Shown here: positions 1-64,000 of the stretch, one piece after another
Position numbering within the stretch: position 1 is the first letter of the stretch
Layout of the letters: every line of letters starts with the position of its first letter
Assembly (NCBI GenBank): GCA_017527155.1
Contig: JAFXQI010000012.1
Location: 1-64,000 of the forward strand
Direction: 5' to 3'
Source of the DNA: Kiritimatiellia bacterium
GTDB lineage: Bacteria > Verrucomicrobiota > Kiritimatiellia > CAIQIC01 > Lenti-01
DNA length: 64,000 nucleotides
Notes under the pieces: generated by a model
Seen by the model: only the letters and a program-made list of their open reading frames with translations
What the model was told of the DNA's origin: nothing
The model's database searches: none
Position numbers and translations under genes: made by a program

Positions 1-195
1 AGCCGCGGCGGGGTCCGCGGCAGCGGCGGGGGCGGCCTCGGCGGCGGGGGCGGCCTCGGCGGCGGGGGCTGCGGCCGGGGCTTCGGGGGCGGCGGATTCG
101 CTCGGGGAAGCGGGCGCGGCGGAATCGTCGTTGCAGGCGGCCAGAGCGGCCAGCAGCGCCAGGCAGGGAATCATCCAAACGAGTTTCTTGTTCAT
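1..195 (-). CDS. Putative lipoprotein with Ala/Pro/Glu-rich linker (3' end beyond window)
   Basis: Only the first 65 codons lie in the window; the gene continues past the left edge. The protein opens with two lysines, a hydrophobic stretch and a lipobox (L-A-A-C, Cys21), so it should be a lipid-anchored envelope protein. After the cysteine comes a low-complexity segment built from Ala, Pro and Glu, typical of a spacer holding a domain away from the membrane. An AAAGGA ribosome-binding site lies just upstream of the ATG. It shares strand with the microcompartment genes but is separated from them by 310 bp. The function cannot be told because the folded part is missing. Confidence 0.75.
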   Translation of the reverse strand, partial: MNKKLVWMIPCLALLAALAACNDDSAAPASPSESAAPEAPAAAPAAEAAPAAEAAPAAAADPAAA

Positions 196-505
196 GGGGT
201 CATTGGTCCTTTCATGCAGGAAGCGCCGGAAACCGTTTTCCGGCAGGCTGTTTTCAATTGCCGGGGACTATACCGGGGTGGGGTCCCCTTGTCAAATTGC
301 GCATGGCAGGGGCTGGAGGGGGGGCGGAGGCCGGGATGGGCGTGTGTTCATGGAGAAGGGATGGGGGGAAAAGAGGGGGAAACCCCGGGGTTTTTCCTGT
401 TTCCAAAAGTGGATCCGGTGGGGGTGCGGCGGGGACGGGAAAAATGGAAAAGCGGCGGTCTCCGGGTTGGGGAGGCCGCCGCCAGGGAATGGAAACGGAA
501 AGGGG
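196..505. other. Intergenic region with one ATG-ended module
   Basis: This 310-bp gap contains no convincing gene. It holds one copy of the dispersed 65-nt ATG-ended module (347-412) and otherwise G-rich sequence. A short hairpin GCCGGAAA/TTTCCGGC lies around 222-247, in the leader of the lipoprotein gene. Confidence 0.6.
347..412 (-). repeat. Dispersed ATG-ended module, copy 1
   Basis: Read on the minus strand: CTTTTGGAAACAGG, then GAAAA, a 39-nt C-rich segment with CATCCC, then CC-ATG-AACAC. It is one of nine related intergenic copies in this window. Confidence 0.7.
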
Positions 506-796
506 TCAGTCCTTGACGTAGAGGGTCTTGCCGCCGATTTCCCAGGTGTCGACGATGGCCATGATGACGGCATCGACAGGACGGTTCTGGGTGACGGTGG
601 TCTGGCGGGCGGAGGACCCGGCCGCGGTCAGGACGTACTCGCCGGGGCCCGCGCCCATGGCGTCGGCGGCGACGACGAAGTTGCCGGTTTCCTTGCCGTC
701 GGTGCCGACGAGGCGGACCAGCAGGAAGCGGATTCCGTCCAGGGACGGCTCTTTGCGGGTGGATACGACGGTGCCGACGACTTTGCCGAGGTTCAT
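506..796 (-). CDS. BMC vertex protein (EutN/CcmL family, BMC-P)
   Basis: This 96-residue protein has the length and pattern of the pentameric EutN/CcmL proteins that cap the vertices of microcompartment shells. It starts [13 protein letters not shown], carries the typical 'LVRLVG...[25 protein letters not shown]' segment around residues 25-64, and ends in the usual '[11 protein letters not shown]' strand near residues 74-83. It follows a BMC-H gene and an RpiB-DeoC enzyme gene on the same strand, so the three probably form one operon transcribed leftward. A GGAGAA ribosome-binding site sits 8 nt before the ATG. No unusual residue was seen. The call is strong; the substrate of the compartment is inferred from the neighbouring enzyme. 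Confidence 0.92.
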
Positions 797-904
797 GGGG
801 TTCTCCGGGAGGGTGGACGGGGTGGTCAGGAAGAGGGAAGGAATGGTGCGCAGGGAGGGCAGGGGGCTGTGGCCCGCCCGCCGGCCCTCCCCCGCGCGGA
901 GGGA

Positions 905-1207
905 TTACTTCCGGCCCTTCGGGGCTTCGGGAGCGCGGCCCAGCGGCAGCACGGCGTCGACGTTGGCGTGCGGACGCGCGATGACGTGGACGGAGACGAC
1001 TTCGCCGACGCGGCCGGCGGCGATCTGCCCGGCGTCGCAGGCGGCCTTGACGGCGGCGACGTCGCCGCGGACGATGACGGTGGTGAAACCGCCGCCGGTC
1101 TTTTCGTAGGTGACGAGTTCGACCTTGGCGGCCTTGACCATCGCATCGGCGGCCTCGACGGTCGCGGGGAAGGAACGGGTTTCGATCATTCCGAGTGCAT
1201 CTGCCAT
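905..1207 (-). CDS. BMC shell hexamer protein (BMC-H, PduA/EutM type)
   Basis: This 100-residue single BMC domain forms the hexameric facet tiles of a bacterial microcompartment. Typical features are the start [23 protein letters not shown], the 'KAAKVELV' helix-strand junction at residues 25-32, the '[18 protein letters not shown]' segment near residues 42-60 and a short C-terminal tail. AGAGG lies 7 nt before the ATG. It sits between the fusion enzyme and the vertex protein. Only one BMC-H and one BMC-P are present here, the minimum set for a closed shell, so other shell genes may lie elsewhere or the locus may be a satellite. Confidence 0.94.
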
Positions 1208-1248
1208 AATTTTACCTCTTGTTGTTTCGGGGTTGCTTTTTTAAATCT

Positions 1249-2535
1249 TCAGCGTCCGCCGCAGGCGGCGAGGGCTTCTTCCATCATCTTGACGGAGGAG
1301 GAGGCGCCGATGCGGGTGGCGCCGTTGCGGATCATGAGCATGGCGTCGGCGTAGGTGCGGACGCCGCCGGAGGCCTTGACGCCGAGCTTGGGGGCGACGG
1401 TGCGGGCCATGAGGGCGACGTCCTCGGCCTTGGCCCCGCCCTTGTTGAAGCCGGTGGAGGTCTTGACGTAGTCGGCGCGGGCCTTCATGGATGCGAGGCA
1501 GGCCTTGACGATCTCGTCGGGAGTCAGCAGGCAGGTCTCGAGGATGACCTTGAGCAGGCCGCGGCCGTCCTTGACGGATTCGCAGACGGTGCGGATGTCG
1601 CGCGCGACGCCGTCCCAGTCGCCGGACTTGGCCTTGCCGACGTTGATGACCATGTCGATTTCGCGGGCGCCGTTGCGCATGGCGTTGCGGGCTTCCATGG
1701 CCATCATCTGCGCGGACATGGCGCCGAGCGGGAACCCGACGACGGCGCAGACCTTGACGGAGGAGCCGCGGAGGGCCTGGGCGGCGACGGGGACCATGGC
1801 GGAGTTCACGCAGCAGCTCCAGAAGTTGTACTGGATGGCTTCGGCGCAGAGTTTCTTCACGTCGTCGGCCGTGGCCTCGGGCTTGAGGAGGGTGTGGTCG
1901 ATCATGCGCGCGAGCTGCTGGGCGGAAAGGTTGCCGGTGGCGGCCGCGACCTGGGCGCCGCCGACGGCGCAACCGCCGCCGACGATCTGCTTCACTCGCT
2001 CGGCGATCCGGGCGATGTCCTGGGGGCTGAGGTCCAATTTCATCTCCTTCATTGCGGCCATGACGGGCGAAGCCGCGCGTCCGGTCTCGAGGTCCTTGAT
2101 CATCCGGACGCGCCGCAGGTGCCTCTCTTCGGTGCAGTCCGTGGCCAGGAAGGTCTGGATGATGCCTTTGGCCTGTTCGAAAGGGGTCTGTCCGGAGCCG
2201 AGGGTGAGGAGGTTGGCTCCGTTGTGCTGGCGGGAATTGCGGGCGAGGGCCTCGTTGTAGCAGGCGGCGGCGCGGACGCCGGGGATCTTGTTGGCGGTCA
2301 TCGCGGAACCGATGCCGGCGCCGTCGACCATGATGCCGACGTCGGCGCGGCCGGCGGCGACGGTACGGGCGACCTTGGCGGCGAAGACGGGGTAATCGAC
2401 GGAGGGGGTCTTGGCGGCGGTGCCGACGTCGATGACGGCATGGCCGAGCGACTTGAGCCAGGAGGCGATCTGCTCCTTGAGCTCGAAGCCGCCGTGGTCG
2501 GCGCCGACGACGATTCTGCACGTTCCCGTTGACAT
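1249..2535 (-). CDS. RpiB-like isomerase fused to deoxyribose-phosphate aldolase (DeoC), BMC-targeted
   Basis: This 428-residue two-domain enzyme probably works inside the microcompartment. Residues 6-150 are an RpiB/LacAB-type sugar-phosphate isomerase (GADHGG at 11-16, RQHN at 102-105). Residues 207-425 are a class I DeoC aldolase, which splits deoxyribose-5-phosphate to acetaldehyde and glyceraldehyde-3-phosphate; both lysines are intact (Schiff-base K358 in VKTSTG, K387 in VKASGG). Between them, residues 168-187 form an amphipathic helix followed by Gly-rich sequence, like BMC encapsulation peptides. In RpiB the catalytic cysteine normally occupies I-C-G-T-G-I-G; here it is Asp71 (V-D-G-A-G-I-G). 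The start at 2535 is chosen because GGAGGAAA lies upstream and the RpiB fold begins at once; longer in-frame starts add an unrelated extension. RpiB plus DeoC define the known 'sugar phosphate utilizing' BMC type. Confidence 0.9.
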   Translation of the reverse strand: MSTGTCRIVVGADHGGFELKEQIASWLKSLGHAVIDVGTAAKTPSVDYPVFAAKVARTVAAGRADVGIMVDGAGIGSAMTANKIPGVRAAACYNEALARNSRQHNGANLLTLGSGQTPFEQAKGIIQTFLATDCTEERHLRRVRMIKDLETGRAASPVMAAMKEMKLDLSPQDIARIAERVKQIVGGGCAVGGAQVAAATGNLSAQQLARMIDHTLLKPEATADDVKKLCAEAIQYNFWSCCVNSAMVPVAAQALRGSSVKVCAVVGFPLGAMSAQMMAMEARNAMRNGAREIDMVINVGKAKSGDWDGVARDIRTVCESVKDGRGLLKVILETCLLTPDEIVKACLASMKARADYVKTSTGFNKGGAKAEDVALMARTVAPKLGVKASGGVRTYADAMLMIRNGATRIGASSSVKMMEEALAACGGR

Positions 2536-2681
2536 GATGCGGACAGTTTCCTCCCGCGCGGCGCGGGCGGCAAGCGCAAAGCGGGGGGGCGGAGTGAAAC
2601 GGTTTACCCGTGCGGGCGATCCCGCGCCCGCGTCCGCGCCGTCGGCAATGGGGTGTCCGCTGCGCGCGCGAAAAAGCGTGA

Positions 2682-2710
2682 TTGCCAAGGGCCATGGAAT
2701 GAGATAGGAT
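2682..2710 (+). promoter_or_regulatory. Promoter of the acidic repeat protein gene
   Basis: TTGCCA (2682-2687), 17-bp spacer, TAGGAT (2705-2710). A leader of about 25 nt with AAGGAG (2730-2735) precedes the ATG at 2743. Confidence 0.65.
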
Positions 2711-2742
2711 GTCGGAAATTATTGTAAACAAGGAGTGTTGTT

Positions 2743-3867
2743 ATGTCGCGTTGGATGTTGACGGTTGTTTGCGCGCTGTCGGTTGCGGCCGTGGCCGGGG
2801 CGCAGGATGACGATTGGGATGATTTGCTGGCCGGACTGGGCGACGATGCCGTCGAAGAAGCGCCGGCGGCGGTGGAAGTGACCGAGACCGCCGTGGTCGA
2901 AGAAGACCCGTTCGCGGACCTCTTCGACGAGGCGGAAGCCGTGCCCGAGGCGGTGGAAGCCGCCGCGGACGGGGCGGCGGATGCCGTGGCCGAAGCGGCC
3001 GAGGCCGTCGAGGCGATTCCGGAGGCCGTCGAAGAGGCCGATCCGTTCGCCGACGCCTGGGTCGATGCGGAACCGGTGGATGTATCCGGCGCGGTGGAAG
3101 AAGCCGCGGAAGAGGTCGCGGAGACGGTCGACGAAATGGCCGGGGCCGTGGAAGCGGGCGGGGAGGATCCGTTCGCGGACCTGTTCGAGGATGCGGGAAC
3201 GGAAGCCGCGGCGGCCGGGGAAGCCGTGGAAGAAACCGCGGATGCCGCGGTCGAAGAGGTCACCGCGGCCGCGGAAGCGGTGGCGGAGGAAGTGGTCGAA
3301 GAGGACCCGTTCGCGGACCTGTTCGCGGAAGAAGACGGGGCCTTCGGGGCCGAACCGGCCGCGGAAGCCGTCGAAGAAGCCGTCGAAGAAGCGGCCGAAG
3401 CGGTGTCCGAGGCCGTCGAGGAAGAGGCCGCGGCCGTCGAAGAGGCGGTTGTGGCGGAAGAAGCCGCAGCCGAAGAGGCGGTCGCCGAGGTGGCGGTCGC
3501 CGAAGAAGAGATGGCGCCGGTGGAAGAAGACGTGGCCGAAGCCGAAGCGTCGTTTGCGACCCCGGAAGAGGGCGAAGCGGCGGCGGACGTCATCCGCGCG
3601 GCGAAGAAGGGCAAGGGCAAAGGCAAGGACCGTGCCATGCGGGACGGCGAGCGGGTCCGTCCGGTGGAACCGATGGGGGCGTCGCAGAAGCAGGACACGT
3701 TCTCGTCGGAAGCCCGCAAGCCGCTCAAGCCGAAGACGGCGGTGCCGGCCTGGGATTCGCCCGTGATGCTGGATGGTTCCGAAGCGGAGCCGGCGGCGAA
3801 GCCCGCGAAGGCGGCCCCGGCCGCGCGCGAGTCGAAGGGCGATTGGAACGAGCCGGTGGTCTGGTAG
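2743..3867 (+). CDS. Secreted acidic repeat protein with DPFADLF motifs
   Basis: The 374-residue product starts with a clear signal peptide (MSRWMLTVVCALSVAAVAGA), so it is exported. The rest is strongly acidic and built from Ala, Glu and Val, with four spaced copies of (E)DPFAD(L/A)(F/W) near residues 55, 106, 148 and 191. The segments between them read like long helices or coiled coil (EEAVEEAAEAV pattern). Near residue 295 there is a short basic patch (KGKGKGK), then a Pro-rich tail ending in GDWNEPVVW. No enzyme domain is visible. It is transcribed divergently from the BMC genes, with its own promoter, ribosome-binding site and terminator. It may be a periplasmic scaffold or adhesin; this is a guess. 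Confidence 0.8.
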   Translation: MSRWMLTVVCALSVAAVAGAQDDDWDDLLAGLGDDAVEEAPAAVEVTETAVVEEDPFADLFDEAEAVPEAVEAAADGAADAVAEAAEAVEAIPEAVEEADPFADAWVDAEPVDVSGAVEEAAEEVAETVDEMAGAVEAGGEDPFADLFEDAGTEAAAAGEAVEETADAAVEEVTAAAEAVAEEVVEEDPFADLFAEEDGAFGAEPAAEAVEEAVEEAAEAVSEAVEEEAAAVEEAVVAEEAAAEEAVAEVAVAEEEMAPVEEDVAEAEASFATPEEGEAAADVIRAAKKGKGKGKDRAMRDGERVRPVEPMGASQKQDTFSSEARKPLKPKTAVPAWDSPVMLDGSEAEPAAKPAKAAPAARESKGDWNEPVVW

Positions 3868-3896
3868 CCGCCGCCGGATTGCAATCGAATCCGCTG

Positions 3897-3923
3897 GGAG
3901 CCGGTTCCGCCGGCTCCTTTTTT
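3897..3923 (+). terminator. Rho-independent terminator
   Basis: GGAGCCGG - ttccg - CCGGCTCC followed by six T residues, 30 bp after the stop codon of the acidic repeat protein. Confidence 0.85.
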
Positions 3924-4033
3924 CATGCAGGGATGAATGGGTAAAACAGGCCTGTTTTGGCGTGTTTTCCTTGATATCGCGTGTGGGGAGTCCTTCGGAG
4001 CGGAGGCGGGAGGAGGGACCTCGATGGCACTCG

Positions 4034-4063
4034 TTTGCAATCGATTGCAGTCGATTGCAATCG
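4034..4063. repeat. Three in-phase ATTGCARTCG decamers
   Basis: Units TTTGCAATCG, ATTGCAGTCG and ATTGCAATCG follow each other without gaps, giving an exact 10-bp period. An isolated unit lies at 3878-3887, just after the preceding stop codon. A five-unit array is at 30553-30602. Confidence 0.75.
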
Positions 4064-4079
4064 AGGGGGGGAGGCCCGG

Positions 4080-5642
4080 TCAGTCGAGGTAGGTGCCGGC
4101 GCGGGCGGCGGTTGGCTTGCCGTCGAGGAGGGCGGGGGTGCCGTCGACGAAGACGGCGGCGACGCCGGTGCAGAAGGAGTGGGGCTTGGCGTAGGTGGCG
4201 GTGTCGCGGAAGGCGGAGGGGTCGAGGACGGTGATGTCGGCCCAGTTGCCTTCGCGCAGGATGCCGCGGCCGGACAGGCGGAAGCGTTCGGCGGGAAGGG
4301 AGGTGATCTTGCGGATGGCTTCCGGCGCGGGGAGGCGCAGTTCGTCGAGGGCGAGGCGGAAGTAGCGGGCCATGGTGCCGTAGGCGCGCGGATGGGGGTG
4401 GTCGGCGGCCAGCGGGCCGGTCGGGGCGCGGAGGGAGGCGTCGGAGCCGACCATGATCCACGGCTCGGCGAGGATGCGGCGCATGTTGTCTTCGCTCATG
4501 CCGAAGAAGAAGCCGCCGGTGTAGAGGTCGTCGGTGTCCATGAAGCGGAGGGCGGCTTCGGGAGGGGGCAGGTGCCAGGCGTCGGCGGCTTCGCGCAGGG
4601 GGCGGCCGGTGAAGGGGGCGTTTTCGGGGGCGTGGGTGCAGCCGATCCATACGGTGTCCCAGTCGGCGTCGGTGCGGCTCTCGGCCCACTCGGCGAGGAT
4701 GCGGGCACGGGTGGTGCCGTCGCGGACGCGCGCGAGGATGGCGTCGCGGCCGTCCTGTTCGGCCCACTCGGGGAGCAGGATGTCGAGGTCGGTGCCGGAG
4801 GCGGTGTAGGGGTAGCGGTCGGAGGCGACGTCGGTGCCGGCGGCGCGGGCGCGGCGGAGGGTTTCCAGGAGCTCGCCGATCTTGTGCCAGTTGCGGCGGC
4901 CGCTTGTCTTGAGGTGGGAGATCTGGAGGCGCACGCCGGTGGAGCGGGCGAGGTCGAGGGCTTCGTCCACGGCTTCGAGCAGGCGCGCGGATTCGCTGCG
5001 CATGTGGGTGGCATACAATCCCCCGCGGCGGGCGGCGGAGCGGCAGAGGGCGAGGAGTTCGTCGCGGCCGGCGAACATGGCGGGGGCGTAGACGAGGCCG
5101 GTGGAGACGCCGGCGGCACCTTCGTCGAGGGCCTGATCGAGGAGGCGCACCATGGCGCGGACTTCGTCGGGGGTCGCGGCGCGCGGGGCGGTCCCCATGA
5201 CGGCGGCGCGCAGGTTGCGGTGGCCGCAGAGCATGCGGGAGTGGATGGCGGGGCGGCATTCGGCGAGGAGGGCGCGGTACTCGGCGACGGTGCGCCAGGG
5301 ACGGGGATACGTCTGCTGCCGCCAGTCGCTGGGCAGTTCGTAGCCGCCGAAGCGCGGCGCGGCGGAGGCGCCGCAGTTGCCGGTGATTTCGGTGGTGATG
5401 CCCTGCGTGAGCTTGGACGCGGCGGAGGGCTCGACGAGGAGGTAGGCGTCGGAGTGCGAGTGGGCGTCGATGAAGCCGGGGCACACCCAGCGGCCCGCGG
5501 CGTCGAGGGTGTGCGCAGCCTCCACGCGCGAGAGGTCGCCGATGGCGGCGATGCGGCCGCCGGAAATCGCCAGGTCGGCGCGTCGGGCGGAGGAGCCCAG
5601 GCCGTCGTGGAGGGTGCCGTTGAGGATGAGCCAGTCGTACAT
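4080..5642 (-). CDS. N-acyl-D-amino-acid deacylase (D-aminoacylase), amidohydrolase superfamily
   Basis: This 520-residue protein has the size and layout of zinc-dependent D-aminoacylases, which remove acyl groups from N-acyl-D-amino acids. The metal site begins with GFIDAHSHSD (H61, H63). The 'TTEITGNCG' segment carries the metal-bridging cysteine (C90) that distinguishes this family from most amidohydrolases. Further ligands are likely in ATHMRSE and QISHLK, and the catalytic aspartate in MVGSDAS near residue 395. The N- and C-terminal strands form the usual small beta domain, ending in VFVDGTPALLDGKP. There is no signal peptide, so it is cytoplasmic. Possible roles are recycling of D-amino acids from peptidoglycan or degradation of peptides. 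It is convergent with the acidic repeat protein gene. Confidence 0.88.
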   Translation of the reverse strand: MYDWLILNGTLHDGLGSSARRADLAISGGRIAAIGDLSRVEAAHTLDAAGRWVCPGFIDAHSHSDAYLLVEPSAASKLTQGITTEITGNCGASAAPRFGGYELPSDWRQQTYPRPWRTVAEYRALLAECRPAIHSRMLCGHRNLRAAVMGTAPRAATPDEVRAMVRLLDQALDEGAAGVSTGLVYAPAMFAGRDELLALCRSAARRGGLYATHMRSESARLLEAVDEALDLARSTGVRLQISHLKTSGRRNWHKIGELLETLRRARAAGTDVASDRYPYTASGTDLDILLPEWAEQDGRDAILARVRDGTTRARILAEWAESRTDADWDTVWIGCTHAPENAPFTGRPLREAADAWHLPPPEAALRFMDTDDLYTGGFFFGMSEDNMRRILAEPWIMVGSDASLRAPTGPLAADHPHPRAYGTMARYFRLALDELRLPAPEAIRKITSLPAERFRLSGRGILREGNWADITVLDPSAFRDTATYAKPHSFCTGVAAVFVDGTPALLDGKPTAARAGTYLD

Positions 5643-5684
5643 GGGAGGGAACCTCGGGTTCTAGAGATCTAGATACCTAGATAC

Positions 5685-7367
5685 CTAGTTTTCCAGGGCT
5701 TGGGCCTCCTCCGCGGCGGGCGCGTCGAAGCTCCAGCTGCCGAGCCAGAGGAAGCGGAGGCGGCGCTCTCCGGGGGTGCGGTCCCAGGCGAGAAGGCCCT
5801 TGAGGAAGGACCAGTGGCGCTCGCCGCGCGGTTCGCTGCGGTCGTGGTCCCACAGGGGGAAGGCGCTGAAGCTGCGCGAGCCGTCGGCTTCGCAACGCTG
5901 GCGGTAGAGGCCCCAGAGGACGTCGAGTTCGGAGCGGCCCTCCTTCGCGCGGTAGTCGGCGAGGGTCCAGAGCGGTGCCCAGGAGCGCTCCACCGGCGCC
6001 GGATTCGGTCCGGGCCAGAGCTCCAGCGTGCGCCAGCGGATCTCGCCGGTGTCCACGTTCGACGCGTGCGACCAGAGCGGCCATACCTTGGTGCGCGTGG
6101 CGGTGATGCGGCGCGGACCGTCGTCGGCGGGCGGCGGCGGGGGCGCGGCGGCGGAATCGCCGTCGCCGTCCCCCGAACCGGGGGCGATGGCGGAGAAGAG
6201 GCTCCCGCGCTTCGGCTCCGGCGGCGGGTCGCCCACGGGCACGCTGGTGGTGACGCGGTTCCAGAAGGGTACCAGCGTCCAGCGCACGCGCTGCTCGCGG
6301 CCCACGCGGTTCTGCTCGCGGATGAGGAACGGCCAGGCCCAGAAGGTCCGCCGCAGGTCGCCGTCGGTGCGGGTGCCCCAGAACGGCCACACGTAGAGCC
6401 GCTGGCGGTACTTGCCGGTTTCGCGCTGGAAGAACGGCCACGGGCAGTAGAGGCGGGTCATCTGCTCGCCCTCCACGTACTGGAAGAGCGGCGGCAGCGC
6501 CATCCAGCCCTTCTGCGAATTGAGGTCCACGCGGCCGCATACCGGGAAGAGCACCCACGCCTTGCCGTTCGCCTTCGGGTGCGTGTACTCGGCCTGGTTC
6601 CAGAAGGGCCACATCACCGACTTCTTGACGAACTGGCGCTTGTTTTCGACGCGCGAATAGAACGGGAACACGCGCAGCTTGTCCCACTTGCCGTCATCGG
6701 AGAGGCCGCGCGAATAGATGGGCCAGAGGATGTCGGTGGTATGCAGGTCGTTGACGTCGCTCTCCATCCAGATGGGCCAGAGCACGAACGAAATGCGGTC
6801 CTTCCACAAAAAATCGCGCACCGTCCCGCCGAAGGGGAACAGCGCCGCGTACGACTGCCCCTCCGCCGTCTGCCCGCTCGCCCATACCGGAAGGACCCAC
6901 AGATGGTCCGCCTTCGACGTCGAGTCGGATGCATCCTTGTCGAACCCGAACACGTTCGCCACGCGCCACGACCGCTCGTCGCCGAACGTCTTCCCCGCCG
7001 CGACGGGCCAGCACGCATCCCAGTTGGTGCGCCCGCCGACCGGGTCGATGGCGCGGCTCCAGAAGGGCCGCACCGGCGCGAACAGCTCGGTGCCGTCCGG
7101 GGCGGTGGTGTGCTCGTAGAACGGCCCGGCGGCGCGGGTGCGGTCGGCGCCGTCGATGGACTCGAGATGCGAAGCGAATGCGCCGGCGTCCCACTCCCAC
7201 GGGAGGGGCCAGGCGGGGGGCTCGGGGGAACCGGCGGGGGGCTCGGGGGACGCCGCCGCGCGAGGCGGCGCGCAGAACCACGCGGAAAGGATGACCAGGG
7301 CGAGGGCGGAAGCTTTCCAATGATTGGAACATTCCGTTGGGGCGTGGATGGCGGTGGGGGTGTGCAT
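5685..7367 (-). CDS. Secreted WPFW-repeat protein of unknown function
   Basis: The 560-residue product has an N-terminal signal sequence after MHTPTAIHAPTE and then about fifteen short units, each ending in an aromatic-proline motif such as VRPFW, VLPVW, LWPIW, MWPFW, VWPFW, AWPFL, LVPFW, VWPLW or AFPLW. Units are spaced by roughly 20-35 residues, which suggests a beta-propeller or stacked-sheet fold in the periplasm or outer membrane. No known domain was recognised. The start at 7367 is preferred over an in-frame ATG about 96 nt upstream, because a promoter lies 7 nt before 7367 and the signal peptide follows directly. A copy of the TTTCCAAT-GATTGGAA palindrome lies inside the signal-peptide coding region (7314-7328). 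Confidence 0.75.
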   Translation of the reverse strand: MHTPTAIHAPTECSNHWKASALALVILSAWFCAPPRAAASPEPPAGSPEPPAWPLPWEWDAGAFASHLESIDGADRTRAAGPFYEHTTAPDGTELFAPVRPFWSRAIDPVGGRTNWDACWPVAAGKTFGDERSWRVANVFGFDKDASDSTSKADHLWVLPVWASGQTAEGQSYAALFPFGGTVRDFLWKDRISFVLWPIWMESDVNDLHTTDILWPIYSRGLSDDGKWDKLRVFPFYSRVENKRQFVKKSVMWPFWNQAEYTHPKANGKAWVLFPVCGRVDLNSQKGWMALPPLFQYVEGEQMTRLYCPWPFFQRETGKYRQRLYVWPFWGTRTDGDLRRTFWAWPFLIREQNRVGREQRVRWTLVPFWNRVTTSVPVGDPPPEPKRGSLFSAIAPGSGDGDGDSAAAPPPPPADDGPRRITATRTKVWPLWSHASNVDTGEIRWRTLELWPGPNPAPVERSWAPLWTLADYRAKEGRSELDVLWGLYRQRCEADGSRSFSAFPLWDHDRSEPRGERHWSFLKGLLAWDRTPGERRLRFLWLGSWSFDAPAAEEAQALEN

Positions 7368-7374
7368 GGGGAGA

Positions 7375-7404
7375 AGTGTAGCAACGGGGGGACGGGAGGG
7401 ACAA
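7375..7404 (-). promoter_or_regulatory. Leaderless promoter of the WPFW protein gene
   Basis: TTGTCC, 18-bp spacer, TACACT, then only 7 nt to the ATG at 7367; no ribosome-binding site. Confidence 0.6.
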
Positions 7405-7437
7405 GCGCGTTTTCGGAGGGCGGACGGCGGAAAAGTG

Positions 7438-7466
7438 TTGTCATCGGCGCGGAGTTGCCCCAAGAT
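7438..7466 (+). promoter_or_regulatory. Promoter of the exbB-exbD operon
   Basis: TTGTCA (7438-7443), 17-bp spacer, CAAGAT (7461-7466). The leader contains AAAAAGG, about 8 nt before the ATG at 7497. Confidence 0.55.
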
Positions 7467-7496
7467 GGGCGGTTGTCTTCAAAAAGGAAACCACGC

Positions 7497-8225
7497 ATGA
7501 AAACCCTCTTGAAATCCGCCGCCGGACTGCTTTCCATCCCCGCCTGCGCCCTCGCCACCGAGGCGGAGGCCGTCGCCGCCCCCGCGGGCCTGACGCCCGC
7601 GGAGCTGTTCCGCATCGGCGGGCCGCTGATGTACGTGCTGCTGGCGCTTTCGGTGGTGGGACTGGCCTTGATCGTGTATTACGCGGCGGTCCTCCGCACG
7701 GGCACCGTGGCGCCGGAAGCCCAGCGGGCCCGCCTCCGCGAGCTGCTTCTGGCCGGACGCGCCCGGGAGGCCCGCGCGCAGTGCGCGGACCGTCCGACGG
7801 CGCTCGGCCGCGTCGTCGCGGCCGGACTCGACTTCCTGGAGGACAACCCGGATGCGGGGGCGCCGGCGGTCCGGGAGGTCATGGAAAGCGAAGGGGTACG
7901 ACAGGCGGGGCGGATGCAGAGCCTCATCCACTACCTGATGGATTTGTCGTCGGTCGCGCCCATGGTCGGGCTGCTGGGAACGGTCGTGGGCATGCTGCGC
8001 GCGTTCAATTCGGTCGCCTTCGACATGGCCAAGGCCCGTCCGATGGAGCTGGCCGGCGGCGTGGGACAGGCGCTGATCACCACCATCGCCGGGTTGTGCG
8101 TGGCCATCCCCGCGCTGATCGCGTGGGCGGTCTTCCGCGGGCGCGTCGTCGCGCTGGTCGGCCGCCTGGAGACCGCGGTGGCCGAGCTGGCGGCGCTGCT
8201 GCCGCGCAAGGGGAGCCCGGAATGA
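7497..8225 (+). CDS. exbB: MotA/TolQ/ExbB proton channel family protein
   Basis: This 242-residue inner-membrane protein belongs to the ExbB/TolQ/MotA family, whose pentamers with ExbD/TolR dimers use the proton-motive force to power outer-membrane transport or cell-envelope work. A signal-like segment (residues 1-20) precedes the first membrane helix near residues 43-65. The conserved 'SVAPMVGLLGTVVGMLRAF' helix comes near residues 150-168, and the last helix is ALITTIAGLCVAIPALIAW. The reading frame is open far upstream, but the start at 7497 fits both the ribosome-binding site and the signal segment. It overlaps exbD by ATGA. A TonB partner gene is not seen nearby, so Ton versus Tol function is undecided. 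Confidence 0.88.
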   Translation: MKTLLKSAAGLLSIPACALATEAEAVAAPAGLTPAELFRIGGPLMYVLLALSVVGLALIVYYAAVLRTGTVAPEAQRARLRELLLAGRAREARAQCADRPTALGRVVAAGLDFLEDNPDAGAPAVREVMESEGVRQAGRMQSLIHYLMDLSSVAPMVGLLGTVVGMLRAFNSVAFDMAKARPMELAGGVGQALITTIAGLCVAIPALIAWAVFRGRVVALVGRLETAVAELAALLPRKGSPE

Positions 8226-8635
8226 ACTTCCTCAAGGCCGATCCGACCGCCGTGCAGGGCGGAGTGCCGCTCACGCCGATGATGGATGTGGTGTTCCTGC
8301 TGCTGTGCTTCTTCGTGACCAGCCAGATTTTCGCGCAGTGGGAGACGGAAATCGACGTGACGCTCCCCACCGCCGAGACGGGCGAGATCCCGCAGCGGCT
8401 GCCGGGCGAGGTCATCGTCAACGTGCTGCCCGACGGGCGTACCGTGGTCAACGGGCAGGACCTCGACGACGAGGCCCTGCGCGGGATGCTGGCGCGCCTG
8501 GTGGAGCTGTTTCCCGGCCAGCCGGTGCTGCTGCGGGCGGACAAGACGACGCCCTACGAGCATGTGGTGCGGGTGCTGGATTTCTGCCGCCAGGCGGATC
8601 TCTGGAACGTGTCGTTCGCGACGCTGGCTCCGTGA
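8222..8635 (+). CDS. exbD: ExbD/TolR family biopolymer transport protein
   Basis: This 137-residue protein has a short cytoplasmic N-terminus, a single membrane helix starting TPMMDVVFLLLCFFVTSQIF near residues 18-37 and a periplasmic domain. The aspartate in 'MMDVVF' is the conserved proton-carrying residue of ExbD/TolR. The ATG overlaps the exbB stop codon (ATGA), a translational coupling typical of this pair. The periplasmic part contains VNVLPDGRTVVNGQ and VLLRADKTTPYEHVVRVLDFCRQA, matching the ExbD fold. It should form the energising complex with the ExbB-type protein encoded just upstream. Confidence 0.9.
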   Translation: MNFLKADPTAVQGGVPLTPMMDVVFLLLCFFVTSQIFAQWETEIDVTLPTAETGEIPQRLPGEVIVNVLPDGRTVVNGQDLDDEALRGMLARLVELFPGQPVLLRADKTTPYEHVVRVLDFCRQADLWNVSFATLAP

Positions 8636-9017
8636 CAACCGGGAAGGGGAGGGGGGACACGAGAGACGAGTGACGAGATGCGGCGGGCCCGCGCCGCGGG
8701 CCGTCGCCGGCCCCGGGGAGTGGGTCCTGGCAGGGACCGTGGGATTGGGGGAACCTCCCGTGGTTTGGGCCATGCGCGCGGGGCGGGAAATTGTCCCGGT
8801 CGGGGAAATGAAATTTTCCAAGCGTTGAAAACTGTTCCGTGGAGGCAGTCCCCATCCGGCCCGTCCGGAATCCTTTTTGAGATTACGGGAAACATTGGAT
8901 TTTCCGTCGGTTCTGCCATGCTCCGACGCCATGAAAGACACGGGGCGTTTTTCCTTGCGGAGTCCGGGGCCTTGCGGCATTCTGCATTGCAAGAGAAACG
9001 TATTGGAGGCCACCGCC
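8636..9017. other. Intergenic region with degenerate palindrome and one ATG-ended module
   Basis: No gene is seen in these 382 bp. A decayed copy of the TTTTCCAA...TTGAAAA palindrome lies at 8814-8831 and an ATG-ended module at 8873-8935. The last 35 bp (CAAGAGAAACGTATTGGAGG block) form the leader of the following gene and recur before its paralogue at 11582. Confidence 0.6.
8873..8935 (+). repeat. Dispersed ATG-ended module, copy 2
   Basis: GAGATTACGGGAAAC, then TTTTCC, CATGCT and CC-ATG-AA at 8929-8935. It points toward the downstream secreted protein gene, but the ATG is not that gene's likely start. Confidence 0.65.
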
Positions 9018-10847
9018 ATGAAATCCACCATCCGCAATGCCGTATTCGCGATCGCCGCCGCTTTCGCGATGGTCCCGACCGTGCGTGCCGACGGGCCCGC
9101 CGCCTTCGCGCAGGTCGAAATCCGCGGGCTCGATGCCTTGTTCGCCGCCGCCGACCGCATCGCCGCACCCTACGTCCCCGCCGGGCAGGCCAAGGGGATG
9201 TTCATCGGGGCTTGCAGCGCGCGCGCCGTCGATCCGTTCGAGGTCGTCGACGGGGAGGGGACCGTGCGCTGCGTGGTCTACGGCATAGATGATGACTGGG
9301 ATGTGCTGGTCGATTTCCCGGCGGCCGGTGGCGATGCGGCCGGCGCGCTCGGGAAGCTGGCGGAAGCGCTTCCCGCAGCGGATGTGCCGGACGGGATCGT
9401 TCTCCCCGAAGGGGCCCTGTCGTTGCTCACCGGCGGCTTCTCCCTCTCCGGCACGCTCTGCATCCCCCGCGGGGAGCGCATCGCGCTGGTGCCCCATTCC
9501 GCGTTCGCGCACGATGTCCGCGACGTGGACGGAGCCCTCGCCCTGCTCGATGCCGCGCCGGACGTGCCCGCCGGTGGCGTGCTGGCCGCGGCCGTCGATT
9601 TCGGGGCCGTGCTGCCGCTCCTCGCCAAGTGCAGGGCGGGGACGAGCGGCGCGCAGTTGCGCGAGCGGCTGTCGGATTCCTCGTTCCCCGTCCGCGCCCT
9701 CGCCCTCGGGATCGGACTCGACGAGGCCAACCGCTTCCGCACCGATTGGTCGGTCGCGTACGTCCCCGACTCCCCACAGGCGCGCCACGGCTCGGGCATC
9801 GGGGCCCCCGTCTCGCCGCTCGCGAACGCCATCCTCTTCCCCGACGCCGTGGCGGCGGGCACCTACCACGGGGAGTTGTCCGGCATCTCCGACGACGAAC
9901 TCCGCGCTGTCCTGAACGGCAAAAACGGCTTGGCCTCCGTCGCCGGGGAGGACGACCCGCGGACCGCCGCCGTGCGCGACGCACTGGCCGCCGCCTACAT
10001 CCCGTTCCTCCGGATGCTCGGCGACGAGTTCGCCGTTGCCTATCTCCCCGCGGGCGAAGGGGAGGAGGGCGGCGGCTCCGCCCTGCTCTCGTTCCCCGCC
10101 GACCCGCAGGCCGCCCTCGACGGGGTGCCCGACTGCTTCAACGGGATGATTGGCGCGTTCGCCGATGCCCGCCGCTCTGCCGCCGACGATGACGACGATG
10201 TTCCCGACGTGGTCGACGCTTTGTCCCGCCTCCGCGTCGAGCCCGCCGGCGAACGGTCGGTGAGGGAGACGTCGGTGCGCCGCTATGTCGTGCGCCTGGA
10301 GGGGGAGGACGAGACGCCGGCGCGCGATTACGGGGCCTTCGAGGCCGCGGCCGCCGGACCCGCGCTGTACCTCGGGACGCTTCCCGACGGCCGCCTCGGC
10401 GACGTCCTCGCCGACCTCGCCGCCGGACATACCGCGAAGGGGCCGGTCGCCGCGATGCCGGCCTTCGCCGCCGCCTACGGGGAAGCGCCCGAAGGGGCCG
10501 CCTGCGGCTATGTGCGCCTGCGGCCGGCGCTCCGCGCGATCCTGCCCAAGCTCCAGGCTTTTGTCGACAACGTGATTGCCGAGGACGAAACCGGCATCGT
10601 CCCCGCCACCGCTGCGGCGCTCGCCGGAGTCGCGACCGCCTTCGCCAACGACCCCGCGCTCCCGGACATCACCCTGGCCTCGACCCAGCGCTGGCTCCCC
10701 GAGGGGGCCCGGCTGGAAAGCGTCGTTTCGATGCCGCTGTCGGATTTCCATGTTGCCATCGACGCCATCAGCAAGGCCGCGATTGCGATCCGTACCGGTG
10801 TCGCCGGGGTCGCCCATTCCGGTCGCCCCGGTTCCGCCGGGCGGTAA
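9018..10847 (+). CDS. Secreted protein of unknown family, tandem paralogue 1
   Basis: The 609-residue product has a signal peptide (MKSTIRNAVFAIAAAFAMVPTVRA) and is otherwise a soluble, Ala/Asp-rich protein with no recognised domain. Residues 25-80 (ADGPAAFAQVEIRGLDALF...) and a C-terminal block (PALYLGTLPDGRLGDVLADL...CGYVRLRPALRAILP) are nearly identical to the tandem neighbour at 11582, while the central part has diverged. The overall look, with a long alternation of short strands and helices and repeated LRVEP/VRRY elements, recalls bacterial periplasmic proteins of PVC bacteria, but no function can be given. The start at 9018 follows GGAGG and the signal peptide; an upstream in-frame ATG belongs to the ATG-ended module. 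Confidence 0.78.
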   Translation: MKSTIRNAVFAIAAAFAMVPTVRADGPAAFAQVEIRGLDALFAAADRIAAPYVPAGQAKGMFIGACSARAVDPFEVVDGEGTVRCVVYGIDDDWDVLVDFPAAGGDAAGALGKLAEALPAADVPDGIVLPEGALSLLTGGFSLSGTLCIPRGERIALVPHSAFAHDVRDVDGALALLDAAPDVPAGGVLAAAVDFGAVLPLLAKCRAGTSGAQLRERLSDSSFPVRALALGIGLDEANRFRTDWSVAYVPDSPQARHGSGIGAPVSPLANAILFPDAVAAGTYHGELSGISDDELRAVLNGKNGLASVAGEDDPRTAAVRDALAAAYIPFLRMLGDEFAVAYLPAGEGEEGGGSALLSFPADPQAALDGVPDCFNGMIGAFADARRSAADDDDDVPDVVDALSRLRVEPAGERSVRETSVRRYVVRLEGEDETPARDYGAFEAAAAGPALYLGTLPDGRLGDVLADLAAGHTAKGPVAAMPAFAAAYGEAPEGAACGYVRLRPALRAILPKLQAFVDNVIAEDETGIVPATAAALAGVATAFANDPALPDITLASTQRWLPEGARLESVVSMPLSDFHVAIDAISKAAIAIRTGVAGVAHSGRPGSAGR

Positions 10848-10991
10848 GGCCGTGACAAAGCACGGCCCTCCCTCCTGGAACATCTCCCGGAAGGGCGGCG
10901 CATGAAATGCGGTTTCGGGAGGGCCGCGCTTCGTCGCGGCCGTGTGAAAGGGAAGTTGCCGGAGAGCGGCGGAATTCCTTGAACCGTTTGA

Positions 10992-11057
10992 GGACGCGCA
11001 GAAGCGCGTCCCTCCCCCTTGGAGAGCGGACGGGGAGGGTCGCGCTTCCGCGCGACC
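10992..11057. repeat. Composite GC-rich double-hairpin element, copy 1
   Basis: GGACGCGC-agaa-GCGCGTCC (10992-11011), a C-rich/G-rich spacer that can also pair, then GGTCGCGC-ttcc-GCGCGACC (11038-11057). Relatives are at 13414, 35217 and 38486. Confidence 0.75.
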
Positions 11058-11119
11058 TTGTTTTGACTTCGGACGCCGGACTTCGGACCGCCCCCGCCAA
11101 CCCGCGGGGGGCTTGTGTA

Positions 11120-11183
11120 TTCATGGGGGGGATGATGGGTGTGAAACGGTGGAAAATGTGTGGTTTTTCCATAATCTCACGCG
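11120..11183 (-). repeat. Dispersed ATG-ended module, copy 3
   Basis: Minus-strand reading: GAGATTATGGAAAAA, 39-nt segment with TTTTCC and CATCAT, then CC-ATG-AATAC. Almost identical to copy 5. Confidence 0.7.
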
Positions 11184-11229
11184 ATGGGTCGGGAGGCGGT
11201 TTTTTTGGGGGGCGGGAGGGGTGGAAAAA

Positions 11230-11323
11230 TTTTTCCAACCATTGGAAAGTTTTTTTCCAATCATTGGAAAAAATGGGCGGAGTTTTCCAACCATTGGAAA
11301 AAAGTTTTCCAATCATTGGAAAA
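11230..11323. repeat. Palindrome array A (four TTTTCCAAYCATTGGAAAA units)
   Basis: Four near-palindromes are centred at 11240, 11262, 11292 and 11314, giving centre-to-centre spacings of 22, 30 and 22 bp. Unit centres are CCAACCATTGG or CCAATCATTGG. The array lies about 260 bp upstream of the second paralogue. Confidence 0.9.
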
Positions 11324-11416
11324 GTTGCGGGCGGGGGGCGGGCGGAGCGGGTTGTGGCCGGCGGGGCGGCCACGGCAAGACTCGGATGGGGCGGCGGCGG
11401 AGGGAAAGGGGAGATT

Positions 11417-11480
11417 TTCATGGGGATGGAATGTGGGTGAAATCGACGGGAAAGGCGTGTATTTTCTGTAATCTCATCGG
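11417..11480 (-). repeat. Dispersed ATG-ended module, copy 4
   Basis: Minus-strand reading: GAGATTACAGAAAAT, C-rich segment, CATTCC, then CC-ATG-AAAAT. On that strand palindrome array A follows about 95 nt after the ATG. Confidence 0.65.
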
Positions 11481-11581
11481 TGGGTTGGAGGGGGCGGGGG
11501 CCGGGGGCGGTTTTTGCTTGCGGGAAGGGGCGGGGGTCGGGCATGCTTTGATGCAAGAGAAACGTATTGGAGGCTTCCGCC

Positions 11582-13354
11582 ATGAAATCCACCATCCGCC
11601 ATGCCGTGCTCGCGATCGCCGCCGCTCTCGCGATGGTCCCGACCGTGCGCGCCGACGGGCCCGCCGCCTTCGCGCAGGTCGAAATCCGCGGGCTCGATGC
11701 CTTGTTCGCCGCCACCGACCGCATCGCCGCTCCCTACGTCCCCGCCGGGCAGGCCAAGGGGATGTTCATCGGGGCTTGCGAGGCCCGTGGCATCAATCCG
11801 TTCGAGGTCGTTGACGGCGGGGAGACCGTTCGCTTCCTGGTTTGCGAGGCGCCGAATTACCTGCTCGACATCCCCGCCGCCGGAGGCGATGCCTCCGCAG
11901 TCCTCGAGAAGCTGGCCGGAGCACTGGGTGCCGTCGACACCCCCAAAGGCGTCGACATGCCGGAAGGGGCGCATTTCCTCCGTACGGGCCTTCCCGCGAA
12001 CGCCCGGAGCCTCTTCATTCCCCGCGGAGGACGTCTCGTAGCCATCGACTACACCAAACCCAACCCGATCCCCCCGGCGCAGGCCCTCGCGCTACTCGAC
12101 GCCACCCCCGACGTGCCCGCCGAAGGCGTGCTGGCCAGTACCATCGATTTCGAGGCGCTGAAAACGGTCTGGACCCCAGCTCCGGAGGATTCTTCCGCCA
12201 CAGGGTTCCGGGAGATCCTGGCGGACCCCGATTTCCCCTTCCGTGCCGTCGCGTTCGGACTTGGACTCGACGGGGCCGACCGCTTCCGCGCCGATTTCTC
12301 CGCCGCGTACATTCCCGACGTACCCCAGGCACGCATCGTTTCGGGCATCGGGGCCCCCGTCTCGCCGCTCGCGAACGCCATCCTCTTCCCCGACGCCGTG
12401 GCGGCGGCCACCTGCCGCCAGGAACTGTCCGTCCTCTCCGACGATGAACTCCGCTCCTTCCTGTCCGGCGACACCGGGGACGACGACCCGCGGATCGCCG
12501 CCGCGGACGTTGCCCTGACCGCCGCCTGCCTCCCGCTCCTCCGGCTGCTTGGCGACGAATACGCCATTGCCCTCCTCCCTGCGGACGACGGGGAGGAAGC
12601 CGGCAGCGCCGCCCTCCTCGCGTTCCCAGCCGACCCGCAGACCGCCCTCGACGGGGTGCCCGCCATCCTCGAGGGGGGGATATCCGCGTTCGCCGGGGCC
12701 TTCGCGGCCATCGCCGAAGAGGATGGCGACGACGTTCCCGACGTGGCCGTGGCCGCCTCCCGGATCCGCATCGAGCCCGTCGGCGAACGGACTGTGCAGG
12801 GGACGCCCGTGCGCCGCTACACTTTCCGCCTGGAGGGAGAAGGCAACGATTCCGCGCGCGATCTCGGCTTCTTCGAGGCCGCGGCCGCCGGACCTGCGCT
12901 GTACCTCGGGACGCTCCCCGACGGCCGCCTCGGCGACGTGCTCGCCGACCTCGCCGCCGGGCATACCGCGAAGGGCCCGGTCGCCGCCATGCCGTCCTTC
13001 GCCGCCGCCTACGGGGAAGCGCCCGAAGGGGCCGCCTGCGGCTACGTGCGCCTGCGGCCGGCGCTCCGCGCGATTCTGCCGGCGCTGCGCAACCTGATGC
13101 GGGCCATGGGCGCGGACGAGATCGAACTCAAGGACCTCGTCAACCCCGTGTCGTTTGCGCTCTCCCTGGATGGACATCCCTACCTCCCGGACGTCACCCT
13201 GGCCTCCACCCAGCGCTGGCTCCCCGACGGCAACCGCCTGGAAAGCATCGTCTCGATGCCGCTGGCGGACCTCCATGCCGCCATCGACGCCGTTGTCACT
13301 TGCCATCGCCGCGCCTGCGAAATCATCGGCGCACATGGCGCCGCCGGGCGGTAA
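11582..13354 (+). CDS. Secreted protein of unknown family, tandem paralogue 2
   Basis: The 590-residue product is the tandem duplicate of the protein encoded at 9018. It shares an almost identical signal peptide and first 80 residues, the 'SGIGAPVSPLANAILFPDAVAA' stretch in the middle and a long identical block near the C-terminus (residues about 435-500). Segments between these blocks differ strongly, including in length, so the pair is mosaic rather than uniformly diverged. No domain was recognised. The leader with GGAGG is also duplicated, so the start at 11582 corresponds to 9018. It is probably exported to the periplasm; role unknown. Confidence 0.78.
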   Translation: MKSTIRHAVLAIAAALAMVPTVRADGPAAFAQVEIRGLDALFAATDRIAAPYVPAGQAKGMFIGACEARGINPFEVVDGGETVRFLVCEAPNYLLDIPAAGGDASAVLEKLAGALGAVDTPKGVDMPEGAHFLRTGLPANARSLFIPRGGRLVAIDYTKPNPIPPAQALALLDATPDVPAEGVLASTIDFEALKTVWTPAPEDSSATGFREILADPDFPFRAVAFGLGLDGADRFRADFSAAYIPDVPQARIVSGIGAPVSPLANAILFPDAVAAATCRQELSVLSDDELRSFLSGDTGDDDPRIAAADVALTAACLPLLRLLGDEYAIALLPADDGEEAGSAALLAFPADPQTALDGVPAILEGGISAFAGAFAAIAEEDGDDVPDVAVAASRIRIEPVGERTVQGTPVRRYTFRLEGEGNDSARDLGFFEAAAAGPALYLGTLPDGRLGDVLADLAAGHTAKGPVAAMPSFAAAYGEAPEGAACGYVRLRPALRAILPALRNLMRAMGADEIELKDLVNPVSFALSLDGHPYLPDVTLASTQRWLPDGNRLESIVSMPLADLHAAIDAVVTCHRRACEIIGAHGAAGR

Positions 13355-13413
13355 GGGCCCCCTCGGCAAGGCGCAAGGGACAAAGAAACGGGAGCCGAAT
13401 TTGGTTTTGCGGA

Positions 13414-13433
13414 GGACGCGCAGAAGCGCGTCC
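13414..13433. repeat. GC-rich hairpin element, partial copy
   Basis: GGACGCGC-agaa-GCGCGTCC survives; the second hairpin has decayed to GGAGGGGCGC followed by an eight-T run (about 13453-13472), which could act as a terminator. Confidence 0.65.
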
Positions 13434-13530
13434 CTCCCCTTGGGGAGCGCTCCGGGAGGGGCGCTTTTTTTTGACTTCGGACACCGGACTTCGGACGGCC
13501 TCCCAAGGGGGGGGGCGGGCGGGGTGTGTG

Positions 13531-13594
13531 TTCATGGGGGGGATGATGGGTGTGAAACAGGGGAAAATGTGCGATTTTTCCGTAATCTCACGCG
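13531..13594 (-). repeat. Dispersed ATG-ended module, copy 5
   Basis: Minus-strand reading: GAGATTACGGAAAAA, 39-nt segment with TTTTCC and CATCAT, then CC-ATG-AACAC. Confidence 0.7.
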
Positions 13595-13640
13595 ATGGGT
13601 CGGGAGGCGGTTTTTTTGGGGGGCGGGAGGGGCGGAAAAG

Positions 13641-13745
13641 TTTTTCCAATCGTTGGAAAACGGGCGAAAAATTTTTCCAATCATTGGAAAAATCGCGGAA
13701 ATTTTTCCAACCATTGGAAACTTTTTTTCCAATCATTGGAAAAAC
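13641..13745. repeat. Palindrome array B (four units)
   Basis: Units are centred at 13651, 13682, 13712 and 13734 (spacings 31, 30, 22 bp). The first unit has a variant core, CCAATCGTTGG. It is the duplicate of array A but has a different first spacing. Confidence 0.9.
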
Positions 13746-13803
13746 CGCGGGCGGCGGGCGGGCGGGCGGGTTGTGGCCGGCGGGGCGGCCACGGGCCATA
13801 CTC

Positions 13804-15549
13804 TTATGGGGCGGGGGCGATGGTCCAGGAGAGGGGGGGGATGGGCGGGGTGCCGGAGGGGAAGGCGGGGGGCGGCGGGAGGGGGGCGGGGCCTTTGTTG
13901 AGGCAGACGAGGACGCGGTCGGGGCCGAGGCGGCGTTCGTAGGCGATGGCGGTCTCGGTTCCGGTTTCGAGCCAGCGGAAGGTGCCGCGGCGGAGAGCCG
14001 GGTGGGCGGCGCGGAGGGTCGCCAGGGCGCGGTAGTGGGCGAGGAGGGGCGCGTTCGGGACGCGGGGGGTGGCGGCGGGCAGGGGGCCGCGGTAGCCGAG
14101 GGTCTCGGGGTCGAGGGGAATGTCGGGCCACGGCATGGGCTGCCGGTCGCAGGGGTCGTTGGCGCCCCAGAGGCCGAGTTCGTCGCCGTAGTAGATCATC
14201 GGGGCGCCCGGGGCGGTGAATTGCCATACGGTCGCGAGGCGCAGGCGGGCGAGGGCGTCGGGGGACGGGGCGTCGGTCCGCAGCTGCGCGTTGTCGGCCA
14301 CGCGCGCCCAGCGGAAGTAGTTGTCCCAGTTGGCGAAGGGCGGGCACGAGGAGTGCAGCATGGTCAGGATGCGCCCGGTGTCGTGGGAGCCGAGGAGGTT
14401 CTGCATGACGAGCGTGGTGCCGGGGTCGTGCCGGGCGTGCAGGCGGTCGATGGCGGCGCGGAAGGCGGTCGCGGTCAGGGCCTGGCTGTGCGGGGTGAAG
14501 AAGGAGAGGGTGGGAAAAAGCCACTCGTAGTTCATCGCGGCGGTGAATTCGCCGGGGCGCACCCACTCCTGCGCGGGGCCGACGATTTCGGCCGTGGTGT
14601 AGGCGTCGGGGTTCAGCGCGCGGACGTGGGCGTGCCAGTCGCGCCAGAAGCCGTGGGGGACGCAGAAGGCGACGTCCAGGCGCCAGCCGTCGATGCCGTC
14701 GCGGGGGACGCCGGGCGGCGGGTCGGGGCGCATCCAGCGGCGGGTGATGTCGAAGAGGTAGCGCTTGACGGGCGCCGCGAGGTCGTCGCCGCCGGGGGCG
14801 CGCGCGAAGGCGGGCAGGGATCCGTTCGGGCCGTCCCACGCGGCGTATTCGGGGGTGCCGTCGCGCCGGAAGCGGGCGACCTGGTACCAGCCGAGGTAGG
14901 GGGACGCGGGGCCGTTTTCGAGGATGTCCCGGAAGGCGAAGCACCGGCGCCCGCTGTGGTTGAACACGCCGTCGAGGATCACCCGGATGCCCAGGGCGTG
15001 GGCGTCGCGCACGAGCTCCAGGAATTGGCGGTCGGCGGCGGTCCAGATCCACGTGGACGGGTCCTCGGTCTCGCGCGCGGCGGCCAGCGCGGCGAGGTCG
15101 CCGGCGCGGTCGGGGCCGAGGGTCGGGTCGATGTGGTGGTAGCAGGTGGCGTCGTACTTGTGCAGGGAGGCGGCCTGGAAGACGGGGTTGAGGTAGAGGG
15201 CCGTGACGCCGAGGTCGCGCAAATACGGCAGTTTTTCGCGCACGCCCACGAGGTCGCCGCCGAGGCGGCGGTCGAAGACGGTGTCCCAGTACTTCGGGGA
15301 TCGGGCCGTCTCCCAGGCGTCGCGCGCGTACCACTCCATCCCCCACGGGCGGATGCGCCAGCCGGGAATCGGGCGGTCGGAAAAGTCCTCGGGCCGCGGA
15401 TCGGACTGCGGGGCGCCGTTGCGGAAGCGCTCGGGGAAGATCTGGTACCAGACGGCGTCCTTCGCCCAGTCGGGCGCCGCGGGCGGGTCCTCGGCGACGC
15501 GGATGGCGGAGGGCGGCGGGGGCGGCGGCGGCGTGGAGAACAGCGGCAT
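13804..15549 (-). CDS. GH13 alpha-amylase family glycosidase
   Basis: This 581-residue cytoplasmic enzyme belongs to glycoside hydrolase family 13 and resembles cyclomaltodextrinase/neopullulanase-type alpha-glucan hydrolases. The conserved regions are ILDGVFNHSG (191-200), DGWRLDVAF with nucleophile D292, TTAEIVG with acid/base E321, and LLGSHDTGR with D390. The last region has Ser instead of the usual Asn before His-Asp. WAKDAVWYQIFPERF near residue 28 is the typical barrel start. There is no signal peptide. The catalytic barrel is followed by a short beta domain ending in a Pro-rich tail. It faces the secreted paralogue convergently and is followed by an unrelated rhomboid gene on its upstream side. 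Confidence 0.9.
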   Translation of the reverse strand: MPLFSTPPPPPPPSAIRVAEDPPAAPDWAKDAVWYQIFPERFRNGAPQSDPRPEDFSDRPIPGWRIRPWGMEWYARDAWETARSPKYWDTVFDRRLGGDLVGVREKLPYLRDLGVTALYLNPVFQAASLHKYDATCYHHIDPTLGPDRAGDLAALAAARETEDPSTWIWTAADRQFLELVRDAHALGIRVILDGVFNHSGRRCFAFRDILENGPASPYLGWYQVARFRRDGTPEYAAWDGPNGSLPAFARAPGGDDLAAPVKRYLFDITRRWMRPDPPPGVPRDGIDGWRLDVAFCVPHGFWRDWHAHVRALNPDAYTTAEIVGPAQEWVRPGEFTAAMNYEWLFPTLSFFTPHSQALTATAFRAAIDRLHARHDPGTTLVMQNLLGSHDTGRILTMLHSSCPPFANWDNYFRWARVADNAQLRTDAPSPDALARLRLATVWQFTAPGAPMIYYGDELGLWGANDPCDRQPMPWPDIPLDPETLGYRGPLPAATPRVPNAPLLAHYRALATLRAAHPALRRGTFRWLETGTETAIAYERRLGPDRVLVCLNKGPAPLPPPPAFPSGTPPIPPLSWTIAPAP

Positions 15550-15606
15550 GGGGGAGGGGCGAGTGAAAAGTGAAAAGAGAAAAGTGAAAAACGGGCGGTG
15601 GTTGCC

Positions 15607-16485
15607 TTACATCGTGCGGGAGGCGCGGTGGAGGGTCTGGCGCTCGGCGCGGGTGAGGGACTCGATGCCGTCGCGGGCGATCTTTTCGAGGATGCGGTCC
15701 ACTTCCTCGCGGGAGGGCGGCGGGTCGCGGTCGGGGTCGCGCGAGAAGGGGGACCGCCGGGCGTCGCCGCCGCCGAAGGGCCACTTGAAGCCGCCGCCGA
15801 TGCGCGAGAGCAGGCGCCGGAAGTGGCGGTTCTCGAAAAGCTGGTCGATGTAGAGGAAGCCCGCGAAGGCGCCCGCCAGGTGCGCCGCGTACGCGATGTT
15901 GTCGTTCGCGCCGCCCGTCACCAGCAGGAACTGCAGCAGCGAGATGCCCGCGACGATCTTCCACGCGGCCGCGGTGACGGGGAAGATGAAGACGAAGATC
16001 GTCAGCTCGCGCTTGGGGTACAGCGTCGCGAACGCGCCCAGGATGCCAAAGATCGCGCCCGACGCGCCCACGCAGGATGCCGCCGCCGACCCGGACAACC
16101 ACAGCCAGCCGAGTCCGCCGATGATGCCGCTCAGCAGGTACATCGCGAGGAAGTGGCGCGAGCCCATGGTGCGCTCCGTCTCGGGGCCGAGGAAGTAGAG
16201 CGTCATCATGTTGAACAGGATGTGGATGAAGCCGCCGTGCAGGAACATGTACGTCAGCGGCTGCCAGACCATCCCCTGCTTCACGCCCGCCAGGGAGAGC
16301 GCCAGGATGGAATAGAGATAGTTGAAAATCGGGCTGCGCAGGACGCCGCACCCGATCCACGTGACGAGATACGCCGCGATGTTCGCCTTCATGAGCCACC
16401 CCGTCACCGGGGGCAGGCGGTCGAAGAAGCCGCCGCCGCGCGGGGCCGAGAAGGGGCTGAAGGGCCGACCGTAGTAGCCGCTCAC
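15607..16485 (-). CDS. Rhomboid family intramembrane serine protease
   Basis: This 292-residue protein has six or more membrane helices and the rhomboid catalytic set: GASGAIFG with nucleophile S142 and H202 in YAAHLAGAFAG. The HxxxN pattern (H88, N92 in FIHILFNMM) is also in place. It should cleave membrane-spanning substrates within the bilayer. The C-terminal 70 residues are cytoplasmic, basic and acidic mixed, with a short helical motif (SREEVDRILEKIARDGIESLTRAERQTL) seen after rhomboid domains in other bacteria. Its ATG overlaps the stop of the upstream 114-residue gene (ATGA), so the two are translationally coupled. Confidence 0.92.
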   Translation of the reverse strand: MSGYYGRPFSPFSAPRGGGFFDRLPPVTGWLMKANIAAYLVTWIGCGVLRSPIFNYLYSILALSLAGVKQGMVWQPLTYMFLHGGFIHILFNMMTLYFLGPETERTMGSRHFLAMYLLSGIIGGLGWLWLSGSAAASCVGASGAIFGILGAFATLYPKRELTIFVFIFPVTAAAWKIVAGISLLQFLLVTGGANDNIAYAAHLAGAFAGFLYIDQLFENRHFRRLLSRIGGGFKWPFGGGDARRSPFSRDPDRDPPPSREEVDRILEKIARDGIESLTRAERQTLHRASRTM

Positions 16486-16826
16486 GCTTCACCGCCTTCC
16501 GCGAGCAGCGCGTGGAGCGCCACCGAGGCCTCGTACTGGTGGAGGGCGGTGCGGTAGATGGCGACGCCTTCCTGCTGCGCCGCCGATTCCATGTCCTCCG
16601 GCACCGGCCGCGACGTGCAGACCAGGATCGCGGGAATCCCCACCAGCGTCGCGACGGCGATCGTGTTCTTGTGCGCCTGGATGGTCATCAGCACCGCGCC
16701 CTCCGACGCGTTGCCCATCACGTCGCTGAGCAGGTCGGAGGTGAATCCGGTGGTGAACTCCGCGTCCGCGGGGCCCGCGAGCACGCACTCGGTGGAGGGG
16801 ATGGAGAGAAGGCGGTCGAGTTTCAC
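16482..16826 (-). CDS. Small DRTGG-like domain protein
   Basis: The 114-residue product starts at GTG (16826) and resembles the DRTGG domain found near HPr kinase and phosphotransacetylase sequences. It has a conserved 'GNASEGAVLMTIQAHKNTIAVATLVGIPAILVC' core and the ending EDMESAAQQEGVAIYRT, which implies an alpha/beta fold that binds a small ligand or partner. In related operons such proteins accompany signalling or redox modules; here it is coupled to a rhomboid protease and preceded by a two-helix membrane protein, 10 bp away. Function is unknown. The family assignment is by pattern only and should be treated as moderate. Confidence 0.65.
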   Translation of the reverse strand: MKLDRLLSIPSTECVLAGPADAEFTTGFTSDLLSDVMGNASEGAVLMTIQAHKNTIAVATLVGIPAILVCTSRPVPEDMESAAQQEGVAIYRTALHQYEASVALHALLAEGGEA

Positions 16827-16836
16827 GGCTGGGACG

Positions 16837-17109
16837 TCAGTTGACCGGCGCCGACGGGTATTCCATGGGCGCCTTCTGCGGCTCGTCCGGGGACTCCGGA
16901 ATCCAGTGCTGGAACATGTAATGGACGCCGAACGCGAATCCGGCGGCCGCCACCAGCGCCACGACGGTGTGGAGGATGCGACGCCCCGTCGTCGGCGAGT
17001 ACCGCGCGTTCTTCAGGGCGATCGGCACGATGAAAATCAGGAGCCCCAGACCCAGCGCGATGCCGAGCCGGACGAGGACTTCGAGGACCGGATAGTTCGG
17101 ATTGTTCAT
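16837..17109 (-). CDS. Small membrane protein with two transmembrane helices
   Basis: This 90-residue protein (MNNPNYPVLEVLVRLGIALG...) has two hydrophobic helices, about residues 8-30 and 45-66, joined by a short basic loop (KNARYSPTTGRRIL), and a Pro/Glu-rich soluble tail. No family was recognised. The start at 17109 is supported by a strong promoter whose -10 hexamer lies only 7 nt upstream; the longer in-frame version would begin inside the promoter. It is the first gene of a three-gene run with the DRTGG-like protein and the rhomboid protease. Confidence 0.75.
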   Translation of the reverse strand: MNNPNYPVLEVLVRLGIALGLGLLIFIVPIALKNARYSPTTGRRILHTVVALVAAAGFAFGVHYMFQHWIPESPDEPQKAPMEYPSAPVN

Positions 17110-17116
17110 GCGGCGA

Positions 17117-17146
17117 ACCATACCGCACCCGCCCCCCCGCTTGCAA
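17117..17146 (-). promoter_or_regulatory. Leaderless promoter of the small membrane protein-rhomboid operon
   Basis: TTGCAA (17146-17141), 18-bp spacer, TATGGT (17122-17117), then 7 nt to the ATG. Confidence 0.75.
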
Positions 17147-17227
17147 GCCCCATCACCGCCGCGCGGAAGCGTGGCCCTTCCCCGCGGAGGGCGCAACGGG
17201 AAGGGGGAGGGGACGGGGTGCGAGCGC

Positions 17228-19483
17228 TCAGTTGCCGGCGCGGCGGGGGCGGCGCGGACGGCGGGGAGGGCGGGGAGGGCGGGCTTCCGGGAGGGCGAAG
17301 TCGATGCGCTGGAGGCGTTCGTCGACGGCGGCGAGGATGACGTCCACGGGCTGGCCGAGGCGGTAGGGGGAGCCGCCGGAACGGCCGCGGGCGGAGCATT
17401 GGTCGTCGGCGACGCAGTACCGCTCCTTGCCGAGCGCGGCGTAGGGGAGCATGCCCTGCTGGAGCGTGTCGGGGAGCTCGACGATCAGGCCCTTCGGGGT
17501 GAGGCCGACGATGACGCCCGGCCAGGGACCGACGTCGTGCCGCTCCAGCCGTTCGGCGTACCAGCGGATGCGCTTGGCGACGACGGCCTGGATTTCCATC
17601 TCCGCGGATTCGCGTTCGGTGCCGGAGCAGTGGACGGCGAGGGCGGCGATGTCTTCGGCGGAGTAGGCGGGGCGGCGGCGGCGTTCTTCGAGGGCGTTCA
17701 GGATGCGGTGGAGCAGCAGGTCGGGATAGCGGCGGATGGGCGAGGTGAAGTGGGCGTAGCGTTCGAAGCCGAGCCCGAAATGCGGCAGGCATTCGGCGGC
17801 GTAGACGGCGCGTTTCATGTTGCGCAGGAGCGTGAGCGTCACCATGTACTGCTCCGGGCGCCCGACGACGCCGCGCGCGATGCCGTTGAGTTCCTGGGCG
17901 TCGCGCCGCCGCAGGCCGTCCTGCCCGAGCGCGCGCAGTTCGGTATCCATGCGCGCCCACTGCTCGTCGGACGGCTCCTCGTGGATGCGGTAGATGCAGG
18001 GGAGACCGGCAGAAAAAACCTTCTCGGCGACGGCGCGGTTCGCGGCGAGCATGCATTCCTCGATGAGCGCGTACGCCTCCGACGAGCCGCGCTTCTCGAA
18101 CCCCGCCGTCCGCCCCTCCGCGTCCACGAGCACGTGCACCTCGGGGAGCGAGAAGTCGAGCGCGCCTTCCGCGAAACGGCGTTCGCGCAGGACGCGGGCC
18201 AGGTCGCGCAGGCGTCCGAGCGCGGGGAGGACGCGCTCCGGGATGCGTCCCGGCCCGGCCCCGTCGAACCAGGCCTGCACCTGTTCGTAGCTCAGGCAGG
18301 CGGCGGAGCGGATGACCGACCGGAAGGTGCGGACGGCGGTGCGGGTTCCGTCCGGGAGGAAATCCATCTCGACGCTGTGCGTCCAGTGGTCCTCGCCCGG
18401 CTGGAGGCTGCACACGCGGACGGTGAGGTCCTCGGGCAGCATGCGGATCACGCGGTCGGGCAGGTAGGTGCTGTTGCCGCGGCGGCGGGCTTCGAGATCG
18501 ATCTCCGACCCCGGCTCCACGTACGCCGCCACGTCCGCGATGTGCACCCCCAGGCGCCACCCGCCGCCGTCGAGCGGGTCGACGGACACCGCGTCGTCGT
18601 AGTCGTGCGCGTCGGCGGGGTCGATCGTCACGATCGTCCGCCCCCGCAGGTCCTCGCGGCCGCGCGGCACGGCGCCGTCCGCGCCCCGGCGCGGCGGCCG
18701 GGCGCGACGGGCTTCCTTGACGACGGCCTGCGGAAACTCCTCCCGCCGTCCGTGGTCCAGCAGGATGGCCGGTATGTCGTTCGCCGGGTCCTCCGGGTCG
18801 CCGAGGTCCTCGGTGAACTCCGCCCGCAGCACCGCCTCCGATCCCGCCTCCGGCTCCAGCAGCCGCGCCGCCGCGAGGTGCCCCGCGTGCGCGGCGAGCG
18901 CCGCCGGATCGCCCTCCAGCCGCACGTTCGCGGGCAGGAGCGGATCGCGCGGCACGAGATAGGCGTAGTAGGGGGTGGTGCGCAGGACGCCGACGACGTG
19001 CGTCCGCCGGCGTTCCAGAACCTTGACCACCTGCGCCCAGCGGACGTCCCCGCGCCCGCTGCCCGCATCGCCGAACATCCGCGCCGAAGCCGCGCTGCGC
19101 ACCTCGGGCTGCACCTGGACCCGGTCACCGTTGAGCGCCGCCCCCGTGCGCTCGGGGCGGATCCGCAGCAGCGGCGAATCCGGCGAATCCGGAACGAGCC
19201 AGCAGGACCCGTTCGCCCGCACCCGGAACACGCCCTCCGCGAGCCCCGCCGTCTTGCGCGACGATGCGCTCCAACGGCCGCCGCGCGAGGGTGCGGCGAT
19301 TCCGCGGTCCTGGAGGTCGCGCAGCGCGGTGCGCAGCGCCCCGCGTTCGCCGGGACCGAGTCCCAGCGCCTTCGCGAGGTCGCGCTCCCGTACCGGCTTC
19401 GCTCCCGGCGCGGTGAACAGCGTTTCCAGACGCCGCACCAGGGCCGCGCCCTGCCTGTTTCCGTTCGTTTCGGTAGTCTTCAT
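17228..19483 (-). CDS. rnr: Ribonuclease R (RNB family exoribonuclease)
   Basis: This 751-residue protein has the RNase II/R layout: an N-terminal winged-helix-like region, cold-shock domains, an RNB catalytic domain and a C-terminal S1 domain. The catalytic metal-binding motif DPADAHDYDD is at residues 288-297, and GNSTYLPDRVIRMLPE follows near 338. The S1 domain begins near residue 655 (GPWPGVIVGLTPKGLIVELP). RNase R degrades structured RNA from the 3' end and helps in rRNA and mRNA turnover. The C-terminus is short and basic (PRPPRRPRRPRRAGN). A sigma70-like promoter ends 6 nt before the ATG, implying a leaderless transcript. It is a single-gene unit. Confidence 0.93.
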   Translation of the reverse strand: MKTTETNGNRQGAALVRRLETLFTAPGAKPVRERDLAKALGLGPGERGALRTALRDLQDRGIAAPSRGGRWSASSRKTAGLAEGVFRVRANGSCWLVPDSPDSPLLRIRPERTGAALNGDRVQVQPEVRSAASARMFGDAGSGRGDVRWAQVVKVLERRRTHVVGVLRTTPYYAYLVPRDPLLPANVRLEGDPAALAAHAGHLAAARLLEPEAGSEAVLRAEFTEDLGDPEDPANDIPAILLDHGRREEFPQAVVKEARRARPPRRGADGAVPRGREDLRGRTIVTIDPADAHDYDDAVSVDPLDGGGWRLGVHIADVAAYVEPGSEIDLEARRRGNSTYLPDRVIRMLPEDLTVRVCSLQPGEDHWTHSVEMDFLPDGTRTAVRTFRSVIRSAACLSYEQVQAWFDGAGPGRIPERVLPALGRLRDLARVLRERRFAEGALDFSLPEVHVLVDAEGRTAGFEKRGSSEAYALIEECMLAANRAVAEKVFSAGLPCIYRIHEEPSDEQWARMDTELRALGQDGLRRRDAQELNGIARGVVGRPEQYMVTLTLLRNMKRAVYAAECLPHFGLGFERYAHFTSPIRRYPDLLLHRILNALEERRRRPAYSAEDIAALAVHCSGTERESAEMEIQAVVAKRIRWYAERLERHDVGPWPGVIVGLTPKGLIVELPDTLQQGMLPYAALGKERYCVADDQCSARGRSGGSPYRLGQPVDVILAAVDERLQRIDFALPEARPPRPPRRPRRPRRAGN

Positions 19484-19489
19484 GCGGCC

Positions 19490-19518
19490 ATCATACCCGA
19501 TTTCCCTGTCCTGCGCAA
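19490..19518 (-). promoter_or_regulatory. Leaderless promoter of rnr
   Basis: TTGCGC (19518-19513), 17-bp spacer, TATGAT (19495-19490), 6 nt to the ATG at 19483. Confidence 0.8.
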
Positions 19519-19614
19519 AGCCCGGTTGCGGCGGGTGCAGACGGGCTGCAGAGGGAGGGGAAAGGGGAGGGGGACCGACGGGGCGGCCACGGGCGGACCG
19601 GGACAGGGAGGGAA

Positions 19615-20094
19615 TCAGGAGGGGAAGACGAAGCGGTAGGCGGGGAGGGCGAGGTAGGGGGCGGGGGCGGGGTCGGGGTGCCAGCCGGCGGAGCGGAAGG
19701 CGGCGAGGGAGGGGGCGTTTTCGATGCGGACCCAGGCGGTCATGGGGCGGGGGTCGGGGTGCAGGAGGAGGTGATGGCGGGTGCCGTCGTTGATGAGGGG
19801 GGCGGAGAGGTGGCGGCCGCGGCAGGGGGGGGCGAGGTAGACGCTGATTTCGGGTTCGCCAAGGTGGTTGTCTTCGAAGCGGACGTAGCCGGCGGGGAGG
19901 CCGTCGTGTTCGGCGATGTAGAGGTGGCGGGTGGTGCCGAGGAGGGTTGTTTTATACCACTTCTGGTGGGTTTCCCAGGGGATGGGTTCGTGGGTGCGGA
20001 AGGTGTGCGCGAGGAGGGCCGGGTCGTTGGCCCAGGTCCAGACGAGGCGGCAGTCGGAGTCGGTGGCGGGGCGGAAGGTGAGGGGATTGTTCAT
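19615..20094 (-). CDS. GNAT family N-acetyltransferase
   Basis: This 159-residue protein has the GNAT fold pattern: MNNPLTFRPATDSDCRLVWTWANDP at the N-terminus, the central strand GYVRFEDNHLGEPEISVYLAPPCRGRHLSAPLI with the acetyl-CoA pyrophosphate loop (CRGRHLSAP), and WVRIENAPSLAAFRSAGW near residue 125. This subtype resembles the acetyltransferases that modify sugar or antibiotic amines (Acetyltransf_3 type). It is the last gene of a four-gene envelope operon, 9 bp after ArnD, so an amino sugar on lipid A or LPS is a plausible substrate. That role is inferred only from position. Confidence 0.78.
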   Translation of the reverse strand: MNNPLTFRPATDSDCRLVWTWANDPALLAHTFRTHEPIPWETHQKWYKTTLLGTTRHLYIAEHDGLPAGYVRFEDNHLGEPEISVYLAPPCRGRHLSAPLINDGTRHHLLLHPDPRPMTAWVRIENAPSLAAFRSAGWHPDPAPAPYLALPAYRFVFPS

Positions 20095-20103
20095 GGATGG
20101 GCC

Positions 20104-21030
20104 TCAGGGGGTGGGCGGGGTTTCGGGGTCGATGGTGGCGAGGGAGCCTTCGCGGCCGGGGGTGGTGTGGAGGTCGAGGCGGGCGGTGGGGAGGGTCGTC
20201 AGGTCGGCGGGGAGGAGGGTTTCCAGGGCGGTGAAGGTGTGGCCGGCGGAGAGGGCGCGGTCGAGGAAGTCGCGGAAGAGGGTGTGGCAGGCGACGCCTT
20301 CGGCTTCGGCGTGGATGCAGAGGACGCGGAGGGGGGTGGGGGTGGGCGCTTCGATGAGGGCGAGGAGGCGGGCGTTGTAGTTTTCGGCGGTGGTGCCGTC
20401 GCGGCCGATGAGTTCGTCGTAGGTGGGAAGGGTGGTGGGGATCTGGGGTTGGGGCGAGGGGGTGCCGTCGGGGAGGAGGGGGCGGAAGATGTAGCTGCCG
20501 CGGCAGTCGGAGTTGTAGCGGAGGGTGGGGAAGCCGGACTTGGCGAGGGCGGTGTCGGGGGAGGCTTGCCAGCCGGGGGCGGCGGAGGTGGTGACGGGGC
20601 GGCCGAGGATGCGCTGGAGTTCGGCCATGCCGCGGGTGAGTTGGTCGGTGGCTTCGGCGCGGCCTTTTCCGGGATGCGCGGCGCGGGCTTGCCAGCCGTG
20701 GTGGTCCCAGGCGTGGAGGCCGATTTCGTGGCCGAGGTCGGCGGTCTGGCGGATGATGCTTTCGCAGCGGCGGCCGATGCGCGGGCCGGGGCCGAGGGTG
20801 CCCTTGAGGAGGATGTCCCAGCCGTAGAGGTTGGGGGCGTTGGAGTGGAGCATCTTCAGGAAGAACGCGGGCTTGAGGAGCCGGAAGAGGTGGCGGCCCA
20901 TGTTGTCGGGGCCCACGGAGAAGTAGAAGGTGGCGCGTTGGCCGCGGTCGGCCAGCAGGCGCGCGAGGGGAAGGACGCCGAGGCGGGTGCCGCGGAGGGT
21001 GTCTACGTCGATTTTGAGGCCGATTTGCAT
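20104..21030 (-). CDS. Polysaccharide deacetylase, ArnD-like
   Basis: This 308-residue protein has the NodB/polysaccharide deacetylase fold and closely resembles ArnD, which removes the formyl group from undecaprenyl-phosphate-Ara4FN during aminoarabinose modification of lipid A. Diagnostic segments are MQIGLKIDVDTLRGTRLG at the start (metal ligand Asp), the GHEIGLHAWDHHGWQ motif near residues 110-124 and the late RVLCIHAEAEG histidine segment. The start at 21030 follows an AAGGAG ribosome-binding site, and the catalytic strand begins at once. No other arn genes are in the window. The neighbours (LPS-type kinase, WaaE-like transferase, GNAT) support an envelope-glycolipid role. Confidence 0.85.
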   Translation of the reverse strand: MQIGLKIDVDTLRGTRLGVLPLARLLADRGQRATFYFSVGPDNMGRHLFRLLKPAFFLKMLHSNAPNLYGWDILLKGTLGPGPRIGRRCESIIRQTADLGHEIGLHAWDHHGWQARAAHPGKGRAEATDQLTRGMAELQRILGRPVTTSAAPGWQASPDTALAKSGFPTLRYNSDCRGSYIFRPLLPDGTPSPQPQIPTTLPTYDELIGRDGTTAENYNARLLALIEAPTPTPLRVLCIHAEAEGVACHTLFRDFLDRALSAGHTFTALETLLPADLTTLPTARLDLHTTPGREGSLATIDPETPPTP

Positions 21031-21043
21031 GGGGGGCTCCTTT

Positions 21044-21166
21044 TGGAAAACAACTAAAACAACTTGGAAGACAACTGGGGACAAGCGGGACGGACGGGAC
21101 AGACGGGACAACCGGGACGGAGCGGACGGATTGTGTGGAGTTGTTTTGGAGTTGTTTGAGTTGTTT
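21044..21166. repeat. Compound repeat: inverted AACAACT motifs flanking a 9-bp tandem repeat
   Basis: One end reads AAAACAACTAAAACAACT (from 21046), the other AGTTGTTTGAGTTGTTTT (to 21166). The middle (about 21083-21129) is five tandem copies of CGGGACGGA and variants. It fills exactly the space between the stop codon of the kinase-glycosidase gene and the ribosome-binding site of arnD. Confidence 0.75.
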
Positions 21167-23329
21167 TCATTCTTGGGTGTAGGTGGGCGGGGTGTCGAGG
21201 GTCCAGCGGACGGTGAGGGGGGAGGCGGAGGGGCGGGTGAAACGGAGGGTGCGGGTGCCGTCGGGGGTGGTTTGGATGCCGGTGCCGTCGTAGGTGGCGG
21301 AGGAGAGGTTGGCGAGGAGGGTGCGGAGGGCGTGGTAGGCGGGGCGGGGGCGGCGGGCGGCGGGGTCGGTGTCGTCGACGAGGCCGAAGCCGCGGGCGGC
21401 CAGGCGGAACCAGTGGACGCGTGTGACGTGTCCGGAGGCCAGGGCGAGGAGAAGGTAGCGGGCCATGTAGGCGGCGTAGTTTTCTTCGGTGACGGAAGGG
21501 TCGTTGCGGCGCGGGTCGAGGGTTTCGTAGGGGGAGGTGACGGGGGACCAGGGTCCGGTGCCGAGCAGGGGCCAGTTGGTTTCGGTGATGGCGATGCGGT
21601 CGGTCGGAAAACCGTGGACGCGGGCGGCGGCGCGCAGGAGGGCGCATTTGGCGACGAGGTCGAAGCGTCCCTGGAAGGCTTCGGGGGGGCCGCGGCGGTC
21701 GACGTACAAATGGTGGGAGAGGGCGGCGAAGGGGAGGGGCTTCTTTATCGCGTGGAGGAAGGCGAGGAGGGCGTGGGGTTCGAAGTCGATGCAGGCGGGG
21801 CCGATGGTCACGGCGCGGGGGCGGGCGGCGGAGAGGATGTCGCGGACGGGGGCGAGGAGGGTTTCGATTTCGCGCGGGTCCCAGAGGCCCCATTTGCAGC
21901 GGTTGACGGCGTGGCCGATCTCGATGGCGTCGGCCCAGTCGGAGGCGCGGGAATAGGCGAGTTCGACGAGGGTGCGCCAGGTGCCGGGGTCGGTGATGGC
22001 GCGTCGGGACTGGAGGAGGGCGAGGGTGATCGGGTGTCCGGCGCGGCGGAGTTCGCCGGCGCGGTCGAGGGTCCAGTTCCAGTGGTCGGGGCCGAGGTGG
22101 TGGTGGAGGCGGAGAAGGACGGGCAGGGGGGCGGCGCCGGGCGGGCGGAGGCCGTCGAGTTCGGCGAATTGGGGGGACCAGGTGGCGGGGTCGGGGTCGA
22201 GGGTGACGCCGATGGCGCCCGCGAAAGGGACGGGGGTGCGGAAGGATTCGGCGAGCAGGCGGTGGTATTCGCGGCGGAGGGGGAGTCCGCGGCGAAAGGC
22301 CCCGGCGAGGGCGCAGGTGACGTTGGCGTTGGAGAGGTAGCGGTGGCGGTCGCGGGAGGTGTAGGCGGGGATGGGTTGTGAGGAGCGGTCGTCCCAGATC
22401 CAGAGGTCGCGGCCGCGGGTGCGGGGCGGGGCGGTTCCGGCGGCGCGGGCGGCGGCTTCGGCGCGGCGGATGCGGGCTTCGCGGATGGGGTGGCGGTAGG
22501 GGCGCAGGGCGGTGTGGCGGGCGAAGGCGGCGCGGGTCTTGGCTTCGGCGCGCAGGAGGGTTTTGGACGGGGTGTAGCCGCGGTTGTACATGGCCAAAAA
22601 GACGCGGCGGAAGTCGCTCGGCAGGTCGAGGCGGGCGAGGTCGGCCCCGCGCTGGGCGTCGGTGGGGGCCGGGTCGCAGGCGCGCGCGCGGTTGAGGTCG
22701 AGGAAGAGAACGCGCCAGCCGTGCGGGGCGCCGGGGTCGCGCCGGAGGGGGATGTTCTGGTTGCCGAGGTCGCGGTGGACGAGGCCGGCGTCGTGGAAGG
22801 CGCGCACGGCGGTCGCGACGGCTTCGAGGAGGTCCATGAGGGGCGCGCAGAGGGGGGCCTCGGCGTAGATGCGTTCGAGTTCGGCGCGGAAGTCGGTGAG
22901 GCCGGGTTCGTACGCGGTCACGAGGCGGCTTTCGAGGAGGCGTCCGGTGCGCGGGTCGCGGCGTTCGAGGGCCGCCAGGGGCGCGGGGGTGCCGACGGCG
23001 GCGTCCTGCAGGCGGCGGGCGTTCAGGAAGGCGCGCACGGCCTTGCCCGCGATGCCGAGACGGCGGGCGGCGGCGTCGCGCCAGGCGGGGACGGGGCCGT
23101 AGGTTTTGACGACGAGGTCGTGCGGGCCGCCGCCGGGCAGGTCGTCGGGGGAGAGGATGATGCGGTCGAGGCGGTGGCGTCCGGGGGGACAGAGGAGGGT
23201 GCCGTGTGCGGCGAGGAGGTCGCCGAGGCGCGGGGCCAGCGGGCGCCAGGCGTCGGCGGGGGCGTCCGGGGTGAGCCACAGGGTCCAGCCGCCGGGGGCG
23301 TCGAGCCGCTGGTGGGCGGGGTCGGTCAT
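21167..23329 (-). CDS. LPS-type kinase fused to a glycoside hydrolase-like TIM barrel
   Basis: The 720-residue protein joins two domains. Residues 1-300 look like the Kdo/LPS kinase family (WaaP/KdkA type): K75 in VVKTYG, the catalytic loop HDAGLVHRDLGNQNI (D187, N192) and FLDLNRAR (D211) in place of DFG. Residues 306-720 resemble a clan A glycoside hydrolase barrel, with a likely acid/base in DAIEIGHAVNRCKWG (E470) and a likely nucleophile in AITETNWP (E583). The protein lacks a signal peptide. The start at 23329 overlaps the stop of the upstream glycosyltransferase gene (ATGA). A kinase that phosphorylates a core sugar combined with a glycosidase in one chain is unusual. Both assignments rest on motifs alone. 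Confidence 0.78.
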   Translation of the reverse strand: MTDPAHQRLDAPGGWTLWLTPDAPADAWRPLAPRLGDLLAAHGTLLCPPGRHRLDRIILSPDDLPGGGPHDLVVKTYGPVPAWRDAAARRLGIAGKAVRAFLNARRLQDAAVGTPAPLAALERRDPRTGRLLESRLVTAYEPGLTDFRAELERIYAEAPLCAPLMDLLEAVATAVRAFHDAGLVHRDLGNQNIPLRRDPGAPHGWRVLFLDLNRARACDPAPTDAQRGADLARLDLPSDFRRVFLAMYNRGYTPSKTLLRAEAKTRAAFARHTALRPYRHPIREARIRRAEAAARAAGTAPPRTRGRDLWIWDDRSSQPIPAYTSRDRHRYLSNANVTCALAGAFRRGLPLRREYHRLLAESFRTPVPFAGAIGVTLDPDPATWSPQFAELDGLRPPGAAPLPVLLRLHHHLGPDHWNWTLDRAGELRRAGHPITLALLQSRRAITDPGTWRTLVELAYSRASDWADAIEIGHAVNRCKWGLWDPREIETLLAPVRDILSAARPRAVTIGPACIDFEPHALLAFLHAIKKPLPFAALSHHLYVDRRGPPEAFQGRFDLVAKCALLRAAARVHGFPTDRIAITETNWPLLGTGPWSPVTSPYETLDPRRNDPSVTEENYAAYMARYLLLALASGHVTRVHWFRLAARGFGLVDDTDPAARRPRPAYHALRTLLANLSSATYDGTGIQTTPDGTRTLRFTRPSASPLTVRWTLDTPPTYTQE

Positions 23330-24126
23330 TTGGTCGGCTGGGCCTCGGCGGCGCGGCGCTGCTGCTCGATTTCCATGAGCTTGGCGTACTTGAGGAAGAC
23401 GCCGAAGGCCGAGATGTAGGCGACGATGAAGCCTTGCTTGCCGGACAGGAAGCCGCGCTTGAGGAAGTAGGATTTGAAGAAGCGCCAGGGCGGGCGGAAG
23501 AGGAGGTCGCGCCAGCGGAAGGGTTCGCCGTTGGCCGCCTTCTGCTTCGCCGAGATGGTCGAGAAGCGGTTGAGGGTGTTGATGTGGTCCGACATGTCGT
23601 CGTATGTGAAGTGGTGGAGCGGGGCCTTGAGCGTCTTGACGGGGCCGGTGACGATGACGCGGTCGTGGGGTTCCTGGCCGCCGCTGTAGCCGCAGTCCTT
23701 GCGGAAGAGGCGGAGCTTCATGTCGGGATACCACTCGCCGTGGCGGATCCATTTGCCGAGGTAGTGGACCATGCGCGGGAACTGGTAGCCGACCGTCTCG
23801 CCGGGGCCGCGCTCGAACTCGGCTTCAATCTCCTCGCGGAGCTCGTCGGAGACCACTTCGTCGGCGTCCACGAAGAGGATCCACGGGTAGTTGGCCAGGG
23901 AGCGGATGTAGTTCTTCTGCGCGATGTAGCCTTCCCAGGGGTGCTGGACGACGTTGGGGGTGTACTGCTTGCAGATCTCGAACGTCCGGTCCTTGCTGTA
24001 GGAATCGACGACGATGATCTCGTCGCACCATTGCAGGCTGGCGAGGCAGGCGGCGATCTTGTCTTCTTCGTTGCCGGCGGTGACGCAGGCGGAAATCTTG
24101 AGGGAAGGTGGACGCGGCTTTTTCAT
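23326..24126 (-). CDS. Glycosyltransferase family 2, WaaE/KdtX-like
   Basis: This 266-residue protein is a GT-A glycosyltransferase resembling the LPS-core transferases WaaE/KdtX. It starts KISACVTAGNEEDKIAACLASLQWCDEIIVVDSYSKDRT, has the DxD metal motif in LFVDADEVV and the family-typical 'YIAQKNYIRSLANYPW' and 'HGEWYPDMKLRLFRKDCG' segments. A hydrophobic stretch near residue 240 may anchor it to the membrane. It is the first gene of the envelope operon with the kinase-glycosidase, ArnD-like and GNAT genes. The start is uncertain: ATG at 24126 was chosen; ATGs at 24135 or 24138 are possible, and no ribosome-binding site is visible. Confidence 0.87.
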   Translation of the reverse strand: MKKPRPPSLKISACVTAGNEEDKIAACLASLQWCDEIIVVDSYSKDRTFEICKQYTPNVVQHPWEGYIAQKNYIRSLANYPWILFVDADEVVSDELREEIEAEFERGPGETVGYQFPRMVHYLGKWIRHGEWYPDMKLRLFRKDCGYSGGQEPHDRVIVTGPVKTLKAPLHHFTYDDMSDHINTLNRFSTISAKQKAANGEPFRWRDLLFRPPWRFFKSYFLKRGFLSGKQGFIVAYISAFGVFLKYAKLMEIEQQRRAAEAQPTK

Positions 24127-24200
24127 GTCCGGCATCATGCCGCGTCGCGGGCGCGCGGGCGAGAAAAAACGTGCGGCGCCCGCCGCCCGCCATGTCGTGC

Positions 24201-24255
24201 AATCACGTGAACCCGGAGAAATCACCCCGGATTCCGTCATGCTTTCCTCCATGAA
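24201..24255 (+). repeat. Dispersed ATG-ended module, shortened copy 6
   Basis: CACGTGAACCCGGAGAAATC, CATGCT, then CC-ATG-AAAAAC at 24249-24258. It is shorter than the other copies. Array C begins about 35 nt after its ATG. Confidence 0.55.
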
Positions 24256-24286
24256 AAACAGGGATGCGACGATAGGGCCTCGGATG

Positions 24287-24379
24287 TTTTCCAATGGTTG
24301 GAAAACTTTTTTCCAATGGTTGGAAAAATCGGTCGGGGTTTTCCAATGGTTGGAAAAAAAGTTTCCAATGGTTGGAAAA
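24287..24379. repeat. Palindrome array C (four TTTTCCAATGGTTGGAAAA units)
   Basis: Units are centred at 24296, 24318, 24348 and 24370: spacings 22, 30, 22 bp, identical to array A although the flanks are unrelated. All four cores read CCAATGGTTGG, which is the complement of the CCAACCATTGG core in other arrays. Confidence 0.92.
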
Positions 24380-24466
24380 CCGGACCGGAAGGGATGGTGG
24401 CGCGAGGGAGGGCGGTCGGGGCGCCCGGTGGATGGGAAAGGAAGAGGTGAGGAATCGCCGTGGCAA

Positions 24467-25333
24467 TCAGTCTGCGGGGGTGCTACGGAGCCAGGCGAGG
24501 GCTTGATCCCGCAGGCGGCCGAGTTTGCGGGTGGGCGGGGGCTCGCGGAGGAAGCGGATGAGTTCGCGTTTGGTGGCGTCGACTTGCACGGATCGGTCGT
24601 GCGGCGGCGTGGCGCGGGGACGGCGGGGCCGGCGGGAGGGGAGAAGCGGCGGGAGCCCCAGTTTGGTTTCGACGTGGGCTTTCAGGCGGGTGAAGTTCCA
24701 GTGGTCGCGGAGAAGGCGGGCAAGGCGGCGGCGGGCGGTGGCGTAGGGGGCGAGCAGGTCCGGCGGGAGGGGGTGGTCGGGCGCCTCGCCGGGGAGAAGC
24801 CATTCGAGCGGAAGGCGGTCGTCGAGGGCGAGGAGCTGGCGGAGGCGCTGGGCGAGTTTCTTGTAGCGGACGAGGGTGGTGTAGTTGGCGGGAACGCGGC
24901 GGTCCGCCAGCCACCCTTTCATGCCGGGGGCGCGGGAGCGGATGCGCTTCTGGCCGTTGCGGAGTTTCTTGAAGCCGAGGGTCGTGGTGTCGAGCGTGGG
25001 TTCGAGGTCGGCCAGGCGGGAGCCGAGGCGAAGACGGACGAGGAGGGTGCGGGGCCGGGTTTCGATGTCGGCCGCGAGTTCGGCGGGGGTGGGGGCGCCG
25101 CGGAGGGAGGGGCTGTCGGGGTGTTTTTCGCGGAGGCGCTGGCGGCGCCTGAGTTCGCGGACGATCGCCAGGCCGGTCTCGGTGGCGGCGAAGACGGTGA
25201 AGGCGGCGACGCTCACGCCGAGGACGAGGGGGACGAGGCCGAGGGCGATGCCGGCGTGTTGGGTGCCGGCGATGTCGAGGGCGGCGCGGGTGATGGGGGT
25301 GGTACGGGAGGAGGCGGTTTTCAGGATGTTCAT
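24467..25333 (-). CDS. Membrane-anchored protein of unknown family, copy 1
   Basis: The 288-residue protein has a single hydrophobic helix (about residues 28-50, ALGLVPLVLGVSVAAFTVFAATETG) followed by a basic cytoplasmic domain. Conserved blocks shared with the copy at 60216 are SLRGxPTxxEL, PRTLxVRLRxGSRLADLxPTLD, KRIxSRxPG, the 'LADxRxPAxYxTLxRY' block and RLPLEWLLPGE, then TARRRLARLLR. The Arg/Leu-rich helices and the 'PAxYxTLxRY' block look like a nucleic-acid-binding or helix-turn-helix region, but no known family fits. Both copies have a consensus TTGACA box and short C-rich leaders. It stands alone between array C and the polymerase IV gene. Confidence 0.75.
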   Translation of the reverse strand: MNILKTASSRTTPITRAALDIAGTQHAGIALGLVPLVLGVSVAAFTVFAATETGLAIVRELRRRQRLREKHPDSPSLRGAPTPAELAADIETRPRTLLVRLRLGSRLADLEPTLDTTTLGFKKLRNGQKRIRSRAPGMKGWLADRRVPANYTTLVRYKKLAQRLRQLLALDDRLPLEWLLPGEAPDHPLPPDLLAPYATARRRLARLLRDHWNFTRLKAHVETKLGLPPLLPSRRPRRPRATPPHDRSVQVDATKRELIRFLREPPPTRKLGRLRDQALAWLRSTPAD

Positions 25334-25341
25334 GGGAGGGG

Positions 25342-25370
25342 AGTGTGGGGGATGGGGAGGGGGATGTCAA
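25342..25370 (-). promoter_or_regulatory. Promoter of membrane-anchored family copy 1
   Basis: Consensus TTGACA (25370-25365), 17-bp spacer, CACACT (25347-25342), 8 nt to the ATG; no ribosome-binding site. Confidence 0.7.
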
Positions 25371-25425
25371 GGGGATTCTCGTGATTGCAGAATTTGGAGG
25401 GGAGGATGGCGGGGGCGAGGCCGGG

Positions 25426-26748
25426 TCAGGTCTTTTCCGGAGGGGAGGGGCGGTTGCCGGGCGAGCGGGCGGCGCGGGGCGGGGGAGGGGGGAGGGTGCG
25501 GGCGCGGCGGAGGGATTTGCGGCCGAATCGCTCGCGGATGCCGTCGGCCGTGCGGGCGAGGCGCGCCTGCTTGCCGCGGCGGGCTTCGGTGGCCGAGGAG
25601 GGCGCCGCGGGGGCGCCGGTCGCCGGATCGAAGAGGTCCAGCTGGCGCGGGCGGGGGGCGTCGCTGCCGAGGTCGCCCACGCCGAAGCCGATCAGGCGGA
25701 CCGGATGCGAGAGGTCCACCGACCGGAACAGGTCATGGGCCATCGCGCGGAGGTCTTCCTCCAGGTTCGTCGGACGGTAGAAGGGGCGCTGGCGGGTGAG
25801 GGTCTCGAAGCCCTGCCAGCGGAGCTTGAGGCGGCCGAGGGAGGCGAGGCGCCCGTCGGTCCGCAGGCGCGCCGCCACGTCGTCCACCAGGTCGAGCAGG
25901 GTGTCTTCGAGGACGGCGCGGGAGGTTTCGTCGCGCAGGAAGGTGTATTCGCGGGAGATGGTCTTTTCGCGGACGTCGAGTTCGATCTCGCGCGGATCGT
26001 CGCCGTAGGCGAGCGCCCGCAGGTGGGCGGCGCCGTGGGGGCCGGCGACGTGGCGGAGGAGGGCTTCCGGCGCGTCCTGGAGGTCGCCGATGGTGTGCAG
26101 CGCGGCCCGGTCGAGCGCCATGCGCATCACCTTGCCGACGCCCCATACGCGCGTCACCGGCAGCGGCCGCAGGAAGGCCGCGATCTCCGCCCGTCCGAAG
26201 GGCAGAACGGTCAGGCCGTCGGGTTTGCGGTATTCGCTGCCGAGCTTGGCCAGGAACTTGTTCGGCGCGACGCCCGCGGAGCAGGTCAGTCCGGTCTCGC
26301 GGCGGATGTCGGCGCGGATGCGTTCGGCGATTTCGCGCCCGTCGCCGTAGAAGCGGCGCGAGCCGGCGACTTCGAGGAAGGCTTCGTCGATGGAGAGGCC
26401 TTCGACGTACGGGGTGTAGCGGTTGAAGATGCCGAAGACCTGCGCCGACACCTGTTCGTAGCGCACCATGTCGGGCGGCACGAATATGGCGTGGGGGCAG
26501 CGCCGCCCCGCCTCGGAGGAGGGCATCGCCGAGTGGATGCCGTATTCGCGTGCTTCGTAGGATGCGGTGGAGACGACGCCGCGCTGGTCCGGCGGCGCGC
26601 CGACCACGACGGGCTTGCCGCGCCATTCGGGATGGTCGCGCTGCTCGATCGCCGCGAAGAACGCGTCCATGTCCACGTGGACGAACACGCGCGGCGCGTC
26701 CGCCGGGATTTCCGGCCGCGCGCCGCCGTCCGTGCCTGCCGCCGCCAT
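25426..26748 (-). CDS. dinB: DNA polymerase IV (Y family)
   Basis: This 440-residue error-prone polymerase acts in translesion synthesis. Catalytic motifs are intact: VHVDMDAFFAAIEQ (D26, D28) and GLSIDEAFLEV (D121, E122). The thumb helix-hairpin-helix region (VTRVWGVGKV) and little-finger domain follow. Near the C-terminus the motif QLDLF matches the consensus for binding the sliding clamp (QLxLF), but it is followed by a further basic tail of about 60 residues, so it is internal rather than terminal. The start at 26748 is chosen because the longer in-frame extension is Arg-rich antisense sequence. It is 10 bp downstream of the PIG-L gene and may be cotranscribed with it. Confidence 0.93.
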   Translation of the reverse strand: MAAAGTDGGARPEIPADAPRVFVHVDMDAFFAAIEQRDHPEWRGKPVVVGAPPDQRGVVSTASYEAREYGIHSAMPSSEAGRRCPHAIFVPPDMVRYEQVSAQVFGIFNRYTPYVEGLSIDEAFLEVAGSRRFYGDGREIAERIRADIRRETGLTCSAGVAPNKFLAKLGSEYRKPDGLTVLPFGRAEIAAFLRPLPVTRVWGVGKVMRMALDRAALHTIGDLQDAPEALLRHVAGPHGAAHLRALAYGDDPREIELDVREKTISREYTFLRDETSRAVLEDTLLDLVDDVAARLRTDGRLASLGRLKLRWQGFETLTRQRPFYRPTNLEEDLRAMAHDLFRSVDLSHPVRLIGFGVGDLGSDAPRPRQLDLFDPATGAPAAPSSATEARRGKQARLARTADGIRERFGRKSLRRARTLPPPPPRAARSPGNRPSPPEKT

Positions 26749-26758
26749 GGGGATGCCT

Positions 26759-28552
26759 TTACCAGACCACCGTTTCGTCCGCGCTGCCCGCCGCCGTGGC
26801 GTGCGCGCGGCGCGTGGCCGCCGAGGTGTCGCCCGGTTTCGGCTTCGGCTTGCCGGCGGGCGGCGAGGCCGGAGGCGGTTCCGGGGCGGGAACAGGAAGG
26901 GGCGCGAGGACCGGTGCAACCGGTTGGCGTGCGCTCACGCGCGGCACGAGCTTCGGACCGTCCGGGGCGGAGGGGCGCCGCGCCGCCGAGGCCGAGGCGT
27001 AGGGATCGGGCCGGGCCGGGTCGGCCGACGGCGGGGGCGGAGGCTCCGCCGCCCCCGCGGCGCCGCCGAAATCCACCGCGCGCCACGCGGCCCAGTCCAG
27101 GGGCATGTCGCCGCGCGAGACGGATGCCGACACCAGCAGTTTCTGCGGGTTCCCCAGCAGCGCCAGCGGCACCGTGATGCCCAGCTCGTTGCCGTAGAGT
27201 CCATCGGGTACCGCCACCGCGGACGCGTCGAGCTTGCGGTCCAGGTCCGTCACCGCTTTCACCTTGCCCGGGACCATCCGCACGAGGATTTTCGGCATCT
27301 GCCCGAACGGCACGTCCGGCCGCCAGCCGTAGAAACGCAGTTCCGCGGAGGCGCGCGCCGGCACCGGCCGCGAGAAGCGGCAGACCATCGTCAGGTTCCG
27401 GCCGTCCGACGAAATGCGCCGGTCGAGGAAGTCCAGATCGTCACCGCCGACCTGCGCTTCTTCGTCGTCCTGCTGGTCGGCGATCCTGCGCCAGGCCGGG
27501 TCTTCCGCCGCCAGGTCGTCGAGGAAGGCGTCGTCCTGCGCGCAGGCGCCGGTGTCGCCGTCTTCCAGTTCCTCCCGGCCGACGCCGCCCGGCAGCACGA
27601 TGTCGTCGAAGTCCCCGAACCACTCGCTCGTCCGCACGAAGGACGTCAGGTAGCCCGACGAATACAGGCACTGCGAGCGGTGCGCCTCCACCGCCGCCAG
27701 CTTGTTCGTCACCTGCCACGGCGCCAGCGAGAACACCTGCCAGCCGATTTCGTCCGATCCCGCCAGGAGCGGCGGCGGCGCGGCCTCCAGCTCCGGGTGC
27801 AGGCGGCGCGGCGCGGGCCAGCGGGAATAGTGGACCGGGTAGGCGAGGCGCTCGGGGGCGATGCCTTCCGCCGCCAGATCCCACAGCGCCACGCGCGCGA
27901 AGAGGTAGAGCGCCCGGTGGTCCACGTTGTGGTCCGCCGCGCTCGGCAGCGCCACGTGCGTCGGACGGAACTCGCGGATGACCTCCGTCAGGTCTTCCAG
28001 CAGATCCTCGCCCGCGTAGGCCGCGCCGGGGGTGCGGGCCTCGGGGTAGGGGACCGCCGTCGCGCGCGTCAGCATCGAGCGCAGCGGCGTCACGTCGCGC
28101 CAGTGGTCGTTCCAGATGTGCAGCGTCCCGAAATCGGGATAGCCCAGGAACACCAGGTCCGCCGACGGGTCCAGCCCCAGCCGCCGCGCCGCCTCCCGGG
28201 CCTCGCCCATGCGGACCTCGCCCATCCGCCGCACCGCGCCCGGCATCACCACCGGATGCTTGCGCACGAACAGGAACGCCAGCTCGTTGTTGTCGCCCAT
28301 CGTCAGGAAACACACCCTGACCGGAATCCCCAGCTCGACGGCCTCCTGGATGAGGCCGCCGGCGCCGATGGTCTCGTCGTCGGGATGCGGCGCCAGCACG
28401 AGCAGGCGCTCCTCCTCGTCGCCCAGCAGCAGCGGGTCGGCATCCGGCAGCGCCGCCGCGCGCGCCGCCGCCGCAGCCAGCACGCATGCCGCCGCGGCAA
28501 CCCCCAGCATCCGCCCCGCCCGATGGACCAACCGACACGTCTTCGTCTTCAT
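26759..28552 (-). CDS. Secreted PIG-L family deacetylase with C-terminal extension
   Basis: The 597-residue protein has a signal peptide (residues 1-33) and a PIG-L/LmbE deacetylase domain (about 48-330). The zinc motif is LVLAPHPDDETIGAGG (H56, D58, D59), with the second histidine pair in SAADHNVDHRAL. Such enzymes remove acetyl groups from N-acetylglucosamine-type substrates. A second region (about 385-500: RNLTMVCRFSRPVPARASAELRFYGW...) resembles a beta-sandwich. The final 90 residues are a Pro/Ala-rich linker ending in ADETVVW, similar to the last residues of the acidic repeat protein at 2743 (NEPVVW). Export implies work on envelope glycans. Confidence 0.86.
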   Translation of the reverse strand: MKTKTCRLVHRAGRMLGVAAAACVLAAAAARAAALPDADPLLLGDEEERLLVLAPHPDDETIGAGGLIQEAVELGIPVRVCFLTMGDNNELAFLFVRKHPVVMPGAVRRMGEVRMGEAREAARRLGLDPSADLVFLGYPDFGTLHIWNDHWRDVTPLRSMLTRATAVPYPEARTPGAAYAGEDLLEDLTEVIREFRPTHVALPSAADHNVDHRALYLFARVALWDLAAEGIAPERLAYPVHYSRWPAPRRLHPELEAAPPPLLAGSDEIGWQVFSLAPWQVTNKLAAVEAHRSQCLYSSGYLTSFVRTSEWFGDFDDIVLPGGVGREELEDGDTGACAQDDAFLDDLAAEDPAWRRIADQQDDEEAQVGGDDLDFLDRRISSDGRNLTMVCRFSRPVPARASAELRFYGWRPDVPFGQMPKILVRMVPGKVKAVTDLDRKLDASAVAVPDGLYGNELGITVPLALLGNPQKLLVSASVSRGDMPLDWAAWRAVDFGGAAGAAEPPPPPSADPARPDPYASASAARRPSAPDGPKLVPRVSARQPVAPVLAPLPVPAPEPPPASPPAGKPKPKPGDTSAATRRAHATAAGSADETVVW

Positions 28553-28558
28553 GCCCCC

Positions 28559-28586
28559 ACCATACAAAACGCCCATCCCGAAACAA
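28559..28586 (-). promoter_or_regulatory. Leaderless promoter of the PIG-L gene
   Basis: TTGTTT (28586-28581), 16-bp spacer, TATGGT (28564-28559), 6 nt (GGGGGC) to the ATG. Confidence 0.7.
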
Positions 28587-28663
28587 AGCCCAAATCCCCG
28601 CGGGCGCCGGGGCGGGGGTGCAGGAGGGTTGTGTGACTTCGGATGCCCGGTTGGGAAATTGGA

Positions 28664-28707
28664 TGCGGACGCCATTCAGCCGGAACTTGGGGAAACAGGC
28701 GTCCGCA
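28664..28707. repeat. Inverted repeat TGCGGACGCC / GGCGTCCGCA
   Basis: Ten-base arms separated by 24 bp in the gap between divergently placed gene ends. A single palindrome unit CCAATGGTTGG (centre 28815) lies further right. No gene is seen in 28553-28847. Confidence 0.6.
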
Positions 28708-28847
28708 CATTTCCGGCGCCGTCCTCCGGCATGACGGACACCGGCGGGCAGGGACTGCCCGCCCTACCATCCTTGCACATGGGAAACCGCAAGGGGTCCG
28801 GGTGACGACTCCAATGGTTGGAAAACCCCGGAGCCGGGGGAGGGGCG

Positions 28848-30476
28848 TCAGATGGCGCCGCCGCCGGGGAGGTCGTGGATGACCGTGTCGCGGCACATGC
28901 TGTCCACCGGCGTCGGGTAGTCCAGCGTGTAGTGGAGGCCGCGGCTCTCGCGGCGCAGCATCGCGGAGCGGATCACCAGTTCGCCGACGGCGGCGATGTT
29001 GCGCAGTTCGAGGAGGTCGTCGGTCACCAGGTAGTCGCGGTAGTAGGCGCGGATTTCGCGGCGCAGGTTCGCGATGCGGTGCAGGGCGCGGGAGAGGCGC
29101 CGGTTGGAGCGGACGATGCCGACGTAGTCCCACATCGCGGTGCGGACTTCGTCCCAGTTGTGCGCCACGACGACCGCTTCGTCGGAGGGCACGGCGTTGC
29201 CGGTCTTCCAGGCCGGGATCCGGATCTTGCGCACGGACGGCAGCGGGTTCTCCAGGATGTCCCGCGCGGCGGCGTGCCCGCAGACCAGCGCCTCCAGCGT
29301 GGAGTTGCTGGCCAGGCGGTTGGCGCCGTGGAGGCCGGTGCAGGCGACTTCGCCAACCGCGTGGAGGCCTTCCATGCCGGTGCGGCCGTTGACCGACGCC
29401 GCGACGCCGCCGCAGAAGTAGTGGGCCGCCGGGACGACCGGGATGGGCGCCTTCGCCATGTCGAAGCCGTATTTCAGGCACGTCGCATAGATGTTCGGGA
29501 AGCGGTTGCGGATGAAGGACCGGCCCTTGTGCGTGATGTCGAGGTAGACGCACGCGTCGCCGCGGGACTTGATTTCGTGGTCGATCGCCCGCGCCACGAT
29601 GTCGCGCGGGGCCAGCTCGGCGCGCGGGTCGTAGCGCTTCATGAAGGGCTTGCCCGCCGCGTTCAGCAGCCGCGCGCCCTCGCCGCGCACCGCCTCGGAG
29701 ATCAGGAACGATTTCGCCTGCGGGTGGTAGAGGCACGTGGGGTGGAACTGCACGAACTCCATGTTGCGCACCGGCAGCCCCGCGCGCCACGCCATCGCCA
29801 CGCCATCGCCGGTCGCGGCGTCGGGGTTCGAGGTGTAGAGGTAGACCTTTCCGGCGCCGCCCGTCGCCAGGATGGTGTGCGGGGCGCGCACGGCCAGGAT
29901 TTCGCCGGTCTTGCGGTCGAGGAAGTAGGCGCCCAGGCAGGCGTCGCGGCCGCCGATCTTGAGCCATCCGGTCGTCAGCAGGTCGATCGCCATCAGGTGC
30001 TCGCGGATGTCGATGTCGGGACGCGCGCGCGCCGCCTCCGCCATCGCGCGGATCACTTCCGCGCCCGTGATGTCGCCGCTGTGCAGGATGCGGCGCACGC
30101 TGTGGCCGCCCTCGCGGCCGAGGTCGTAGGCCGCGTCCGCTTCGCGCGTGCCGGGCGCCGCCGGGGCCCGCTCGAAGCGCACGCCCCAGCGCTCCAGGTC
30201 GGCGATGCGCGCCGGGCCCGCCGCGATGATCTCGCGCGCGACCGCGGCGTCGGTCAGCCCGGCGCCCGCGACGAGGGTGTCCTGGAGGTGGGCGTCCACG
30301 CTGTCGGCGTCGTCGATGGGCACGGCGATGCCGCCCTGGGCGTGGGAGGAGTTGCTTTCGGTCAGGTCGGTCTTGGTGCAGAGGACGGTGCGTCCGTGCC
30401 CGGAGAGTTCGAGGGCCGCGGAGAGGCCGGCCAGGCCGGCGCCGATGACGAGATGGTCGCAGTCGATGGTTTTCAT
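28848..30476 (-). CDS. nadB: L-aspartate oxidase
   Basis: This 542-residue flavoprotein oxidises L-aspartate to iminoaspartate, the first step of bacterial NAD synthesis. The FAD-binding start is DHLVIGAGLAGLSAALEL (residues 6-23). Other family signatures are SNSSHAQGGIAV near residue 46, LATGGAGKVYLYTSNP near 205, MEFVQFHPTCLY near 240 and GLHGANRLASNSTLEALVCG near 378. The closely related SdhA/FrdA proteins lack this C-terminal layout, and no other Sdh subunits are near, which favours NadB. NadA and NadC are not in the window. The start at 30476 is chosen because the FAD fold begins there and a weak promoter ends 7 nt upstream. Transcribed divergently from the DUF2959 lipoprotein. Confidence 0.92.
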   Translation of the reverse strand: MKTIDCDHLVIGAGLAGLSAALELSGHGRTVLCTKTDLTESNSSHAQGGIAVPIDDADSVDAHLQDTLVAGAGLTDAAVAREIIAAGPARIADLERWGVRFERAPAAPGTREADAAYDLGREGGHSVRRILHSGDITGAEVIRAMAEAARARPDIDIREHLMAIDLLTTGWLKIGGRDACLGAYFLDRKTGEILAVRAPHTILATGGAGKVYLYTSNPDAATGDGVAMAWRAGLPVRNMEFVQFHPTCLYHPQAKSFLISEAVRGEGARLLNAAGKPFMKRYDPRAELAPRDIVARAIDHEIKSRGDACVYLDITHKGRSFIRNRFPNIYATCLKYGFDMAKAPIPVVPAAHYFCGGVAASVNGRTGMEGLHAVGEVACTGLHGANRLASNSTLEALVCGHAAARDILENPLPSVRKIRIPAWKTGNAVPSDEAVVVAHNWDEVRTAMWDYVGIVRSNRRLSRALHRIANLRREIRAYYRDYLVTDDLLELRNIAAVGELVIRSAMLRRESRGLHYTLDYPTPVDSMCRDTVIHDLPGGGAI

Positions 30477-30483
30477 GCCGCCC

Positions 30484-30513
30484 ATGGTAGCACCGGCGGC
30501 GCGGGGGGCGGAA
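30484..30513 (-). promoter_or_regulatory. Possible leaderless promoter of nadB
   Basis: TTCCGC, 18-bp spacer, TACCAT (30489-30484), 7 nt to the ATG. The -35 match is poor. Confidence 0.4.
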
Positions 30514-30552
30514 GCGGAAAGTCGCGGCGGCGGCGGCGGGGGAGGGGGAGCG

Positions 30553-30602
30553 ATTGCAGTCGAATGCACTCGATTGCAGTCGGTTGCAGTCGAATGCCCC
30601 GG
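30553..30602. repeat. Five in-phase ATTGCAGTCG-type decamers
   Basis: Units ATTGCAGTCG, AATGCACTCG, ATTGCAGTCG, GTTGCAGTCG and AATGCCCCGG are contiguous with an exact 10-bp period. They lie in the divergent nadB/DUF2959 promoter region, ending 15 bp before the -35 box of the lipoprotein gene. Confidence 0.8.
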
Positions 30603-30617
30603 CGGATGCATCGGGCG

Positions 30618-30646
30618 TTGCCAAGGGCGGCGGCGGGGGGTATGGT
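30618..30646 (+). promoter_or_regulatory. Leaderless promoter of the DUF2959 lipoprotein gene
   Basis: TTGCCA (30618-30623), 17-bp spacer, TATGGT (30641-30646), 7 nt to the ATG at 30654. Confidence 0.8.
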
Positions 30647-30653
30647 GGGGGGC

Positions 30654-31319
30654 ATGAAAACATTCCTCCGCACCGTTCTCGCGTCCCTCGTCGTCCTGTC
30701 GGCCTTCCTGCCGGCGGGGTGCTGCCTGTTCGATCCGGTCTACTACAAGACCATGGCCGCTTTCGGCCAGGAGAAGCGCGACCTGCTCGTATCCAAGGTG
30801 GCCAAGGCGCGCGATGCGCAGAAGGAGACGCAGGAAGTCTTCAAGGACGCCCTGGAGCAGTTTGGTTCGGTGGTGCACTTCGACGGCGGCGACCTCCAGA
30901 AGGAATACAACCGCCTTTCCAAGGAACTCGACCGCTGCGAAGGACGCGCGTCCGAGGTGTCCTCGCGGATCGACGCGGTGGAGAAGGTGGCCAAGGACCT
31001 CTTCAAGGAGTGGAAGGGCGAACTCGGCGAGTACCAGAACGAGGCCTACCGCCGCGACAGCGAGAAGAAGCTCAAGGCGACCCAGGCCGACTGCGAGCGG
31101 ATGCTCGACGCCATGCGCGCGGCACAGTCGCGGATCGAGCCGGTGCTGTCCGTCTTCCGCGACCAGGTCCTCTACCTCAAGCACAACCTCAACGCCCGCG
31201 CCATCGCGTCGATGCAGGGCGAGACCGCGCGCGTGGAAACCGACGTCGCCCGCCTGGTGGACGACCTCTCCAAGGCCATCGAGGAAGCCGACCGCTTCAT
31301 CGCCGGCATCGGCGAGTGA
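30654..31319 (+). CDS. DUF2959 family lipoprotein
   Basis: The 221-residue product has a lipoprotein signal (MKTFLRTVLASLVVLSAFLPAGC, lipobox PAGC, Cys23) and the DUF2959 pattern YYKTMAAFGQEKRDLLVSKVAKARDAQKETQEVFKDALEQF. The rest is long charged helices that probably form a coiled coil in the periplasm. Proteins of this family have no known biochemical role; their length and coiled-coil form suggest a structural or envelope-tethering job. A strong promoter ends 7 nt before the ATG, with the decamer array just upstream. The following small membrane protein has its own promoter. Confidence 0.85.
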   Translation: MKTFLRTVLASLVVLSAFLPAGCCLFDPVYYKTMAAFGQEKRDLLVSKVAKARDAQKETQEVFKDALEQFGSVVHFDGGDLQKEYNRLSKELDRCEGRASEVSSRIDAVEKVAKDLFKEWKGELGEYQNEAYRRDSEKKLKATQADCERMLDAMRAAQSRIEPVLSVFRDQVLYLKHNLNARAIASMQGETARVETDVARLVDDLSKAIEEADRFIAGIGE

Positions 31320-31378
31320 GGCGGGGCGGGGCGCAGGGGGGAGGAGTCGATAGCCCCCGAACCCGCGCGAACCCGCTC

Positions 31379-31407
31379 TTGACCGCCGGGGGCGGTGTCG
31401 GCAGAAT
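31379..31407 (+). promoter_or_regulatory. Promoter of the 70-residue membrane protein gene
   Basis: TTGACC (31379-31384), 17-bp spacer, CAGAAT (31402-31407); a 31-nt leader includes GGAGGAAAA, 6 nt before the ATG. Confidence 0.65.
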
Positions 31408-31438
31408 GGGGAAAACAAAACGGACCGGAGGAAAATCC

Positions 31439-31651
31439 ATGATGACCAAATTGTTGCTCAAGAAGATTCTGCCGACCGTCGTCGGCGTTGCGCTGCTGGT
31501 GCTGGCCGGGCTGTGGCTCTACGGCTACGTCGGCGTCAAGGCCGGGTGGGTCGGCGTCGGCGACTACAGCTCGCTCAATGCCATTTCCCAGCACGGGGCG
31601 GACACCGCCGGCGGGCTGACCGCCATCGGCAAGAAGGCCGTCGGGCTCTGA
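31439..31651 (+). CDS. Small single-pass membrane protein, 70 residues
   Basis: The product begins MMTKLLLKKILPTVVGVALLVLAGLWLYGYVGVKAGWVGVG: a positively charged start and one membrane helix, about residues 11-32, then a short Gly/Ser-rich tail (SSLNAISQHGADTAGGLTAIGKKAVGL). No family was recognised. It has its own sigma70-like promoter and a good ribosome-binding site (GGAGGAAAA), which make a real gene likely despite its size. It lies between the DUF2959 lipoprotein and the NfnAB operon, and could act with either. Confidence 0.72.
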   Translation: MMTKLLLKKILPTVVGVALLVLAGLWLYGYVGVKAGWVGVGDYSSLNAISQHGADTAGGLTAIGKKAVGL

Positions 31652-31717
31652 GATACCCCCGGGCGGGGTAGGGGGGGACGGATGGAAGTGCCAAAGCGGC
31701 ACGGCCGCAATATGGGA

Positions 31718-31747
31718 TTGGCCAACCGGGGGGGATTGCGGTACAAC
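31718..31747 (+). promoter_or_regulatory. Promoter of the NfnAB operon
   Basis: TTGGCC (31718-31723), 18-bp spacer, TACAAC (31742-31747). The 48-nt leader contains a hairpin GCGGCCCC-gtg-gcGGGGCCGC (about 31759-31778) before GGAG and the ATG at 31796. Confidence 0.6.
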
Positions 31748-31795
31748 AGTCGGGAAGGCGGCCCCGTGGCGGGGCCGCGCAACGTGGAGTGTGCC

Positions 31796-32653
31796 ATGAA
31801 CAAGATCATCCAGAAACAGCAGCTCTCCCAGGACGTCTACCGCCTGGTCGTCGAAGCGCCCGAAATCGCCCGCGAGCGCAAGCCGGGGCAGTTCATCATC
31901 CTGCAGCTCGACACCGAGTTCGGCGAGCGCATCCCCCTGACCATCGCCGACGCGGACGAGCGGGCGGGGACCGTCACGCTCATTTTCCAGGTCGTCGGCG
32001 CCACCACGCGCAAGCTCGCGGCGCTGCGCGAAGGCGACTCCATCGAGAACCTCGTCGGTCCGCTGGGACGCCCGACGCACATCGAGAAGTTCGGCACGGT
32101 GGTGTGCGTGGGCGGCGGCATCGGCGTCGCGCCGCTGTACCCCATCGCGCAGGGCATGAAGGCGGCGGGCAACAAGCTGGTCGTCATCATCGGCGCGCGC
32201 ACGAAGGACCTGGTCATCCTGGAGCCCGAGATGCGCGCGATCGCGGACGAGGTGATCGTCTGCACGGACGACGGCTCGTACGGCCGCAAGGACCTCGTCA
32301 CGGCCCCGCTCAAGGAGCTGTGCGAGCAGGTGCCGCCGCCGGACCTGGCGGTCGCCATCGGCCCGCCCATCATGATGAAGTTCTGCGCGAAGACGACGGA
32401 GCCGTACAACGTCAAGACGGTCGTCAGCCTCAACACGATCATGATCGACGGCACGGGCATGTGCGGCGGTTGCCGCGTGTCGGTGGGCGGCGAGACGAAG
32501 TTCGTGTGCGTGGACGGGCCGGAATTCGACGGCCACCAAGTGGACTTCGACCAGATGATGTCGCGCCTGGGCGCCTTCAAGGCGCAGGAACGCATCGCGG
32601 ACGAGCACTGCCGCTTCCACGCGGAGGCGGTTGCCAAGGGCTTGAAGGAATAG
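31796..32653 (+). CDS. Ferredoxin-NADP+ reductase subunit alpha (NfnA-like)
   Basis: This 285-residue protein has the layout of the sulfide dehydrogenase/NfnA family: an FAD-binding domain (GQFIILQLDTEFGERIPLTI), an NAD-binding domain starting VVCVGGGIGVAPLYPIAQGMK and a C-terminal iron-sulfur cluster site (GTGMCGGCRVSVGG...FVCVDGPEFDGHQVDF). With the next gene it should form a two-subunit enzyme that moves electrons between NADH, NADPH and ferredoxin, by flavin-based bifurcation in characterised relatives. It may instead function as the reductase half of glutamate synthase-like complexes. A gap of 13 bp separates it from the beta subunit. Confidence 0.88.
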   Translation: MNKIIQKQQLSQDVYRLVVEAPEIARERKPGQFIILQLDTEFGERIPLTIADADERAGTVTLIFQVVGATTRKLAALREGDSIENLVGPLGRPTHIEKFGTVVCVGGGIGVAPLYPIAQGMKAAGNKLVVIIGARTKDLVILEPEMRAIADEVIVCTDDGSYGRKDLVTAPLKELCEQVPPPDLAVAIGPPIMMKFCAKTTEPYNVKTVVSLNTIMIDGTGMCGGCRVSVGGETKFVCVDGPEFDGHQVDFDQMMSRLGAFKAQERIADEHCRFHAEAVAKGLKE

Positions 32654-32666
32654 AGGAGGCGCATCC

Positions 32667-34076
32667 ATGACCCCGAAAGAGAAGATGGCGATTCCCCCGC
32701 AGGCGATGCCCGAGCAGCCGGCGGACGAGCGGCGGCGCAACATGAAGGAGGTCGCCCTCGGCTACACCGCCGAACAGGCGCGCCTCGAAGCCTCCCGCTG
32801 CCTCCAGTGCAAGAACGCGCCGTGCGTGGCGGGCTGCCCCGTGGCGATCCGCATCCCCGAGTTCCTGGCGGCGGCGGCCGAAGGCGACTTCGCCGGCGCG
32901 CTGGGCATCATCCGCGAGACGAGCCTGCTGCCCGCCGTGTGCGGCCGCGTATGCCCGCAGGAGAAGCAGTGCCAGAAGAACTGCACGATGGGCAAGGCCC
33001 TCAAGGACGTCAACAAGGCCGTCGCCATCGGCCGCGTCGAGCGCTACTGCGCCGACCTCGGCCGCGCCACCGGCTCCCAGCCCGCGCCCGTGATCGCGCC
33101 GCCGACCGGCAAGCGCGTGGCGGTGGTGGGCAGCGGGCCGGCGTCCATCACGGTGGCGGCCGACGTGCGCCGCGCCGGGCACGAAGTCGTCATGTTCGAG
33201 GCCTTCCACAAGGCGGGCGGCGTGCTGGTGTACGGCATCCCCGAGTTCCGCCTCCCCAAGGCCATCGTGCAGGCCGAGCTCGACAACCTCGCCGCCATGG
33301 GCGTCGAAATCCGCACCAACTACGTCGTCGGCCGCACCCGCAAGCTCACCGACCTGCTCGACAAGGACGGCTTCGATGCCGTGTTCGTCGGCACCGGCGC
33401 CGGGCTGCCCAAGTTCATGGACATCGAGGGCGAGAACCTCGTCGGCGTCTACTCCGCCAACGAATACCTCACCCGCTCGAACCTCATGAAAGCCTACGAC
33501 ACCGCCCACGCCGACACCCCGATGGCGGCCGCCAGGCGCGTCGCCGTCCTCGGCGGCGGCAACGTCGCCATGGACGCCGCGCGCACCGCCCTGCGGCTCG
33601 GCGCCGAGGAGGTGCACCTCATCTACCGCCGCACCGAAGTCGAGATGCCCGCGCGCGCCGAAGAAGTCCACCACGCCAAGGAAGAAGGCGTCCAGTTCCA
33701 CATGCTCGTCAACGCCAAGCGCATTCTGGGCGAAGGCGGCCGCGTGAACGCCATCGAGTGCCTCCGCTACGAACTCGGCGAACCCGACGCCAGCGGCCGG
33801 CGGCGCCCCGTCGCCATCCCCGGCAGCGAATACACCATGCCGGTCGACGCCGTCATCGTCGCCGTCGGCAACGGCTCCAACCCGCTCATCAAGGCGACCA
33901 CCCCCGGCCTCGAAACCGACGCCAAAGGCCACATCGTAGCCGACGAAAACGGCCAGACCAGCCTGCCGCGCGTCTTCGCGGGCGGCGACATCGTCCTCGG
34001 CGCCGCCACCGTCATCCTGGCCATGGGCGAAGGCCGCAAGGCCGCCGCCGCCATCAACCGCCTCCTCGCCCAGTGA
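32667..34076 (+). CDS. NfnB-like / NADPH-dependent glutamate synthase small subunit homologue
   Basis: This 469-residue protein carries two N-terminal [4Fe-4S] motifs (CLQCKNAPCVAGCP and CGRVCPQEKQCQKNC) and two nucleotide-binding domains: VAVVGSGPASITVAADV near residue 151 for FAD and VAVLGGGNVAMDAARTALRLG near 292 for NAD(P)H. It ends with the typical RVFAGGDIVLGAATVILAMGEGRKAA segment. In NfnAB this is the larger subunit with the bifurcating FAD. GltD alone would look similar, but the directly preceding NfnA-like gene favours Nfn. A GGAGG site precedes the ATG. It overlaps the downstream pseudouridine synthase by GTGA. Confidence 0.9.
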   Translation: MTPKEKMAIPPQAMPEQPADERRRNMKEVALGYTAEQARLEASRCLQCKNAPCVAGCPVAIRIPEFLAAAAEGDFAGALGIIRETSLLPAVCGRVCPQEKQCQKNCTMGKALKDVNKAVAIGRVERYCADLGRATGSQPAPVIAPPTGKRVAVVGSGPASITVAADVRRAGHEVVMFEAFHKAGGVLVYGIPEFRLPKAIVQAELDNLAAMGVEIRTNYVVGRTRKLTDLLDKDGFDAVFVGTGAGLPKFMDIEGENLVGVYSANEYLTRSNLMKAYDTAHADTPMAAARRVAVLGGGNVAMDAARTALRLGAEEVHLIYRRTEVEMPARAEEVHHAKEEGVQFHMLVNAKRILGEGGRVNAIECLRYELGEPDASGRRRPVAIPGSEYTMPVDAVIVAVGNGSNPLIKATTPGLETDAKGHIVADENGQTSLPRVFAGGDIVLGAATVILAMGEGRKAAAAINRLLAQ

Positions 34077-34975
34077 GGCCGCGGCGACCAGCGGCGGGCG
34101 GCGCGCCCGGAAAACCCGCGGGCGGCGGACATCTCCGCCGCCTCCCCCCTCCGCGCCGCAACGGCGTCGAACTCCAGGAATACCTGGCGGAAGCCCTCTT
34201 CTGCTCCCGGCGCGCCGCCAAGGCCCTTCTCGACGACCGCCTCGTCTTCGTCAACGGCCGCCGCATCTGGATGGCCCGCCACCTGCTGCAGACCCGCGAC
34301 ACCGTCGAACTCCTCCCCGGCGCCGTCCCCAAGGACGCCCCCTCCGCCACCCCGCCGCCGCCCATCCGCATCCTCCTCGACGACCCCCGTTTCCTGGTCG
34401 CCGACAAGCCCCCCGCCCTCCTGACCAACGGACCCAAATCCCTCGAAACCCGCCTCCGCGAACAGCTGGACCTCCCGTCGTTGCGCGCCGTCCACCGGCT
34501 CGACAAAGACACCACCGGCTGCGTCCTCTTCGCCAAGGACGAAGAAACCCGCCGCGCCCTCGTCGCCGAATTCGAGAACGGCGACGTCCGCAAACTCTAC
34601 CACGCCCTCGTCGCCGGCGTCCCGACCGAGACCGACTACGACATCCGCGAACGCATCGACGGCAAGGCGGCGGTGAGCCACGTCCACGTCGTCTCCGCCC
34701 GCCCGCGCGCGCCGAAGGCCGCGCACGTGACGGTCGGCATCGAGACCGGCCGCACCCACCAGATCCGCATCCACCTCCACGGCACCGGCACGCCGGTCCT
34801 GGGCGACCGCCAGTACTTCACCACGCGCGCCACCGATTTCCAGGAAGTCCCCCGCCAGCTCCTCCACGCCGCCGACCTCCGCTTCCTGCACCCCGCCACC
34901 CGCGCCCCCTTGCAGGCGACCTCCCCCCTCCCGCACGACTTCCGCACCTGGCTCAAGCGGCTCGGGCTGCGCTGA
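34073..34975 (+). CDS. RluA family pseudouridine synthase
   Basis: This 300-residue protein has an N-terminal S4-like region (LQEYLAEALFCSRRAAKALLDDRLVFVNGRRI) and a RluA catalytic domain with the signature RAVHRLDKDTTGCVLFAK; the aspartate in HRLDKDT is the catalytic residue. ETGRTHQIRIHLHGTGTPVLGD near residue 224 is the second conserved block. It converts uridine to pseudouridine in rRNA or tRNA. No ATG exists at a fitting place. The GTG at 34073 overlaps the TGA of the preceding NfnB gene, so this start is supported by coupling; it leaves a basic, disordered N-terminal 30 residues. Confidence 0.88.
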   Translation: MRPRRPAAGGAPGKPAGGGHLRRLPPPRRNGVELQEYLAEALFCSRRAAKALLDDRLVFVNGRRIWMARHLLQTRDTVELLPGAVPKDAPSATPPPPIRILLDDPRFLVADKPPALLTNGPKSLETRLREQLDLPSLRAVHRLDKDTTGCVLFAKDEETRRALVAEFENGDVRKLYHALVAGVPTETDYDIRERIDGKAAVSHVHVVSARPRAPKAAHVTVGIETGRTHQIRIHLHGTGTPVLGDRQYFTTRATDFQEVPRQLLHAADLRFLHPATRAPLQATSPLPHDFRTWLKRLGLR

Positions 34976-35102
34976 CGCGACCCGGGGCTTCGCGCACGGG
35001 GACGACGGCGGCCCGCCGGCGGCGTGCAGGTGTGATGCCGCACGATGCGCATGGGGGCGTAGAGCGCTCGAAATAGGGTGGTCGCCCCATGCCTTGGGCC
35101 CT

Positions 35103-35166
35103 GGTGGGGCGAGCACTCCGTGCGAGCCGCTCAAATGCTTGGAACGGCTTGCGCGGAGAGCTCGTC
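35103..35166. repeat. GGTGGGGCGAGC inverted-repeat element, copy 1
   Basis: GGTGGGGCGAGC-ACTCCG-TGCGAGCCGC pairs with GGCTTGCGCGGAGAGCTCGTCC across a short loop. The second copy (57874-57942) lies inside the PLD-like gene. Confidence 0.7.
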
Positions 35167-35216
35167 CAGAGCGGTCGAAGATTGTCTGTGGCTTTTCGGC
35201 CGTTTCCCAAACACAA

Positions 35217-35261
35217 GGTCGCGCGGAAGCGCGACCCTCCCGGGGGGAGGGACGCGCGTCC
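35217..35261. repeat. Composite GC-rich double-hairpin element, shortened copy
   Basis: GGTCGCGC-ggaa-GCGCGACC (35217-35236), CTCCCGGGGGGAG, then GGACGCGCGTCC, in which the second hairpin has lost its loop. Confidence 0.7.
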
Positions 35262-35442
35262 GGGCTGGAAAAGGGGGCGACACAACGGGCGGCGGCTACG
35301 CTGTTTCTGAACCGCTGTAGAAGACGAAGCAGAAGCCATACTGTTTCTTGACCCAATCCAGCGACGGTGCCCCGCCGTCGGCGTGCGGGCAGAACGTGGG
35401 CGGGATGCGGGTGCGGTCGCGGCACCCCCATGGTGCTCCACC

Positions 35443-35943
35443 CTATTCGAGCGGAATCCAGCGGTAGGCGCCGGTGGCGGTGTCGAGGACGGCGACGGTG
35501 GGGATGTCGTTGCGGGGACGGGCGGCCGAGCCGGGGTTCAGGAGGACGGTGCGGCCGGAGGTTTCGAGGGAGGGGCGGTGCGTGTGGCCCGTGAAGAGGT
35601 AGTCAAGGCGCCCCGAGGCGGCCAGGCGGTAGAGGCCCCAGGCGTCGTCGCCGTGCATCACGGCGCAGGACTTTCCGTCCGCGTCGAAGAAGACGGTGCG
35701 GGCGAGGGTGATCCCGGCAGGCGCCGGACGGACGGCGGCGTCGCTCCATCCGTCGCAGTTGCCCAGGGCGGCCCAGGCGCGGATGCCGCGGTCGAGGCAT
35801 TCGGCGGAAAGCAGGTCGAGGGCGTCGTCGCCGATGTCGCCGCAGTGGACGAGCGTCTCCTCCCCGGCGGCGGCGAGCGCGGCCAGGGCGCGGCGCGTGG
35901 CGTCGAGGTGGTTGTGGGTGTCGGAGAGGATGCCGAGGATCAT
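35443..35943 (-). CDS. YfcE/MJ0936-type metallophosphoesterase
   Basis: This 166-residue protein is a small calcineurin-like phosphodiesterase. Metal-binding motifs in order are GILSDTHNHLD (D8, H10), LVHCGDIGDDAL, AALGNCD, AVMHGDD and LFTGHTHRP, all at the expected spacing. NPGSAARPRNDIPTVAVLD closes the fold. The substrate is unknown; relatives act on cyclic or bis-nucleotide phosphodiesters in vitro. It follows RadC by 13 bp on the same strand and is the last gene of a run with coiled-coil protein, GT4 and RadC. A likely start at 35943 gives the family's usual length. Confidence 0.9.
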   Translation of the reverse strand: MILGILSDTHNHLDATRRALAALAAAGEETLVHCGDIGDDALDLLSAECLDRGIRAWAALGNCDGWSDAAVRPAPAGITLARTVFFDADGKSCAVMHGDDAWGLYRLAASGRLDYLFTGHTHRPSLETSGRTVLLNPGSAARPRNDIPTVAVLDTATGAYRWIPLE

Positions 35944-35956
35944 GGGGCCGGACCTT

Positions 35957-36682
35957 TCAGCCGTCGAACTGGACGGCGGCGGTGGCGCGGAGGCTGGTAT
36001 GCGGGGGCGGGGGCGGGCCGCGGCCGATGACGACGTGGTCGAGGACGGGGATGCCGACCACGCGTCCGGCATCGACGAGGCGGCGCGTCATGCGGAGGTC
36101 TTCGCGCGAGGGGTGCGGGTCGCCGGAGGGATGGTTGTGGGCGAGGACGATGGCGGCGGCCATGCAGCGGATGGCCTCGCGGAAGACTTCGCGGGGATGG
36201 GCGAGGCTGGTGTCGAGCAGGCCGGTGGTGATCTCGACGGGCGGCCGCAGGAGACGGTATTTGGCGTCGAGGGGCAGCATCCAGAAGACTTCCTGCGAGA
36301 GGCGCGCGGCGCGCGGGCCGAGCAGCTGCAGGACGGGCGCGGCGTCGAGGACGACGGGGCGGGCGCCGGCGGTGTCGGGGGTGGCGGAGCGGCGGCCGAG
36401 TTCGAGCGCGGCCTTGAGTTCGAGGGCCTTGACGGGGCCGAGCCCGGGGAGGGCGACGAGTTCTTCGACGGAGGCGTCGGCGAGCCGTTCGAGGGAATGC
36501 CCGGAGCGGGCGAGGACGTCGCGCGCGAGTTCGAGGACGCCCTGCCCGCGGCGCCCGCCGGTACGGAGGAGGATGGCCAGCAGGATGTCGTCGTCGGTGC
36601 GGTCGACGCCGCGTTCGAGGGCGATTTCGCGCGGGCGCGCCTTGCCGGGGATGTCCCGTATGAGCGTGGTCCGGGCGGTCAC
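35957..36682 (-). CDS. radC: RadC/JAB-domain DNA repair-associated protein
   Basis: The 241-residue product has an N-terminal helix-hairpin-helix-like part (IRDIPGKARPREIALERGVDRTDDDILLAILLRTG...LVALPGLGPVKALELKAALELG) and a C-terminal JAB/MPN metallo-domain with the zinc motif AIVLAHNHPSGDPHPSREDLRMTRRL (H-x-H, Asp). This is the RadC family; despite the name its role in repair is unproven, and the fold suggests a metal-dependent hydrolase. The start is GTG at 36682, overlapping the TGA of the upstream glycosyltransferase gene (GTGA). Confidence 0.92.
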   Translation of the reverse strand: MTARTTLIRDIPGKARPREIALERGVDRTDDDILLAILLRTGGRRGQGVLELARDVLARSGHSLERLADASVEELVALPGLGPVKALELKAALELGRRSATPDTAGARPVVLDAAPVLQLLGPRAARLSQEVFWMLPLDAKYRLLRPPVEITTGLLDTSLAHPREVFREAIRCMAAAIVLAHNHPSGDPHPSREDLRMTRRLVDAGRVVGIPVLDHVVIGRGPPPPPHTSLRATAAVQFDG

Positions 36683-37869
36683 GGGCGGCGCGGGAGGAGG
36701 GCGTCGATGGCCCCGGCGAGCTTTCGCTCGATGGCGGGCCAGGCGTATTCGCGGGCGACGAAGCGGCGTCCGTTGGCGCCGAGCGCGGCGCGGGCGGCGG
36801 GGTCGTCGAGCAGCCGGAGCAGCTCGGCCTCGAAGTCGGGGTAGTGGCGGAACCAGAGACCGGCCTGCGCGGCGCGGCACTGGGCGACGAGAACGCGGCT
36901 CTTGGCGTGCACGAGCGCCGGGGTCCCTGCCAGGAACGACTCCAGCAGCACGATGCCGAAGCTTTCGTTGACGGAGGGATGGATGAAGGCGACGGCGCCG
37001 GCCATTGCCTCGTGCTTCTCTTCCTCGGAGACGAATCCGGCGTCGAGGATGGCCGGACGCAGGGCGTCGGCGGCCTCGATGTCGCCGGAGCCGGTGAAGA
37101 CGACGCGGACATCGCGGCCGGTCCGCTCGCGGAAGGTCAGCATGTAGTCGCAGATGAGGGGCGTGCCCTTGAGGGGTTCGCGGCGTCCGCAGTAGAGGAC
37201 GTACGGGGCGTCGAGGCCGCGGCGGGCGGCGAAGGCGCGCGGGTCGGCGTCGAACGGATCGAGCCCCATGCCGACGGTGCGGGCGCGGGCGTCGGGGAAG
37301 CCGTAGAGCTCGCCGGCGAGCGCGCGTTCGGCACCGGAATTGAAGAGGCATCCGGCGACGGCGCCGAACATCGCGCGGATGGTCGCGAGCCGCGCGAACG
37401 GCTCGTCGTGCAGGCACGGGACGAGGAGGGTCTTTTCCGGGTGGGCCGTGGCGGCGGCGACGGTCAGGCCGAAGAGGTACGGCCCCGCGAGGACCGCACG
37501 GTAGCCGTCCGCGTTGGCCGCCAGGTGCGCGAGCAGCGCCGAGGAATGCACCCCGTTGCGCAGCCAGAGCGCCTCGTCCGCGGCCGGTACCGCCACCCCG
37601 CGGTCGATCTGCTGCTGGATGCGCAGGAAGGCGCCCTCGTCGCGGGGATCGACGGGGAAGAAGCGGACGGTCATGCCGTCGGTCTCTCGCGCGCCGGGCG
37701 GGAGGGTGTTCTCCCAGGTGTAGTGGTTCTGGGCGCAGGTGGTGAGGAAATCGACCTCGTACCCCATGCGCGCGGCATGGATGGCGAGGTTCTTGAGCAG
37801 CGTCTCGGCGCCGCCGACCGCGCCGTCCCCGGCGTAGCGGGGGGCGACGAACGCCAGGCGCTCAGCCAT
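36679..37869 (-). CDS. GT4 family glycosyltransferase
   Basis: The 396-residue protein has the GT-B two-domain layout. The N-terminal part begins LAFVAPRYAGDGAVGGAETLLKNLAIHAARMGYEVDFLTTC, and the C-terminal sugar-nucleotide domain contains YVLYCGRREPLKGTPLI and the E-x7-E signature within HPSVNESFGIVLLESFLAGTPAL. It is probably a hexosyl or mannosyl transferase of surface polysaccharide or glycolipid. Its start overlaps the end of the preceding coiled-coil gene by 8 bp, so both are coupled, and it overlaps radC at its end. The pairing with a coiled-coil protein suggests a membrane-associated glycan complex. Confidence 0.9.
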   Translation of the reverse strand: MAERLAFVAPRYAGDGAVGGAETLLKNLAIHAARMGYEVDFLTTCAQNHYTWENTLPPGARETDGMTVRFFPVDPRDEGAFLRIQQQIDRGVAVPAADEALWLRNGVHSSALLAHLAANADGYRAVLAGPYLFGLTVAAATAHPEKTLLVPCLHDEPFARLATIRAMFGAVAGCLFNSGAERALAGELYGFPDARARTVGMGLDPFDADPRAFAARRGLDAPYVLYCGRREPLKGTPLICDYMLTFRERTGRDVRVVFTGSGDIEAADALRPAILDAGFVSEEEKHEAMAGAVAFIHPSVNESFGIVLLESFLAGTPALVHAKSRVLVAQCRAAQAGLWFRHYPDFEAELLRLLDDPAARAALGANGRRFVAREYAWPAIERKLAGAIDALLPRRP

Positions 37870-38349
37870 CGCCGCGGGCCTTTCCGGGGGCCGCCGCCGC
37901 GCCCAGCCGCGCCTCCAGCTCCGCAACGCGCGCTTCCAGCTTGGCGATGCGGCCTTCCGTCTGTTCCTCGATGCCCTGGAGGGCGGTGATGACCAGGCCG
38001 TTGACCTGGTTCTGCTGGGACCAGAGGCGGTAGGTGTAGAACTTGAGGAGCTTCCAGATGACCTTCTTGAGCGCGACGAGGGCGGGGGCGAAGGCGCTGC
38101 GGCGCTCGCGGATCTCGAAGTCGGAGATGTCCACGAAGACCGCGTCCCGCAGGCACGCGAGATAGAAGGTGAGGAATCCGTCGGTGCCGCGCAGGTGGAC
38201 GAGGTTGGTCTTCTCGGCGCGTGCGACGCGGGCGTCGGAGTAGACGCCGTCGCGCATCTTGCGGTCGGCGGTGGCCTGGATTTCGGCGACGAGGCGCTCG
38301 ACGTCGAGCCCCGGCGCGCCGATGGACAGCAGCTGTTCGTTATCGCTCA
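37862..38349 (-). CDS. Coiled-coil protein coupled to GT4 transferase
   Basis: This 162-residue protein has a helical N-terminal half (LDVERLVAEIQATADRKMRDGVY...), a central segment LVALKKVIWKLLKFYTYRLWSQQNQVN that could lie on the membrane, and a C-terminal coiled coil (EEQTEGRIAKLEARVAELEARLG). Similar helical segments are found at the start of methyltransferases and glycosyltransferases in O-antigen clusters, where they are thought to organise the enzymes. No catalytic motif is seen. The start at 38349 is supported by a promoter 7 nt upstream. It overlaps the GT4 gene by 8 bp. Confidence 0.72.
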
Positions 38350-38356
38350 TGTCCGC

Positions 38357-38386
38357 CACTTTATCCCTCCCCTCCCATTCCATGCA
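38357..38386 (-). promoter_or_regulatory. Leaderless promoter of the coiled-coil/GT4/radC operon
   Basis: TTGCAT (38386-38381), 18-bp spacer, TAAAGT (38362-38357), 7 nt to the ATG at 38349. Confidence 0.7.
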
Positions 38387-38485
38387 ATGCAAAACCCTGC
38401 CCCTCCCCGGACGGGATTGCATCTCCGTTTTGTGCCCCCAGGGACGAAGGCGGGAAAATCCGGCACGGACGTTTTCCTACCCCAA

Positions 38486-38550
38486 GGTCGCGCGGAAGCG
38501 CGACCCTCCCGGTGTGCTCTCCACGGGGAGGGACGCGCTTCTGCGCGTCC
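38486..38550. repeat. Composite GC-rich double-hairpin element, complete copy
   Basis: GGTCGCGC-ggaa-GCGCGACC (38486-38505), a 25-nt middle with CTCCC/GGGAG that can pair, and GGACGCGC-ttct-GCGCGTCC (38531-38550). It is the reverse orientation of the copy at 10992. Confidence 0.78.
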
Positions 38551-38708
38551 GTGCTGGAAACGGAGGCGGCACAATGGGCTGTGGTTTCCCTGTTTCTGAA
38601 ACCGCTCGGGCGCCCCCGCCGCCGTCCGCGCATGATCCTGCCACGGGAGCGTCGGCCCCGTGAGCGGAGATGCGCCCTCCCGTCCGGACGGAATGGAAAA
38701 GGGGTGTG

Positions 38709-38775
38709 TTCATGGGCAAGGGGTATGGGTGGGAAAGGGTGGAATTGTTGGGGTTTCCCGTAATTGCAAAAGTGG
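38709..38775 (-). repeat. Dispersed ATG-ended module, copy 7
   Basis: Minus-strand reading: CTTTTGCAATTACGGGAAAC, 39-nt segment with CATACC, then CC-ATG-AACAC. Confidence 0.7.
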
Positions 38776-38830
38776 AAAGACCGGATGGCAGCAAGGCGGG
38801 AGCGGAATCTCCAGAAGTCGGGGAAGGCCG

Positions 38831-39871
38831 CTACGGGGCGTGGCAGACGCGGCGGAAGACGTCGCGGCAACGGCCGCAGCGGGTGCAGTCGGCAGCGCAG
38901 GTGGCGCCGATGCCGGATGTCGCCCAGTCGGGGGGGAAGAGTTTGTTGTCCACCACCAGGGGGGCGAAGGCCACCGAATGGTCGGGATCCATCAGCCCGA
39001 CCAGGTTGCCGTCGAAGGAATAGCCCGCGTACGCCCGCAGGATTTCGACCGGCCGCGGATGCCGGCGGGTCGCCAGCTTGAAGAGGGAGATTCCAGCTTC
39101 TTCCCAGAGGGGCACGTCTTCCGGGCGGATCCACGTCGCGCGGAGGAAATCCTCCAGGGCGTCCCCGCCGGCGGCGTAGTGGGTCTTGCAGCGGAAGAAG
39201 GAGAAGCCATACTCATCCGCCGCCGCCCGGTCCTGCGGCCGCCGCCCGTCGCCGTGCCCGTGGAGGTTGTCGTGGAAGGTCTGGAACGGGCATTCGCGCA
39301 GGCAGCCGCTGTTGACCTGCATGCCGACAGTCTTGCCGTTCGCGCGCGCCCAGTCCGCCATCCGCGCCGCGTAGGCGAGGTCGCGCTGGCGTTCGCGGGA
39401 GAGGTAGAACTCGTCGAACAGGTCCGCCGCGTAGCCGAAGCCCACCGAGCCGTGGATGCGCATGTTCACCGAGGCCCGGATGCGCACCGCCGGATACTTC
39501 ACCCGCAGCACCCGCGCGATGAACGGGGAGGTGGTCGTCACCGTGTCGGGGAACAGCCCTTCCTCCTCCATCTCGCCGAGCATGCGCGAGACGAAATCCG
39601 CTAGGCCGGTGCTGATGGCTTCGTCGCCGTAGCAGTTGGCGTTGAACAGCGTGTCGAGGCGGATACCGTTCGCCCGCGCCCATTTCAGGTCGCCGACCAG
39701 GCGGGCGCGGACCTCGGGGGTGAACTCCGGCGCCGGACGGCAGGAGAGCACGCCCGGCCAGGCGAAAAACACCTCGGCGATGCGCGGCAGCAGCGGCGCG
39801 CACGCCTCCCGGAACGGGGCGTTGTAGAAATGGCCGACGGCCAGGTTCCGTTTCACGGCGGGTTCGTTCAT
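38831..39871 (-). CDS. U32 family peptidase-like protein with C-terminal cysteine cluster
   Basis: The 346-residue protein resembles the U32 'collagenase-like' family, whose better-studied members (RlhA, TrhP, UbiU/V) modify RNA or quinones rather than cut peptides. It has a TIM-barrel-like pattern (ANGIRLDTLFNANCYGDEAISTGLADFVSRML, then RIRASVNMRIHG), the stretch NSGCLRECPFQTFHDN near residue 192, and a C-terminal cysteine cluster CAADCTRCGRCRDVFRRVC that could bind a metal or iron-sulfur cluster. The cysteine-rich C-terminus is reminiscent of UbiU/UbiV. A good promoter with AGGAGA precedes the ATG. The family assignment is by pattern and moderate. Confidence 0.75.
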   Translation of the reverse strand: MNEPAVKRNLAVGHFYNAPFREACAPLLPRIAEVFFAWPGVLSCRPAPEFTPEVRARLVGDLKWARANGIRLDTLFNANCYGDEAISTGLADFVSRMLGEMEEEGLFPDTVTTTSPFIARVLRVKYPAVRIRASVNMRIHGSVGFGYAADLFDEFYLSRERQRDLAYAARMADWARANGKTVGMQVNSGCLRECPFQTFHDNLHGHGDGRRPQDRAAADEYGFSFFRCKTHYAAGGDALEDFLRATWIRPEDVPLWEEAGISLFKLATRRHPRPVEILRAYAGYSFDGNLVGLMDPDHSVAFAPLVVDNKLFPPDWATSGIGATCAADCTRCGRCRDVFRRVCHAP

Positions 39872-39894
39872 GGTTCTCCTGTTCGCTTTCCGGT

Positions 39895-39923
39895 ATCTAA
39901 CAGGATAAGCGCCCGGTTGTCAC
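39895..39923 (-). promoter_or_regulatory. Promoter of the U32-like gene
   Basis: GTGACA (39923-39918), 17-bp spacer, TTAGAT (39900-39895); 23-nt leader with AGGAGA before the ATG at 39871. Confidence 0.65.
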
Positions 39924-39960
39924 GTCCGGTTCGCGCGGGGGGAGGGAACGGAGCGGTGCC

Positions 39961-41373
39961 TCAGCGGGCGATGGGGGTGTGCAGGCGGATGCCGTCGGGG
40001 ATGGTGGCGGGGCGGTCGGTGGGGTTGCGGAGGTGGACGGCGCCTTCGACGCGCACGTCGCGGCCGAAGCGGATGTCGCCTTCGACGGTCAGGGAGTCGC
40101 AGTAGAGGAGGGACGGGGCACCGTTGGGGAAGCGGAGCTCGAAGTCGGCGATGTGCTTGCAGTAGCGGGGGTCGAGGCGGATGTCCGGCGGCGGTGCGAA
40201 GCGCTGGGGATGCAGGGTGACCTGGTGGTCTTCGCCAAGGCGGTAGAGGTCGGAGCGGACGGCGAGCAGGTCGTTGGTGGTCTTGACGGGGGCGAAGCGG
40301 CGGCGCGGGACGACGAGCGCGGTCGCGCCCTCGAAGCAGGAGATGGCCGCCCCCATCGCGGATTCGAGCTGCACGACGGGCGTGCTGTCGGGGCGAACGG
40401 GGTCGACGGTCTTGCGGTTGACGATGAGGGGAAGGCTGAGGAGGCCGTCGTAGGCGGCCAGGGCGTCGCGCAGGGCTTCGAGATCGATCCAGAGGTTGTT
40501 GGTGTTGAAGAGGGAGTACTTGGCGATGTCCTGGAAGTCCTCGGTTTCGTCCGCCGGGCACTGGGCGGATTCGCGCAGGAGGAGCCGGCCGGACGCGCGG
40601 TCGCGGGCGAGGTGCCCGCCCTTGCGGTCGCATTCGGTGCGGGCGGTCACTTCCATCAGGAACGGGATCCGCCGGCGTGCGACGAACCCCAGGATGCCCA
40701 TGTGCAGGATGGCGCCGAGGTTGTCGGAGTTGGATACGAAGGCGTGGCGGTAGCCGGACGCGAGGAGGCGGTCGAGGAGGCCCGTGGTCTGGAGGGCGAG
40801 GTAGATGTCGGCGTGGCCGGGCGGGCACCACTCGAGCTGCGGGTTGTCGGGCCAGGTGACCGGTTCGGCGGTCTCCGCGACGAGCTTCGGCACGCGGTGC
40901 TGCAGGAACGACAGGGGCAGGCCGTCCGGGTTCGCGAAGCCGGGATGGTTCGCCGCGATGGACGCCAGGGAGTCGGCGTCGGTCGAGAAGCTGTCCATCA
41001 GGAGAAAGGGCAGCGGCGCACGGCAGCGGCGGCGCAGGAATTCGATCTGGCGGACCAGGATGTCCAGGAACGTCAGGCCGTTCTTCGCCACGATCAGCGA
41101 TTTGGCCTTGTCCAGCCCCATCCCGGTGCCGAGGCCGCCGTTGAGCTTGATGACGACGGTGCGGCGGATCGCTTCCTCGCCGGCGGGGTCCAGTTCGTCG
41201 AGGTCGGAGAGCTTCGGGAGGGGGCCGATGGGGGAGAGGTGGCGGCCGGGAATCACGCCCAGGTCGCCGGAACCCCAGCGGCGCACGTTTTCGAGGAAGG
41301 AGCGCGCGACGAGCGGCGGCGTGCGGTCGGAGTCGAGGCGGGCGCGGATGGAGGCGAGGGGAAGGGAGGGCAT
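39961..41373 (-). CDS. UDP-glucose/UDP-sugar pyrophosphorylase (UDPGP family)
   Basis: This 470-residue enzyme is a UDPGP-type nucleotidyltransferase, the eukaryote-like class rather than bacterial GalU. The nucleotide-binding loop is VVIKLNGGLGTGMGLDKAKSLI near residue 68. LPFLLMDSFSTDADS, EWCPPGHADIYLAL and AFVSNSDNLGAILHM follow in the family order, and a left-handed beta-helix-like C-terminal part (GDIRFGRDVRVEGAVHL) ends the protein. It makes UDP-glucose or another UDP-sugar for glycan synthesis, in line with the glycosyltransferases nearby. The ATG at 41373 is preferred over an upstream TTG in frame. It is 31 bp downstream of the zinc-ribbon gene. Confidence 0.9.
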   Translation of the reverse strand: MPSLPLASIRARLDSDRTPPLVARSFLENVRRWGSGDLGVIPGRHLSPIGPLPKLSDLDELDPAGEEAIRRTVVIKLNGGLGTGMGLDKAKSLIVAKNGLTFLDILVRQIEFLRRRCRAPLPFLLMDSFSTDADSLASIAANHPGFANPDGLPLSFLQHRVPKLVAETAEPVTWPDNPQLEWCPPGHADIYLALQTTGLLDRLLASGYRHAFVSNSDNLGAILHMGILGFVARRRIPFLMEVTARTECDRKGGHLARDRASGRLLLRESAQCPADETEDFQDIAKYSLFNTNNLWIDLEALRDALAAYDGLLSLPLIVNRKTVDPVRPDSTPVVQLESAMGAAISCFEGATALVVPRRRFAPVKTTNDLLAVRSDLYRLGEDHQVTLHPQRFAPPPDIRLDPRYCKHIADFELRFPNGAPSLLYCDSLTVEGDIRFGRDVRVEGAVHLRNPTDRPATIPDGIRLHTPIAR

Positions 41374-41404
41374 TTCAGGCAAAATCCAAAACGGGGTCGG
41401 GCCT

Positions 41405-42298
41405 TCAGGGAATGTCCTGGAGGGTCATGTCGAGGTCGTGGGCGGCGGTGGCGAGTTCGTCGGCGCGGCGGGCGGCTTCGAGCTGGTGCAGGCGGATGGC
41501 TTCGGCCTTGCGCTGGACGGGGGGCACGAGGAGAACCGGGTCGACGGCGGGGAGATAGGCGACGATGCCGGGATGCAGCTCGGAAAGGCGGTAGGTCGCG
41601 GTGCCGCCGCCGAAGCGGACCGATACCTGGTCGCCGTCGATGCCCGTGATTTCCGCGTTCTCGCGCAGGGTCTGGCCCTTCGCGCCGACCAGCGCGGGGA
41701 AGAGCAGCGTCCGACCGCTGTTCTGCAGGCCGCGGCCGGCTTCGGCGTCGCCGAACTCCGGCGCCGCCGGGAGGGCCGCCTTCGCTTCTTCGAGACGTTC
41801 GCGGACGTCGGCGCGGACGATCGCCTCCTGGTCGCGCTTGCTGTTCTCGATCAAGCGGTTTTCGGCGTCGTCGAGGGCGCGGAGGTAGGTGGTGGCGAGA
41901 TCGAGGATGGCGCGGGCCCGGTCCTCCACGGCGTCGATGCGGTCCTGGGTCTTGTCCTTCTGCTGGATCTGCTGGGCGGCGAGGCGGAGTTCGAGCTGCT
42001 CGGACGCGTCGTCGAGGCGGTCGCGGAGGTCGGCCGCCTCGGCTTCGGCGGCGGCGGCGCGGGCGTTGGCGGCGCGGCTGGCGTACGCCCCCCACGCGGC
42101 GGCGGCGGCCAGCAGGACGATGACGGCCACGGCGGCGATGGTGCGGGCGTGGCGGCGGAAGCCGGAGGTCTCGGACGGCATGTCGGGAATCTGGATGGGT
42201 TCGTTGCACTCGGGGCACTTGACGATGAAGCCGGCGCCGCGCTCGTCCACTTCCAGGTTGTGGCCGCATTCGGGACAGTCGAAATTGATGAACGCCAT
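41405..42298 (-). CDS. Zinc-ribbon membrane protein with coiled-coil domain
   Basis: The 297-residue protein starts with a zinc ribbon (FDCPECGHNLEVDERGAGFIVKCPECNEPIQIP, two CxxC pairs), followed by one membrane helix (about residues 52-72) and a long coiled coil (AAAEAEAADLRDRLDDASEQLELRL...). The remaining region contains a small beta-domain (LRENAEITGIDGDQVSVRFGGGTATYRLSELHPGI) similar to secreted domains of PVC proteins. It has no known family name. The ribbon would be cytoplasmic and the coiled coil periplasmic, suggesting a sensor or adaptor. Promoter and AAAGGAG leader support the start at 42298. Confidence 0.78.
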   Translation of the reverse strand: MAFINFDCPECGHNLEVDERGAGFIVKCPECNEPIQIPDMPSETSGFRRHARTIAAVAVIVLLAAAAAWGAYASRAANARAAAAEAEAADLRDRLDDASEQLELRLAAQQIQQKDKTQDRIDAVEDRARAILDLATTYLRALDDAENRLIENSKRDQEAIVRADVRERLEEAKAALPAAPEFGDAEAGRGLQNSGRTLLFPALVGAKGQTLRENAEITGIDGDQVSVRFGGGTATYRLSELHPGIVAYLPAVDPVLLVPPVQRKAEAIRLHQLEAARRADELATAAHDLDMTLQDIP

Positions 42299-42338
42299 GA
42301 TTCGCTCCTTTCGGGGGTCGGTTCCTTGTCTCATCCGC

Positions 42339-42367
42339 ACCTTACCCCCAAAAGGGGCGGACGGCAA
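42339..42367 (-). promoter_or_regulatory. Promoter of the zinc-ribbon gene
   Basis: TTGCCG (42367-42362), 17-bp spacer, TAAGGT (42344-42339); leader of about 40 nt with AAAGGAG. An ATG-ended module starts 30 bp upstream. Confidence 0.75.
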
Positions 42368-42396
42368 GCCCGCAGGCGGGGGGGAAGGGGATGCTG

Positions 42397-42463
42397 TTCA
42401 TGGGCAAGGAGGATGGTGGAAAATCCATGGAAAACATGGGATTTTTCCTGTTTCCAAAAGTGG
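42397..42463 (-). repeat. Dispersed ATG-ended module, copy 8
   Basis: Minus-strand reading: CTTTTGGAAACAGGAAAAA, a segment with TTTTCC and CATCCT, then CC-ATG-AACAG, which ends 30 bp before the -35 box of the zinc-ribbon gene. Confidence 0.7.
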
Positions 42464-42583
42464 GCGGAACAGGGGGATGGCAGGGGGCCGGTGGAGATGG
42501 GGCGAGGGCGGGATGGGGGAAAAACGGGACAGCCGGCGCACGGGGCGCCGGCTGCCGGGGGGAGAGGGAATGGGACGGCGGGG

Positions 42584-44353
42584 CTACTGGCCGGCGGCCA
42601 CCTTGGCGGCGACCTGTTCGCGGATGTGGCGGAGGACTTTGGGGGAGTATTCGTAGGGGCCGACGTAGTCTTCGGGGAATTCGGTCTGGTTGATCAGGCG
42701 CACCTGGCGGGCGTGGTTGAGTTCGCCCCAGATCTGGCGGGAGGCGGTGATGGCGCGGTAGCGGACCCAAGCGGATTCGGCTTCGGTCTTGGCTTCTTCG
42801 CGTTCGGCGGGGTCGGTGGCGGTGGCGGCGCGCTGGTCGGCGAGGATGGCGCGTCCGCGGATGCCGGCGAGGTATTGTTCGTTGCGCTGGATGCCGCGGC
42901 GCCAGTCGCGCTGCTGTTCGAGGAAGTCGTTGAGGCCGTTCTTGAGGTAGTATTTGGTGAAGTCTTCGGCGAATTTCTGCTTGGAGACCTGGTTGACTTT
43001 GTAGAGGTCGAGCTGCTGGCCCCAGGTGATGGTGGTGTTGCCGCCGAGGGCGAAGTTGATGTTGCCGTAGACGCCTTCCAAATGCGGCTCGAAGGCCTGC
43101 AGGAGCGGGATGATGTGGGTGCCCTTGATGGCGGGAATCCAGCCGATGCAGCGATTGAGTTCTTCGTTGCCTTTCTGGGAGGAGAGGAAGAGGAGGAAGT
43201 CGAGGGCGACGTCGAAGTGCTGGCTGGAGCGGGTGATGCCGAACTGGAAGCCGACGCCGGGGGATTCGTAGATGCGGCCTTCGACGACGCCGCCGTAGAC
43301 GGGGTCGTCGGGGGACGGCAGGGGGAAGTCCATGATGCCGATGTCGAACTGCCCGCGGGCCTGCTCCATGAGGGACCCGGCGTCCCAGGTGCCGGTGGTC
43401 ATGAAGACGGCGCGCTGCTGGGCGAAGAGGAAGACGGCTTCGTCGCGCCCGAGGCCGGTGTAGCCGGTCTGGAAGTAGTCGGTGACTTCGCGGATCATGG
43501 TGAGCCAGGCGTCGAGGGGCGGGTAGGTGAAGTCGAGGAGGCCCGTCTTGAAGGCGACGTAGGTTTCGTCGTTGCCGACGAAGCCGTCGCGGTTGAAGTC
43601 GGCGCGCCGCAGGCAGCCGTAGGTGACGGGGGAGAACATCATCGGGTCCCACTGGCCGTAGTGGTAGGCGCTGCCCGCGATGGCGATGTAGGGCTGGCCG
43701 GTGGCTTCGTTGGTGGAGTGGGCGATCTTGTCGCAGACGGCGAGGAATTCGCGGTAGTCGAGGGGGGCTTCGTCGAGGCCGGTGAGTTTTTTCAGGAGGG
43801 TCTTGTTGTAGAAGATGCGGGTGCCGAAGAGGGTCAGCGGGATGGCCATGTACTCCTGCATTTCGGCGACGTAGGCGGTTTTCATGCCGTCCTTGTAGGT
43901 CTGGCGGAGGGGGGTGTCGGCGAGTTCGGTTCCGGCGTTGTAGGGGTTGGGCGCGGAGACGTAGCGGGAGAGGGGGTGGAAGTAGCGGTTGTAGTAGCTC
44001 AACCAGATGTTGCCGGGCAGCTGCCCGCCCACCTGCAGGATGTCCGGCGCGGTGCCGCCCATCAGCTGGGTGGAGACCCACTGGCCGTAGGTGCTCTCGG
44101 GGATGGCGTCCTGGATGATGCGGATGTCGAGATCGGGGTGGAGCTTGCGGTACTCGTCGGCGAGCTGGTTGAGGCCGTCGCGGACGCCGGCTTCGAGCTG
44201 CCAGTGGCCGAGGCGGATGACGACGGCGTCGGGCGGGGTCTGCTCGGCGCGGTAGGTCACGATGACGAACGCCGACCAGACGAACACCGCCAGGACGACC
44301 AGCAGCGCGAAGTAGGTGCGGACGAAGTTGAATGCGGCGGAAATCCATTTCAT
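42584..44353 (-). CDS. Membrane-anchored extracellular solute-binding protein with EF-hand-like insert
   Basis: This 589-residue protein begins with a hydrophobic anchor (residues 14-32) and has the fold of ABC-type sugar-binding proteins (family 1 type): VVIRLGHWQLEAGVRDGLNQLADEYRKLHPDLDIRI, STQLMGGTAPDILQVGG, MAIPLTLFGTRIFYNKTLLKKL and FLLFLSSQKGNEELNRCIGWIPAIKG. Near residue 250 the loop DFNRDGFVGNDE matches a 12-residue EF-hand calcium site. No permease or ATPase genes are near, so uptake must use distant partners, or the protein works as a sensor. It shares an operon with the upstream TPR lipoprotein, 3 bp apart. Confidence 0.83.
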   Translation of the reverse strand: MKWISAAFNFVRTYFALLVVLAVFVWSAFVIVTYRAEQTPPDAVVIRLGHWQLEAGVRDGLNQLADEYRKLHPDLDIRIIQDAIPESTYGQWVSTQLMGGTAPDILQVGGQLPGNIWLSYYNRYFHPLSRYVSAPNPYNAGTELADTPLRQTYKDGMKTAYVAEMQEYMAIPLTLFGTRIFYNKTLLKKLTGLDEAPLDYREFLAVCDKIAHSTNEATGQPYIAIAGSAYHYGQWDPMMFSPVTYGCLRRADFNRDGFVGNDETYVAFKTGLLDFTYPPLDAWLTMIREVTDYFQTGYTGLGRDEAVFLFAQQRAVFMTTGTWDAGSLMEQARGQFDIGIMDFPLPSPDDPVYGGVVEGRIYESPGVGFQFGITRSSQHFDVALDFLLFLSSQKGNEELNRCIGWIPAIKGTHIIPLLQAFEPHLEGVYGNINFALGGNTTITWGQQLDLYKVNQVSKQKFAEDFTKYYLKNGLNDFLEQQRDWRRGIQRNEQYLAGIRGRAILADQRAATATDPAEREEAKTEAESAWVRYRAITASRQIWGELNHARQVRLINQTEFPEDYVGPYEYSPKVLRHIREQVAAKVAAGQ

Positions 44354-44356
44354 GGG

Positions 44357-45406
44357 TCAGTCCTCCTGGGGGGCGGCGGCGGTTTTCTTGGCGCGCTTCT
44401 TCGCGGGCTTCGGGGGGGCGGGGGGCTCGGCGGCGGCGGCGGCGGCGCCGTCGGCGGGGGCCGCTTCGACGGCCGGCTCCGCGGGCGCGGGGGCGGGCGC
44501 GTCCGCCGACTTCCCGGCGGCGAGTTCGGCGCGGATGCGCGCCTCCATGGCATCCATGCGTTCGAGGGCCTGCTTGCAGCCGTGGACGCGGATGTCGTTG
44601 GGGTACTCGCGGAGCAGCTCCTTGTAGTACTTGCGGGCGAGGTCGAAGTCGCCGACCTCGAACTCCGCGATCGTGCCGAGGTTCCAGTAGGCCCAGGCGT
44701 ATTCGACCGACGGGTCGAGCGGGTCCTTCTCGACGTTCTCGAACGACTTCTCCTCCGCGTGGAGCCGCTTCTCCTGCTCGTCCATCGTGACGTACGCGAC
44801 GGTCAGCAGCGACCACGCCGGGCTGACGAACTCGTGGTCCTCGTGCGAGATGAACTCCAGCAGGTTCGACTCCGCGACGCGCGAACTCTCCGGCGCCAGC
44901 TCCGAGAGCCGGATGCCTTCGAGATAGAGGAACGCCTCCTTCGCCGCGAGGTGGCCGGGATACGTGTCCATGATGTGCTGGAAGCCGGCCTTGACCGCGT
45001 CGTAGTCCGGCTCCTTGCCGACGGGCACCAGATGTTTCTGCCGGACCAGCGCCAGCTCGACCCAGGGCGCGATGGGCGAATTCGGGGCCTTCTCCATCGC
45101 CTCGTTGAAATACTTCGTCGCCTTGGCGGGGTCCTCGCCGGGGCGCTGGAGGTCCCACACGATGCCGAGCCCGTAGGTGGCCATCGCCCAGTCGTCGGAG
45201 CCGACCTCGGCGGCGGCGCGTGCGGCCTCGAAGTGGCGTATCGCGTCGTGGAACTCGTTGAGGCGGTAGGCGGTCCACGCCTGGTTGACGATGTCCTTGA
45301 CGTCGCCCTCGGCGGCGACATCGCCGTCCTTGGAGCACGCGCCGCCCGCGAGCGCGACCGCGAGGCCCACCGCGAGGAAGGCCGGGAATCTGAAATGAAA
45401 AGCCAT
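44357..45406 (-). CDS. TPR-repeat lipoprotein
   Basis: The 349-residue protein has a lipoprotein signal (FPAFLAVGLAVALAGGAC, lipobox AGGAC) and about six tetratricopeptide-like helix pairs (for example AWTAYRLNEFHDAIRHFEAARAAA, AWAYWNLGTIAEFEVGDFDLARKYYKELLREYPNDI). The C-terminal 60 residues are Ala/Pro/Lys-rich and disordered. It should be a protein-interaction scaffold on the periplasmic face. The ATG at 45406 has AAAGGA 8 nt upstream and is preferred over the ATG at 45415. The following gene is the solute-binding protein. Palindrome array D lies directly upstream of its promoter region (CATAGT about 45450). Confidence 0.85.
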   Translation of the reverse strand: MAFHFRFPAFLAVGLAVALAGGACSKDGDVAAEGDVKDIVNQAWTAYRLNEFHDAIRHFEAARAAAEVGSDDWAMATYGLGIVWDLQRPGEDPAKATKYFNEAMEKAPNSPIAPWVELALVRQKHLVPVGKEPDYDAVKAGFQHIMDTYPGHLAAKEAFLYLEGIRLSELAPESSRVAESNLLEFISHEDHEFVSPAWSLLTVAYVTMDEQEKRLHAEEKSFENVEKDPLDPSVEYAWAYWNLGTIAEFEVGDFDLARKYYKELLREYPNDIRVHGCKQALERMDAMEARIRAELAAGKSADAPAPAPAEPAVEAAPADGAAAAAAEPPAPPKPAKKRAKKTAAAPQED

Positions 45407-45521
45407 GGGATGCATCCTTTCTCCGGCAAGCCGGACCATCACCCCTCCACTATGCCGCTTCCCTCGGCGGGCTTCCAGCACAAAATTGGCCCCGCCGCGG
45501 CGCGGCGCCGGAGGGCGCGAA

Positions 45522-45645
45522 TTTTCCAATCATTGGAAACATTTTTTCCAATCATTGGAAAAATGCCGAAAATTTTTTCCAATCATTGGAAAAAACGGAC
45601 GGATTTTTCCAACCATTGGAAAAATATTTTCCAATCATTGGAAAA
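45522..45645. repeat. Palindrome array D (five units)
   Basis: Units are centred at 45531, 45553, 45584, 45614 and 45636: spacings 22, 31, 30, 22 bp. Four cores are CCAATCATTGG and one is CCAACCATTGG. The array lies between the stop of the MlaE gene (16 bp away) and the TPR lipoprotein promoter. Confidence 0.93.
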
Positions 45646-45661
45646 CTTTTCCGGGGCCGGG

Positions 45662-46453
45662 TCAGAGGTAGGCGGCGACGGAGATGAGCACGGAGACGAC
45701 GAACAGGGCCGCGATGGAACGGATGACGCCGCGGGTCGCCGCGATCGGGACCGCGCTGAAGGTGTGGCCCGCGGACAGGCCTTCTTCGCAGCAGCACGCG
45801 CCCGTCAGCATCCCGGGGAGGATCGATTTCGCCAGCAGGATGAACACGTCCGCCGGCCCCAGCGCCCCCACCACGTTCGCGAAGAACCGCGGCATCGAGA
45901 AGCCGCCCGCGTCCATCAGCCACAGGCACGCGAAGCCGCCCAGGAAGGATACCGTGCAGAAAACCACCGACAGGCAGAAGACCGATACCGCCACGCCGAG
46001 GATCCGCGGCATCGCGAGGTAGACGAACGGATCGAGGCCCATCGCGTCCAGCGCCCGGACTTCGCCGTTCACCGCCATGTTCGCCAGCTCCGTCGAGATC
46101 GCCGTGCCGCTGCGCGCGATCACCGCGAAGTTCGTCAGCAGCGGGCCCAGTTCGCGCACGAGAACCGTCACGAGCACCGGGCCGATGAGCGCCGTCTGGC
46201 CCAGCTTGTTCAGCCAGATCTGCGCTTCGACCACCGCCAGCACCCCGGACAGCAGCGCGATCAGCGAGACGAAGCCCGTCGCTTCGTAGCCCGTGAAGAG
46301 GATCTGGCGGGCGACGACGTTGCGGAAGGGGAGCGTCCAGGTGCGCGGCTGGAGGGCTTTCCAGACGACCGCGAAGAGGGTCCCGGCCTGGCGCGCGACG
46401 GCGCCGAGCCGGGCCAGGGTGGCGTTGCCGATGGACCCGATCCAGTTGTTCAT
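45662..46453 (-). CDS. mlaE: MlaE-type ABC transporter permease
   Basis: This 263-residue membrane protein belongs to the MlaE/YrbE permease family, which moves phospholipids or other lipids between membranes. It contains about five helices and the family segments GYEATGFVSLIALLSGVLAVVEAQIWL, LGPLLTNFAVIARSGTAISTELANMAVNGEVRALDAMGLDPFVYLAMPRILG and SCFCTVSF-like later helices. Its usual partners (ATPase MlaF, substrate-binding MlaD) are not adjacent. The start at 46453 is chosen because the only upstream in-frame ATG lies inside the -10 box of a leaderless promoter. Confidence 0.88.
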   Translation of the reverse strand: MNNWIGSIGNATLARLGAVARQAGTLFAVVWKALQPRTWTLPFRNVVARQILFTGYEATGFVSLIALLSGVLAVVEAQIWLNKLGQTALIGPVLVTVLVRELGPLLTNFAVIARSGTAISTELANMAVNGEVRALDAMGLDPFVYLAMPRILGVAVSVFCLSVVFCTVSFLGGFACLWLMDAGGFSMPRFFANVVGALGPADVFILLAKSILPGMLTGACCCEEGLSAGHTFSAVPIAATRGVIRSIAALFVVSVLISVAAYL

Positions 46454-46460
46454 GGCCCGG

Positions 46461-46490
46461 AGCATACGCCAAGGGAGGGGGCGCGGGCAA
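46461..46490 (-). promoter_or_regulatory. Leaderless promoter of mlaE
   Basis: TTGCCC (46490-46485), 18-bp spacer, TATGCT (46466-46461), 7 nt to the ATG at 46453. Confidence 0.75.
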
Positions 46491-46522
46491 GGAGGGAAGA
46501 AGGGGGGCGAGGAGGGGGATTT

Positions 46523-46589
46523 TTCATGGTGGGGAGGATGGGGGAGGAATGGGGGAAAATGTGGAGGTTTTCCGTGTTCTCAAAAGCAT
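46523..46589 (-). repeat. Dispersed ATG-ended module, copy 9
   Basis: Minus-strand reading: CTTTTGAGAACACGGAAAAC, a segment with TTTTCC and CATCCT, then CC-ATG-AAAAAT, ending 32 bp before the -35 box of mlaE. Confidence 0.7.
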
Positions 46590-46689
46590 GCGGCCCGGCG
46601 TCCGCGACGCCCCCCGGCATTTCGGGATGGTCCCGGACGGCTTTTGGAGTATAAGGAAGCCACGGAACGAACGCGAAAGGATGTCCAGC

Positions 46690-47850
46690 ATGAAGAAATC
46701 GGATGCGGTGGCGCTGTTGCGCCGGTTGGTGTCGCTGCCCAGCGTGGAACCCACGCAGACGGACCGGCCGGGGGAGATCGGCGGGGAGGCGCGCATGGCG
46801 GACTTCTTCGCCGGGTACATGGAGAATCTCGGGTTCGACATCGAGCGGCAGGAGGTCCTGCCCGGGCGGTGCAACGTCATCGCGCGGCGCGGGCCGGCGG
46901 ATCCGGAGCGTACCTGGTTGCTGGAGTCGCACATGGACACCGTCGGCATCGACGGGATGCTCCACGATCCGTTCGCCGGCGAAGTCCGCGACGGCCGCCT
47001 CTACGGCCGCGGTGCCGCCGACTGCAAGGGCGCCATGGCCGCCGCGATGGATGCGCTCGCCCGCATCGACCTCGACGCGGTGGCCGCGCGCGGCGACGCC
47101 ATCCTCTACGTCGGCGCCATGGGCGAGGAAACCGGCAACAACGGCGCCCGCGCCGTGCTGCCGCTCCTGCCGGAGCGCATCAGCCGGACCATCGTGCTGG
47201 AGCCCACCGAGGCGCAGGTCGTGCACGCCAGCAAGGGGATCGCCGCGCTCGAAATCGACTTCACGGGGCGCTCCGCGCACGGGTCGAACCCCGAGGTCGG
47301 CCTCAACGCCATCTACGCCGCGATGGAGTTCGTCGCGCGCCTCAAGGCCTACGCCGCCGCCGAGGCCGCCGCGCACCGGCATCCGCTCGTCGGCGCGCCG
47401 TCGATGAACGTCGGCGTCATCCGCGCCGGCATCGCGCCGAACGTCGTGCCGCCCGCCTGCCACCTCGAACTCGACTGGCGCGTGGTGCCCGGCGAGGACA
47501 TCGAGGACGTCAAGACCGCGCTCCGCGGCATCCTCGCCGACATGGTCCGCGAGGGCCTCTGCCTCGACGCGGCGCTGGAGCAGACCCAGCAGAACTGCCC
47601 GCTGGTGACGCCGGGGGATTCGCCGCTGGTGCGCGAACTGGTGGCCGCCTGCCGCGCGTCGGGGCTCGACAGCGCTCCCGGCGGCGTCCGCTGGTGCTGC
47701 GACGGGTCGGTGTTCTGCCCGCGTTCCGACGAGACGGTGGTCTTCGGTCCCGGCAGCATCAAGCAGGGCCACGCCACCGTCGAGTACATCGCCACCGCCG
47801 AACTCGAAGCCGCCTCCGACGCCCTCGCACGGCTGCTGGCCGGCGGGTGA
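46690..47850 (+). CDS. M20 family peptidase / deacetylase (ArgE/DapE type)
   Basis: The 386-residue protein is an M20 metallopeptidase. Zinc ligands and catalytic residues are in place: LLESHMDTVGIDGM, LYGRGAADCKGAMAAAM, AMGEETGNNGA and LEPTEAQVVHASKG, and the dimerisation-domain histidine is in GRSAHGSNPEVGLNAI. The late PGSIKQGHATVEYI block also matches. Substrates in this group are N-acyl amino acids or small peptides, so it may be ArgE, DapE or acetylornithine-like; the sequence alone does not decide. The ATG at 46690 has AAAGGA 8 nt upstream and is preferred to the ATG at 46681. Confidence 0.88.
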   Translation: MKKSDAVALLRRLVSLPSVEPTQTDRPGEIGGEARMADFFAGYMENLGFDIERQEVLPGRCNVIARRGPADPERTWLLESHMDTVGIDGMLHDPFAGEVRDGRLYGRGAADCKGAMAAAMDALARIDLDAVAARGDAILYVGAMGEETGNNGARAVLPLLPERISRTIVLEPTEAQVVHASKGIAALEIDFTGRSAHGSNPEVGLNAIYAAMEFVARLKAYAAAEAAAHRHPLVGAPSMNVGVIRAGIAPNVVPPACHLELDWRVVPGEDIEDVKTALRGILADMVREGLCLDAALEQTQQNCPLVTPGDSPLVRELVAACRASGLDSAPGGVRWCCDGSVFCPRSDETVVFGPGSIKQGHATVEYIATAELEAASDALARLLAGG

Positions 47851-47864
47851 ACCGGGAGCCGTGG

Positions 47865-48824
47865 TCAGAATACCAGTCCGGCATCGGCGAGCGAACGCCA
47901 GGATTCATAGCGGAGCGCGCCGGGATGCCAGAGGGTGAAGTCGGGGTCCTTTTCCAGGAGGGCGGAGTAGGCCTTGTATTCGGCGGAGCCGTTCCAGTAG
48001 ACGTCGCGGGAGGCTTCGCGGACGACCTTCGCGTGGAAATCCTGGAGGTACTTGAAGTGGAGGACGGCCGCCTGGTGGGCGGAAAGCAGCCCCCCTTCGA
48101 GGGTATGCAGTCCCCGCCGCAGGAACATCCCCGGGTCATACCGGAAGAGCGGCACCTTGGAACACCCGAACTCCCCGCCGAAGACGCGGGCGCGGGTGCC
48201 GCCCATGTAGATGAAGTCGGACCCGGGGCCGGAAAAGACCTTGCGGTAGGCTTTCTTGGAATAGCAGCCGGGCGGATCGAAGTACGGCGCGGCGTCGAGG
48301 AGGTTCCCGCCCCGGACGTAGCGGACGGCGGAAATGGGGGAGCGGGGGAACATCTCGACGAAGACGGCATGGAGCGCCTGCGCGCCTTCGGCATCGAGGC
48401 CGCGGACGAGGTCCGGCAAGGACCGGGAATCCATGTCCGGATAGGAGAAGAGTTCGTCGGCGTCGAGCACGAGGCACCAGCGGCCGCGCGCGTAACGGCG
48501 GAGGAGGGGCTCCTGCCAGTAGAGGGGGCCGCGGTAGGTTTCGGCGGAGGAGAAGACGTGGATGCGGGGGTCGTCCCGCACCAGGTCGAGGGTGCCGTCG
48601 GTGGAGACGTTGTCGATGAGCAGGACGCGCGAAACGCCGAGGCGGAAATGGTAGTCGAGCATGAAGGGCAGCCGCAGCGCCTCGTTCCGGCAGACCACCA
48701 TCATCCAGACTTCGCCGGGCTTCCATTCGGGCATGGGGTGCGGGTCCACCCGCACCAGATGCCGGGCCGCCTGCCAGCGGCGGACGGCGCGGTTGAGGCG
48801 GATTTCGAGGCGTTCGCGGAACAT
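47865..48824 (-). CDS. Family 2-like glycosyltransferase (DUF23/GT92-like)
   Basis: The 319-residue protein has the GT-A start VWMMVVCRNEALRLPFMLDYHFRLGVSRVLLIDNVSTDGTLDLV and the metal motif LVLDADELFSYPD. KVFSGPGSDFIYMGGTRAR near residue 205 and VLHFKYLQDFHAKVVREASRD near 270 are typical of the Glyco_tranf_2_4/GT92-like transferases that act on surface glycans. The sugar is unknown. It lies 24 bp after a methyltransferase gene and is the last gene of a cluster of transferases and methyltransferases, so a polysaccharide or glycoprotein decoration role is likely. Confidence 0.83.
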   Translation of the reverse strand: MFRERLEIRLNRAVRRWQAARHLVRVDPHPMPEWKPGEVWMMVVCRNEALRLPFMLDYHFRLGVSRVLLIDNVSTDGTLDLVRDDPRIHVFSSAETYRGPLYWQEPLLRRYARGRWCLVLDADELFSYPDMDSRSLPDLVRGLDAEGAQALHAVFVEMFPRSPISAVRYVRGGNLLDAAPYFDPPGCYSKKAYRKVFSGPGSDFIYMGGTRARVFGGEFGCSKVPLFRYDPGMFLRRGLHTLEGGLLSAHQAAVLHFKYLQDFHAKVVREASRDVYWNGSAEYKAYSALLEKDPDFTLWHPGALRYESWRSLADAGLVF

Positions 48825-48848
48825 GGAGGCGGGGGCGGGGAAGGCGGC

Positions 48849-49565
48849 TCAGAACGTCTTCCCGAAATACTTGTGCAAGAAGGCCCGTTTCGCGAGGGAC
48901 AGGCCGTATCGGGGGTCTTCCGCGTTGACTTTGCCCAGCCAGGCCACTGGATGGACGATGTCCAAGGGCAGGACCAGACCACGCTCCCCCCGCAGGGGGG
49001 CGCTGTCCTTCACGTACAGCAGCATGTTCTGGGAATACCAGCACGGGATGGAGTCGTCGTTCCAGAACCGCGGGCGGACGCAATCCGCCGGGGAATATCC
49101 GAGGTCGGCGAACAAGCCCGCCCAGAACCCCTGCCAGCGTTCGTTGACATGGTGGTATCCGCCCTGCCGGGGGATGGCGGCCGAGAACAGGACGTAGTCC
49201 GACAAGCGCGTCAGGTCTTCCACGAACCCGGGCGCCCTCTCCGGCGGAAGGTGTTCGGCTACTTCGAGGGAGATGGCCAGATCATACCGGACGGGCCAGT
49301 CGAGCGGCTGCTCGAGATCGACGCGCTTGAGCATCTCCACCGGGATTTCCAGTTGTCCGTCCTCCACCCAGAAGCCGTCGAATCCCTGAAGTGTCTCCAA
49401 GCCTTTTTCGCGCAGGGCGGCCAACCAGGCACCGACCCCGCACCCCACGTCGGCCGCGGATGCCGTGCGGGGCAACATCGGCAAGACGATATCCAGGATG
49501 GCGGAGGCGGCATGGTGGGTGTCCCGGTTCCGGGTGGAATAGAAATACGGTTCGTACTGCTTCAT
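48849..49565 (-). CDS. Class I SAM-dependent methyltransferase
   Basis: This 238-residue protein carries the SAM-binding motif ASAADVGCGVGAWLAALREKG near residue 37, with LAISLEVAEHLPPERAPGFVEDL for the acidic residue and strand 4, and a C-terminal helical part. It probably methylates a sugar, lipid carrier or protein in the surrounding polysaccharide cluster. It has its own promoter with only 6 nt to the ATG, so it may be leaderless. Downstream is the GT92-like transferase. Confidence 0.85.
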   Translation of the reverse strand: MKQYEPYFYSTRNRDTHHAASAILDIVLPMLPRTASAADVGCGVGAWLAALREKGLETLQGFDGFWVEDGQLEIPVEMLKRVDLEQPLDWPVRYDLAISLEVAEHLPPERAPGFVEDLTRLSDYVLFSAAIPRQGGYHHVNERWQGFWAGLFADLGYSPADCVRPRFWNDDSIPCWYSQNMLLYVKDSAPLRGERGLVLPLDIVHPVAWLGKVNAEDPRYGLSLAKRAFLHKYFGKTF

Positions 49566-49571
49566 GGGGGC

Positions 49572-49601
49572 ATGATGGTTGACATTCGGCTGGATTTGCA
49601 A
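49572..49601 (-). promoter_or_regulatory. Possible leaderless promoter of the methyltransferase gene
   Basis: TTGCAA (49601-49596), 18-bp spacer, CATCAT (49577-49572), 6 nt to the ATG at 49565. Confidence 0.55.
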
Positions 49602-49611
49602 GCACAAAAGG

Positions 49612-50583
49612 TCATCTGCCGGAAATCCGCTCCGCCGGTTCCAGAAGGAAAGCGGCCTGGTCCCCGACGGCCATGGCATTCGCCCATTTCGCCCAGCGGG
49701 CGAAGCGCGCGATGTCCTTGCGCCGGAAATGGGTCTGGGTGGGGTCGTGGGCGAAGGAACGCGGGTCGTTCATGCCGATACCCATGCGGTATTCCTCGCT
49801 GACCCAGAACTGGTCCTTGTTGGAATCGTGCCAGCATCCGGCAACGCTGAACCCGCATTTCCGGGCCAGGATGGAAAGGCTCTTTTGGGTGAACAGGTTG
49901 AGGTGTCGGGGGGCGTCGAGCTGGAACCAGTCCGCGCCGTAGCGCCAGAAGGCAAGGGAATCGGCCAGGGGAACCCGGACGACGACGGTCCCTCCCTCCA
50001 ACAGGCGTCCGCGGGCGCATTCCAGGTCCCGTCCGGGATCGGGCACGTGTTCCAGTGAATGGCTGAACAGGATGCCCTTGTAGGAACCCGGTTCGTTTGC
50101 GATATCCCGCCGGCAAAGGCGCACGCCTTCCGGCGTGTCCTCGTCCCCGGGCAGGAATGGGTCGATCCCCGTGCAGTCGAGTCCGGCGGCCTGCAGTTCA
50201 CGCAAGAAGTTGCCGGCTCCGCATCCCACGTCGAGGAACCGGTCTCCCGGACGCAGGCGCATGGTGGAGAGCCAGTCTGCGTACCAAGGCTTTTTGAGGG
50301 CCAGCATGAGACGGCCCATGGGCGTTCCTCCGCCCAGCATGACGGCGGTCCGGGTCTTGTGCAGCCATCTCCACCACCACGGCAGGCGCCGACGGGAGTA
50401 GGAGTAGTAGCCGTGGCCGTAGTAGCGCCCCATGTCCTCCGGGATGGAGACCAGATGCAGGTGGCCGCACTCCGGGCAGGACGCATACTGGAAGGGCTCG
50501 CGCGTTCCCTGCATCATTTCCCGCACGGTGAAACAACGGATGCCGTCCGCGTTCCCGCAGATGTTGCACGTCCTTCCGTCCAT
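49612..50583 (-). CDS. Class I SAM-dependent methyltransferase with N-terminal zinc-finger motif
   Basis: The 323-residue protein begins with a CxxC...CxxC motif (CNICGNADGIRC...CPECGHLHL) that likely binds zinc, as in several polysaccharide-cluster methyltransferases. The SAM domain starts FLDVGCGAGNFLRELQAAGLDCTGIDP near residue 118, followed by ILFSHSLEHVPDPGRDLECARGRLLEGGTVVVRVP. The typical C-terminal helices follow. It is 3 bp from the next gene (rhamnosyl-type transferase) and in the same operon direction. The methyl acceptor is unknown. Confidence 0.87.
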   Translation of the reverse strand: MDGRTCNICGNADGIRCFTVREMMQGTREPFQYASCPECGHLHLVSIPEDMGRYYGHGYYSYSRRRLPWWWRWLHKTRTAVMLGGGTPMGRLMLALKKPWYADWLSTMRLRPGDRFLDVGCGAGNFLRELQAAGLDCTGIDPFLPGDEDTPEGVRLCRRDIANEPGSYKGILFSHSLEHVPDPGRDLECARGRLLEGGTVVVRVPLADSLAFWRYGADWFQLDAPRHLNLFTQKSLSILARKCGFSVAGCWHDSNKDQFWVSEEYRMGIGMNDPRSFAHDPTQTHFRRKDIARFARWAKWANAMAVGDQAAFLLEPAERISGR

Positions 50584-50586
50584 TCG

Positions 50587-51402
50587 CTATCCCTCCTGCC
50601 TCCTGGACACGTACAGGACGGCCGTCGTGAAAAACTCCCGGATGCCCCAGAGGAGGCCGTGGCGGTTCCCGCGGGGCGCCTTGCGAGAGAACTGCCGCTC
50701 GAAAGGCCAGTAGACGCCGCGCAGGGCATTGGCCACGTTCTCGCCATGGATGACCTGGCACCACATCGGGGGGCGCCACTCGTAGACCACGGGGGCCATG
50801 TCGGCGATGTAGCGGTGGTCGGTGTCCAAGACCGTCCGTTGCGCCGCCGGGCCCGACACGTAGCTGCTGAACGGATTGTTGCGGTAGCGCTGGAGGTAGG
50901 CATCGCCCCCCCGCAGGCAGCATCCCAACGGGAAAGCCAGGAAAAAGCCCGTATCCAGATCGCGGCCGGCAGCCGCCTCCGCCCGGGCGCGGTCCTGCAT
51001 CCGTTCGACATATCTTGGATGCAGCATGTCATCGTTGTCCAGACGCGACGTGATGCGCAGGGCGGTTTCCTGCGGCTGGTGCGCCCCAATGACCCGCAGA
51101 ACCTCCCCGGCCGTGAATTCCCGGCAGTACACGGGCATCAAAAACGGATGCTCCTCCGCCAGGGCCGCCATTCGGTCCCGGTACCGGGACGGCGTCCGTT
51201 CGTCCAGAAACACGAGCCAGCGGAAATCCCAGACCGTTTGCGCAGCGACGGACGGCAGGCAATAGCGTTCATAGAGGGCGAAGCGCCGCTCCAGCCAGCC
51301 GGAATCCAACCCCAACCCCTTCGGGGCATCCCGCTCCGCCATGTCGAAGACCAGCCTGACATTGAACCGGGTCAGAATGAAATGGGCGATTTTCGGACTC
51401 AT
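50587..51402 (-). CDS. Putative rhamnosyl-type glycosyltransferase
   Basis: This 271-residue protein resembles the putative rhamnosyl transferase family (PF11316 type). Evidence is the start IAHFILTRFNVRL, the FRWLVFLDERTPSRY segment, the metal-binding-like ITSRLDNDDMLHPRYVERMQDRA and YEWRPPMWCQVIHGENVANALRG. The acceptor is unknown but probably part of a surface polysaccharide. ATG at 51402 is preferred over an upstream GTG at 51426. A TTGACA promoter lies upstream, and an insertion sequence lies exactly next to that promoter's -35 box. Confidence 0.8.
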   Translation of the reverse strand: MSPKIAHFILTRFNVRLVFDMAERDAPKGLGLDSGWLERRFALYERYCLPSVAAQTVWDFRWLVFLDERTPSRYRDRMAALAEEHPFLMPVYCREFTAGEVLRVIGAHQPQETALRITSRLDNDDMLHPRYVERMQDRARAEAAAGRDLDTGFFLAFPLGCCLRGGDAYLQRYRNNPFSSYVSGPAAQRTVLDTDHRYIADMAPVVYEWRPPMWCQVIHGENVANALRGVYWPFERQFSRKAPRGNRHGLLWGIREFFTTAVLYVSRRQEG

Positions 51403-51428
51403 GGACACCTTGGATGACACCTCCACTC

Positions 51429-51457
51429 ATCATGCGTGCTTTGCCGTTCCGTGTCAA
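51429..51457 (-). promoter_or_regulatory. Promoter of the rhamnosyl-type transferase gene
   Basis: TTGACA (51457-51452), 17-bp spacer, CATGAT (51434-51429). The -35 box is directly adjacent to the target duplication of the insertion sequence. Confidence 0.7.
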
Positions 51458-51473
51458 AGCTTTTGCGGACAGT
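51458..51473. repeat. Left 16-bp target site duplication of the IS
   Basis: AGCTTTTGCGGACAGT, repeated exactly at 53046-53061 on the other side of the element. Confidence 0.85.
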
Positions 51474-53045
51474 TGTCGCGTGGATTTCAAAACCGGAAAA
51501 TCTGTGGAGATCAAAACCGGAATGGGTGGGGTGACGGGAGTTGGCGTTCTGGGAGCGGGCGTTCAGGTTCTGAGAAGGTGCGGATGGTCCGTGTAGAGGA
51601 TGATCGGGTGGGTTCCGTGTTCGGGTTTGTTCAGGACCACTGACACCGCTCCGCAGGGGTGCCGGCAGAGCCAGACCTTCGTTCCGTTCACGCACTGCGT
51701 TGGAAGGAACCTGTTGCCCAGGGCCACGCGTCCGCGGGGGCCCGCCAGGGTCCGGCTCCACTCCGACCAGACCAGCTCCCACCAGCCGTCGCTGGGAACG
51801 GGACGCAGCTTGCAGCGCCCTTCCGCCACGGCGCGGGCCCAGGCGTTGCGCGGAGTGGTGGCGATCTCGCGGTGGATTTCGTGGGCGTTGCGGCGCTCGA
51901 CCAGGCGGTGAGGGTCTCGAAGTCCGCCTCTGGGCCGATGCCCTCGCCGGCGAAGTAGGCGGGGAGGCGGTCCTGCCAGACCAGGTGGATGCGCTCGACC
52001 TTGCCCTTGGCTTCGGGGGAGTTGGCGGTGACGAAGGAGATGTCGTAGAACTTCAGGCGGCGCGCGAGCTGGGTCGGCTGGCCGCTGTCGGTCACGAAGA
52101 AGCCGCCCCGGTCGACGTAGATTTCCAACGGCAGTCCGTAGGTCTCGAAAGCCCGCCGGAAAAAGTCGAGATATGAGGCAATGCATTCGCGCGGGTAGAG
52201 ACGGCACCCGACCTGCAGGCGGGAGCAGTCGTCGAGCATGTCCAGCAGTTGCAGGACGGGGGTGCCGGTGCCGCCGAGGAAGCGGTCGGGCGTCGCGTCC
52301 AGTTGCCAGAGTTCGCCGACGGACTGCCGTTGCCAGCGCCGCACGTGGGCGAGAGGCCGCGGCTTGGGGATGGCGGGGCACAGCCCGTGGTCGAGGGCCC
52401 AGTGGCGGACCTGCCCGCGGTCCACTTCGTGGCCGAAGCGTCGCCGAGTTCGCTGGCCGCAAAGGCGAAGGAATAGGGCTTCGCGCCTCCGGACGGAACC
52501 AGGGCGCGGCGCAGGAAGGCTTGCTCCTCGGGAGGCCACTCGCCCTTGTGGTTGCCGCCCGAACGGCCAGGAAGCCACGATGCGACGGCGCCCGCCGCGC
52601 GTGCGGCGAGGTAGGAGGTGCGCAGCTCGTAGAGGCGGGATTGGCCGATGCGGAGCGAGTCCATGGCCTGCTCGCGGGAGAGGGTTCCGTTGACGAATTG
52701 TTCCATCGTGTCGCGCACGTGGGCGACACCCAGCCGGTTGTGGATTTGTGTGTTCATGGGACGGGAGGTTACATCCGGATTCCGGCTTTGAAATCCACAC
52801 CGCGGTCGCCCCCCGGGGGGGCGAGGGTGGAGGGCTTGGAGGCCCGTCCTTGCGGACGGAACGGCCATGCCCCCCCGCTTCGTCAGCCTTCCGGTTTTGA
52901 AGTCCACACCGGCGGCCGCCCCCGGGGGCGGGGGGGGAGGATGGCTTTACCCCTGCTAGCATTGGGCAAACTGCATGTCCCCCCTTCCCAATTTCCATTC
53001 CGGTTTTGATCTCCACGGCCTTCCGGTTTTGATTTCACCGCGACA
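51474..53045 (-). mobile_element. Decayed insertion sequence of IS1202 (former ISNCY) type
   Basis: This 1,572-bp element begins TGTCGCG and ends CGCGACA. The inverted ends are related over about 50 bp and include repeated blocks TCAAAACCGGAA on both sides. A 16-bp direct repeat (AGCTTTTGCGGACAGT) flanks it exactly. As I recall, target duplications of about 15-18 bp and TGT ends are described for part of the IS1202 family, which was split from ISNCY. It holds one transposase gene, interrupted by two frameshifts. It sits between two genes of the polysaccharide cluster. Confidence 0.82.
51563..52758 (-). pseudogene. DDE transposase of the IS, interrupted by two frameshifts
   Basis: The reading starts at ATG 52758 (MNTQIHNRLGVAHVRDTMEQF), with an N-terminal helix-turn-helix region. 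Near 52445 the frame shifts after AASELG, continuing as RRFGHEVDRGQVRHW. Near 51903 it shifts again after FETLTAW, continuing as LVERRNAHEIHREI. The joined protein of about 398 residues has DDE residues in the expected order: LWQLDAT (D), EIYVDRGG (D) and NSPEAKGKVER (E), with 'LDDCSR' in between. The C-terminus VKLWLCRH-like strand ends near 51563. Two separate shifts suggest decay rather than programmed frameshifting. Confidence 0.85.
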
Positions 53046-53061
53046 AGCTTTTGCGGACAGT
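53046..53061. repeat. Right 16-bp target site duplication of the IS
   Basis: AGCTTTTGCGGACAGT, identical to 51458-51473. Confidence 0.85.
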
Positions 53062-53101
53062 GGCCTGGTGTGGGACGGCAAGGGCCCGCGGAGAGTCGGT
53101 G

Positions 53102-53130
53102 TTGCATGGCTGACTGGATGCTGGTAGAGT
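53102..53130 (+). promoter_or_regulatory. Promoter of the methyltransferase gene at 53189
   Basis: TTGCAT (53102-53107), 17-bp spacer, TAGAGT (53125-53130); leader of about 50 nt. Confidence 0.6.
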
Positions 53131-53188
53131 CCATGCTGCGGATACGGGAACGGACGTGGTGTCCACTTCGACCGGAGAACGACAAAGA

Positions 53189-53791
53189 ATGGAAATCCTT
53201 GCAAACATCCTGAAAAAGCTGGTTGGCCACACGGACGAATCGTTGTCGCGAGTGGTGATGGACAGACGGACGAAGGAATGGGTGGATGCCTTGCCTACCG
53301 ACCGGATGGACGCCTTCGAAATTTCGGGACTCGCATGGAAAAATCATGTGGCCAAACCATGGAAAAGCTTTTCCGAGGGGTGGTACCCCGAATTTGACAT
53401 TTGCTCGGCAAACATTGGGGGGGGCGTTGGACATGCCTCAAAATATGATATCATCTTTGCTGAACAGGTTTTCGAGCACTTGAAATCCCCGATCCGCGCG
53501 GTGCAAAACGTCCATGCGATGCTCCGTCCCGGCGGATATTTCCTGCTGACGGTCCCGTTCCTCTTCAAGGTCCATGCCAGCCCGACGGATTGCACCCGCT
53601 GGACACCGCAGGGTTTGGCCTGTTTGCTGGAAGACGGCGGTTTCGCCCCCGATGCGATCCGCACGGATTCGTGGGGAAACCGCCAGGCCGTCCGCCTTCA
53701 GTTGCGGCCCCGCAACTACTGCACCCGACTGCACTCGCTGAAAAACGAACCCGACTATCCGGTCGTCGTCTGGGCACTCGCCCGGAAGTGA
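53189..53791 (+). CDS. SAM-dependent methyltransferase (type 11-like)
   Basis: This 200-residue protein belongs to the small class I methyltransferases. Motif I is altered: the SAM loop region reads DICSANIGGGVGHASKYDIIFAEQVFEHLKSPIRAVQNVHAMLRPGGYFLLTVPF, which keeps the later DIIFAEQVFEH and RPGGYFLLTVP blocks but lacks a clear glycine-rich GxGxG loop. It may be a shortened or specialised enzyme. The sequence is visibly less GC-rich than the average here. It lies on the far side of the insertion sequence from the glycosyltransferase cluster and points away from it. Start at 53189 is preferred to an upstream in-frame GTG. Confidence 0.75.
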   Translation: MEILANILKKLVGHTDESLSRVVMDRRTKEWVDALPTDRMDAFEISGLAWKNHVAKPWKSFSEGWYPEFDICSANIGGGVGHASKYDIIFAEQVFEHLKSPIRAVQNVHAMLRPGGYFLLTVPFLFKVHASPTDCTRWTPQGLACLLEDGGFAPDAIRTDSWGNRQAVRLQLRPRNYCTRLHSLKNEPDYPVVVWALARK

Positions 53792-53821
53792 GGCAATGTC
53801 GGGAGCTGCCCCGCCCGGCGG

Positions 53822-56347
53822 CTACGCGTCGAAGAGGGAGAGCTGGTCGCCGAGGGTGATTTTGGGTTTGCGGGCGCGGGGTTGGGCGAGGCGGGCCTGG
53901 CCGAGGTCGCCGAGTTCGTTTTCTTCGAGGTTCGCAAGGATTTCTTTGGCGCGGGCGACGACTTCGGCGGGAAGGCCCGCCAGGCGCGCGACCTGGATGC
54001 CGTAGGATTTGTCGGCGGCCCCCGGTTCGATGCGGCGCAGGAACACGATGCGGTCGCCTTGTTCGCTGACGCGGACGTTGTAGTTCTTGACGCCCGGAAG
54101 GGAGAGGGCGATGTCGGTCAGTTCGTGGTAGTGGGTCGCGAAGAGGGTCTTGGCCTTGACCGCGGGGGTGTTGTGCAGGTGCTCGACGACGGACCAGGCG
54201 ATGGAGATTCCGTCGAAGGTGCTGGTGCCGCGGCCGATTTCGTCGAGGACGATCAGGGAGGAGGGGGTGGCGTTGTTGAGGATGTTCGCCGTCTCCTGCA
54301 TCTCGACCATGAAGGTGGAGCGCCCGCGGACGAGGTCGTCGCCGGCGCCGACGCGCGTGAATACGCGGTCGATGACGCCCATGCGCAGGGAGTCGGCCGG
54401 GACGTAGGCGCCCATCTGGGCCATGATGACGATCAGCGCGACTTGCCGGATGTAGGTGGATTTGCCGGCCATGTTGGGGCCGGTGATGATCATGATCTGG
54501 TTGTCGCCGCGGTCGAGGAGGGTGTCGTTGGGGACGAAGCGGGCGGCGTCGGGCAGGCGCTCGATGACGGGATGGCGGCCGCCGCGGATTTCGAGTCCGT
54601 CGCCGTCGGTGATCTCGGGGCGGGCGTAGCGGCAGACCTGGGCGCGCTCGGCGAAGGAGGAGAGGACGTCGAGGGCGGCCAGGGCGTCGGCGGTGCGCTG
54701 GATGGCGGCGGTCTTGGCGACGACGCGGTCGCGCAGGGCCTGGAAGAGTTCGTTTTCGAGGGCGATGGCTTTTTCTTCGGAGCCGAGGATTTTTTCTTCG
54801 TATTCCTTGAGTTCGGGCGTGACGAAGCGTTCGCCGGTGGCGATGGTCTGGCGGCGGACGTAGTCGGGGGGGACCTGGGAGAGGTTGGTTTTGGTGACTT
54901 CGATGAAGTAGCCGAAGACTTTGTTGTAGCGGACTTTGAGGGACTTGATGCCGGTGCGGGCGGCTTCGCGTTCCTGGAGTTGGGCGATCCAGTCCTTGCC
55001 CTGGGTGGAGGCGGAGCGGAGTTCGTCGAGGCGCGGGGAGTAGCCGGCGCGGATGTAGCCGCCGTCGCGGAGGAGGGCGGGCGGGTTGTCTTCGATGGCG
55101 CGCGCGATTTCGCCGGCGAGTTCGGGCTGGGGCTCGACGCGCGCGGCGAGGTCGGCGAGGAGCGGCGGCGCGGGCGCGATCTTGGCCAGGCGTTCGAGGA
55201 GGTCCGGTATGCGCTGGAGGGAGGCGCCCAGGGCCCGCAGGTCGCGGGGGTTTCCCGTGGTGGAGGAGAGGCGGGAGAGCAGGCGCTCGATGTCCTTGAC
55301 GCCGCCCAGGGCGTCGCGGAAGGCGTCCGCGGCGCGCCGGTCGGCGAGGAAGGCCGCCACGGCGTCGTGGCGCGCGGCGATGGGGGCGCGGCGGCGCAGG
55401 GGCCGCACGAGCCAGTCGCGCAGCAGGCGGGAGCCCATCGCGGTGCGGGTGGTGTCCATGGCCTGCAGGAGCGTGGAGGGGGCGTCGGCGCGCGGCGGGG
55501 TGCGGGTGGCGACGAGGTCGAGGTTGGCCAGGGTGGATTCGTCGAGGGCCATGGCGTCGCCGCCGTCGCGCAGGAGGATGCGGCGCACGTGGCCGGCGGC
55601 GCGGTGGAGGTCGCGCGTGACGTACTGGAGGAGGGCGCCCGCGGCGCCGGCGCCGGCGGGATGGCCTTCGCAGCCGAAGCCCGCGAGGGACTGCACGCCG
55701 AAGTGGCGGCAGAGGGCGGCTTCGGCGGAGGGCGGGTCGAACATCCAGTCCTCGCGCACCGCCAGCGCGAAGGAGCCCGCCGCGGCGCGCAGTCGCGCCA
55801 TGAAGGGCGCGTCGCCCGCCAGCGATTCGGGGAGCAGCAGCTCGGGCGGGGCGTAGCGGACGAGTTCGTCGAGGAGCGGCGCGGGGTCGGCGGCCTCTTC
55901 CATCCAGAAGGAGCCGGTCGAGAGGTCGAGCATCGCCAGGCCGTGGAGGGCGCCGGCGTGGAGAAGGCAGGCGAGGTAGTTGGGGCGGGCGGCGTCGAGC
56001 ATCGCGTCGTTCAGGACCGTGCCCGGCGAGACGATGCCCGTGATCTCGCGCTTGACGAGGCCCTTGGCGGTGCGGGGGTCCTCCATCTGGTCGCAGAGGG
56101 CGACCTTCTTGCCGGCGCGGATGAGCTTGGAGAGGTAGAGCTCGGCGGCGTGGTAGGGGACGCCGCACATCGGCAGGTTCTGGCGCTTGGTCAGGGTCAG
56201 GCCGAGGATCGACGACGCGGTGATGGCGTCCTCGGAGAACATCTCGTAGAAGTCGCCGAGGCGGAAGAACAGGATGGTGTCGGCGTCGAGCTCCGCCTTC
56301 GCGCGGAGGTACTGCCGCATCACCGGAGTGGCCACGTCATCGCTCAT
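53822..56347 (-). CDS. mutS: DNA mismatch repair protein MutS
   Basis: This 841-residue protein recognises base mismatches and starts repair. The mismatch-binding N-terminus has FFRLGDFYEMF (the Phe-x-Glu wedge within DFYEMF) near residue 28. The ATPase domain contains Walker A GPNMAGKSTYIRQVAL near residue 615, the later LIVLDEIGRGTSTFDGISIAWSVVEHL block and ATHYHELTDIA. It ends with the short C-terminal region DQLSLFDA, a possible clamp-binding motif (QLSLF). The start at 56347 is preferred because the conserved N-terminal domain follows at once and a promoter lies 8 nt upstream. No MutL gene is adjacent. Confidence 0.96.
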   Translation of the reverse strand: MSDDVATPVMRQYLRAKAELDADTILFFRLGDFYEMFSEDAITASSILGLTLTKRQNLPMCGVPYHAAELYLSKLIRAGKKVALCDQMEDPRTAKGLVKREITGIVSPGTVLNDAMLDAARPNYLACLLHAGALHGLAMLDLSTGSFWMEEAADPAPLLDELVRYAPPELLLPESLAGDAPFMARLRAAAGSFALAVREDWMFDPPSAEAALCRHFGVQSLAGFGCEGHPAGAGAAGALLQYVTRDLHRAAGHVRRILLRDGGDAMALDESTLANLDLVATRTPPRADAPSTLLQAMDTTRTAMGSRLLRDWLVRPLRRRAPIAARHDAVAAFLADRRAADAFRDALGGVKDIERLLSRLSSTTGNPRDLRALGASLQRIPDLLERLAKIAPAPPLLADLAARVEPQPELAGEIARAIEDNPPALLRDGGYIRAGYSPRLDELRSASTQGKDWIAQLQEREAARTGIKSLKVRYNKVFGYFIEVTKTNLSQVPPDYVRRQTIATGERFVTPELKEYEEKILGSEEKAIALENELFQALRDRVVAKTAAIQRTADALAALDVLSSFAERAQVCRYARPEITDGDGLEIRGGRHPVIERLPDAARFVPNDTLLDRGDNQIMIITGPNMAGKSTYIRQVALIVIMAQMGAYVPADSLRMGVIDRVFTRVGAGDDLVRGRSTFMVEMQETANILNNATPSSLIVLDEIGRGTSTFDGISIAWSVVEHLHNTPAVKAKTLFATHYHELTDIALSLPGVKNYNVRVSEQGDRIVFLRRIEPGAADKSYGIQVARLAGLPAEVVARAKEILANLEENELGDLGQARLAQPRARKPKITLGDQLSLFDA

Positions 56348-56355
56348 GCCCCGCC

Positions 56356-56384
56356 ATGAAACCAAAATCCCGCCCGGCGCGCAA
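56356..56384 (-). promoter_or_regulatory. Possible leaderless promoter of mutS
   Basis: TTGCGC (56384-56379), 17-bp spacer, TTTCAT (56361-56356), 8 nt to the ATG. Confidence 0.6.
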
Positions 56385-56417
56385 GCCGCCCGCCGCGAAA
56401 GGCGGGAGCCGGGCCGG

Positions 56418-58016
56418 TCATTGCAGGCGGAAGAACCGCGCCGGAGCCGAGGAGGCGGGAATGGTGAGGACGTGGGCTCCGGGGGCGTTGGAGAGAGCCG
56501 CCAGCGGGGTCCAGCGGGTTGAGAGAACGTCGGGCGAGACCGCCAGGGACTTCGGCAGCGACGCCGCGGGCAGCGGCGGCAGCCAGTAGGCGATGTTCAG
56601 GACGCCGCCCTTGCGCGGGGCGACCGAGAGCAGCCGCGGGCTGAGCCCGTCGGTCTCCGCCGCGAACTGCGCGAGGAAGGCCGCCGCGATGCCCGGATGC
56701 GAGAGGAACAGCACGTTCTCGTCGTTCGCCGAGGTGTAGACCAGCGCGGACGCGGTCCAGTTCGCCGAGCCGTGGATGACGAGCGGGCGCTCGCCGAGCG
56801 GGTCGATGACCATGTACTTGGTGTGGACCAGGTCGCGGTTGTTGTTGTCGTAGGATGCATGGTCGGCGGCGTAGTACGCGTCGTAGAGGCGGACGCGGTT
56901 GGCCGTCGTGTAGGCGCCGGAATGCAGCAGGTTGGTGTACGCCGCGTAGCTGTCGTCCGCGGGGACGAGCCGGTCGGACTTGGGGATGACGCCGTGGACG
57001 GTCACCCCCCGGTTGCACGCGCGGACGAGCTGGTCGACGACGTCCGCGCGCGTGAGCTTGTTGAGCGAGAAGTAGATGTCGGTGGTGGCGGCGGCGATGG
57101 CGTTGGTGATGTCGCGCAGGGCGTTGTCGCCGCCGTACGCGCCGTCCGGGTACGGCGCGAACCGCACCCACGAGTCGGCCGCGGCCCCGGTGAGCCGGAA
57201 GCGCGTGCCGTCGGGCGCGTGCGACTTGGCGGGATTCGCGTGGAAGAGGCCGCCGAGCATCTGCGAGAGTTCGTTGGATACGGCGGCCGCGAGACGGTCG
57301 TTGCGGATTTCCGCCAGGATGTTCCACTGCTGGCTGGAGGCGCCGCCGGTGTAGTTCCACGAGCCGGACAGCACCCACCGTTCCTTGCGGGACTTGTACC
57401 AGAAGACGCCGAGCTTGTCGTGCATGATCCCCCCCGACGGCGCGCGCGACAGCTTCAGCGGATTGCTCTTCCGCGAGGAGAGCGACTTGAGCGAGCAGCC
57501 CGGCCAGTAGTTGCTCGCGACGTCCACCGAGTAGCCCGCCACGAACCCCACCGACGCCCCGCGCGCGAGCGCGTTGGACACGGCGCCGAGGATCGGCCCC
57601 GCCGCGCCGACGCTCTCCGACGGCCCCGAGAACGTGTACGTCGAAAGGCACGCCCAGTCGCCCTTCTGCAACGCTTCGATGCGCGCGAGCCAGGCGTCGC
57701 GGATGACGAATTCGTCCGGGCCGACGGTCTTGTAGGAGGTCGTCTGGTCGGGGAGGTTGAAGTGGACGACCCAGTCCGCGCCGGTGACGCTCCCGGCGCG
57801 GGCAGAACCCAGCGAAAGGAACCCTGCGGCGGCAATGGCCAAGGCGGTCTTGAAGGCACCACGGGCGCTCCGTGGTGGGGCGAGCACTCCGTGCGAGCCG
57901 CAGGGGGGATTGGAGCGGCTCGCTCGGAGAGCTCGCCCCACCGGGCCAATGCACACAAACCGGCTGAGCCTTTTTGGAGCCCGATCTGACGGAACTGTGC
58001 GCCGTGCGTCCGTCAT
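56418..58016 (-). CDS. Secreted phospholipase D-like protein
   Basis: The 532-residue protein has two HKD motifs of the PLD superfamily: IMHDKLGVFWYKSRKERWVLSGSWN and LVHTKYMVIDPLGERPLVIHGSANW. It should hydrolyse or transfer phosphodiesters of lipids or nucleic acids outside the cytoplasm. A signal-like helix (FKTALAIAAAGFLSLGSARA) lies only at residues 55-74. Residues 25-48 before it are encoded by a GGTGGGGCGAGC inverted-repeat element (57874-57942). The start at 58016 is supported because it overlaps the stop of the upstream gene (ATGA). The last 30 residues (RWTPLAALSNAPGAHVLTIPASSAPARFFRLQ) look like a short beta C-terminal module of PVC exported proteins. Confidence 0.85.
   Translation of the reverse strand: MTDARRTVPSDRAPKRLSRFVCIGPVGRALRASRSNPPCGSHGVLAPPRSARGAFKTALAIAAAGFLSLGSARAGSVTGADWVVHFNLPDQTTSYKTVGPDEFVIRDAWLARIEALQKGDWACLSTYTFSGPSESVGAAGPILGAVSNALARGASVGFVAGYSVDVASNYWPGCSLKSLSSRKSNPLKLSRAPSGGIMHDKLGVFWYKSRKERWVLSGSWNYTGGASSQQWNILAEIRNDRLAAAVSNELSQMLGGLFHANPAKSHAPDGTRFRLTGAAADSWVRFAPYPDGAYGGDNALRDITNAIAAATTDIYFSLNKLTRADVVDQLVRACNRGVTVHGVIPKSDRLVPADDSYAAYTNLLHSGAYTTANRVRLYDAYYAADHASYDNNNRDLVHTKYMVIDPLGERPLVIHGSANWTASALVYTSANDENVLFLSHPGIAAAFLAQFAAETDGLSPRLLSVAPRKGGVLNIAYWLPPLPAASLPKSLAVSPDVLSTRWTPLAALSNAPGAHVLTIPASSAPARFFRLQ
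57874..57942. repeat. GGTGGGGCGAGC inverted-repeat element, copy 2 (within a gene)
   Basis: GGTGGGGCGAGC at 57874-57885 and GCTCGCCCCACC at 57931-57942 are perfect arms, with TGCGAGCCGC/GCGGCTCGC pairing inside. It is translated in frame as part of the N-terminus of the PLD-like protein. Confidence 0.82.
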
Positions 58017-60145
58017 GGCCCGGCGGAGATGTGCACGCCGAAGACGGCGGCGGGGTTGGTGCATCCGGTGAGGTCGAAGTCCAGCCGCGCCGGACCGGTG
58101 GATTCCACCGGCGGCGCGCTCCAGATCCACGCTTCTTCCGCCGCCCCCGCGTCCGGGGACGCGACCGCGAACGGCGTGAACCAGCGCGGTTCCGCGTTGT
58201 CCGCACGCAGCGAGAGGTTCGTCAGCGTGTAGGCCTCGATGACGTACGTTTCGCCGGGCGGCGGCGGCGTGTTGGTCGAGAGGACGAGGATGGGGAACGC
58301 GTTCGTCGCCGTCGCCCCCGTGCCCAGGTCCGTCAGCACCGCCGTGAGGACGTGCGTGCCGACGTCGGCCTCTGTGGTTCCGGTGCGGATGAAGAAGCGG
58401 CTTTTGTTCGCGGTGGTGGCCTCGTTCTCGAACGCGGGATCGGCCTCCCACGCCGTGCTCCACGCGTTCGTGTTATCACCGTGCAGCACCACGTTCGCCA
58501 CGCGCACGTCCACCGCCCCCGGCACCTCCACCGACGCCGTGCCCGCCAGCTCGAACCGCGGCGCCGACACCACGCGCACCACCGCCTGCGTGCGGCACGC
58601 CGTGCCGTCCGCCGGCAGCCGCGCCTCCACCGCGAGCGCGTACTCCCCCCAGTCCGCCTCCGTTTCCGGCGCGAACGCGAACAGCAGGTCGCCGCCCGCC
58701 GTCTCTTCGAACGACGCCGCATCCGACGGCGGCTCCAGCGACCACGACCACTCGCGTACCATTCCGTCCGCGTGCAGCAACTCGAAAACCACCTCCGCGC
58801 GCGAACCCACCGTCACCACCGCGGGGACGTCCGCGGACAGCACCGGCGGCGACTCCCCGTAGGGGAGGATGGCGATGTCGTCGAGGTTCGCGATCTCCCC
58901 GGCGTTCCCCGTCGTGGCCAGCCGGACCCACACCGGATCGACCCGCTCCACCGGCAGCACGTACACGCAGTTCGTGATGTCCAGGCACCCGCGGCTGGAG
59001 AAGCCGCCGGCCGCCGACCACTCCTCCCCGTCGCCGCGGACCTGCAGCTCGAAGTTCACCGTGCGGTTCGACTGGAAGCACGCGCAGTGTACCGTCACCG
59101 CCCCCACGCCGTCGTACGGGTCCAGCGATTCGAGGATGGCCGGCTGCGACGCCGCCGAATGCCGGAAGCGCGCCGAGCCGCCCCCGATCTTCGCATCCCG
59201 CTTGTCGCTCGTGCACACGTTGAACCACCGCCAGTTCACGCCGCGCATCGCGACGACCGTGCCCGCGTTGGTGTCGTAGTTGACCGTGGGCAGCCCCTCG
59301 AAATCCAGGAACCGCGGATTCATCGAGTCCGACACCGTGAACGTGCACGACGCCTCCGCGGCCGTCCCCGGGTCCTCCGTTTCCCACGCCCGCGCCGTCA
59401 GCGTGAACGTCTTCCCCAGGTCCTCCTCCGCCGGCACCAGCGTCAGGCGCGGATCGCCCCAGTCGTTCGCGAACCCGGCGAACTCCGGCTCGATCGACCA
59501 CGAGAAACCCACCGACTCCGCCGCATGCACCACCGTCGCCGCGATGTCCGTCTCGCGCCCCAGCGGCAGGTCCCCGTCCGCCGGGCCCTCCACCGACACG
59601 TACAGGCGGAACGGCTCGATTTCCAGGTCGTCGATCGTGCACGTCGCCCCGCGGTTCGAGATGCAGAACGCGGACACCGCCCGCAGCGGCGCCGCCTCCG
59701 GTACCAGCCGCGCCCGCACGGCCCCGTCGCCCGTTTCCCCGGGCGCGAAGGTGGCGAACGACACCCCGTCCGCCAGCAGGTCGAGCCGGATCGCCGCCCC
59801 CGCGCCCCCACTTGCGAGTTTGGCGGTGAAGGACACCGCGCCGATCCCCCCCTCCAGCGGTTGCGCCAGCGCGAGCGTACCACGCTGCGCCGGCGTCGTG
59901 CTCCCCCGCAGCGCCAGCGCCGGGTTCCCTTCCTCGATCTGCGGATTTCCGCGCGCCGACGTCCACGTCCATTCCGCCCCCGTCTCCGCGTTGGTGAACC
60001 CGCCCGCCGCCGACCACGCCGACGCCGTCGCCGACAGCCCCGTGCCGTCGAACGTCTCCACAACCGTGCCCGCCCCGGCCGTCCCGGCCGCGAGCCCCGC
60101 CGCCACCGCCCCAATCAAAAGCATTCGAACCAAATGCGTCTTCAT
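58013..60145 (-). CDS. Large secreted beta-sandwich protein of unknown function
   Basis: The 710-residue protein has a signal peptide (MKTHLVRMLLIGAVAAGLAAGTAGA) and many strand-rich segments without a catalytic motif. Residues 30-160 (VVETFDGTGLSATASAW...RAVSAFCISNRGATCTIDDLEIEP) resemble a carbohydrate-binding jelly roll, as does 320-440 (DAKIGGGSARFRHS...WVRLATTGNAGEIANLDDIAILP). Between and after them are Ig-like stretches (FSWSIEPEFAGF, REWSWSLEPPSDAASF). It overlaps the downstream PLD gene (ATGA), so the two products may act together on the cell surface. A promoter with only 6 nt to the ATG supports the start at 60145. Confidence 0.75.
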   Translation of the reverse strand: MKTHLVRMLLIGAVAAGLAAGTAGAGTVVETFDGTGLSATASAWSAAGGFTNAETGAEWTWTSARGNPQIEEGNPALALRGSTTPAQRGTLALAQPLEGGIGAVSFTAKLASGGAGAAIRLDLLADGVSFATFAPGETGDGAVRARLVPEAAPLRAVSAFCISNRGATCTIDDLEIEPFRLYVSVEGPADGDLPLGRETDIAATVVHAAESVGFSWSIEPEFAGFANDWGDPRLTLVPAEEDLGKTFTLTARAWETEDPGTAAEASCTFTVSDSMNPRFLDFEGLPTVNYDTNAGTVVAMRGVNWRWFNVCTSDKRDAKIGGGSARFRHSAASQPAILESLDPYDGVGAVTVHCACFQSNRTVNFELQVRGDGEEWSAAGGFSSRGCLDITNCVYVLPVERVDPVWVRLATTGNAGEIANLDDIAILPYGESPPVLSADVPAVVTVGSRAEVVFELLHADGMVREWSWSLEPPSDAASFEETAGGDLLFAFAPETEADWGEYALAVEARLPADGTACRTQAVVRVVSAPRFELAGTASVEVPGAVDVRVANVVLHGDNTNAWSTAWEADPAFENEATTANKSRFFIRTGTTEADVGTHVLTAVLTDLGTGATATNAFPILVLSTNTPPPPGETYVIEAYTLTNLSLRADNAEPRWFTPFAVASPDAGAAEEAWIWSAPPVESTGPARLDFDLTGCTNPAAVFGVHISAGP

Positions 60146-60151
60146 GCCCCC

Positions 60152-60180
60152 ATCAAACCACACTCATCTTCCCGACGCAA
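60152..60180 (-). promoter_or_regulatory. Leaderless promoter of the secreted protein-PLD operon
   Basis: TTGCGT (60180-60175), 17-bp spacer, TTTGAT (60157-60152), 6 nt (GGGGGC) to the ATG at 60145. Confidence 0.72.
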
Positions 60181-60215
60181 CAGGGAACCCCGTTCCCGCG
60201 TTCTTGCACCCGCCG

Positions 60216-61169
60216 TCAGCGGTTTCCGATCCGCGATCCGGAGGTGTCGGCAAGCCACCGGGCGAAGCGGTCGCGGTGGACGGCGATCGGTTTGGGTAGA
60301 TCGCGTTCCTCCAGGAAGCGGGCGAATGCGCGCATCGTCGCGTCCAGACGGGACGGCGTCACGGCCACCGTGCAATCGCCGAGGATCACCGATTGGCAGG
60401 AAACCGGCTTTCGCTCCGCGAGCCAGCGGCGGGATTTTGCCGCTTCCTTCGCGCGGCGGGCGGTGCGGCGGACGGCCAGCAGCTCGGGGATGCCCAGCTC
60501 CGCGTCGACGTGCTTGCGGAGGCGGTCGAAGTTCCGGTGTTCGCGGAGAAGGCGGGCGAGGCGGCGGCGGGCGGTGGAGCAGGGGGCCTGGAGGGCGGCG
60601 GGAAGCGGGCGGTCCGGGGATTCGCCGGGGAGGAGCCATTCGAGGGGAAGGCGCGGATCGAGCCGGAGGAACTGGCGGAGCCGGAGAGCGAGGAGGCGGT
60701 AGCGCATGAGGGTGGAGTAGCTGGCCGGAATGCGGTTGTCGGCAAGGTAGCCGCGAAGGCCGGGACCGCGCGACTGGATGCGTTTGGCGCCGGTCGGGGA
60801 TTCGCGGTAGCGGTTGCCGCTGTCGAGCGTGGGGCCGAGGTCGGCCAGGCGCGACCCGATGCGCAGGCGGACGCGGAGGGTGCGCGGCGAAACCGCGCAA
60901 TCGGCCTTCAGTTCCTTCGCGGTCGGCGTCCCGCGGAGGGAGGGGCTTCCGGGAGGCGCGGCGCGGAGACGGCCCCGGCGGCGGAGTTCGCCGAGAATCG
61001 CCGCGCCGGTCTCGGTGGCGAGGAAGCCGACGAAAGCGGTTGCCGTGATGCCGAGAATCGCCGGCATGAATGCCAGGCCGAGCGCGCCGTTGCCGCCGCG
61101 GAAGGGAGAGCAGGCGGCATCGAAGACGGATTGGGTGAGGTCGGAGGCGTTGCGGAGGATGTCTTTCAT
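60216..61169 (-). CDS. Membrane-anchored protein of unknown family, copy 2
   Basis: The 317-residue protein is the paralogue of the one encoded at 24467. It has one membrane helix (about residues 34-56) followed by the shared blocks SLRGTPTAKELKADCAVSPRTL, VRLRIGSRLADLGPTLDSGN, KRIQSRGPG, then LADNRIPASYSTLMRY and RLPLEWLLPGESPDRPLP. The last 100 residues differ between copies; here they include LDATMRAFARFLEERDLPKPIAVHRDRFARWLADTS. No known domain was recognised. A consensus TTGACA box is 33 nt upstream of the ATG. It is not close to the first copy or to any mobile element, so this looks like a dispersed family. Confidence 0.75.
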   Translation of the reverse strand: MKDILRNASDLTQSVFDAACSPFRGGNGALGLAFMPAILGITATAFVGFLATETGAAILGELRRRGRLRAAPPGSPSLRGTPTAKELKADCAVSPRTLRVRLRIGSRLADLGPTLDSGNRYRESPTGAKRIQSRGPGLRGYLADNRIPASYSTLMRYRLLALRLRQFLRLDPRLPLEWLLPGESPDRPLPAALQAPCSTARRRLARLLREHRNFDRLRKHVDAELGIPELLAVRRTARRAKEAAKSRRWLAERKPVSCQSVILGDCTVAVTPSRLDATMRAFARFLEERDLPKPIAVHRDRFARWLADTSGSRIGNR

Positions 61170-61178
61170 GGTGGGAGG

Positions 61179-61207
61179 AGGATGGCGGAAAGGGGATATG
61201 TTGTCAA
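61179..61207 (-). promoter_or_regulatory. Promoter of membrane-anchored family copy 2
   Basis: TTGACA (61207-61202), 17-bp spacer, CATCCT (61184-61179), 9 nt to the ATG; the -10 match is weak. Confidence 0.5.
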
Positions 61208-61284
61208 TAATTTCGTGTTCCCAAATGTAGTGGACGATGCGGCGCGGCAGGGCTTGGAGATGGGGAAGAAGAGGGGGGCGTGGG

Positions 61285-62379
61285 CTAGCCCCGGGCGGGG
61301 CCGTAGAGGAAGCGGAGGAAGCGGGGGACCATGCGGGACCAGGCTTTTTCGTTGTGCTCGGCCCAGGCTTCGATGCGGACGATCAGGTCGCGGGTCGGGA
61401 AGTGCGAGGCTTTCAGGGCATCGACCATGCGGAGGGTGCCTTTCAGGAGCTCGGCTTCGAGGTCGCCCTTGCCGCCGCAGGAGATGAAGAGGCGCGTCTT
61501 CGGGAGGGGCAGGTGCCCCGCGGCCGCGGCGCGCACCATGCGGAGGCATTCGGCGTCGAGGCCGGCGCAGAAGGCCGGGGAGAGGCAGGCGGCCGCGGTC
61601 CAGACGTCGGGACGGGTCCAGGCGGCGTAGAAGGAGATGAGGCCGCCCATGGAGGAGCCGGCGATGGAGGTCCGGGCCGGGTCGGTGCGCCAGCGGGCGT
61701 CGACCATCGGCTTGAGTTCGTCGGTCAGGAAGCGGAGGTAGGCGTCGCCCAGGCGCGCGGGGTCGTATTCGGCGTCGCGGTCGGGCGTGCAGTCGGCCGC
61801 GACGGCGATGAAGGGTTCGAGTTCGCCGCCGAGGATCATGTCCTGGGCATGGTCGTCGACCATCCAGTCGTGGCCCCAGGTGGAGGTGTCGGGGTCGAAG
61901 ACCTGCCGGCCGTCGTGCAGGTAGAGGACGGGATAGCGCCGCCGCGGCCGCTCGTCGTAGCCGGGCGGGAACCAGACGATGACGTCGCGCGGCCGCTCGA
62001 GCCAGCGGGATTTGACGGCGGGGAGTTTGATCCAGTTGCCGATGATGCGGGGTCCGGGCGGGGTGCCGAGGCGGTCTTTCCAGCCGGCGGCGCGGAGGGT
62101 GACGGTGCCGTCGGGGACGGCTTCGAGGTGGGCGTTGGCGGGGATGTGGCCGAATTCGTCGGCGGCCTCGGTGTCCCAGCTGCCGCGCGTGACTTTGCAT
62201 TCGAAGGGGCCCGGGGCCTCGAAGAGGACGTCGGCCTCCCAGGTGCGGTCGGCGGTGCGCCGCAGCGGCACGCCGGCGGGGTCCCAGCGCCCCATGGTGG
62301 CGGGGGATCCGGCGAGGTATACGCGTTCGCCGGCGGGCAGGGCGCGGGCGGTCTCGACCCGCATGGCCATCCGGATCAC
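61285..62379 (-). CDS. Esterase D/enterochelin-esterase-like enzyme with N-terminal CBM20-like domain
   Basis: This 364-residue protein begins with a starch-binding-like beta domain (ARALPAGERVYLAGSPATMGRWDPAGVPLRRTADRTWEADVLF, residues about 10-95) followed by an alpha/beta-hydrolase of the Esterase D family. The nucleophile elbow is SIAGSSMGGLISFYAAW, and RYPVLYLHDGRQVFD is the oxyanion region. The catalytic His is probably in EAWAEHNEKAW. No signal peptide is present. Substrates could be acyl esters of sugars. The start is GTG at 62379, which overlaps the stop of the Na/Pi cotransporter gene (GTGA). Confidence 0.83.
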   Translation of the reverse strand: MIRMAMRVETARALPAGERVYLAGSPATMGRWDPAGVPLRRTADRTWEADVLFEAPGPFECKVTRGSWDTEAADEFGHIPANAHLEAVPDGTVTLRAAGWKDRLGTPPGPRIIGNWIKLPAVKSRWLERPRDVIVWFPPGYDERPRRRYPVLYLHDGRQVFDPDTSTWGHDWMVDDHAQDMILGGELEPFIAVAADCTPDRDAEYDPARLGDAYLRFLTDELKPMVDARWRTDPARTSIAGSSMGGLISFYAAWTRPDVWTAAACLSPAFCAGLDAECLRMVRAAAAGHLPLPKTRLFISCGGKGDLEAELLKGTLRMVDALKASHFPTRDLIVRIEAWAEHNEKAWSRMVPRFLRFLYGPARG

Positions 62380-64000
62380 GGGGAGTCCTCGCGCGGTTTG
62401 GCGGCGTCGGAAGGGTGGGGGACGGACGGCGGCGGGCGGATGCCGTGCGCGGCGTCGGGGTCTTCGTCGGTGTCGGGCGCGTCGTCGTCCTCGGTGGCGG
62501 TCCATTCGCCGTCGGGGGCGGAGTGCGGGGCGCGCGCGGGGATGTGGGAGGTGATTTCCTCGGGCAGGTCGGAGTCGTCGAAGGGCGTCGCCTGGCGCAG
62601 CATCTTGAGGTAGGCGCTGGGGTCGACGGGCTTCGCCGGCTCGTACTCGCCGGGGTCGCCGACGCTCTTCTCCAGCTTGGTCTGCTTGACCCAGAAGTCG
62701 GGCTGCCGCTCGGAGAACGCGACGGATTTGGCGCGGCGGACAAGGCGGTCGAGGTCTTCGACGTAGCGGTTGAGGTAGTAGCCGGCGACGGGCGAGATGC
62801 GCTTCTCGCGGCTCGCGCCCACGAAGTCGGCCTTGGCGTCCATGGACTGGATCATGTAGGCGTCGCGCGCGCGCAGGATCTTCAGCGCGGTCTTCTGGAA
62901 GGGCTCGTCGGTCTGGCCGAATGAGTCCGCCATCATCGCGATGACGCGCTTGGCGGAGCAGAAGAGCATGAACCAGGTCTTGAAGAGGTCTTCCGGCACG
63001 AGGGCGCCCTTGATGCGCATGCGTTCGACGGAGGTGTCGCCGATGTGGGCGAGGTGGTCGCCGATGCGCTCGATGTCCTTCATGCAGCTGTGCAGGTGCT
63101 GGACGAAGAGCGTCTGGCGGCGCGAGAGGTAGCGGCGGGTCAGGCGCCCGAGGTACGCCTCCATCGAGTGGCGGATTTCGTTGATGACCTCCTCGTTCGC
63201 CATCAGCTTGCGGTACAGCGGCTGGCTCGGCTCCAGGATCAGGTGCCCGTTGACCATCATGCTGTCCACGCAGATCTTCGCCATGCGCCGCAGCTCCTTG
63301 ATGACCGCCTCCAGCGCCGCCTCCGGCTTCACCAGCAGCTTCTCCTCCAGGAACGACGGATCCGGCTCGGGCTCCTTCGACGGCGTGATCCACAGGATGA
63401 ACCGCATGAACGCGCGCGAGAGCGGCAGCAACACGAGGGTGCCCGCCGTCATCAGCAGCACGTGCAGGTTCGCGCCCTGGCGCACCAGGTTGCCCGGCGC
63501 CGACCACTCGCAGAAGCGCATCAGCCACGGCCACGCCGACAGCGCCAGCCCCACGTTCACCACGTTGAAGAGCACGTGCGCGAGCGCCGCGCGCTTCGCC
63601 GCGATGCGCATCGGCAGCGACGCCATCACCGGCACGATGCACGTGCCGACCATCGCGCCCAGGATGATCACCGCGACCTGGTGGAACTCCGTGAAGACCC
63701 CCGCCGTCGCCAGTGCGAACGTGAGCCCGATCATCGCCCCCGACGACGTCAGCAGCGCCGTCAGCACCGTCGAGATGCCCACGCCCGCCAGGCGCCACGT
63801 CCACACGTCCCCGCGGATGCCCGAGAGGTACGGCGCCAGCAGCTCCTTGTGCGGCGCGATCGCGTGCGAAATCGTCGCCATGCCGAGGAAGAGGAGGCCG
63901 AAGCCGATCCCCGCGTCGCCGAGCTTGCTCCACCGCTCCGACCGTATGAACGAGCGCGCGAGGAACCCGATCCCGATGGCGACCCAGCAATACTGGGTGA
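62376..64000 (-). CDS. Na/Pi cotransporter family protein with PhoU-like domain (5' end beyond window)
   Basis: About 541 codons are in the window; the start lies beyond the right edge. The membrane part contains the NptA-type repeats VLTALLTSSGAMIGLTFALATAGV and VAVIILGAMVGTCIVPVMASL, and helices continue to about residue 180 of the visible part. A cytoplasmic PhoU-like helical domain follows (LVKPEAALEAVIKELRRMAKICVDSMM...HSCMKDIERIGDHLAHIGD). The last 80 residues are acidic and disordered. It exports or imports phosphate with sodium. The esterase gene is translationally coupled downstream. Confidence 0.9.
   Translation of the reverse strand, partial: TQYCWVAIGIGFLARSFIRSERWSKLGDAGIGFGLLFLGMATISHAIAPHKELLAPYLSGIRGDVWTWRLAGVGISTVLTALLTSSGAMIGLTFALATAGVFTEFHQVAVIILGAMVGTCIVPVMASLPMRIAAKRAALAHVLFNVVNVGLALSAWPWLMRFCEWSAPGNLVRQGANLHVLLMTAGTLVLLPLSRAFMRFILWITPSKEPEPDPSFLEEKLLVKPEAALEAVIKELRRMAKICVDSMMVNGHLILEPSQPLYRKLMANEEVINEIRHSMEAYLGRLTRRYLSRRQTLFVQHLHSCMKDIERIGDHLAHIGDTSVERMRIKGALVPEDLFKTWFMLFCSAKRVIAMMADSFGQTDEPFQKTALKILRARDAYMIQSMDAKADFVGASREKRISPVAGYYLNRYVEDLDRLVRRAKSVAFSERQPDFWVKQTKLEKSVGDPGEYEPAKPVDPSAYLKMLRQATPFDDSDLPEEITSHIPARAPHSAPDGEWTATEDDDAPDTDEDPDAAHGIRPPPSVPHPSDAAKPREDSP

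Follow-up and report, generated by a model that had tools for sequence, protein, structure and literature searches.

Helically phased palindrome arrays scattered through Kiritimatiellae genomes, candidate sites for a cooperative DNA-binding protein

Noc, SlmA and MatP act through palindromic chromosomal sites that are dispersed, are not bound to a regulon and either avoid or concentrate at the terminus (ter), and we know of no phased arrays among these sites. SeqA recognizes GATC in its hemimethylated form and binds such sites cooperatively across the genome where they share one DNA face. To our knowledge, no phasing has been reported for HIP1. This highly iterated palindrome of cyanobacteria, the function of which is not settled (PMC4390886), has the ungapped 8-mer sequence GCGATCGC and is linked to DNA methyltransferases, whereas the repeat described here, from the class Kiritimatiellae, is a gapped 15-19-mer that is clustered and helically phased and has the core TTCCAA-N3-TTGGAA instead of GCGATCGC. 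By abundance and clade-wide spread HIP1 is nevertheless the nearest kind: both are short palindromes with very many copies throughout a large clade, apart from exceptional relatives in which they are scarce. With the Noc, SlmA and MatP sites the units share dispersal over the chromosome outside any regulon, and with SeqA sites their phasing on one DNA face, although the core contains no GATC. They also resemble the REP, BIME and REPIN elements (PMC2817692) in that extragenic palindromes occur in large numbers and are often grouped at regular spacing, but differ in their helical-turn spacing, and neither an associated transposase nor a conserved element body between units was found in the palindrome arrays. 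Searches of the open-access literature with the exact and the gapped motif returned no published description of these sequences, and the papers found there on Kiritimatiellae and palindromes do not, judging by their titles and abstracts, deal with such repeats.

The window, that is, the whole stretch of 64,000 nucleotides analyzed, was scanned with the 19-mer TTTTCCAAYSRTTGGAAAA, allowing up to 3 mismatches. The four arrays of 4, 4, 4 and 5 units that a sequence-only reading had described were all present at the spacings it gave (Table 1), and the 19-mer had 0 matches in 100 dinucleotide-preserving shuffles of the window; its ends for A and B were off by 1-2 bases. According to gene calls from a simple script rather than from a standard gene caller, array A lies between two + strand genes and array B between convergent genes. 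Gene calls and Pfam likewise agreed with its placing of array C upstream of a GT2 glycosyltransferase gene (∼150 bp away, between two - strand genes) and of array D with mlaE on one side and the gene for a TPR protein on the other, both on the - strand; on the right the array ends 17 bp from the mlaE stop (PF02405, E = 1.9e-47), and on the left ∼150 bp separate it from the TPR gene start. The flanks of arrays A and B (window 11000-11640 and 13300-13900) are alike over hundreds of bases, indicating, as judged from the sequence, a local duplication whose two copies differ in the first spacing (22 versus 31). No Rfam families were found in the window.

Table 1. Palindrome units and arrays in the 64,000-nt window
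Feature	Coordinates	Strand	Description
Array A	11231..11323	.	4 palindromes at 11231, 11253, 11283, 11305; spacings 22-30-22
Array B	13642..13743	.	4 palindromes at 13642, 13673, 13703, 13725; spacings 31-30-22
Array C	24287..24379	.	4 palindromes at 24287, 24309, 24339, 24361; spacings 22-30-22
Array D	45522..45645	.	5 19-bp palindromes at 45522, 45544, 45575, 45605, 45627; spacings 22-31-30-22
Lone imperfect unit	7313..7331	.	2-3 mismatches to the 19-mer; within the predicted start of a - strand gene

The genome from which the window comes, a 3.23-Mb draft, contains 475 copies of the 17-mer TTTCCAAYSRTTGGAAA with at most 1 mismatch and 456 exact copies of TTCCAAYSRTTGGAA, compared with 0 copies of the reversed control pattern. 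The unit can be written as TTTCCAA-N-S-N-TTGGAAA, 17-19 bp long. In 1.08 Mb of this genome read directly, much of it chosen because it holds arrays, there were 71 arrays of 2-7 units each, and the spacings between neighboring units were 22 (108 cases), 31 (73), 30 (64), 21 (6), 29 (4) and 40 bp (1). The 22/30/22 pattern, previously put forward as the conserved spacing, is thus present but is one of many arrangements, the commonest being 31-30-22, followed by 22-30-22 and 22-31-31-30-22. The central triplet is tied to the spacing in this genome, such that CCA is usually followed by a spacing of 22, and a spacing of 30 usually precedes CCA. Near misses are scarce: 0.35 Mb contained 59 exact, 4 one-mismatch and 5 two-mismatch sites, where a Markov model predicts 0, 0 and 6, respectively.

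The tabulated spacings are not random, either in this genome or elsewhere in the class. In unrelated lineages, in which the linkers differ throughout, the spacing is 31-32 bp, and loci pooled from many other genomes of the class likewise gave mostly 31-32 bp. In the genome AM-2014_bin-1020 (G289), 195 counted neighbor cases had a spacing of 32 bp; almost all spacings were 32 bp in an f2 genome (G065) and 31-32 bp in an f65 genome (G307). In the complete chromosome G081, neighbor distances fell at 22, 31-32, 42 and 53 bp (9, 14 and 10 cases for the first three), giving a phasing of R = 0.85 at 10.5 bp, a value to be read with the nonindependence of distances within arrays in mind. The exact pairs of this chromosome (22 bp, 5; 31 bp, 7; 40 bp, 1; 42 bp, 4) were matched in phasing by 0 of 5000 random draws, and the information content of its isolated sites is nearly all within about +/-9 bp. 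The f9 genomes have peaks at 17, 22-23, 28, 32-33 and 42-45 bp, which suggest half-turn steps, and G157 taken by itself is weakly phased. Overall, except for this weakness in the f9 genomes, the sites show the whole-turn spacing combined with free linkers that characterizes cooperative phased protein sites, and the placing of the sites on one helical face, with spacing kept independently of the linkers, holds across lineages.

Judged from these patterns, the units are very probably protein-DNA sites of some form. The explanation that we consider best, and probable, is that each unit would be a double-stranded DNA site for a putative homodimeric DNA-binding protein; with neighboring sites whole helical turns apart (about 22, 31-32, 42 or 53 bp), the dimers would lie on one DNA face, where they would bind cooperatively and form a small array. 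The palindrome and its whole-turn spacing are constrained and the linkers are free, and this is the pattern expected of cooperative dimer binding, which the sequence-only reading had also proposed and which the phasing and the arm constraint (below) support by implication. By contrast, helical phasing would be meaningless for the single-stranded linkers of transcribed hairpins.

The arm constraint emerged from comparison with the near-identical genome G101, in which seven arrays of the window's genome could be placed at orthologous positions. The array was present at six of the seven, with at most one unit or one base of spacing difference; at the ortholog of array D, the spacings were the same and the linkers had changed. 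In five hand-aligned orthologous pairs (flank identity 91-99%), changes numbered 1 in 276 arm positions, 3 in 69 central-triplet positions and 15 in 201 linker positions (arms versus linkers, p = 1.7e-5; this and several other p values given here come from small numbers and multiple looks). The comparison also revealed linker turnover and loss of units within arrays. None of the seven pairs had a clean empty site with target duplications; one locus lacked the array amid other changes. This locus is the six-unit array at position 5285 of L330, which in G101 (L382) is missing, a different 450-base segment standing between the matching flanks.

Transcribed hairpins, acting as 3' UTR elements or terminators, or cruciforms would also be palindromic, and an array does give a strong RNA fold (z = -9.1), as palindromes must. 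Tandem arrays in G289 also lie close to gene ends, with the upstream stop closer in 44 of 60, and a few units in G289 carry palindrome-preserving double changes of the kind a hairpin would compensate. However, the outer unit positions in G289 vary without compensation, arrays occupy divergent regions of that genome at the background rate and are common there, T tracts precede the stem instead of following it, and there is no terminator-like site at array D. The arrangement of an intrinsic terminator, in which a GC stem at the end of a gene leads into a T tract, was thus not found, and the units are neither all downstream of genes nor all followed by T tracts, so that the hairpin-only alternative named in the sequence-only reading fails. 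We consider hairpins or cruciforms the least probable explanation of the arrays. In L223, L232, L241 and L247, in-register units 31-64 bp from exact sites had both arms changed to match, for example TTCCATTGAATGGAA; such changes might come from selection on dyad symmetry or from template-switch correction.

A further alternative is that a global transcription regulator uses the arrays as cooperative operators, for which phased palindromes would be typical. In the window's genome, divergent regions were under-used (p = 0.014): 43 arrays lay in tandem contexts, 15 between convergent and 7 between divergent genes, and 4 inside genes. The tandem arrays were aligned with gene direction in 33 cases and opposed in 10 (p = 0.0006), which leaves a link to transcription open, and arrays faced the nearest gene start in 6 of the 7 divergent cases. 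These polarities favor operators, but the 15 convergent arrays do not, nor does the position of the G289 tandem arrays nearer the upstream stop. The density of arrays in G289 (about one per 3 kb at loci selected for having pairs) and the location of 39 of the 66 G081 site clusters inside genes are equally awkward for operators; the description of the arrays as intergenic thus suits the window's genome (4 of 71 inside genes) but not all relatives. Moreover, the neighboring genes are unrelated and often housekeeping genes. Pfam scans of four overlapping sets of array-flanking proteins (62, 60, 35 and 59 members) revealed no functional theme, so that the arrays are not placed upstream of functionally related genes as regulon operators would be, and the suggested tie to particular envelope operons was not supported. 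Few clusters of flanking genes recurred across genomes; mlaE did so in three, which means little because one of the three is so site-dense. Operators of a global regulator thus seem unlikely.

With respect to chromosome position, the skew of G081 places ori at ∼1.45 Mb and ter at ∼3.42 Mb, and site counts in 20 stretches did not correlate with distance from ori (Spearman p = 0.49). The arrays of G081 hence differ from the ter-patterned sites of Noc, SlmA and MatP, being neither depleted nor enriched at the terminus. Because gene function and chromosome position make no difference and orientation makes little, we consider a chromosome-wide role likelier than a regulon. For arrays scattered irrespective of gene function, the most likely job of the putative protein would therefore be chromosome-wide, such as nucleoid architecture, bridging or segregation, rather than control of a regulon; it is from the patterns above that we infer the protein, its cooperativity and its chromosomal role.

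In a phylum scan of 289 genomes with a stricter motif, counts above 1 were confined to the window's class, with other classes at 1 or 0, and the named loci with sites in a collection scan were mostly Kiritimatiellae records. The core with free center, TTCCAA-N3-TTGGAA, occurred at least once in 65 of 116 sampled class genomes, many of them draft metagenome bins, with copy numbers from 1 to 3,044 (those of 1-5 may have arisen by chance), compared with 0-1 per genome for the reversed pattern, an abundance of the HIP1 type. The preferred central triplet depends on lineage, being TCA/TGA in G289, TCA/TGA and CCA/TGG in the window's genome and GCC/GGC in G065. Four relatives of the same family (G068, G093, G223 and G231) have 0 sites, so site gain and loss must be fast.

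Such rapid gain and loss among relatives would suit self-recognition or recombination sites, that is, a recombination signal or DNA-uptake-like sequence whose copies build up through molecular drive, by conversion or uptake bias, as would the gene-independent spread, the presence inside genes in some genomes, the linker turnover and the loss of units within arrays. Uptake, however, has no obvious need for helical phasing of multiple sites, a near-perfect palindrome carries little direction, and exact sites far outnumber near misses in the window's genome, although drive could do likewise. On balance we regard such sites as quite unlikely, judging from the sequences.

Patchy distribution, hundreds of intergenic copies and the commonness of Y1 transposases in the class are all compatible with transposase-driven mobile repeats of the REP/BIME/REPIN or MITE type, and with 456 exact copies and nearly all arrays outside genes the window's genome exceeds the 100 extragenic palindromes per genome typical of REP/REPIN. 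Against this, no cognate Y1 (RAYT) gene flanked by repeats was found: among 30 Y1 loci (at most ∼3.3 kb each, from 9 genomes), one in the site-dense G289 had a pair of units, one had a single unit and 28 had none. In addition, Y1 matches in the window's genome are weak and few, site-free relatives have more Y1 copies, and spacing is kept while linkers and flanks differ between arrays. Y1/RAYT transposases were consequently rejected as the cause, and mobile repeats are a very improbable explanation. Overall, the evidence speaks against RNA hairpins and terminators, against REPINs, and against a regulon or ter-related sites.

Cooperative binding of a putative homodimer with a chromosome-wide role itself has to accommodate several findings. 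Searches for the protein yielded no candidate binder, which counts against it, and KilA-N was ruled out as a universal binder because several site-rich genomes lack it, although the two KilA-N genes of the window's genome, at C60:69186 and C55:6539, both adjoin arrays. Also against it are the weak f9 phasing, the palindrome-preserving double changes in G289, which are equally expected from hairpin or template-switch correction, and the 33 of 43 tandem polarity, which would not be expected of a purely architectural role. So, too, is the range in copy number from 0 to thousands between relatives, which implies that the system is dispensable or replaceable.

A site of 15-19 bp that is present class-wide in hundreds to thousands of copies and whose spacing is kept within about a base would nonetheless imply a strong chromosome-wide DNA-binding activity. 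Tentatively, the Kiritimatiellae may possess a chromosome-organizing system in which a sequence-specific, chromatin-like protein would nucleate on hundreds to thousands of phased palindromes. As a similarly speculative part of that reading, the protein, with sites in most intergenic regions of some genomes, might fold or insulate the chromosome one gene at a time. The purpose of genome-wide iterated palindromes is a question that also stands for HIP1, and because the linkers are free and one genus contains both site-bearing and site-free relatives, the arrays offer a natural experiment on it. Genera with both site-rich and site-poor species include those of G074, G323 and G265, of G035, G050 and G087, and of G254 and G240.

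Plasmid sequences had no match to the units. Only 3 viral contigs in IMG/VR carry a pair (L386, L387, L388, L389), and the units are therefore not a viral feature. Finally, a record titled Firmicutes (L192, MWAC01000309.1) has a pair at 31 bp, with 2 exact units in that genome, and is possibly a misbinned contig.
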